DNA from: a virus
IMG/VR virus record: IMGVR_UViG_3300032323_000345
Coordinates: 1 to 23,647 of that record
Length of the DNA: 23,647 nucleotides
Direction: 5' to 3' (one strand)
In this document: piece by piece, positions 1-23,647 of the stretch
Position numbering within the stretch: the stretch's first letter is position 1
How the letters are laid out: every line of letters starts with the position of its first letter
Notes under the pieces: model-generated
What the model saw: the letters and a program-made list of their open reading frames with translations, nothing else
Databases searched by the model: none
Told to the model about the DNA's origin: nothing
Made by a program: the position numbers and the translations under genes

Positions 1-1924
<1,924 letters not shown>

Positions 1925-1933
1925 GGTGAAAAT

Positions 1934-2140
1934 ATGGACGATCTTCGCATCATCTACCCGAGCGATGACGGCGGCGTGGTCATTCTCATGCCCGCGCCTG
2001 AATGGCTTGCGCAGGAGGGCAACACCATTGAAGCCCTCGCTGCCAAGGATGTGCCGCCCGGAAAGCCCTATAAGATCGTTCCCGTGAGCGACATCCCGTT
2101 GGACCGCACGTTTCGCAACGCTTGGGAGTACGTGGAATGA
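1934..2140 (+). CDS. Small tail-fibre-associated protein (68 aa)
   Basis: The ATG lies nine bases after the fibre stop and has an AAGGTGA ribosome binding site. The protein reads MDDLRIIYPSDDGGVVILMPAP at its start (residues 1-22), then EALAAKDVPPGKPYKIV in the middle and DRTFRNAWEYVE at the end. I recognise this pattern (a beta-rich start, AAKDVP, IVxVSDIP, DRTFRNAWE) from short phage proteins usually found directly behind a tail-fibre gene. Their biochemical role is not established; an assembly or fibre-capping role is a guess from position. It overlaps the next gene by ATGA, which suggests translational coupling. Confidence 0.75.
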   Translation: MDDLRIIYPSDDGGVVILMPAPEWLAQEGNTIEALAAKDVPPGKPYKIVPVSDIPLDRTFRNAWEYVE

Positions 2141-2361
2141 TCCGCGTAAACATCGACAAGGCGAAGCATATCGCGCATGACATGCGTCGTGGGGAACGTG
2201 CGAAAGAGTTCGCGCCATATGATGTGAAAGCGACAATTCCCGGCGAGGCTGCGGCGGCTGAACAGGCCCGCAGTGATATCCGGCTCAAGTATGCCCTGAT
2301 GCAGGATGCTATTGATCTGGCTCAGACGCCGGATGAAATCAAAGCCGCGCTTGGCATTTGA
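2137..2361 (+). CDS. Small fibre-associated protein of the MIRVNxDKAK type (74 aa)
   Basis: The start is the ATG overlapping the previous stop (ATGA at 2137-2140); a TTG fifteen bases upstream is less likely. The protein begins MIRVNIDKAKHIAHDMRR and ends TPDEIKAALGI; the middle carries EFAPYDVKATIPGEAAAAEQ and a helical region. This pattern is familiar from short phage proteins paired with the preceding type behind tail fibres. The sequence looks mostly alpha-helical and is charged at the start. No enzymatic motif is visible. Function is unknown; co-translation with the preceding gene and position point to tail-fibre assembly or maturation as the simplest guess. Confidence 0.75.
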   Translation: MIRVNIDKAKHIAHDMRRGERAKEFAPYDVKATIPGEAAAAEQARSDIRLKYALMQDAIDLAQTPDEIKAALGI

Positions 2362-2389
2362 AATCGACACAGGCAAATGAGGGGGACAG

Positions 2390-3976
2390 ATGCCTTTCAG
2401 TTCAGACAGCGGCAAGCACCATATTCGGCGCATTCTCAGCCGTATTCCGCACGCCAAAATGCTCGACATCGGGCCGGGGTTCGGCACTTACGCCAAGATG
2501 TTTCCTCACGCCGAATGGACGGGCGTAGAGATCTGGGAGCCCTACATCGAAAAGTATGGCCTCGCCTCCTTCTACAAACATCTGCACATTGCGGATGCCC
2601 GCGAGTGGGAGCCGACCGAACAATATGATGTGGCGTTTGCGGGCGATGTGTTGGAGCATATGACGGTCGAGGAGGCCAAGTCCCTCCTTGCTAAGCTCCG
2701 CGGCTGTGCTCAGACGGTCATCGTCAGCATCCCGATCGGCCACTACCCGCAGGACGAGTGGGAAGGAAACCCTTACGAGCGGCACGTCACGGACAATTGG
2801 ACCGATGAGGCGTTCCGTGAGGCGTTCGGCGAGCCCACATGGTCGAGCATCGATCGTGAGATCGGCATCTATGTGTGGACTCCTCATCGGGTCGGGCTGC
2901 GTATCTGCGTCTATGCGATCAGTAAGAACGAGGCGCATTTCGTGCCGCGTTTTTGCGAGTCGGCCAAAGAGGCGGACATGATCCTGATCGCGGATACCGG
3001 ATCGACGGACGGGTTGCCGGAAGTGGCGCGGCAGCATGGGGCGGTGGTGCATGATATCTGCATCACGCCGTGGCGCTTTGATCTCGCGCGGAATGCCGCG
3101 ATGGCGCTTATCCCGCGGGACATGGACGTGTGCATCTCCCTCGACATCGACGAGGTCTTGCAGCCGGGATGGCGGCAAGAGATCGAGCGTGTGTGGACGC
3201 CCGACACCACCCGGTTGCGGTACATGTTCGACTGGGGATGCGGGATTCAGTTCTATTACGAGAAGATCCACGCCCGGCACGGTTACATGTGGCATCACCC
3301 CTGCCATGAGTACCCGGTCCCTGACGGGCGGATCAAAGAGGTCTGGGCGACGACGCCGATGCTTCTTGCGGTGCATAAGCCCGACCCGACCAAGAGCCGC
3401 GGGCAGTACCTCGACCTCTTGGAATTGTCGGTCAAGGAAGACCCGCGGTGCCCGCGAAATGCGTTTTACTACGCTCGCGAACTGAGCTTCCATGCCAAGT
3501 ACGAAGAGTCGATCGAGGCCATCAATCGGTATCTGAAGATGCCAGAGGCCACTTGGCCGAACGAGAGGTGCTATGCCTATCGGACAATGGGTCGCTGTTA
3601 TTCTGAACTCGGGCGTCTCGATGAAGCTGAACGCGCCTTTCAGCAAGCCGCTGCGGAGGCCCCCAACACCCGAGAGCCTTGGTGCGAACTGGCGCTGCTT
3701 CTCTACAAGCAAGAACGGTGGGAAGAGACGTTCGCTTATTCCATGCGGGCGTTGAGGATCACCGACAAGGCGGCTGTGTACACCTGTGACCCTGCGGTCT
3801 GGGGGCACTGGGCTCACGACTTGGCATCTATTTCGGCTTGGAACCTCGGGCTTAAGAAGATCGCCTTGGAACAGGCTGAATTGGCTCACAAAGCATCGCC
3901 GGATGACCTTCGCTTGGAAGGCAATCTGATGTACATTCGCGCGGCAATGTCGGAACGAGCAGCAGAGGCCGCGTAA
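2390..3976 (+). CDS. Fused SAM methyltransferase - GT2 glycosyltransferase - TPR protein
   Basis: A 528-residue protein behind a strong GAGGGGGA ribosome binding site. Residues 1-165 look like a class I SAM-dependent methyltransferase: motif I LDIGPGFG at 25-32, acidic E47 in GVEIW, and DVAFAGDVLEHM at 80-91. From about 168 a second domain begins with ICVYAISKNEAHF, then ADTGSTDG, RFDLARNAA and a DID metal-binding signature at D252-D254. This is the SunS-like or TPR-linked branch of GT2 glycosyltransferases, where an aspartate motif binds the metal and nucleotide sugar. Residues from about 345 to 500 form TPR-like helical pairs (ARELSFHAKYEESIEAINRY, MGRCYSELGRLDEAERAF), often used to hold the acceptor protein. 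Acceptor and sugar are unknown. Its position two small genes behind a threonine-rich fibre suggests virion glycosylation, but DNA, cell-surface or host targets remain possible. Confidence 0.82.
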   Translation: MPFSSDSGKHHIRRILSRIPHAKMLDIGPGFGTYAKMFPHAEWTGVEIWEPYIEKYGLASFYKHLHIADAREWEPTEQYDVAFAGDVLEHMTVEEAKSLLAKLRGCAQTVIVSIPIGHYPQDEWEGNPYERHVTDNWTDEAFREAFGEPTWSSIDREIGIYVWTPHRVGLRICVYAISKNEAHFVPRFCESAKEADMILIADTGSTDGLPEVARQHGAVVHDICITPWRFDLARNAAMALIPRDMDVCISLDIDEVLQPGWRQEIERVWTPDTTRLRYMFDWGCGIQFYYEKIHARHGYMWHHPCHEYPVPDGRIKEVWATTPMLLAVHKPDPTKSRGQYLDLLELSVKEDPRCPRNAFYYARELSFHAKYEESIEAINRYLKMPEATWPNERCYAYRTMGRCYSELGRLDEAERAFQQAAAEAPNTREPWCELALLLYKQERWEETFAYSMRALRITDKAAVYTCDPAVWGHWAHDLASISAWNLGLKKIALEQAELAHKASPDDLRLEGNLMYIRAAMSERAAEAA

Positions 3977-4209
3977 TGCTGTACCAAGACCTCATCAACA
4001 CCTTGGCAGGGGCCGCTCTGGCCGTGATGGGGTGGTTCGGACGGCAGTTATGGGACGCCGTGAAGGAACTGCGCGGTGACTTGCATCGCATCGAAACCGA
4101 GCTTCCCCGTTCGTATGTGATGAAGGTGGACCTCGATCAGCGGATGCAGCACATCGAGCAGATGTTCCAACGCATCTACGACAAACTTGAAGCCAAGGCT
4201 GACAAGTGA
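3976..4209 (+). CDS. Small membrane protein with C-terminal coiled coil
   Basis: A 77-residue protein whose ATG shares one base with the preceding TAA (TAATG). Residues 6-22 (LINTLAGAALAVMGWFG) form one hydrophobic segment, followed by RQLWDAVKELRGDLHRIE and a charged helix to the end with heptad-like spacing. Single-TM proteins of this exact layout are common in phages beside holin and endolysin genes and are usually unnamed. It could be a holin accessory, an antiholin or a spanin-like protein. No lipobox or cysteine supports an outer-membrane spanin. Function is inferred only from topology and the lysis-gene neighbourhood. Confidence 0.7.
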   Translation: MLYQDLINTLAGAALAVMGWFGRQLWDAVKELRGDLHRIETELPRSYVMKVDLDQRMQHIEQMFQRIYDKLEAKADK

Positions 4210-4216
4210 GCCGCCG

Positions 4217-4693
4217 ATGTTTGAAGGCATCGAAAAGACCACGAAACTGATAGCTGCGGCAGCAGCCTCTCTTTCAGTGGTCGGAGGCAGTTGGACCCTT
4301 TCGGAAAAGTTCGGCTTTTTCGACAAAGAAGTGCTTGAATGGGCTCCCGAACATTTTGCCATCAGCAACGGCCGCGCTGATGGCGGGTTCCGGGTCGTCG
4401 CCGCTCGTCGCAAGGCCCGTGATGATTGCACGGTCGAGGACTTCCGCATCGGTATCATTGATCAGGATGGTGTGGCACACGAGGCAAAGCCGTCTTTCAG
4501 CCGCGTGTCCATCCCTGCGAGCGACACCATTCAAAGATTCGGGTATCGTATTTCGCTGATGACACCTGATGAGGTCGCGCCGGGGAAGGCGCAACTCGTC
4601 GCGCAAATCCGCTACAAGTGCCCGGAAGGCGATAAAACCATCGCCTATCCGACGCATGACAATCTGACATTCATCATCGAAGAGGCAAAGTGA
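4217..4693 (+). CDS. Membrane-anchored protein of the lysis region, unknown function
   Basis: I place the start at the ATG at 4217 (MFEGIEKTTK), seven bases after the preceding stop; an in-frame TTG thirty bases upstream would overlap the preceding gene and has no better support. The 158-residue product has a hydrophobic N-terminal helix at about 9-27 (KLIAAAAASLSVVGGSWTL) and then a soluble part with alternating beta-type segments such as DFRIGIIDQDG and RFGYRISLMTPDE, two cysteines (DDCTVED, YKCPEG) and a terminal FIIEEAK. I do not recognise a named family. The stop overlaps the holin start (TGATG), so it belongs to the lysis transcription unit. The exposed domain is probably periplasmic, given a single N-terminal membrane anchor. 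Confidence 0.7.
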   Translation: MFEGIEKTTKLIAAAAASLSVVGGSWTLSEKFGFFDKEVLEWAPEHFAISNGRADGGFRVVAARRKARDDCTVEDFRIGIIDQDGVAHEAKPSFSRVSIPASDTIQRFGYRISLMTPDEVAPGKAQLVAQIRYKCPEGDKTIAYPTHDNLTFIIEEAK

Positions 4694-5214
4694 TGGACTT
4701 CTCAAAGGTCGGCGGCCTCATTCAGCAGATCGCGCCAACGCTTGCCACGGCTCTCGGCGGGCCTCTGGCGGGCATGGCGGTCAAGACACTCAGCAACGCG
4801 CTGCTCGGTAATCCGAATGGCACCGAGGCTGATGTCGCAGAGGCTCTGACCAATGCCACGCCTGACCAGTTGGCGAGGCTGAAAGAAGTCGATGCTGCGT
4901 TCAAGACGCGGATGAAAGAACTCGACATTGATCTGGAGCGGATCGCTGCGGGTGATCGCTCCGACGCACGCGATCGTGAAGTTAAGACCGGGGACTGGAC
5001 GCCGAAGATTCTGGCGTTCGGGATCACGATGGGCTTCTTCGGTATCCTCGTGTGGATGTTCCTGCACGGTATGCCGACATCCGGCACCGAGGCCATGCTC
5101 ATCATGCTCGGCGCGTTGCAGACATCCTACACGGGCGTGATCGCTTACTATTTCGGCTCCTCTGCCGGGTCGAAGGCGAAGAACGACATGCTCGCCAATC
5201 AAAACGGGAAATGA
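4693..5214 (+). CDS. Holin, GTA 3-TM type
   Basis: A 173-residue protein starting MDFSKVGGLIQQIAP; the ATG overlaps the previous TGA, and a GTG one codon earlier is the only alternative. The layout fits the GTA_holin_3TM family: a glycine/alanine-rich amphipathic N-terminal segment (about 9-39), a charged helical middle (about 60-100), then two clear membrane segments at about 104-125 (TPKILAFGITMGFFGILVWM) and 132-154. The end carries the family-typical YYFGSSAGSKAK motif. Holins form lesions in the inner membrane at a set time and let the endolysin reach the wall. The endolysin gene follows within two bases of the stop, as expected. Confidence 0.85.
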   Translation: MDFSKVGGLIQQIAPTLATALGGPLAGMAVKTLSNALLGNPNGTEADVAEALTNATPDQLARLKEVDAAFKTRMKELDIDLERIAAGDRSDARDREVKTGDWTPKILAFGITMGFFGILVWMFLHGMPTSGTEAMLIMLGALQTSYTGVIAYYFGSSAGSKAKNDMLANQNGK

Positions 5215-5216
5215 CG

Positions 5217-5822
5217 ATGATCGACTTCGGCGACTTCAAAGGCATGGCCGCTACGCTTCAGATCGAAGAGGTGATCGGCCTTGCTCAAGAGAACGACATC
5301 GAACCCGCTGCTTTGCGTGCTGTGATCGCGGTAGAAGCCGCCGGATCCGGCTTCGACAAGCAGGGCCGTCCGAAGATCCTGTTCGAGCCGCACATCTTCC
5401 ATCGCCTTTTGTCGGGTGATGAGCGCCAAACGGCCATCGATGCGGGCATTGCCTATCCCAAGTGGGGTATGCAGCCCTATCCGAAAGGCTCGGACGCCCA
5501 GTACGCTCGCTTGGAGGCGGCGTCAGAAATCAATCAGTCGGTCGCACTGAAGTCGGCCTCGTGGGGCATGGGGCAGATCATGGGATCGAACCACAACCTC
5601 GCGGGCTATGGCGACGTGGAGACGTTCGTCTTCGCGTGCATGGACAGCGAGGCGAAGCACGTTGCCATGATGATCAGCTTCATCAAGAACGCGAAGCTGC
5701 TCGGTGCCATCCAGAATCTTGACTGGGCGGCGTTCGCTCGGGGCTACAACGGCCCTGCCTATGCCAAGAACCAGTATGATGTTAAACTTGCGGCGGCGTA
5801 TGAAAGGTTCTCCGCAGAATGA
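5217..5822 (+). CDS. Endolysin, N-acetylmuramidase (DUF3380 type)
   Basis: I chose the ATG at 5217 because an ACGGGAA ribosome binding site lies seven bases upstream; the ATG at 5211 would sit almost on that site. The 201-residue protein matches the N-acetylmuramidase family: AVIAVEAAGSGF with probable catalytic E40, then GRPKILFEPHIFHRL, SASWGMGQIMGSNHNLAGY and a terminal FARGYNGPAYAKNQYDVKLA. These enzymes cut the beta-1,4 bond between N-acetylmuramic acid and N-acetylglucosamine. There is no signal peptide or SAR-like anchor, so release should depend on the upstream holin. No separate wall-binding domain is visible, as is usual for phages of Gram-negative hosts. The stop overlaps the next gene start (ATGA). 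Confidence 0.9.
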   Translation: MIDFGDFKGMAATLQIEEVIGLAQENDIEPAALRAVIAVEAAGSGFDKQGRPKILFEPHIFHRLLSGDERQTAIDAGIAYPKWGMQPYPKGSDAQYARLEAASEINQSVALKSASWGMGQIMGSNHNLAGYGDVETFVFACMDSEAKHVAMMISFIKNAKLLGAIQNLDWAAFARGYNGPAYAKNQYDVKLAAAYERFSAE

Positions 5823-6532
5823 CAACGGGTCTCAACTACACGCAGTACGTGACGCAGATCGCCACGATGGCTGTCGTGGAGGAGACTAATCCTGCGTTTC
5901 TGACGATCCTGCCGCAGATGATCACCTACGCCGAGAACCGGCTGTATCGTGATCTGGACTTTCTGTTCACATCCGTGAGCAACACGTCCTACGCTTGCAC
6001 GGTGGGTACACGCGCCATCAATGTGCCGACCGGGACGTTCGTGGTGCCTGAGCAGATCAACCTGATCACCCCTGCCGGGACGGCGAGCCCTGACAACGGC
6101 ACCCGTGTTCCGCTCCTTCCGACCACGAAGGAGTTCCTCGACGCGGTGTACGGGGACAGCCAGAGCAAGGCGCTGCCGAAGTATTTCGCGGTGTTCGACG
6201 ATTTTCAGTTTCTGCTCGGGCCGTATCCTGATGCGGTCTATCAGGCGGAAATCGTCGGCACGATCCGCCCGAGCAGCCTGAGCGTGAGCAACCCGACCAC
6301 GTTCATCAGCCTGTATCTGCCTGACCTTCTGATCATGGCGAGCATGATCTACATCAGCGCCTATCAGCGCAATTTCGGTCGCGCCAATGACGATCCGCAA
6401 ATGGCCGTGACGTATGAGAGTCAGTATCAGGCGCTTCTGAAGGGCGCGATGATCGAGGAGAACCGGAAGAAATTCGAGGCTGCGGCGTGGTCTTCGCAGT
6501 CGCCTTCTCCCGTCGCTACCCCGACGAGGTAA
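5819..6532 (+). CDS. Head-tail adaptor protein, SU10-adaptor-like
   Basis: A 237-residue protein whose ATG overlaps the endolysin TGA. The N-terminus LNYTQYVTQIATMAVVEE, followed by MITYAENRLYRDLDF, is a pattern I associate with short-tailed phage adaptor proteins of the SU10 type, which bind beneath the portal and connect it to the tail nozzle. Mid-protein segments such as NVPTGTFVVPEQINLITPA and DDFQFLLGPYPD suggest beta structure; the C-terminal third is helical (DPQMAVTYESQYQALLKGA). It sits directly before a much larger nozzle-like gene, the usual order for these phages. Assigned by motif and position without a search. Confidence 0.78.
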   Translation: MTTGLNYTQYVTQIATMAVVEETNPAFLTILPQMITYAENRLYRDLDFLFTSVSNTSYACTVGTRAINVPTGTFVVPEQINLITPAGTASPDNGTRVPLLPTTKEFLDAVYGDSQSKALPKYFAVFDDFQFLLGPYPDAVYQAEIVGTIRPSSLSVSNPTTFISLYLPDLLIMASMIYISAYQRNFGRANDDPQMAVTYESQYQALLKGAMIEENRKKFEAAAWSSQSPSPVATPTR

Positions 6533-6535
6533 GCG

Positions 6536-9061
6536 ATGCCTTACGCTTCGTTCAAAATCCTCCCCGGCGTGGATCAGAACAAGACCCCCGCCCTCAATGA
6601 GGCTGCGGTCTCCGAAAGCCAACTGATCCGGTTCATTCCTGACAGGACGCTCGGCGGTCTGGTGCAGAAGCTTGGCGGTTGGCAGAAGTACCTCAGTAGC
6701 TCCGTCGCCTCCGTAATCCGCGCTCTTTGGGCGTGGGAGGACACTAACGGCAACAGCTATCTGGGCATTGGTGCCGAGGGCATCGCGCCCATCACTGTCA
6801 CGAATGCCACGGGCAACGGAACCACCGTCACGCTGACGCACACCGGGAACTTTGTTTTCCAGACGGATTTTGCGATCACCGTGACGGGCATCAACCCGGT
6901 TGGATACAACGGAACCTATACGGTGACGGCGGCTACCCCGACGACGGTGCAGTTTGCGAGCACTGAAACGGGGCTATACAATTCAGGCGGGGAAATCATT
7001 GGCGGCGGGCGGTCCCTTGAGGTGGCGTTGTCCGGGGGCTCGACGTTCGACATCACCCCGCAGACCAGAACCGTCAACACTACCGTAAGCTTCTCGACCA
7101 CAGCCGGACTCAATGAAGTCACCGTCACCGACACGGGGCGAAACGCGGACGCCTATGATACTGTTGATATCCGAACTCAGGTCAGCGTCGGCGGCTTGGT
7201 GCTGTTCGGGCTTTATCCCATCACGCCGCTAGGCCCGAACACCTATAGGATTTTCGCGTTTGACCTGACAGGTCAGCCGCAGTTAGCCAAATCGCCATCC
7301 ATTACCAACGGCGGAGCAGTCCCGAAGTTCTTCGCAACCACGGGCAGCGATTCTGTTATCGTTTATCTGGAAGATCACAATCTGCTGCCGGGGGACACGT
7401 TCCCGGTTCTGGTGGCTACTTCCGTTGGCGGCATTACTCTTTTTGGCAACTACATCGTTCGTGGCTTAAACCCGGATGATACGGAAGACCCGGCAGACGC
7501 TTTCAGAATTTCCGTGAGCACTACTGCCGGAGCCATTCCGGTGACAAATGCGTCGGGAACAGGCACCGTCGTAACCATCACGCATCAGAACTCGCCCTCG
7601 GAAATTACGTTCACCAACGGCGAAGATGTCGTAATCGCGGGCGTGGACCCGGCGGGCTACAACGGCACCAAAACAATCACGACATCTACGGACGGCTCGT
7701 TCACATATGCAGCCGCGACCACAGCGACGTATGTCAGTGGCGGCACGGTCAGTGGCGAGTTCAGCTTTTTTGAGAACAACGGTCAAGTTCAGTTCGTCTA
7801 CTATAACGGCATCGGTCCGCAGCCGGAGGGGTCGGGATACGGTATCGGGCCGTATGGTGCCGGTGGCTATGGCACAGGAAACCCGCCTCCTGCGGCCAAT
7901 ACCGGCGTGCCGATCAATGCGGTGGATTGGACCCTTGACAACTGGGGCGAGACGCTTGTGGCGTGCCCTCTTGGCGGGCCGATCTATGCTTGGAATCCCA
8001 CGCTCGGCGATCCTGTGGCCCAGATCATTCCTGAATGCCCTGTGGTCAACGAGGGCATGTTCGTCGCCATGCCGCAGCGCCAGATCGTGGCATGGGGTTC
8101 CACGTTCACGGGGATCATCGATCCGCTTCTCATCCGGTGGTCGGATGTGAACAATTACAATTCGTGGATCGGCCTGATCAACAATCAGGCGGGGTCATAC
8201 CGCATCCCCAAGGGCTCCCGCATCATTCAGTGCATCCAAGGCCCGCAGCAGGGGCTGATCTGGACGGACCTCGCCGTCTGGGCGATGCAGTATGCAGGGC
8301 CGCCCTACGTCTATCAGTTCAACGAGATAGGCACGGGCTGCGGTCTCATCGGCCGCAAGGCTGCGGCTTCCGTGAACGGCGTCGTCTACTGGATGGGCTC
8401 AAGCCAGTTTTTCCGGTTGGCGGGCAACGGCGTCGAGCCGATCCGCTGCCCTGTCTGGGACGTGGTCTTCCAAGACCTCGACTTGAACAACCTCGACAAA
8501 ATCCGCGTGGCTCCGAACAGCCGTTTCGGTGAAATTTCGTGGTTCTACCCGACGCAGTCGAACGGCGGCGAGGTCAGTCACTACGTCAAATACAACTTCA
8601 ACCTCGACCAGTGGGACTTCGGCACTCTGGGACGCACGGCATGGATCAATGAGTCCGTGCTCGGCCCTCCGATCGGCGCGGCCCCTGACACGTTCATCTA
8701 TCAGCACGAAACGTCGCCCGACGCTGATGGTCAGCCGATGCTGTCGTCTTTCCAGACGGGTTACTTCGCGATGACCGAAGGCAACGTAAAGCTGTTCGTC
8801 GATCAGGTCTGGCCCGACATGAAGTGGGGCTATTACGGCGGCACGCAGGGCGCGAACGTCAAGATGACGTTCTTTGTGACCGACTTTCCGGGTCAGACGC
8901 CGATCCAATATGGTCCGTTCACGATGACACAGGCTTCAACCTTCTTTACGCCGCGCTTCCGTGGCCGCTTGGTATCCATCAAGATCGAGAGTGATGACAT
9001 CGGCTCGTTCTGGCGTCTCGGGAATATCCGATACCGTCTGCAAGAGGATGGGAGGTTCTGA
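6536..9061 (+). CDS. Tail nozzle-like protein with a duplicated inserted domain
   Basis: An 841-residue protein with a GAGGT ribosome binding site five bases before the ATG. The N-terminal PYASFKILPGVDQNKTPALN and the C-terminal half (DNWGETLVACPLGGPIYAW, WSDVNNYNSW, DLAVWAMQYAGPP, WMGSSQFFRLAGNG) show repeated beta-blade-like sequence, as in nozzle or tail-stabilising proteins of short-tailed phages (P22 gp10, T7 gp12 class). Two related inserts interrupt it: residues about 83-158 (VTNATGNGTTVTLTHTG, then NPVGYNGTYTV) and about 332-410 (VTNASGTGTVVTITHQ, then DPAGYNGTKTI). They look like duplicated beta-sandwich domains that may decorate the tail. The stop overlaps the next gene start (TGATG). 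Role inferred from order after the adaptor and from blade-like repeats. Confidence 0.75.
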   Translation: MPYASFKILPGVDQNKTPALNEAAVSESQLIRFIPDRTLGGLVQKLGGWQKYLSSSVASVIRALWAWEDTNGNSYLGIGAEGIAPITVTNATGNGTTVTLTHTGNFVFQTDFAITVTGINPVGYNGTYTVTAATPTTVQFASTETGLYNSGGEIIGGGRSLEVALSGGSTFDITPQTRTVNTTVSFSTTAGLNEVTVTDTGRNADAYDTVDIRTQVSVGGLVLFGLYPITPLGPNTYRIFAFDLTGQPQLAKSPSITNGGAVPKFFATTGSDSVIVYLEDHNLLPGDTFPVLVATSVGGITLFGNYIVRGLNPDDTEDPADAFRISVSTTAGAIPVTNASGTGTVVTITHQNSPSEITFTNGEDVVIAGVDPAGYNGTKTITTSTDGSFTYAAATTATYVSGGTVSGEFSFFENNGQVQFVYYNGIGPQPEGSGYGIGPYGAGGYGTGNPPPAANTGVPINAVDWTLDNWGETLVACPLGGPIYAWNPTLGDPVAQIIPECPVVNEGMFVAMPQRQIVAWGSTFTGIIDPLLIRWSDVNNYNSWIGLINNQAGSYRIPKGSRIIQCIQGPQQGLIWTDLAVWAMQYAGPPYVYQFNEIGTGCGLIGRKAAASVNGVVYWMGSSQFFRLAGNGVEPIRCPVWDVVFQDLDLNNLDKIRVAPNSRFGEISWFYPTQSNGGEVSHYVKYNFNLDQWDFGTLGRTAWINESVLGPPIGAAPDTFIYQHETSPDADGQPMLSSFQTGYFAMTEGNVKLFVDQVWPDMKWGYYGGTQGANVKMTFFVTDFPGQTPIQYGPFTMTQASTFFTPRFRGRLVSIKIESDDIGSFWRLGNIRYRLQEDGRF

Positions 9062-9411
9062 TGACAGCGTCACTCGCAGACATCCTGACCACGCAGAAGA
9101 ACGCGGTCGTCGGCGTCAACAATATCAGCGAAACGCTCTATAATCTGGAGGGCTTCCGCAATTCGCGGGAGGTCAGCGCGACGACGTTGCTTCAGCAGGG
9201 CGACAGTTGGGTAGCCCGCGTGTCCATCATCGTGGCGGGCAGCAGCACCGGGATGATCTATGACGCGCCCACCATAGCGCAGGCCGGGACGGGGAACCGC
9301 CTGTATGTCATCGACAATCAGATCGGCATCCAAGAAGTCAAACTGCCCGCCAATCAGGGCATCGTCGTCGAACCCGGCACAGGGATGATCCTGTCCGTAT
9401 CGTTTAGTTGA
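9061..9411 (+). CDS. Small virion-associated protein, unknown function
   Basis: A 116-residue protein whose ATG shares a base with the nozzle stop. It begins MTASLADILTTQKNAVVGVNN (helical) and continues as mostly beta-type sequence (SWVARVSIIVAGSSTGMIYD, RLYVIDNQIGIQEVKLP, GIVVEPGTGMILSVSFS). No enzyme motif is visible. Short proteins of this kind, placed between the nozzle gene and the internal-protein genes, are often found in short-tailed phages and may be tail or head decoration components. Function is unknown; structural role is inferred from position and beta content. Confidence 0.7.
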   Translation: MTASLADILTTQKNAVVGVNNISETLYNLEGFRNSREVSATTLLQQGDSWVARVSIIVAGSSTGMIYDAPTIAQAGTGNRLYVIDNQIGIQEVKLPANQGIVVEPGTGMILSVSFS

Positions 9412-9421
9412 GGAGAAAGCC

Positions 9422-11065
9422 ATGCCGCTCAAGAAGGGTTCTTCTCAAGCGACGATTTCGAAGAACATCCGCACCGAGATGGGCGCGGGGAAGCCGCAGA
9501 AGCAGGCCGTTGCGATCGCGCTCGACATCGCGAGGCGCACAGCCAAGGCGGGCGGTGGCCCAATCGATCCGACGCTACCGACCTATACGGGCGTTCCTCT
9601 GACGGAAGAGGAAATGAACCGTCCCTTCATTCATTACGCTGCGCCTGAACGAACGGTCTCAGCGGCACCTCCTGCGCTTTTCACAGGGCCGGTTTACAGC
9701 AACTTGGAGCGCCAAGGTCGGAAGATTGCGCAGCGGCGGCTTGCATCCAAAGCGCCTCCGCCGCTTTCGCCGCCCGTCGAAGTAAGCCCTCCGCCGCGTG
9801 TGTTTGACCCGGTCCCGTACACTTTCGCGGCTCGCACGCCTATGGTGCGCGAAGGGTTTCCGATGGCACGGGAGAGGAGCGTCAGCCCTTCTTCGCCTGA
9901 GAACCGTTATATGCGGGAGACGATGCCGTCCCCGGCAAAGCAGCCTGCTCGTGTTCCGATGCCGCCTCGTCGGCCTGTCGAGGACACTTCGCGTACCGTT
10001 TACTACGCCAACCCGACATTCTCAGACGGCGATGCTATGGTTCGTCGCCTCGGCTCTGATTTCAAGCCGACGAGAGAGCAGTTGGAGAGCGGTGCTATCT
10101 TTGGTTTGCAGGAGTCCGCGCGCAGGGCTTCCGGCGGGGCCGTGGATCTCGCCCGTCGCGTGACGAAGCAGGGCGGCGGTCAGCTTGGCTTTCTCGGCAT
10201 GATGCCGGGTGCGATGCCCGGCGTGACGCCCATGCCGGGGATGCCCGCGCCCGTGCTTCCCCCGTCGATGGGCGGCATGCCTCTGACGGCTGCTGCTACG
10301 CAGGCTTCTGCCGCTGCCCCGCAGCAGATGAACACGAACGATGTCAGCGGCGGCATCAGCGACGGCAATGCATCGGGCGGCTTCGGCGACAGCGGCGGTG
10401 CGGCCATGTACCGTGGTGGCCGCGCTGCTTACGCTGCGGGCGGCTCTTTTGATCGTGAGCCGAGCCCGTTCGACCGGCCTCCCCCGCCGAATGACTTCAT
10501 CCGCATGGCCCGCGACATCGTCGGCGGTGCTAAGGACGAAATCCCTGTTCTTAAAGATGTAGAGCCGGGGCAGGCGTATTTCGGCGGGTCTCGCGGTGAG
10601 AGCGAGAAGGTGCATGTGGGGCCGATCCACAGCCCTGTCGCCGGGCGCACCGACCATCTGCCTGTGCATGTTCCCTCGGGGAGCTATGTTATCCCTGCGG
10701 ATATCATCTCCGCGATGGGCGAAGGCAACACGATGTCCGGGTTCAAGGTGGCGGAGAAGATCTTCAAGGCCGCTCCTGAGATGATGGGCTCCCCCGGCAT
10801 GCCTATGGGCGAACTCAGCGGAATGCCGGGTGCGCGGGCGCTTCCGGAAATGCCGCAGAAGCGCGCTGAAGGCGGTCGGACGTATGACGACACCGTCCCC
10901 GTCATCGTGGCGGGTGGGGAATACGTCATCCCGCCGGAAGAGGTGCATCGCATCGGCGGCGGAGATATGGACAAAGGCCACAGCGAACTTGACCGCTTCG
11001 TCAAAGCCATGCGAGCGAGGCTTGTTCAAACGCTCCGCAAACTGCCGGGGCCAAAACGCGACTAA
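9422..11065 (+). CDS. Glycine-rich internal virion protein with DUF6496-like N-terminus
   Basis: A 547-residue protein behind a GAGGAGA ribosome binding site. The first 40 residues (PLKKGSSQATISKNIRTEM then GKPQKQAVAIALDIAR) match the DUF6496 pattern seen in many phages. Residues about 50-200 are proline-rich and disordered looking. The middle has methionine/glycine-rich runs and a YAAGGSFDR motif. Toward the end come DHLPVHVPSGSYVIPADI and VPVIVAGGEYVIPPEEV, two copies of a motif with SGSYVIP or AGGEYVIP, followed by a basic C-terminus. Similar glycine motifs recur in the next two large virion proteins. Likely a structural or ejected protein; no enzymatic motif is seen. Confidence 0.72.
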   Translation: MPLKKGSSQATISKNIRTEMGAGKPQKQAVAIALDIARRTAKAGGGPIDPTLPTYTGVPLTEEEMNRPFIHYAAPERTVSAAPPALFTGPVYSNLERQGRKIAQRRLASKAPPPLSPPVEVSPPPRVFDPVPYTFAARTPMVREGFPMARERSVSPSSPENRYMRETMPSPAKQPARVPMPPRRPVEDTSRTVYYANPTFSDGDAMVRRLGSDFKPTREQLESGAIFGLQESARRASGGAVDLARRVTKQGGGQLGFLGMMPGAMPGVTPMPGMPAPVLPPSMGGMPLTAAATQASAAAPQQMNTNDVSGGISDGNASGGFGDSGGAAMYRGGRAAYAAGGSFDREPSPFDRPPPPNDFIRMARDIVGGAKDEIPVLKDVEPGQAYFGGSRGESEKVHVGPIHSPVAGRTDHLPVHVPSGSYVIPADIISAMGEGNTMSGFKVAEKIFKAAPEMMGSPGMPMGELSGMPGARALPEMPQKRAEGGRTYDDTVPVIVAGGEYVIPPEEVHRIGGGDMDKGHSELDRFVKAMRARLVQTLRKLPGPKRD

Positions 11066-11080
11066 GGTAAGGGGAACCTA

Positions 11081-11572
11081 ATGTCCGAAGAAACGCCTAT
11101 TCGTATCGCCACGCCTGAAGATGTCCATGACATCATGGAGCTTGCCCTTATCGGGCTAGAAGAAAACGGGTTCGTCGAACCGAGGCCCGACAGGCTTCTG
11201 CAGGAAATATGGCCTGCTTTGAACCTCATCAAAGGCGTCGTGGGCGTCATTCAAAAAGAGGGTCAGAAACCGGAGGGTGCCGTTCTACTAAGAGTCGGCA
11301 CTATGTGGTATTCAGACGATGATGTGCTTGAAGAGAAGGCGATCTTCATTCACCCCGATTTCCGCAGCGCAAAGGGTGGTCGCGCGCGACGGTTGGTCGA
11401 GTTCTCAAAGCAGGTATCCAACGAGTTGGGCATCCCTCTGATCATCGGCGTTCTCTCCAATCATAGGACCGAGGCGAAGGTCCGGTTGTATGAACGCCAA
11501 TTTGGTAAGCCTGTCGGCGCGTTTTTCCTGTATAATGCCCGCGCAGGCGGGTGGAGCGAGGCTGCGGAGTAG
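11081..11572 (+). CDS. GNAT-family N-acetyltransferase
   Basis: A 163-residue protein with an AAGGGGA ribosome binding site. The N-terminus IRIATPEDVHDIMELALIG is a typical GNAT opening. The middle strand pair (VGVIQKEG, GAVLLRVGTMWYSD) leads to EKAIFIHPDFRSAKGGRARR, the acetyl-CoA-binding motif A with a loop RSAKGGRA, and then a helix. The end has GVLSNHRTEAKVRLYERQFG, resembling motif B. The family transfers an acetyl group from acetyl-CoA to an amine of a small molecule or protein. The target cannot be read from the sequence. Phages often carry such a gene among late genes; here it sits between two internal virion protein genes and could modify a virion or host protein. Confidence 0.82.
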   Translation: MSEETPIRIATPEDVHDIMELALIGLEENGFVEPRPDRLLQEIWPALNLIKGVVGVIQKEGQKPEGAVLLRVGTMWYSDDDVLEEKAIFIHPDFRSAKGGRARRLVEFSKQVSNELGIPLIIGVLSNHRTEAKVRLYERQFGKPVGAFFLYNARAGGWSEAAE

Positions 11573-11575
11573 ACG

Positions 11576-14500
11576 ATGGGCAACAAAGGCAGCACGACAA
11601 CTCAGACGGTAAAAATCCCGCCCGAGGTCATGGCGCGGTACAATGCCGTCAACAAGCGTGCAGAAGCACTCGCCTCGCGTCCTTTTCAGCCTTACACGGG
11701 CCAGTTCGTTGCCGGCCTGACGGGTCAGCAGCAGGCAGGTATGGCGGGCATCAATGCCGCCACCGGCATGGCGCAGCCGTATTATGAGACGGCGGCTGCG
11801 ATGACTCAGGCGGGTGCCGGTCCTGTGGGCCGTCTCACGCGCGAGCAGATCAGAGAGTACGAAAACCCGTATACCGAGTCCGTCGTGGATCCGACCCGGC
11901 GTGCTCTGGAGCAGCAGCAGGGGCAGGAGCGGGCTATGCTCGCGGCTCAGGCGATCCGCTCCGGAGCGTTCGGCGGCGATCGTGCGGGCTTGGAGCGCGC
12001 CAACCTTGCTCGTCAGCAGTCTCTGGGGATGGCTCAGGCGATCTCGCCGCTGTATCAGCAGGGCTATCAGCAAGCCGTGCAAACTGCCATGGGGCAGCAG
12101 GGCATCCGTGCTGCGGACCTTCAGCGTCAGTTGGCGGCGGGACAGCAGTATGCGGGTCTCGGCACGGCTGCGCAGCAGGCGGCGTTGCAGGCCGCTCAAG
12201 CGCAGATCGGCGCGGGTACTCTTGAGCAGCAGACGCAGCAGGCGGATCTCACGGCCAAGTATCAGCAGTTTTTGCAGGAGCGCGGGTACGACTTCCAAGT
12301 CGCGCAGTTCCTCGCGAACATCGCGATGGGCACGGGCGCGCTGTCTGGCTCGACCACGACCACGACGCAGCCGTCTTCGTTCTTCTCCGACGAGCGGATG
12401 AAAGAGAACATTCAGCCGATCGGCGAGACGTTCGACGGGCAGAAAATCTACAAGTACAACTACAAGGGCGAACCCGGCACGCAGATCGGTCTGATCGCGC
12501 AGGAAGTCGAACGGAAGCACCCTGAAGCCGTAGGCATGGCCGGCGGCATGAAGACGGTCGATTATGACCGGGCCACCGAGCATGCGGGCGGTCTCGGCAA
12601 GGCAATGTCCTCGATGGGCGGAGCCGTGCATGAACCCGGCGCTTATTCTCGCGGCGGTTATGCTCCGGGCGGTCTTGTCGATCCTAACGACCTTCAGGCC
12701 ATTCTTGCCTCGCAGCGCGAATCCTTCGGCCCCTACATGCAGGGCGGTCCTTATGGGCAGTCTGCGCAGCAAGCCCCGTTCTCAGGCGCAGGCGGCATCG
12801 TGCCTGCCGCCCGTTTGCCTACGCCCAAGCTTGTCACGGCAGGCCCGGTTCCGCGTCAACAGGAATCCGGCATGCAGGAGGCTATGCGGACGTTTGATGC
12901 TGCCTCTGATGCAGGGTCGAAGATCGGCAAAACCTATGATTTCTTCGCCGGCACAGACCCGAAAAAGGACAGCGCGGGCAACCCGATTCAAGGCACCGGC
13001 ACTCCGAGCCTGAAGGAGCGGGTCGAGAAGGCTCGCGAAGGCATGCGCAGGTTCCTTCCGGGCAGTGCTCACGGCGGCGGCGTGCGCCCGCATTACGCTG
13101 CGGGCGGTGGGAGCATCAATCCCTATGACCCGAACAAAAATCCGATGGATTACTTTCCGGAGGAAGTGCTTGAGGACAACGAGCAGAAGAATGAAATGCT
13201 CAAGCCCGGTCAGGCTCCGGGGCAGGGCCAAAGCGGCTTGGGGCAGCTTGCGAACGCTGTCGGGACTGCGAGCACGATCGCAACCGGCATCGGCAAGGTT
13301 GCTCCTTACCTGATGGCCCTCATTCCGTCCGATGAGCGCCTCAAGCACGACATTGAACCTGTCGGCAAGACCTACGACGGGCAGAACATCTATCGCTATC
13401 ACATGGGCGATGGCGCGATGCGCATGGGCCTGATGGCTCAGGAAGTCGCTGAACGGAACCCTGACGCGGTTGCTCGTGGTCCGGGCGGCTACCTGATGCT
13501 CGACTATGACAAGGCCACCGGCGATGCGGTGCCGCATGAAGGCGGCGTTCGTCCTCGCGAAGGCTTGCGGGAAGGCGGTACGCCTGATCGTTCCGGCATC
13601 ATCGACATCATCCGTCGCGAAGCTGAAGCGCAGGGTGTGCCGTTTGACGTTGCGTACAATATCGCTCGCCGTGAAAGCGGCCTGAACCCGGCTGCTCGGG
13701 CCGAGACATCTACCGCCGGTGGTTTGTATCAAATCATCGACCCGACCTTTAAGGCTCTCGGCGTCGAAGGCGATAAGATGGATCCGAACGTCAATGCGCG
13801 TGCGGGCATCAAATATATCGGGCAGAACATCGCTGCGCTGCGTGAAGCAGGGCAAGAGACTTCACCCGGCAACGTGTATCTCGCTCACTTCCTCGGCACG
13901 GAAGGCGCTCGTCGCGTTCTTTCCAACCCTGATGCGCCGCTCGCGGAAACCATCCCGAACTTTGAGAGGGTGGTTGCTGCAAACCCGTTTGTGGGCAAGA
14001 TGGCGACTGGACGCGATATCGCGAACTGGGCCGACACTCGCATGGGATCCGACGCCTATCGCCCGGCACCGCAGGCCAAGGCTGAAGGTGTCAAGCCGTC
14101 GAGCAGCTTCTTCGGCACGCCGCCCACGTCGTTCCAGACGGGTAAACCGTTTGAATCTTATGGCGACTTCTTCAAGAGCAAGCAGTTCGTTGTGCCTTTC
14201 CTGACAGGGATCGGCGCGATGGCTCAATCGCCGTCACGCTACCTCGGCGCTGCTGTTCTTCAGGGGCTTGGAGCAGGCGCGCAAAGCTACGCCAATCTTG
14301 AACAGCAGCAGGCGGGTATCGCGAAGACCAAGGCAGAAACTGAACTGACCGGGACTCAAGAACAGCAAATTCTTGCTGACATTCCGCGCACGGCCATGAT
14401 CGTTGATGAGCTTGGGCGCACAGTCGGCGTGCGTGTCTACGTCAATGGCCGCATGACCACGGTCACTCCGAAGCAGTACTTCGATGCTCTCCGCAGTGGG

Positions 14501-15511
14501 CGTCCGTATGATCTCGCGCCTGTCGGTGGCTCTGCGACCGCCGGAGGTCTTGGTGCGGGTGCGACGGGCACGGGCGGACCTTCTGCGCCGGGTGGAGTTG
14601 GTCCTGCGGCGACTGCGCCTGCGGAGCCTGCCCGTAGCGAACCGGCCGCTGCTCCCGGCGGCGTGACTCCTCCCGTATATCGGGTTCTGCCTGAAGACAT
14701 TCGACAGTTGGCGGAAACGCGCGGTATTCAAGTGCAGGAAACCGGCGTCAAAAACCTCGAAAAATCGCCTGAAGCCAACCCGTTTGATGCTCAGTCTGAA
14801 GCTGCGCGCTTGTCGTCGCAGAATCTTGGACAGCGCAACATGCTTGCCAAAAACCTTGCGGAGATCGGTCGCAAGGGTAAGCCCGGCCCGATCGAGCCCG
14901 GCAAATTCTCCGCTGAAGTCGGAACGCCGGTGGCGTCTTGGCTTAAGGGCTTCCTCCGCAACGCGGGCGTAGATGCCGAAGGGCTCAACAGCTTGCAGGA
15001 TCTCGGCAAGACCGAAGTCGTGGAGAAAATCCGGCGGCAGCTTTCTCTCGGCCTTGCATCCGGCGCGGGACAGCGCGCGGCGCAAGTGTTCGAAGAGTTG
15101 ATGGCGGCTGTGCCGGGGCAGGTCAACGATCCTGAAGCTGCAGCGCAGTTGGTGTCGGACATCTACTTCATCTCGCAGCGCGAGGTGGATCTCGACCGTT
15201 TCTATCGTCAGGTCCGCAGCGAAGCCGAACGGCGTACCGGCATCAACCAAAGCGAATCCCGCTTCATCGGACAGGGTCTGTATGACGCCTATATGTCCCG
15301 CATGCAGGGGCAATATGCGACCGAGAAAGAGGCCATCCGCAGGATGTATCTCGACAAGATCGAGGTCAAAGATCCTGCCACGGGCAAGCAGATACAGACC
15401 TACGTCCTTCCGTATCTGCTCTCAAATCCGCAGGGCATTCCGAGGAACATTCAGGCAGAAATCGCTAAAAGATATGGTCCTGACATCCTCCGGTATTTCA
15501 ACGGGCAGTAA
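11576..15511 (+). CDS. Large internal virion protein: two S74-like motifs plus lytic transglycosylase domain
   Basis: A 1311-residue protein starting three bases after the acetyltransferase stop. Residues about 60-250 are glutamine/alanine-rich helices. At 271 lies SDERMKENIQPIGETFDGQ, then GLIAQEVERKHPEAV: the core of the S74 intramolecular chaperone domain. At 585 it recurs as SDERLKHDIEPVGKTYDGQ with GLMAQEVAERNPDAV. From about 674 to 830 is an SLT-type transglycosylase domain: NIARRESGLNPAAR with probable catalytic E700, then AGGLYQIIDPTF and AYLAHFLG-like NVYLAHFLGTEGA. Residues about 871-905 are hydrophobic; 981-1035 are a Pro/Gly/Ala linker; the rest is helical. This fits an ejected protein that locally opens peptidoglycan for DNA entry. 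The S74-like units are internal, whereas the classical domain is C-terminal. Confidence 0.82.
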   Translation: MGNKGSTTTQTVKIPPEVMARYNAVNKRAEALASRPFQPYTGQFVAGLTGQQQAGMAGINAATGMAQPYYETAAAMTQAGAGPVGRLTREQIREYENPYTESVVDPTRRALEQQQGQERAMLAAQAIRSGAFGGDRAGLERANLARQQSLGMAQAISPLYQQGYQQAVQTAMGQQGIRAADLQRQLAAGQQYAGLGTAAQQAALQAAQAQIGAGTLEQQTQQADLTAKYQQFLQERGYDFQVAQFLANIAMGTGALSGSTTTTTQPSSFFSDERMKENIQPIGETFDGQKIYKYNYKGEPGTQIGLIAQEVERKHPEAVGMAGGMKTVDYDRATEHAGGLGKAMSSMGGAVHEPGAYSRGGYAPGGLVDPNDLQAILASQRESFGPYMQGGPYGQSAQQAPFSGAGGIVPAARLPTPKLVTAGPVPRQQESGMQEAMRTFDAASDAGSKIGKTYDFFAGTDPKKDSAGNPIQGTGTPSLKERVEKAREGMRRFLPGSAHGGGVRPHYAAGGGSINPYDPNKNPMDYFPEEVLEDNEQKNEMLKPGQAPGQGQSGLGQLANAVGTASTIATGIGKVAPYLMALIPSDERLKHDIEPVGKTYDGQNIYRYHMGDGAMRMGLMAQEVAERNPDAVARGPGGYLMLDYDKATGDAVPHEGGVRPREGLREGGTPDRSGIIDIIRREAEAQGVPFDVAYNIARRESGLNPAARAETSTAGGLYQIIDPTFKALGVEGDKMDPNVNARAGIKYIGQNIAALREAGQETSPGNVYLAHFLGTEGARRVLSNPDAPLAETIPNFERVVAANPFVGKMATGRDIANWADTRMGSDAYRPAPQAKAEGVKPSSSFFGTPPTSFQTGKPFESYGDFFKSKQFVVPFLTGIGAMAQSPSRYLGAAVLQGLGAGAQSYANLEQQQAGIAKTKAETELTGTQEQQILADIPRTAMIVDELGRTVGVRVYVNGRMTTVTPKQYFDALRSGRPYDLAPVGGSATAGGLGAGATGTGGPSAPGGVGPAATAPAEPARSEPAAAPGGVTPPVYRVLPEDIRQLAETRGIQVQETGVKNLEKSPEANPFDAQSEAARLSSQNLGQRNMLAKNLAEIGRKGKPGPIEPGKFSAEVGTPVASWLKGFLRNAGVDAEGLNSLQDLGKTEVVEKIRRQLSLGLASGAGQRAAQVFEELMAAVPGQVNDPEAAAQLVSDIYFISQREVDLDRFYRQVRSEAERRTGINQSESRFIGQGLYDAYMSRMQGQYATEKEAIRRMYLDKIEVKDPATGKQIQTYVLPYLLSNPQGIPRNIQAEIAKRYGPDILRYFNGQ

Positions 15512-15520
15512 GAGGGCGTG

Positions 15521-17284
15521 ATGAATCAGAGCGCGGAACCTGAGTTTTCAATCACTCCCTACGCCCCGAAAAAAGGCGGCTTGGGGGCGGCTGCGCCTGT
15601 GGGTGGTAGTGCTGCGCCTGCAAGCGGCATCAAGCCCTCGTCTGCTGACGAGCCTGAGTTCAGAATAGGGCAGGATGTAAAGTTTGAGCGTGGTCCGCTG
15701 TCAGCGGGTGACGTTGCGTTGGGCGCGGCAACAAGCTTCATTCCGAGCGCGGTTGAGTTTGGGAAGTCTCTTGCCTATCCAATTATGAACCCGGTCGAGA
15801 CCGGGCAGGCCATTGGGGCTCTTGGTAAGGGTCTCTACTCCAAAGCCGCCGGGGCGCTCGGTGCGCAGCAAAATGCAGAAGAAAAGGCTCGCGTTGAAGC
15901 CCCCGTCGAGGCTTTGAAAGACTTCTATAAAGAGCGGTACGGCGGGATTGAGAACATCAAGCGCACCGTGGCCTCAGATCCGGTAGGTTTCCTTGCTGAT
16001 GTGTCCGCACCTCTGACGCTCGGCGGTGCGGGTGCTGCGCGCCTTCCCGGTGTAGCGGGCAAGGTCGGTGCAACCGTTCAGAAGGCGGGTCAAGCCATAG
16101 ATCCTCTTTCCGTTACTGCGAAAGCTGCTACGGCTATCCCTAAAGTGCCTGCTGCGGTCGCTGCATGGAAGAGCGGCACGTCGTTCAGAAGCATGGATGA
16201 AGCAGCCAAGGCGGGTATGGATCTCAACCCCGTCTTCTTGCAGCATCTGAACGGTTTTGCGAGCACTGAAGATGCCGTGAACGCGGTAAAAGATGCCGTC
16301 TCGCAAGTCGCCAAACGACGCAGCGATGAGTACGTTGCAGGCATGGGCGCGCTTAAAAGCTCGCAGAAACTGCCGTTCGACGGAGTTATCGATGCGCTTG
16401 GCGCGCAGCGCGGCATTGTCTACGCTGAGACGGGTCCGCTGAAGAACGAAGCAGCGCGACAGGTCTATGCGCGTGTCGAAAACACGCTGTCGGACTTTAT
16501 GAACGCAAAGCATCCGAACTCGCACACGATCACTGATTTCAATGAGATGAAACAGGCGGTCAACAATATCGCCGCTGACTATAGGCCCGGCACGCCCGAG
16601 CGCCGGGTCGCTGATCAAGTCGCGCAATCTATCGGCGAGACGATCCGCAAGGCTGATCCTCGGTATGCTCAGGTTATGGAGACCTACGGCAGGACGAGCG
16701 ACTTGTTGAAGGAGCTTTCCAAGGAACTCCTTGGCCCCAACAGCAATACCGTCGTCACTCGTATGCGGAAAATCCTCAAGGATCAGGATAAGGCATCCAA
16801 GGGTGCGCTGTTGGATGAGTTGGCGAAGATCAATCCTGATCTGCCGTACATGATTGCGGGTCAGGAACTCAATCACTTGCTCCCGCAGGGCATGCGTGGC
16901 GCACTCACATCGGCGGGTGCGATGTACGGTGCCGGTCCGGTCGGGGCGTTGACCATCCCTCTGATGTCCCCTCGGTTCGGCGGGTACATGCAGTATGGTC
17001 TTGGCGCTGCTTCCGGACTTCCCAGTCAGGTCGAGCGTCGTGTTCCTGCGCCGCTTCGTGCGGGCGCTTACGGTGCAGGCGAGGCGACACAGGCGCTTCA
17101 GCCGGAGGAAGAAGAGCGCACGCAGCGCGCTTCGGGTGGACGGACGGGCGCAGGTATCGCAGAGTCCCTCATGCGGGCGGCTGACAAGGCCAAGCGCGAA
17201 CTGGCGCAGGAAACTGAGGCGCTTCTCAAAAAGCCTGACGAGCATATCGCCAAGGCTCTAGAAATCGCCAAGCAGCACATCTGA
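15521..17284 (+). CDS. Internal virion or ejection protein, unknown family
   Basis: A 587-residue protein; I chose the ATG at 15521 after an AGAGGG site rather than the adjacent GTG. The N-terminus repeats a short EPEFSI / EPEFRI motif around a disordered Gly/Ala/Pro stretch. Alanine-rich, weakly hydrophobic regions occur near 60-100 and 455-490 (SAGAMYGAGPVGALTIPLM). The middle is long, charged and helical (MKQAVNNIAADYRPGTPERR, LKELSKELLGPNSNTVVTRM). The end has RASGGRTGAG and then SLMRAADKAKRELAQETEAL and HIAKALEIAKQHI, a tail I have seen on large virion proteins of related phages. No enzymatic motif. Position after the transglycosylase-bearing protein suggests it is ejected with it, perhaps forming part of a trans-envelope channel. 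Confidence 0.72.
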   Translation: MNQSAEPEFSITPYAPKKGGLGAAAPVGGSAAPASGIKPSSADEPEFRIGQDVKFERGPLSAGDVALGAATSFIPSAVEFGKSLAYPIMNPVETGQAIGALGKGLYSKAAGALGAQQNAEEKARVEAPVEALKDFYKERYGGIENIKRTVASDPVGFLADVSAPLTLGGAGAARLPGVAGKVGATVQKAGQAIDPLSVTAKAATAIPKVPAAVAAWKSGTSFRSMDEAAKAGMDLNPVFLQHLNGFASTEDAVNAVKDAVSQVAKRRSDEYVAGMGALKSSQKLPFDGVIDALGAQRGIVYAETGPLKNEAARQVYARVENTLSDFMNAKHPNSHTITDFNEMKQAVNNIAADYRPGTPERRVADQVAQSIGETIRKADPRYAQVMETYGRTSDLLKELSKELLGPNSNTVVTRMRKILKDQDKASKGALLDELAKINPDLPYMIAGQELNHLLPQGMRGALTSAGAMYGAGPVGALTIPLMSPRFGGYMQYGLGAASGLPSQVERRVPAPLRAGAYGAGEATQALQPEEEERTQRASGGRTGAGIAESLMRAADKAKRELAQETEALLKKPDEHIAKALEIAKQHI

Positions 17285-17301
17285 GGGCTAAGGAGTAATC
17301 C

Positions 17302-18126
17302 ATGTCGTTCACGACCAACAAAGTCCTCGAAAAGCCCGCCAACGGGTCATACGTTGATCAGTGGGATGTCCCGCTGAACGGTGACATGGACATCATCGAT
17401 CAGGCGTTCGGCGGCGTCACGAACCTGAATGCCACGTCCGGCAGCGCCACTCTGGTTGATACCCAGTTTCGGTCTTTGACGCTGAACATCCAGAACGCAA
17501 TAGCCGCTCCCGTGACATACACGATCCCGAATGGCGTGGGCGGTCAGTGGATTGTCCGAAACACCACGACGGATTCCAGTGGCGGGCCTCACGCCGTCAC
17601 CATCCGCAACGGCGGCGGTGATGCGGGCATCGCTATTCCGCGCGGCATCCCGACGATCATCTATTCGGACGGTACGAACGTCAGGTCCACGTCTACGCCT
17701 GTTCCCGGCAGTGACACGGAGGTGATCTTCAACGACAACGGCTCTTTCGGTGCCTCGTCGGACTTCACGTGGGACGGCTCCGTTCTGACCGCGACCGACG
17801 TGGCAGATGACATCGGCAACGTCCGAGACGTGCCCATCAATTCGCAGACGGGGACGTACATCCTCGTGGCGACGGACGCCGGGAAGTTCATTTCCATCAC
17901 CACGGGCGGCGTGGCGGTTCCGGCCTCCATCTTCACGGTCGGGCAGACGGTCACGATCTACAACAACTCGGTCAATTCCCAGACGATCACGCAGGGCACG
18001 TCCGTCACGCTGCGACAGGTGGGCACGACGAACACGGGCAACCGCACGCTCGCCGCCTACGGACTTTGCACGCTGCTCTGCGTGGCTTCCAACACGTTCG
18101 TCATCACCGGCGGCGGGGTCTCCTAA
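17302..18126 (+). CDS. Tail fibre protein
   Basis: A 274-residue protein with an AAGGAG ribosome binding site. The start SFTTNKVLEKPANGSYVDQW followed by DIIDQAFGG is a recurrent fibre N-terminus that probably attaches to the tail. A module at about 134-165 (GSDTEVIFNDNGSFGASSDF then WDGSVLTAT) resembles one in the collagen-like fibre ([12 protein letters not shown]). The C-terminal domain, from about 175, contains ILVATDAGKFISITTGGVAV, FTVGQTVTIYNNS and SQTITQGTSVTLRQVG, a beta-rich module common at fibre ends. It overlaps the next gene by one base (TAATG), suggesting that both are assembled together. Confidence 0.82.
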   Translation: MSFTTNKVLEKPANGSYVDQWDVPLNGDMDIIDQAFGGVTNLNATSGSATLVDTQFRSLTLNIQNAIAAPVTYTIPNGVGGQWIVRNTTTDSSGGPHAVTIRNGGGDAGIAIPRGIPTIIYSDGTNVRSTSTPVPGSDTEVIFNDNGSFGASSDFTWDGSVLTATDVADDIGNVRDVPINSQTGTYILVATDAGKFISITTGGVAVPASIFTVGQTVTIYNNSVNSQTITQGTSVTLRQVGTTNTGNRTLAAYGLCTLLCVASNTFVITGGGVS

Positions 18127-19007
18127 TGACTGCTTACGCCATCCTCCTCGGCTCCGGTGGACGCAACCCACCTCCGACAGTCGAGTATCTGGTCGTCGCG
18201 GGTGGCGGCGGTGGTGGCACTCATGGTAGCCGCAGCGCGGGCGGTGGCGGCGCGGGTGGTTTTCGCACGGCGAGCGGCTTTGCTGTAGCCCCTGACGTTG
18301 CGATCACCGTCACTGTCGGTGCCGGTGGAAACGGCTCTACCGACGGCAGCGTTCAAGGATCATCAGGGTCTAATTCCGTCTTCAGCACGATTACGGCAAC
18401 TGGCGGTGGCGGCGGCGGTTCAAATGCGTCTCAAGGCGCAGGAATTGGGTTGAACGGCGGCAGCGGTGGCGGCGGCGGCACGAGAGGCGATCAAAGCGGC
18501 ACCACTGCGGGCGGCACGGGAACGGCGGGGCAGGGCAATAACGGTGGCCTTGGGCGTAATTCTAATACGGGCGGCGATCCTACAGCGGGCGGTGGTGGCG
18601 GTGGCGCATCTGCGGTCGGCGGGAACGGGACGCTCGATGGAGGCGGGGACGGCGTCGGCGGCGCGGGTGGCGCGGGCACGGCATCATCCATTTCCGGCAC
18701 ATCCGTAACGTATGCGGGCGGCGGCGGTGGATCGGCTATAACAGGCGGCGCGGGTGGCGCGGGCGGCGGTGGCGCGGGACGTTCCGGTTCTGGCGCGGGC
18801 GTAGCAGGAACGGCCAATACCGGCGGCGGCGGCGGTGGCGGGCGAGGGACCGGCTTTGCGGGCGGCAACGGCGGCTCGGGTATCGTAATCATTCGATACT
18901 CGTCGCAATACAGCCTTGCCCTGAGCACGACGGGATCGCCCTCTGTCACGACATCAGGCGGGTTCCACGTCTACACGTTCACGAATTCCGGCAGCATCAC
19001 GTTCTGA
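18126..19007 (+). CDS. Glycine-rich fibre or receptor-binding protein
   Basis: The ATG shares one base with the preceding TAA; an upstream in-frame start would overlap that gene by 60 bases and is rejected. The 293-residue protein has the common opening VEYLVVAGGGGGG (about residues 19-31) and then roughly 230 residues rich in glycine with scattered alanine, serine and threonine, ending with GGNGGSGIVIIRYSSQY and a short beta-type tail HVYTFTNSGSITF. The VEYLVVAGGG...GIVIIRY frame is a well-known phage fibre glycine-rich domain. By analogy with glycine-rich adhesin tips of other phages, polyglycine helices could form a packed sheet whose loops decide host range; that is inference. It is the last gene of the rightward block. 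Confidence 0.82.
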   Translation: MTAYAILLGSGGRNPPPTVEYLVVAGGGGGGTHGSRSAGGGGAGGFRTASGFAVAPDVAITVTVGAGGNGSTDGSVQGSSGSNSVFSTITATGGGGGGSNASQGAGIGLNGGSGGGGGTRGDQSGTTAGGTGTAGQGNNGGLGRNSNTGGDPTAGGGGGGASAVGGNGTLDGGGDGVGGAGGAGTASSISGTSVTYAGGGGGSAITGGAGGAGGGGAGRSGSGAGVAGTANTGGGGGGGRGTGFAGGNGGSGIVIIRYSSQYSLALSTTGSPSVTTSGGFHVYTFTNSGSITF

Positions 19008-19036
19008 GGCGCGATCAAGTGCCGATGCTGCGCCTC
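18991..19036. terminator. Inverted repeats between convergent genes, possible bidirectional terminator
   Basis: GCAGCATC at 18991-18998 pairs perfectly with GATGCTGC at 19024-19031, and the centre of this repeat (19011) is the centre of the 7-bp gap between the two convergent stop codons. An alternative GC-rich stem pairs GAGGCGC at 19006-19012 with GCGCCTC at 19030-19036. Neither is followed by a T-run on either strand, so this is not a classical intrinsic terminator; a pause or Rho-assisted end is possible. Confidence 0.4.
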
Positions 19037-19554
19037 GTCAGGTTGAACGGCCTGTCGTCGCGGCGTGCATGCCTCAACAGCGGGACGTAGCAAAGCGCGG
19101 CGTGCTCTGCACAATATGATCCCCGTTCCTTCGGGTCTCCGCAGAACAGGAAGTTTTCAGGACGGTCCCCGCTGACGATGTATCGGCACGATGTCCTGCG
19201 GAGATCCATGAACTTCAGCTTCCCGACCTTCGTCGGCACCTTCGGCTCGGGCGGCTTGATCACGAAGAGCGGAAGAAGGGGCTGTTCCGGTTCCTGCTGA
19301 GGAAGCGCGGCTTCCGCCTTCGCTTTGGCTCTTTTCTTGAGGGCCGAAACCTTCTTCAGCTTCGCAATTTGCTCTATTCTTTCGGTTGCAACGAGATGAC
19401 CACCGGGGCGGCGCTCAAGCGCCACCCCTTTGTCACGAAGCCGTTTGAGAGCACCACAGACAGAGTTCTTGGTCACGCCCAGTTCCTCCGCGATCTCTCT
19501 GGTCGTCTTGTTCAATTTCCAGAGAGCGATCATTCGACGTTGATCAATCGTCAC
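19015..19554 (-). CDS. GcrA-family transcriptional regulator homologue
   Basis: A 179-residue protein; the GTG start overlaps the upstream TGA (GTGA). Residues 1-40 carry a helix-turn-helix (RRMIALWKLNKTTREIAEEL then GVTKNSVCGALKRL) in the place of the GcrA DNA-binding helix. The linker (about 41-115) is basic with alternating lysine/alanine and proline. The C-terminal part has KLKFMDLRRTSCRY, then NFLFCGDP and GSYCAEHAALCYVP, matching the GcrA C-terminal pattern of CRWP, FCG and YCxEH (cysteines near 123, 138 and 148). In Caulobacter, GcrA binds the housekeeping sigma factor and acts at promoters with CcrM-methylated GANTC sites. The phage copy may recruit host RNA polymerase or mimic the host regulator. 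It is the last gene of the leftward operon, so it would be made after the recombination proteins. Confidence 0.83.
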   Translation of the reverse strand: MTIDQRRMIALWKLNKTTREIAEELGVTKNSVCGALKRLRDKGVALERRPGGHLVATERIEQIAKLKKVSALKKRAKAKAEAALPQQEPEQPLLPLFVIKPPEPKVPTKVGKLKFMDLRRTSCRYIVSGDRPENFLFCGDPKERGSYCAEHAALCYVPLLRHARRDDRPFNLTRRSIGT

Positions 19555-19979
19555 GGTTTCGGCATTCCGTCTGTGACCTTTGCAAGCTCGACCAGAGCAT
19601 CTTCCGGCTTCCGCTTGGCGCGGATGTAGGGCTCGATCGACTCCTCCTTGCTCTCAGGAGCAAGCCGCTCGACCATGGCGCGGATGTCGTCGTTCAGCGC
19701 CGTCGAGACGCTGATGCCCTGATCCGCGAACTGCGCCGCGAAAGCCATATAGTTGATGCTGTCGATATAGTTGTCCTTGTGCGTCCGCGCTTCCTGCAAG
19801 CGGCCAAGCTTGAGGCAGACTTGGATCATCGCGATATCGTAAGGCGAGATGTCTTTGTTCAGGACGATCGTCGCCAGTTTCGAGATCCGATCAAAACATG
19901 CCTCTTCGGGGCCGTACTGGAGGCCGCGTTCCTTGAGGATCATAACGGCGCTCGTCAGGACTTCCGTGTGCTTCGTCAT
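19551..19979 (-). CDS. DUF6378-like phage protein
   Basis: I chose the ATG at 19979 (MTKHTEVLTSAV) because AGGG lies nine bases upstream; a nearer ATG at 19985 would be too close to that site. The 142-residue product has EVLTSAVMILKERGLQYGPE with CFDRISKLATIVLN, then SPYDIAMIQVCLKLGRLQ and HKDNYIDSINYMAFAAQ. This is the DUF6378 pattern (YGPxxxxFxRI, DxAxMxxxLKxARL, DSxIDxxNYxA), common in phage early regions, of unknown biochemical role. The last 60 residues are charged and variable. It overlaps the upstream gene by 89 bases, unusually long for this operon, and joins the GcrA homologue by GTGA. Confidence 0.75.
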   Translation of the reverse strand: MTKHTEVLTSAVMILKERGLQYGPEEACFDRISKLATIVLNKDISPYDIAMIQVCLKLGRLQEARTHKDNYIDSINYMAFAAQFADQGISVSTALNDDIRAMVERLAPESKEESIEPYIRAKRKPEDALVELAKVTDGMPKP

Positions 19980-20235
19980 TTCCATTTTCCCTTTCAAACT
20001 CTACGAACTCTTGGACTTTGCCGATGTGGGCCGTGTTGATGACGATGTCGCCCCGGTCCACCCAGACAACGTCGCCGTGATGCACCCGCCGATACCACTG
20101 GCGAGCAACGATGAACTCATCCTCGTTCAGGAGGTCGCACAACTCCCCGCACGACGCGGCGAAGTGGTCGATCGTGACCTGATGCACGAGGTATCCCTGC
20201 GCTGACGGCATGTTCATCGTGATCAGGAATTTCAT
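19891..20235 (-). CDS. Small early protein, unknown function
   Basis: The start at 20235 (MKFLITMNMPSAQG) has a strong GGAGAGAG ribosome binding site and an ATGA overlap with the HNH gene stop. The 114-residue protein has an alpha/beta looking first half (HQVTIDHFAASCGELCDLL then DEFIVARQWYRR) and a GDIVINTAHIGKVQEFVEF segment near 60-80. The last 30 residues are proline/arginine-rich and overlap the next gene by 89 bases, so part of that tail may not be under the same constraint. I recognise the MKFLxTMNMPSA opening from small phage proteins but know no function. Confidence 0.65.
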   Translation of the reverse strand: MKFLITMNMPSAQGYLVHQVTIDHFAASCGELCDLLNEDEFIVARQWYRRVHHGDVVWVDRGDIVINTAHIGKVQEFVEFERENGNDEAHGSPDERRYDPQGTRPPVRPRRGMF

Positions 20236-20579
20236 TTCTCTCTCCTCACTACCGTTCCGTCCATCTTCCGCTTCCACAGGGAGTTCCTGCTGCCCGGAAG
20301 AGGGTTCTTCGATTTCTTAGCACCGATGTGGCGCTGATGTATTCGCTTCACTTTGGCGATCAGCGGGGCATCGACCTTCGCCGTATGGTGACGGTGACAC
20401 TTTCGGTGCGCCACCAACCAATTCGTTTCATCGTCCTTGCCTCCTGCCTCAAGCGGGATTTCGTGACTGACATCCCACTCTTCGCCGGGGTGAACCTTCA
20501 GGCTGCACAAGTGACAGACGCCGCTGTGCCGCAGGAAGATATCAGCCCGCATCTTCGATGAGATCCGGACGCGGGTCAT
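20232..20579 (-). CDS. HNH endonuclease
   Basis: The ATG at 20579 overlaps the preceding TGA (ATGA) and is chosen over an ATG-less upstream extension. The 115-residue protein has a zinc-type CHLC at 22-25, then WDVSHEIPLEAGGKDDETNW with H39 and N53, and HRKCHRHH at 58-65 containing H62, the order expected for the H-N-H beta-beta-alpha metal fold. The C-terminal third is very basic and ends in a GSRNSLWKRKMDGTVVRR block that looks family specific. HNH enzymes cut DNA with a metal ion. It sits inside a recombination operon and could serve replication, recombination or packaging. A homing function seems less likely because it is translationally coupled on both sides. Confidence 0.85.
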   Translation of the reverse strand: MTRVRISSKMRADIFLRHSGVCHLCSLKVHPGEEWDVSHEIPLEAGGKDDETNWLVAHRKCHRHHTAKVDAPLIAKVKRIHQRHIGAKKSKNPLPGSRNSLWKRKMDGTVVRREK

Positions 20580-20851
20580 TGCCGCGTCTCGTTCCAATTG
20601 CAAAGCTTCTGCTCGTCCCACTGCTCAAGGGTCATCGTGATACACGCCATCATCCAGATGGTAGCGCCCATCGCGGTGTCTTTGTCAGGAGCGACCTGCG
20701 ACAGGAACTCAGCGATCGCGAACGTGACCACATTCATCGCCTCCCTCGGGTGGTCGAACTGGTGAAGCTCAAGAACCAAGTCGTCCTTGCGCTGCTCCTG
20801 CTCGGCAGTCAGGGGCCGTATATTCTGTTCCAGAAGATCATCATCATTCAC
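20576..20851 (-). CDS. Small helical protein, unknown function
   Basis: A 91-residue protein starting with GTG at 20851, coupled by GTGA to the upstream gene. The sequence is acidic at the start (MNDDDLLEQ), then helical: EQEQRKDDLVLELHQF, NVVTFAIAEFLSQVAPD and GATIWMMACITMTLEQWDEQ, a methionine-rich amphipathic end. It is not hydrophobic enough in one stretch to call a membrane segment with confidence. No motif or family is recognised. Evidence that it is real comes from tight overlaps on both sides and consistent codon use with its neighbours. Confidence 0.6.
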   Translation of the reverse strand: MNDDDLLEQNIRPLTAEQEQRKDDLVLELHQFDHPREAMNVVTFAIAEFLSQVAPDKDTAMGATIWMMACITMTLEQWDEQKLCNWNETRQ

Positions 20852-21165
20852 AGCTTCATCTCTGCTCTTTTGGTGGCCTCATAGCTCTGCCACTCGTGGT
20901 ATTTCATCCGAATGTATTCCAACTGCACCTTGAGGAGCGAGGCCCGCTTCCGCGCCTCGACCATTTCGGTCACATAGTCCTTCCAAGCGTCAGAGGCTTT
21001 GACGGTCATCTCAGCCTTCGACACCGGCATGTCGCCCTGATCCGACATCATGCGCGAAAGAACCGCCGATTTGGTCTCTTCAAGCATGTTGGCGGCGCTG
21101 TCCGCATCGACCCACTTCTTGGCGATGATGCGGAACTGCTCGCTGATGGGCAGGTTGGCATCCAT
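20848..21165 (-). CDS. Small charged helical early protein
   Basis: A 105-residue protein whose ATG shares a base with the upstream TGA (TGATG). It is helical and charged throughout: AANMLEETKSAVLSRMM, then KAEMTVKASDAWKDYVTEMV, EARKRASLLKVQLEYIRMKY and a terminal EWQSYEATKRAEMKL. The end pattern (VKAS, EARxxA, LEYIRM, EWQSxEATKRAEM) is familiar from unnamed phage proteins next to annealing and SSB-type genes. A role in recombination or replication is guessed only from that company. No catalytic residues are visible. Confidence 0.7.
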   Translation of the reverse strand: MDANLPISEQFRIIAKKWVDADSAANMLEETKSAVLSRMMSDQGDMPVSKAEMTVKASDAWKDYVTEMVEARKRASLLKVQLEYIRMKYHEWQSYEATKRAEMKL

Positions 21166-21416
21166 CAGAACGGGATCTCGGAGTCATCAACGACCTGCTG
21201 CTTCGGTGCCGGGCGCTGATCCTGCATCCGCTCCTGCTTCTCGCGGAAGCCGATCGAGATATAGGTGTTGCCGTTCTTATCCTTCTTTTTCCAAACGTTG
21301 ACCCACACATCGCGCCCGAAAATCTTTGCTTCCCCGGTTAGGTCCGCGTGCCGATCCTCTGTCTTGCGGCGGTTCTGGAACGCCGACCCCGTCATATCCT
21401 TGGTCTCATAGGCCAT
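21165..21416 (-). CDS. Small protein with an SSB-like acidic C-terminal tail
   Basis: Start at the ATG at 21416 (MAYETKDMTGSAFQNRRK), overlapping the upstream TGA and preceded by GGAGA eight bases away. The 83-residue product has a short beta-type core (GEAKIFGRDVWVNVWKKK then GNTYISIGFREK) and a flexible end with VVDDSEIPF. The last residues resemble the acidic, phenylalanine-ended tip (DDDIPF type) by which single-stranded DNA-binding protein recruits partner enzymes. The core is shorter than a normal SSB OB-fold and belongs to a common but unnamed phage type. Encoded between an exonuclease and small recombination-linked genes, it may bind DNA or host proteins that recognise the SSB tail. 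Function not proven. Confidence 0.7.
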   Translation of the reverse strand: MAYETKDMTGSAFQNRRKTEDRHADLTGEAKIFGRDVWVNVWKKKDKNGNTYISIGFREKQERMQDQRPAPKQQVVDDSEIPF

Positions 21417-22033
21417 CACTTTTCTCCGTATTTCTCTTTAAGTTCGTTGATCTTGTAGTCCAGTTCAGCGAGGAACTTCTGCACCTCGCCCTCGATGATT
21501 TTGATCATAGCCGGGTCAGCCGGATAGCAAACGACATGCAGTTGCATATGTTCCGGCAGGCGCGGGTCATAGCTGACAAAGTCGCAGAACGGCCGTCCTG
21601 TACAGGCCATCTGCCACTGCATCTGAAGCCGGTATTTCTCCGGGATATCAGCCCCTAAAAGCGTCTCAAGATGTGTTGCCGTGTTCGGGCACTTGATCTC
21701 AATCAGGGCGGCATCACCCACAAGGCCGTCAGGGGATGCCCCCGACATCGCGATCGTCGGGTGGGGAACGAAGCCGGTTTCTGTCACCAACATGCCTGAG
21801 TACGCCTCATAGGCCGCACGAGCGTTCGGCTCCTGCTCCGTTCCCCACGCCATTGCGGCGTTCTGGAAGAAATCCCCCGTCCTTCCAGTCAGACGCTCGC
21901 AAACCAGTTCCGCCATATAGTTGGCCCGAGATGCGCTGTACCCGGTCTTGGTCTTCGCCATGACATCCGCGATGCGGGATGCCGTGACCTTGCCGAGCCG
22001 GGCGGCGAACCATTCTTCGGTACGTTGCTCCAT
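21416..22033 (-). CDS. YqaJ / lambda-type alkaline exonuclease
   Basis: The ATG at 22033 overlaps the upstream TGA (TGATG). The 205-residue protein shows the full motif set of the YqaJ viral recombinase family: RTEEWFAARLGKVTASRI at 4-21, WGTEQEPNARAAYE at 63-76, SGASPDGLVGD with D102, LIEIKCP with E112 and K114, and EKYRLQMQWQMACTG near 133. D102, E112 and K114 are the PD-(D/E)xK metal-binding and catalytic residues. These enzymes digest one strand of double-stranded DNA ends and hand the exposed strand to an annealing partner, here the ERF protein encoded two genes upstream. Size is normal for the family, with no sign of damage. Confidence 0.92.
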   Translation of the reverse strand: MEQRTEEWFAARLGKVTASRIADVMAKTKTGYSASRANYMAELVCERLTGRTGDFFQNAAMAWGTEQEPNARAAYEAYSGMLVTETGFVPHPTIAMSGASPDGLVGDAALIEIKCPNTATHLETLLGADIPEKYRLQMQWQMACTGRPFCDFVSYDPRLPEHMQLHVVCYPADPAMIKIIEGEVQKFLAELDYKINELKEKYGEK

Positions 22034-22344
22034 CACGCGACGACCTTCGGCTTGCTCTTCGATCCCTTCGGGCGACCGACAGGGCGTTTGATCGGCGTGC
22101 CATCAGCCTTCGGAGGGCGAGACTTCAATTCGCGCTGCGCGGCCCACAGTTCGGCATCTCTGCTGCGGAGGCGAGCGGTCAACGAGTCGGCGTGCTTTTT
22201 CAACGCATCGTGCGCCGAGTGAACCGTTTCCAACTGATTGCGCAGCTTGCTAATCCACGAATCGCGCATCTCGATTTCGGAGTTTAGAAGACCGACATGG
22301 CTCAGGAGCGTGACGGTCAATTTTTCATGGGTATCGGGGCTCAT
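22033..22344 (-). CDS. Coiled-coil protein with C-terminal AT-hook
   Basis: A 103-residue protein, ATG at 22344 overlapping the ERF stop (TGATG). Residues about 15-75 form an alpha-helical, heptad-like region (SWISKLRNQLETVHSAHDAL, KKHADSLTARLRSRDAEL). The end is basic with RPVGRPKGSKSK, which matches the AT-hook core (GRP flanked by basic residues) that binds the minor groove of AT-rich DNA. Placed between the annealing protein and the exonuclease genes, it may dimerise and bind DNA to assist recombination or act as a regulator. No named family is recognised. Confidence 0.7.
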   Translation of the reverse strand: MSPDTHEKLTVTLLSHVGLLNSEIEMRDSWISKLRNQLETVHSAHDALKKHADSLTARLRSRDAELWAAQRELKSRPPKADGTPIKRPVGRPKGSKSKPKVVA

Positions 22345-22940
22345 CACAGATCATCCTTCTTCTGATCGGCCTCAGCAGCCGAAGCTTTCAACATGCGAAG
22401 CTCATCGCTTCCGAAGATCGACCGCTCGGCGGTCGAGAGTGCCTTCCATGCCTCCGTAAGGGCTGCGTTGCCCTTGGCGGCTGCGTTGCCGATGCGTTGC
22501 CGAATGACACCCTCGTTCTTGGCGGCATCAGAAACGCTCGGCGGCGGCTGTTTCGTTACGGCGGCGTTGCCGTCGTCATCGTCGGACGCGATCGAGAGCA
22601 TCGCCATCAGGCCGTAGCGGCGACCGTAGGTGATTGCGCTGCCGATGCCGTGAGCATCCCATTTTGCAACCGGGAGGCGCAGCGTCTCAGCGACGTACTC
22701 ACCTGACTTGTGCATGATCATCGTCTCCACCTCGACATGGCTGTCGGCGGTGCGCGGGAACTGCATGACGGTCAGATCGTTGACGGCGAGAGGCTCGCGG
22801 ACGGCAGCACGAACGGCTGCGAGGTCAGCGTACTTCGACTTGAACATAGGGTTCAGGCCCGTCTTCGTGGCATCGTCGATCATGCCTTGGGCCTTGGACA
22901 GAGCGGTCGCCAATTCGGCGATGGTTTCAGACATCCTCAT
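22344..22940 (-). CDS. erf: ERF-family single-strand annealing protein
   Basis: I chose the ATG at 22940 (MRMSETIAELATALSK) with GGAG six bases upstream; an in-frame extension to 23012 would run through the promoter. The 198-residue product shows ERF signature segments: ELATALSKAQGMIDDATK, NPMFKSKYADLAAV near 31, and GIGSAITYGRRYGLMAMLSI then DDDDGNAA near 115-138. ERF proteins coat single-stranded DNA and anneal complementary strands, replacing RecA-dependent exchange. It is the first gene of the leftward operon and pairs functionally with the exonuclease. The last 60 residues (charged, SERSIFGSDELRMLKAS) are variable in the family. Confidence 0.9.
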   Translation of the reverse strand: MRMSETIAELATALSKAQGMIDDATKTGLNPMFKSKYADLAAVRAAVREPLAVNDLTVMQFPRTADSHVEVETMIMHKSGEYVAETLRLPVAKWDAHGIGSAITYGRRYGLMAMLSIASDDDDGNAAVTKQPPPSVSDAAKNEGVIRQRIGNAAAKGNAALTEAWKALSTAERSIFGSDELRMLKASAAEADQKKDDL

Positions 22941-22968
22941 CGGTATCTCCACATCAAGAGGTCCGTGA

Positions 22969-22997
22969 TTGGTAGCCGCCGTTTCGCGCCTCGTCAA
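22969..22997 (-). promoter_or_regulatory. Leftward early promoter (pL-like)
   Basis: On the minus strand TTGACG (22997-22992) is followed after 17 bases by TACCAA (22974-22969), a good -35 with a weak -10. Transcription would begin near 22962 and leave a leader of about 20 bases with the GGAG site of the ERF gene. It is the only candidate found upstream of the ten-gene operon. The -35 lies in the operator repeat. Confidence 0.5.
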
Positions 22998-23010
22998 GCC
23001 CCTCCTTGAC
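22993..23010. promoter_or_regulatory. Operator-like inverted repeat between divergent promoters
   Basis: GTCAAG and CTTGAC are exact inverted copies separated by six bases. Each half contains most of a -35 hexamer, one for each divergent promoter. A dimeric HTH repressor bound here would block both; the adjacent Cro/YdaS-like product is the obvious candidate. Confidence 0.55.
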
Positions 23011-23034
23011 AAACCTTAACGCTGTCGGCATCCA
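23006..23034 (+). promoter_or_regulatory. Rightward promoter with perfect -35, probably giving a leaderless mRNA
   Basis: TTGACA at 23006-23011 is a consensus -35. A 17-base spacer leads to CATCCA at 23029-23034, a poor -10. With usual spacing transcription would begin near 23041, the first base of the repressor ATG. No ribosome binding site precedes that ATG, which fits a leaderless transcript. Confidence 0.5.
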
Positions 23035-23040
23035 CTGCCC

Positions 23041-23268
23041 ATGAAGAAAGATTCGATCCTCAATGAAGTCTTCGCCGCAACCGGGACCGCAGCCGCTTTG
23101 GGCGTTTTTCTGGGCGTCTCGCGATCGGCGGTTTCCCAATGGCGAAAAGTGCCGCTACGCTATCTGAAACAGGTGTCGGATCTTACCGGCATCCCGAGGC
23201 GCAGATTGAGGCCGGATCTGTACGATGACGAGGAAACCGACGCCTTTCGACGCACGACGCCTCTTTAG
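23041..23268 (+). CDS. Cro / YdaS-like repressor
   Basis: A 75-residue protein, ATG at 23041. Residues about 14-36 contain a helix-turn-helix: GTAAALGVFLGVSRSAVSQW, then KVPLRYLKQVSDLTGIPR and RRLRPDLYDDEE. The LGVSxxAVSQW followed by LRPDLY near the C-terminus is typical of the YdaS/Cro-like phage regulators. It should bind as a dimer to DNA. It lies just to the right of the symmetric operator, beneath the rightward promoter, so autoregulation and control of the leftward recombination operon are likely. Residues after 62 overlap the next gene by 44 bases. A partner CI-type repressor is not in the window. Confidence 0.82.
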   Translation: MKKDSILNEVFAATGTAAALGVFLGVSRSAVSQWRKVPLRYLKQVSDLTGIPRRRLRPDLYDDEETDAFRRTTPL

Positions 23269-23509
23269 GCTAGGCTTCGATACGATCGAGATCGGGCGGC
23301 TTCTGCGGGTGTCGGAGGCTGAAGCACAGCGCCTGCTTCGAGTGGCGAGGGAGATCGAGCGTGATCCGACTGATGCTGAAACGGCCTCCGTCAGCAAACC
23401 GTCTGTGGCGGTTCAGCCCGACCGGCGTGCATCGCACGAAAGAGTATCAGACGTGGCTCGGAACGACGCAGTGGGAAATCCGGGCGCAGGCGAAAAGCGC
23501 GAAGATTGA
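23225..23509 (+). CDS. Small HTH-like protein with an end overlapping rusA
   Basis: A 94-residue reading frame starting with ATG at 23225 inside the repressor gene. Residues 1-47 (KPTPFDARRLFRLGFDTIEI and RLLRVSEAEAQRLLRVA) look like a small helix-turn-helix or sigma-like DNA-binding unit and are plausibly real. From about residue 46 the sequence becomes low in hydrophobic residues and runs in a different frame across the first 149 bases of the RusA gene, where RusA carries the recognisable protein. The C-terminal half may therefore be weakly constrained, or the true protein may be shorter through a frame change. No family name is given. Confidence 0.5.
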   Translation: MTRKPTPFDARRLFRLGFDTIEIGRLLRVSEAEAQRLLRVAREIERDPTDAETASVSKPSVAVQPDRRASHERVSDVARNDAVGNPGAGEKRED

Positions 23510-23647
23510 GGGACCGTTCAGGTTGACGGCAATGTTCCGCCGACCCGACAAGCGGCGCAGGGATCTTGATAACTGGATCAAGCCTATCCTCGACGCGCTT
23601 CAGAAGGGCGGGGTTATCAAAGACGACGCCGACTGTGAATGGATCGA
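23361..23647 (+). CDS. rusA: RusA-family Holliday junction resolvase, 3' end cut by the window
   Basis: GTG at 23361 has a GAGGGA site eight bases upstream; the ATG at 23373 is an alternative. The 95 visible residues match RusA: LKRPPSANRLWRFSPTGVHR at the start, as in the PPSxNRxYR opening, then MFRRPDKRRRDLDNWIKPIL at 58-77, and LDALQKGGVIKDDADCEWI at the edge. The acidic residues D68 and D70 in RRDLDN and D88/D89 in KDDAD correspond to the metal-binding aspartates of the family. The enzyme is a dimer that cuts Holliday junctions symmetrically. E. coli RusA is about 120 residues, so some 25 residues lie beyond the edge. It complements the exonuclease and annealing proteins of the divergent operon. 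Confidence 0.88.
   Translation, partial: MIRLMLKRPPSANRLWRFSPTGVHRTKEYQTWLGTTQWEIRAQAKSAKIEGPFRLTAMFRRPDKRRRDLDNWIKPILDALQKGGVIKDDADCEWI

Follow-up and report, generated by a model that had tools for sequence, protein, structure and literature searches.

A phage gene that joins a methyltransferase to a glycosyltransferase raises the question of which molecule its product modifies. One such gene lies near the beginning of a 23.6-kb IMG/VR record (the window, meaning the whole stretch of DNA that was analysed), just downstream of a collagen-like gene. The features on which the argument turns are the following:

1..1924, + strand: collagen-like fibre gene, its 5' end cut by the window edge, presumed acceptor (translation, Pfam Collagen)
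1934..2140, + strand: small ORF of 68 aa between the collagen gene and the enzyme (ORF list)
2137..2361, + strand: small ORF of 74 aa from the ATG at 2137, between the collagen gene and the enzyme (ORF list; no Pfam family)
2390..3976, + strand: MTase-GT2-TPR fusion protein, 528 aa (open frame, Pfam, PHROG 13126, AlphaFold2 pLDDT 90.3)
2390..2884, + strand: class I SAM-dependent methyltransferase domain, residues 1-165 (Pfam, structural matches, invariant residues)
2897..3385, + strand: GT-A fold, GT2-type glycosyltransferase domain, residues 170-332 (Pfam, invariant residues, fold matches)
3410..3964, + strand: TPR helices, residues 341-525, presumed acceptor-binding arm (Pfam, AlphaFold2, TPR fold matches)

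Three domains in one reading frame

The ORF at 2390-3976 (+ strand) runs uninterrupted from ATG to stop, encodes 528 aa and has a purine-rich ribosome-binding site, GAGGGGGAC, immediately 5' of its ATG. The original prediction had placed methyltransferase, GT2 and TPR domains together in this single frame, and we confirmed the observation by Pfam matches, an AlphaFold2 model and structural matches to each part. The motifs named at the time were all located: LDIGPGFG (residues 25-32), VLEHM (87-91), ISKNEAHF (177-184) and DID (252-254). Structure prediction, which had been proposed as a check, was performed with an input alignment of 45 relatives and recovered all three folds: the model (mean pLDDT 90.3, pTM 0.77) has a Rossmann domain, a GT-A domain and TPR helices in pairs.

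The N-terminal part of the 528-aa protein matched Pfam Methyltransf_11 with 21.7 bits (cut-off 21.2). It carries a class I methyltransferase signature composed of motif I (L25-D-I-G-P-G-F-G32), E47, D69, D86-V-L-E-H-M91 and H132, of which D26, G28, G30, G32, E47, D69 and H132 are invariant in the 34 of 34 fused rows of the alignment. A motif I of the (D/E)xGxGxG type, an acidic residue after beta-2 and the Rossmann fold are all present, as in class I SAM methyltransferases, and VIA-align matched residues 1-164 to such enzymes with Z ~16. The protein N-terminal methyltransferases NTMT1/NRMT2 were among the top structural matches, with Z scores tied with those of many other class I enzymes. Judged by its motifs, the methyltransferase is intact.

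The remainder of the chain matched Pfam Glycos_transf_2 with 23.3 bits, exactly at the cut-off of 23.3, TPR_2 with 28.1 bits (cut-off 27) and TPR_14 with 28.5 bits (cut-off 23.5), while a match to PHROG 13126 spans residues 171-523 (E 1e-102). The glycosyltransferase domain carries D202-T-G-S-x-D207 and a metal site, D252-x-D254-E255; D202, D252, D254 and E255 do not vary across the 45 alignment rows, fused or not. In Foldseek searches the glycocin S-glycosyltransferases SunS and ThuS ranked first (E ~1e-13), and VIA-align placed them at Z ~20-21 with the 528-aa model, GT-A enzymes such as WrtF at Z ~16 over residues 169-332, and TPR domains, including that of O-GlcNAc transferase, at Z ~15-17. 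The SunS-like arrangement of GT2 and TPR parts that had been put forward is thus borne out at the level of fold.

Comparison with known systems separated fold from family. SunS and ThuS are the best overall fold match, sharing a GT2-type catalytic domain and a C-terminal helical arm with the window protein; they differ in acting on glycocin peptides and in having no methyltransferase. Membership in the SunS family (TIGR04195) was rejected: despite the similar fold, the window protein gave no match to this model at E<=0.01. The sole family member that did match it, from Actinomycetia phage DSL-LC01, reached 17.6 bits against an NCBIfam cut-off of 350. An O-GlcNAc transferase (GT41) type was likewise rejected. 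The eukaryotic and Xanthomonas OGTs share with the window protein a TPR arm for presenting protein acceptors (Z ~15.7 for the TPR match), but their catalytic domain is GT-B, whereas that of the window protein is GT-A/GT2, as its matches to SunS, ThuS and WrtF over residues 169-332 indicate. GmaR of Listeria targets flagellin and also serves as an antirepressor. Its GT2 domain is similar to residues 170-257 (E 2.7e-4) and its helical part was aligned by Foldseek (7x9r, E 1e-6); the differences are its role as a flagellin glycosyltransferase and antirepressor and the lack of a collagen neighbour.

Distribution of the fusion and variation in its modules

The original prediction had also regarded this layout as peculiar and undescribed. 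This part did not hold. IMG/VR was scanned with the 528-aa protein, and among the 80 of 209 candidate loci that were listed, the full fusion was found at 62-75% identity in at least ~50 contigs, from freshwater and other environmental phages. The domain-architecture search suggested at the time thus finds such fusions to be common among phage contigs, and since full-length fusions recur in this number of contigs, a unique fusion arising by chance or as an assembly artefact was excluded. The unannotated UniProt phage protein A0A6J5ND39 is 61% identical over 524 columns; it and its relatives (Glycosyltransferase, DXD sugar-binding motif) share the overall fold of the window protein and differ in being unstudied entries, the length of 790 aa fitting a four-domain form with Gly_transf_sug such as that of L001 (below). 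Related methyltransferase-glycosyltransferase proteins are also encoded in Brevibacillus and Desulfotomaculum.

Most of the remaining listed loci match from residue 165-170 onward and have no methyltransferase. We considered that such relatives might carry the methyltransferase as a neighbouring gene, and rejected this when a methyltransferase profile, run against every ORF in the DNA fetched for L052-L080, found no separate gene. When presence of the methyltransferase is mapped on a tree built from the GT2-TPR part, 12 changes are required, at least 8 of them forced by well-supported branches; long bacterial branches are unreliable in this tree, and the counted changes fall mostly among phage rows. 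The row nearest to the window enzyme, L052 (86% identity), has no methyltransferase. Because the domain has come or gone at least 8 times among the phage enzymes, and because the nearest relative does without it, the methyltransferase appears to be an interchangeable cap.

Other modules are joined to the same core. Seven relatives (L001, L004, L029, L033, L060, L067 and L070) bear a C-terminal extension of ~255 aa, which in L001 matches Gly_transf_sug (PF04488), so that methyltransferase, GT2, TPR and a second glycosyltransferase-like domain form one chain. In L636 (70% identity), whose contig was binned with Anaerolineales, the domains run methyltransferase, Gly_transf_sug, GT2. In Brevibacillus fulvus, B. 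fluminis and a Desulfotomaculum MAG, proteins of 525-601 aa combine a related methyltransferase (E 2e-45 to 2e-56) with a diverged glycosyltransferase, and their genes sit directly before a GT2-TPR gene. At 6498-9092 of L640 and L641 (Acidimicrobiaceae and Actinomycetota MAGs), GT2-TPR is fused to an N-terminal part of ~500 aa, beside collagen-like genes with Thr at a fraction of ~0.4 of Y positions; in L640 this N-terminal part matched no Pfam family at E<=1e-3.

The collagen-like gene upstream

The original prediction overlooked the likely acceptor, the Thr-rich collagen-like gene just upstream, which proved to be a consistent neighbour. In the window, the product of 1-1924 contains 73 consecutive Gly-X-Y triplets followed by a fibre-like C-terminal part, and matches Pfam Collagen with E 2e-30. 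Thr occupies the Y position in 68 of 77 counted triplets (4 of the 77 lie away from the collagen block and form a run by chance), the prevailing triplets being GPT (33), GAT (23) and GST (8).

Two further ORFs of the window may be recorded beside this gene. The one at 11576-15511 (+ strand) encodes a 1311-aa protein with two segments that, read by eye, resemble the phage-fibre intramolecular chaperone (SDERMKENIQP...GLIAQEV and SDERLKHDIEP...GLMAQEV), and after these copies a stretch that, also by eye, resembles a lytic transglycosylase, YNIARRESGLNP. The ORF at 18066-19007 (+ strand) is very glycine-rich, with GGGGG runs, in a style like that of the fibre-like genes that precede the enzyme where relatives have no collagen.

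For neighbour counts, the homologous loci (80 of 209 listed) were clustered at 95% identity. Where >3 kb of DNA before the enzyme gene was available (28 non-redundant loci among those listed), a collagen-like gene was always present upstream (28/28), and Thr made up at least 40% of Y positions in 26/28; with a threshold of >2 kb the counts were 32/35 and 30/35, respectively. GPT accounted for 1478 of 2561 triplets in the neighbouring collagens of the listed loci, and the gap from collagen to enzyme ranged from an overlap up to ~3.8 kb. In the L030 and L036 groups, which have full fusions, the upstream collagen is Asn/Ala-rich (GNPGNNG type), with a Y-Thr fraction of 0.04-0.11. L030 additionally has a short GPT-containing ORF at 10530-10751.

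Four controls were used, by type of collagen, by phage backbone, in distant phages and in bacteria. For the first, viral contigs were collected through DNA patterns that encode GPT, GPQ, GPA and GPK repeats, and the family glycosyltransferase was called at E<1e-50; the GPA pattern partly matches its own complement, and about half of the GPA loci were without collagen and were dropped from the counts. The family enzyme was present in 13/87 GPT-type collagen loci vs 0/212 GPQ, GPA and GPK loci (p 5e-8). Most GPT collagens have no such enzyme close by, and therefore the enzyme predicts the collagen and not the reverse. The second control held the phage backbone constant: the 841-aa structural protein encoded at 6536-9061 was used to fetch 80 loci, of which 26 have at least 5 kb upstream, and among these a Thr-collagen was found in 7/17 GT-carrying loci (8/17 with L602, which has short collagen runs), several of the 17 being cut near the glycosyltransferase, vs 0/9 GT-lacking loci.

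The main weakness of a collagen acceptor is a set of five GT-carrying loci with >3 kb upstream, L574, L575, L591, L604 and L615, in whose fetched DNA no collagen gene was found upstream. In L574, L575, L604 and L615, non-collagen genes, Gly-rich or otherwise fibre-like, lie immediately upstream. Because of these five loci, the glycosyltransferase family may act on non-collagen fibres as well.

More distant relatives extend the neighbourhood. In phage DSL-LC01, 43% identical over the GT2-TPR part, two collagen genes with Y-Thr of 0.61-0.65 lie just upstream. Between them and the GT2-TPR gene, at 6433-8004 of this locus (L202), there is a tryptophan halogenase gene (Pfam E 6e-50) that overlaps the latter by a few bases; the fibre may be a target of the halogenase too. 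In a faecal phage contig, the gene next to the enzyme on its upstream side is collagen-like, with a lower Y-Thr of 0.36, and in the jumbo phages PaBG and HRDY3 (32-37% identity) no collagen was found in the stretch read.

The closest GTDB homologues are mostly 41-46% identical and belong to Bacilli and Clostridia. A collagen-like gene with Y-Thr above 0.2 was present in the fetched DNA of 48/80 bacterial homologues, many of whose contigs are short. In a sample of 291 genomes from the class of Sinanaerobacter (Clostridia), the Thr-collagen pattern was found in 9/14 GT-bearing vs 39/277 GT-less genomes (p 5e-5; p 2e-4 with the seed genome removed), p-values that are only indicative because the genomes share ancestry. 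In G229 (L742, reverse strand), a more distant GT2-like protein is encoded at 304-1416, ~2 kb before a collagen gene at 3314-7462 whose 1378-aa product has 360 triplets with Thr at Y in 98%.

Proposed acceptor and reaction

A characterized enzyme offers a close parallel. SgtA of Clostridioides difficile has 358 aa, consists of GT-A and TPR parts and is encoded directly upstream of bclA3; in vitro this Mn-dependent enzyme attaches beta-O-GlcNAc to the Thr residues of GPT collagen peptides (PMC7157674). The GT2-TPR part of the window protein (residues 170-528) has 359 aa in the same GT-A-then-TPR order, carries in D252-x-D254-E255 a DXD-type site of the kind a metal-dependent enzyme such as SgtA needs, and its gene likewise adjoins a GPT-rich collagen-like gene (1-1924). 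The two were compared by build and neighbourhood, and they differ in that SgtA is a spore enzyme with no methyltransferase domain. A GT2-like protein of 363 aa with 8 Cys from G229 was considered as a candidate for SgtA itself and rejected, the reported protein having 358 aa and 10 Cys. In the literature searched, which left most subscription papers outside its reach, no paper on a phage collagen glycosyltransferase was found; papers in which both glycosyltransferases and collagen of phages come up ascribe the enzymes to LPS (PMC7029224) or to DNA (PMC10202952).

Because of the SgtA-like build (359 vs 358 aa) and the same kind of neighbour, collagen O-glycosylation is the best reading, and with reasonable though far from full confidence we predict that the 528-aa protein is an O-glycosyltransferase for the upstream collagen-like virion fibre, with Thr as the acceptor. 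The alternative closest to it is a general action on virion fibre or tail proteins, the collagen being a frequent neighbour in a shared fibre cassette. The same-backbone relatives L574, L575, L604 and L615, next to fibre-like genes of other kinds, are what such a general activity would look like, but it does not account for the tie to Thr-rich collagen in particular (13/87 loci vs none of 212 of the other types), nor for the recurrence of the Thr-collagen link in bacterial genomes, outside any phage tail context, and we consider it improbable. We give somewhat less credit still to the proposal that the enzyme alters the host envelope (LPS or capsule) and so blocks superinfection. PHROG 13126 is annotated as beta-1,4-glycosyltransferase and some relatives as UDP-glucose LOS glucosyltransferase, and LPS modification is the role proposed for pelagimyophage glycosyltransferases (PMC7029224). 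Against it stand a TPR arm on a SunS/ThuS-like fold, whose acceptors are peptides, the constant collagen neighbour, and close relatives in Gram-positive Bacilli and Clostridia, which have no LPS.

Two other acceptors carry very little weight. S-glycosylation of a small peptide, a glycocin, would agree with the SunS and ThuS fold matches; the failure to match the SunS family model and the single low-scoring relative point away from it, as do the conserved neighbour, which is a collagen-like fibre, and the fact that no glycocin precursor was recognised, although no dedicated search for one was made. This makes it very improbable. Least credible of all is glycosylation or methylation of phage DNA against restriction, a role often assigned to phage-encoded glycosyltransferases (PMC10202952), given the TPR arm, the position beside fibre genes and the bacterial homologues beside collagen genes. 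For the methyltransferase a separate choice arises, which concerns the glycan-capping step only: it could methylate the fibre polypeptide or another protein in place of a sugar. The NTMT1/NRMT2 matches of residues 1-164 would fit this, but many other class I enzymes score equally well and the fold does not indicate the methyl acceptor, and the repeated joining to one glycosyltransferase family, with some relatives adding a second glycosyltransferase domain, fits glycan building better. We regard protein methylation as rather unlikely.

In the preferred reading, O-glycosylation of the collagen-like fibre, the TPR arm would grip the Gly-X-Thr repeat chain prior to or outside triple-helix folding. 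The GT-A domain, drawing on a nucleotide sugar and on a divalent metal bound through D252/D254, would place a sugar on the hydroxyl of a Y-position Thr. The N-terminal methyltransferase would then most likely cap the glycan by O-methylating the sugar just added or an additional one. By analogy with SgtA, UDP-GlcNAc may be guessed as the donor. A sugar cap is the simplest reading since the methyltransferase is fused to a glycosyltransferase, and the methyltransferase probably does cap the added sugar, a step we hold with less confidence than the acceptor. We infer the acceptor, the O-linkage and the timing of the reaction from architecture and neighbourhood, and the methyl target on the glycan more weakly. 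The original proposal, in which one enzyme attaches a sugar to a protein acceptor and then caps it, is supported, as a prediction, by the intact SAM motifs, the repeated joining of methyltransferase and glycosyltransferase and the collagen neighbourhood. Overall, the enzyme is predicted to work like SgtA in its acceptor and to be built like SunS/ThuS in its fold; it would be the phage counterpart of the collagen-glycosylating enzyme of C. difficile spores.

If the prediction is right, many environmental phages would glycosylate their own collagen-like fibre, while the usual assignment of phage glycosyltransferases is to DNA or the host envelope, and a family labelled beta-1,4-glycosyltransferase would gain an acceptor and a mechanism. 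The collagens of phages would be tied to the spore-surface collagens of Bacillota, and the fusion would provide a compact single-chain enzyme for methyl-capped, glycosylated collagen repeats. More tentatively, at slightly short of an even chance, many phages may build a densely O-glycosylated collagen-like fibre with their own enzyme and repeatedly swap its cap modules (methyltransferase, second DXD glycosyltransferase), which would make the sugar coat an evolvable surface trait.

Follow-up and report, generated by a model that had tools for sequence, protein, structure and literature searches.

The last gene of the early operon in the phage sequence analysed here encodes a genuine homologue of GcrA, the regulator with which Alphaproteobacteria aid RNA polymerase in starting at cell-cycle genes and links transcription with DNA methylation in these hosts. 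It appears to represent a previously undescribed subfamily from a branch of aquatic phages, in which the gene occupies the same or nearly the same position in 30 relatives and in which, according to the aligned residues, both the part that reads DNA and the part that binds polymerase are altered. With moderate confidence we read the protein as a GcrA-type sigma-70 cofactor of the phage that would have changed its DNA specificity, would act independently of methylation and would serve as a regulator of middle or late genes.

Gene position, family assignment and domain layout

The window spans the viral record from end to end, a 23.6-kb fragment (23,647 nucleotides) that does not include the late promoter. 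The gcrA-like gene (19015-19554, minus strand) encodes 179 amino acids from a GTG start, which shares a GTGA overlap with the upstream gene's stop codon; no in-frame start precedes it. As had been predicted, it closes the early operon: it is the tenth and last gene of a leftward series (19015-22940, minus strand) in which the end of each open reading frame overlaps the start of the next from 22940 to 19015, and it is followed after a gap of 7 nt by a convergent gene. Among the ten genes are those for an Erf-like annealing protein, an exonuclease, SSB, an HNH protein and a DUF6378 protein, the last of which lies upstream of gcrA (19551-19997, minus strand; Pfam PF19905, E 4.5e-16), its stop overlapping the gcrA start. 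Divergent from the operon is a Cro/YdaS-like repressor gene (23041-23268, plus strand; PHROG transcriptional repressor, E 2.9e-8; YdaS/P22_Cro), and an unstranded palindrome upstream of the operon, GTCAAG-N6-CTTGAC (22993-23010), is a candidate repressor operator. A scan of the early region for sigma-70 promoters found nothing. Elsewhere in the window the virion genes indicate a P22-like stabilization protein, a transglycosylase/ejection protein and an endolysin. A single frame of 1311 amino acids (11576-15511) carries two S74-like SDER(M/L)K chaperone/autoprocessing motifs and a transglycosylase domain and resembles DNA-ejection proteins; at 1-700, GPTGPTG collagen-like repeats lie in a tail fibre gene that is truncated by the contig end.

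The suggested homology to GcrA was borne out along the length of the protein. Residues 10-162 match positions 14-152 of the Pfam GcrA profile (PF07750) with 57.6 bits (E 2.6e-15), which passes the curated whole-protein cut-off of 26.9 bits. The nearest solved sequence found by phmmer in the PDB is C. crescentus GcrA (7ye1, E 2e-9), and the CRY, FCG and YCAEH motifs are all present. Against NF050816, the NCBIfam equivalog model of host GcrA, the score was 50.5 bits, far under the cut-off of 280, and the window protein is therefore homologous to host GcrA, not equivalent to it. The Pfam GcrA model also exceeds its cut-off in the control genome of Sulfolobus acidocaldarius.

The protein has a two-domain architecture. 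An N-terminal helix-turn-helix (HTH; about residues 1-43; 19426-19554, minus strand) comprises helices 5-13, 18-25 and 29-41 and is modelled by AlphaFold with a pLDDT of 92-97 over residues 1-40. It is joined by a basic, proline-containing linker (about residues 44-110; 19225-19425, minus strand), partly a long helix (54-82) of lower model confidence, to a sigma-interacting domain (SID; about residues 111-179; 19018-19224, minus strand). The latter contains C123, C138, C148 and H151, a set that is invariant throughout an alignment of 21 phage proteins. The AlphaFold model made from 21 sequences, which superseded an earlier one from 11 sequences with a poor SID, has a mean pLDDT of 78 and predicts a three-helix HTH, a long low-confidence helix and a SID-like end. 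Its best Foldseek match in the PDB was 5yix_B (GcrA SID:sigma2; TM(target) 0.81, rmsd 1.9), with 7ye2_G second; the shortness of the domain keeps the E-values weak (0.08-0.11). The modelled C-terminal part thus adopts a SID-like fold, and the originally proposed role with the housekeeping sigma factor appears likely from sequence, model and best PDB match together. A winged HTH was also considered, as KGVALERRPGGHLVAT is wing-like and winged-HTH families scored, but was rejected: wing strands are found in neither AlphaFold model.

A clade of phage relatives

Scans with the tail protein and exonuclease of the window gathered 160 related loci, about 35 of which contained GcrA-like frames in profile searches. 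Of the 50 loci with at least 3.5 kb of sequence downstream of the exonuclease gene, 23 had gcrA on the strand of that gene, 1.8-3.9 kb downstream of it, and in the relatives gcrA sits at or near the operon end. The Pfam GcrA cut-off was exceeded in 19 of the 20 related phage records tested. In a tree of 84 proteins, the window protein and 30 relatives form one clade (support 99/81) with no host GcrA inside it, and a dN/dS of about 0.12-0.28 between closely related phage pairs indicates purifying selection. Two PHROG families listed as having unknown function, 12262 and 16311, matched at full length (E 9e-13 and 1e-10, respectively), by which we identify them as putative GcrA-type families. These families are broader, and the window clade makes up one part of them. 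A GcrA homologue was also seen on a contig assigned to a beta-proteobacterium MAG (L026, 2863-3381), which is probably a phage contig or a case of misbinning.

The two halves of the window protein differ in their likeness to GcrA. Alone, the C-terminal half scored 39.5 bits against the Pfam model; the N-terminal half reached 17.8 bits, under the 26.9 cut-off, and scored higher (28.2 bits) against HTH_23. For comparison, eight other copies from phages or MAGs were cut down to their first 64 residues, and each still gave 31-52 bits to GcrA. When HMMs of 31 chromosomal GcrAs were used, the DNA-binding domain (DBD) of the window scored 27.9 bits, the third lowest among 25 phage/MAG copies, versus 78-102 for hosts, and its SID 36.1 bits versus 70-93, although the host values are somewhat inflated because the same 31 sequences trained the HMMs. 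A scan with the DBD half alone recovered no relatives. In a further alignment-based search one domain filled the list, and the matches listed were generic HTHs. Two further phage GcrA-like proteins (L030 7704-8309 and L031 3-476) have kept the SID and have DBD scores below that of the window.

Many positions that are invariant in the 31 chromosomal GcrAs have been lost. The window protein retains 5 of 11 in the DBD, the other 6 being changed or unaligned, and 7 of 12 in the SID. Losses in the DBD include Trp3-Thr4, which is gone, Lys39 (replaced by Ala) and His41 (by Lys); those in the SID include Trp15 (by Tyr) and Pro16 (by Ile). The N-terminal Trp-Thr is missing from 29 of 30 aligned phage relatives, L198 being the exception, the recognition-helix Lys and His that never vary in hosts are variable among the relatives, and the sigma-binding C-[K/R]-W-P of hosts has become C-R-[Y/F] in nearly all clade members. 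Over 31 aligned sequences the clade signature consists of a start without WT (bar L198), [T/S]-[R/K]-N-[A/S]-[V/I]-x-G-x-x-x-R, SCR[Y/F].., FLFCG.., YC..H and.CY. The recognition-helix core K/R-N-[AS]-V-x-G is retained in the clade, so that the reading of GANTC may survive; loss of the host-invariant Trp-Pro from the SID makes sigma binding itself uncertain. The linker, which had been thought longer than that of host GcrA, turned out to lie within the host range: 85 residues separate the recognition-helix Arg from the first SID Cys, as against 35-108 (median 75) in the 31 chromosomal GcrAs, and its net charge of +8 compares with -1 to +16.

These features bear on two alternatives. The protein could have lost the sigma contact and be simply a repressor that binds DNA or a replication factor, as the absence of the host-invariant Trp-Pro, the basic linker and an HTH whose best scores are to generic HTH families would suggest. 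We consider this very unlikely, because the Cys3His core and the SID-like fold are retained clade-wide. An inhibitor, whose SID would occupy sigma2, displace host GcrA and turn host cell-cycle transcription off, would suit the early expression and a SID kept while the DNA-binding domain diverged. However, purifying selection has preserved the HTH as such, whereas a pure decoy would need none, and this reading too seems improbable.

GANTC sites and methylation

The original proposal had the protein work at GANTC promoters in their methylated form, with a linked CcrM-type methylase gene as something to look for. The window contains 33 GANTC sites compared with about 122 expected (observed/expected 0.27), and none of them is truly intergenic, since the two sites flagged as such fall within the frames 17302-18126 and 23041-23268. 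Fourteen alphaproteobacterial chromosome stretches gave a median observed/expected ratio of 0.28 (range 0.09-0.43) and a 2.38-fold intergenic enrichment. Phage-specific restriction avoidance was rejected as an account of the depletion in the window, since the host stretches are equally depleted. When the window was pooled with eight gcrA+ phage records, the intergenic GANTC density was 1.44x, much of it due to clusters in two records. Intergenic clusters were seen in the relatives G403 and G408. In two gcrA+ phages they lie at 5391-5512 and 6558-6607 (L264) and at 1383-1402 and 6235-6564 (L273), and they may be acquired segments or else promoters that respond to GcrA or CcrM. In a further relative (G401), 43 kb hold 4 GANTC sites versus 141 expected (observed/expected 0.03), all of them genic. 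The same genome (L257-L259, 43,318 bp) has no GTAC sites, and such extreme avoidance of both motifs may reflect host restriction or methylation. Relatives with gcrA had a lower GANTC ratio than those without it (0.44 vs 0.60, p 2.4e-5), a difference that is weak, since the loci are related to one another, and that probably reflects the hosts. Overall, these phages look adapted to hosts of the CcrM type, but their own promoters do not look GANTC-built.

No CcrM-type methylase (PF01555) was found in the window or in any of 19 gcrA+ relatives, records that may be fragments and for which the CcrM of the host would suffice; nor did the window or these 19 relatives contain an N6/N4 methylase. A search for a promoter motif of the window protein found none. 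As the window has no GANTC between genes, G401 has 4 sites that are all genic and no linked methylase was found, a GANTC-promoter mechanism is poorly supported, and with both DBD and SID altered the protein probably does not work at the methylated GANTC sites of the host.

A host-like mode, in which the protein would act at m6A-GANTC promoters and raise host replication genes or drive the host into S phase, has already been proposed for phiCbK gp222. It would agree with the full-length homology to GcrA, the retained K/R-N-[AS]-V-x-G core and a GANTC depletion like that of CcrM-bearing hosts. The clade-wide changes at host-invariant DBD and SID residues and the score below the NCBIfam equivalog cut-off argue against it, and we regard this mode as unlikely.

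Proposed function and comparison with known systems

In the reading that we prefer, a GcrA-type sigma-70 cofactor with changed specificity, the C-terminal Cys3His domain would bind the housekeeping sigma factor of the host at its domain 2, and the diverged N-terminal HTH would place the holoenzyme at promoters unlike the methylated GANTC promoters of the host. The targets would most likely be middle or late promoters of the phage, or else an altered set of host promoters. Made last from the early operon, the protein would act as the switch from early to later expression. More tentatively, and with some doubt, we suggest that a widespread lineage of aquatic phages uses a GcrA-derived sigma-70 cofactor free of m6A-GANTC, which would read a new phage-specific promoter element and, as the early-to-late switch, take the role of a Q-type antiterminator or a phage sigma factor. 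If true, the system would show whether a GcrA-type cofactor can dispense with methylation and which of its residues determine specificity. The assignment to GcrA also lends a probable function to PHROG 12262 and 16311, from abundant uncultured aquatic phages.

Phage GcrA as such is already known, and what appears new is the subfamily. The first phage known to encode a GcrA homologue was phiCbK (2012), and it is to its gp222 that the host-like proposal above refers (PMC3556154); others are gp5 on the genome of Atu_ph08 (PMC6630229) and homologues in brucellaphage Y17 (PMC11836647) and in phiLM21-like prophages (PMC12429752). As in these cases, the homologue described here is carried by a phage genome. 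GcrA homologues are also found in two records named as Synechococcus phages (PP438432 and OM868079); as GcrA is an alphaproteobacterial protein, the host assignment of these may be wrong. A tblastn search of 50,697 phage records with the window protein gave zero matches at 1e-3, while a canonical phage GcrA copy matched 30 phage records; L222, the closest member of the clade, has matches to phiCbK-like copies alone, at about 30% identity.

With C. crescentus GcrA (PF07750; 7ye1, 7ye2, 5yix), which provides its best sequence and fold matches in the PDB, the window protein shares the arrangement of HTH, linker and Cys3His SID and a similar length. It differs in lacking the N-terminal Trp-Thr, in having GA..KRL for GK..HRL and in having CRYI for CKWP. 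With the phage-encoded RNA polymerase/sigma regulators gp39, AsiA and P7 (reviewed in PMC7403470) it would have in common that a phage product is expected to target the sigma factor of the host. Those proteins, however, are repressors that target sigma4, whereas GcrA-type proteins are activators that target sigma2 (PMC7403470).
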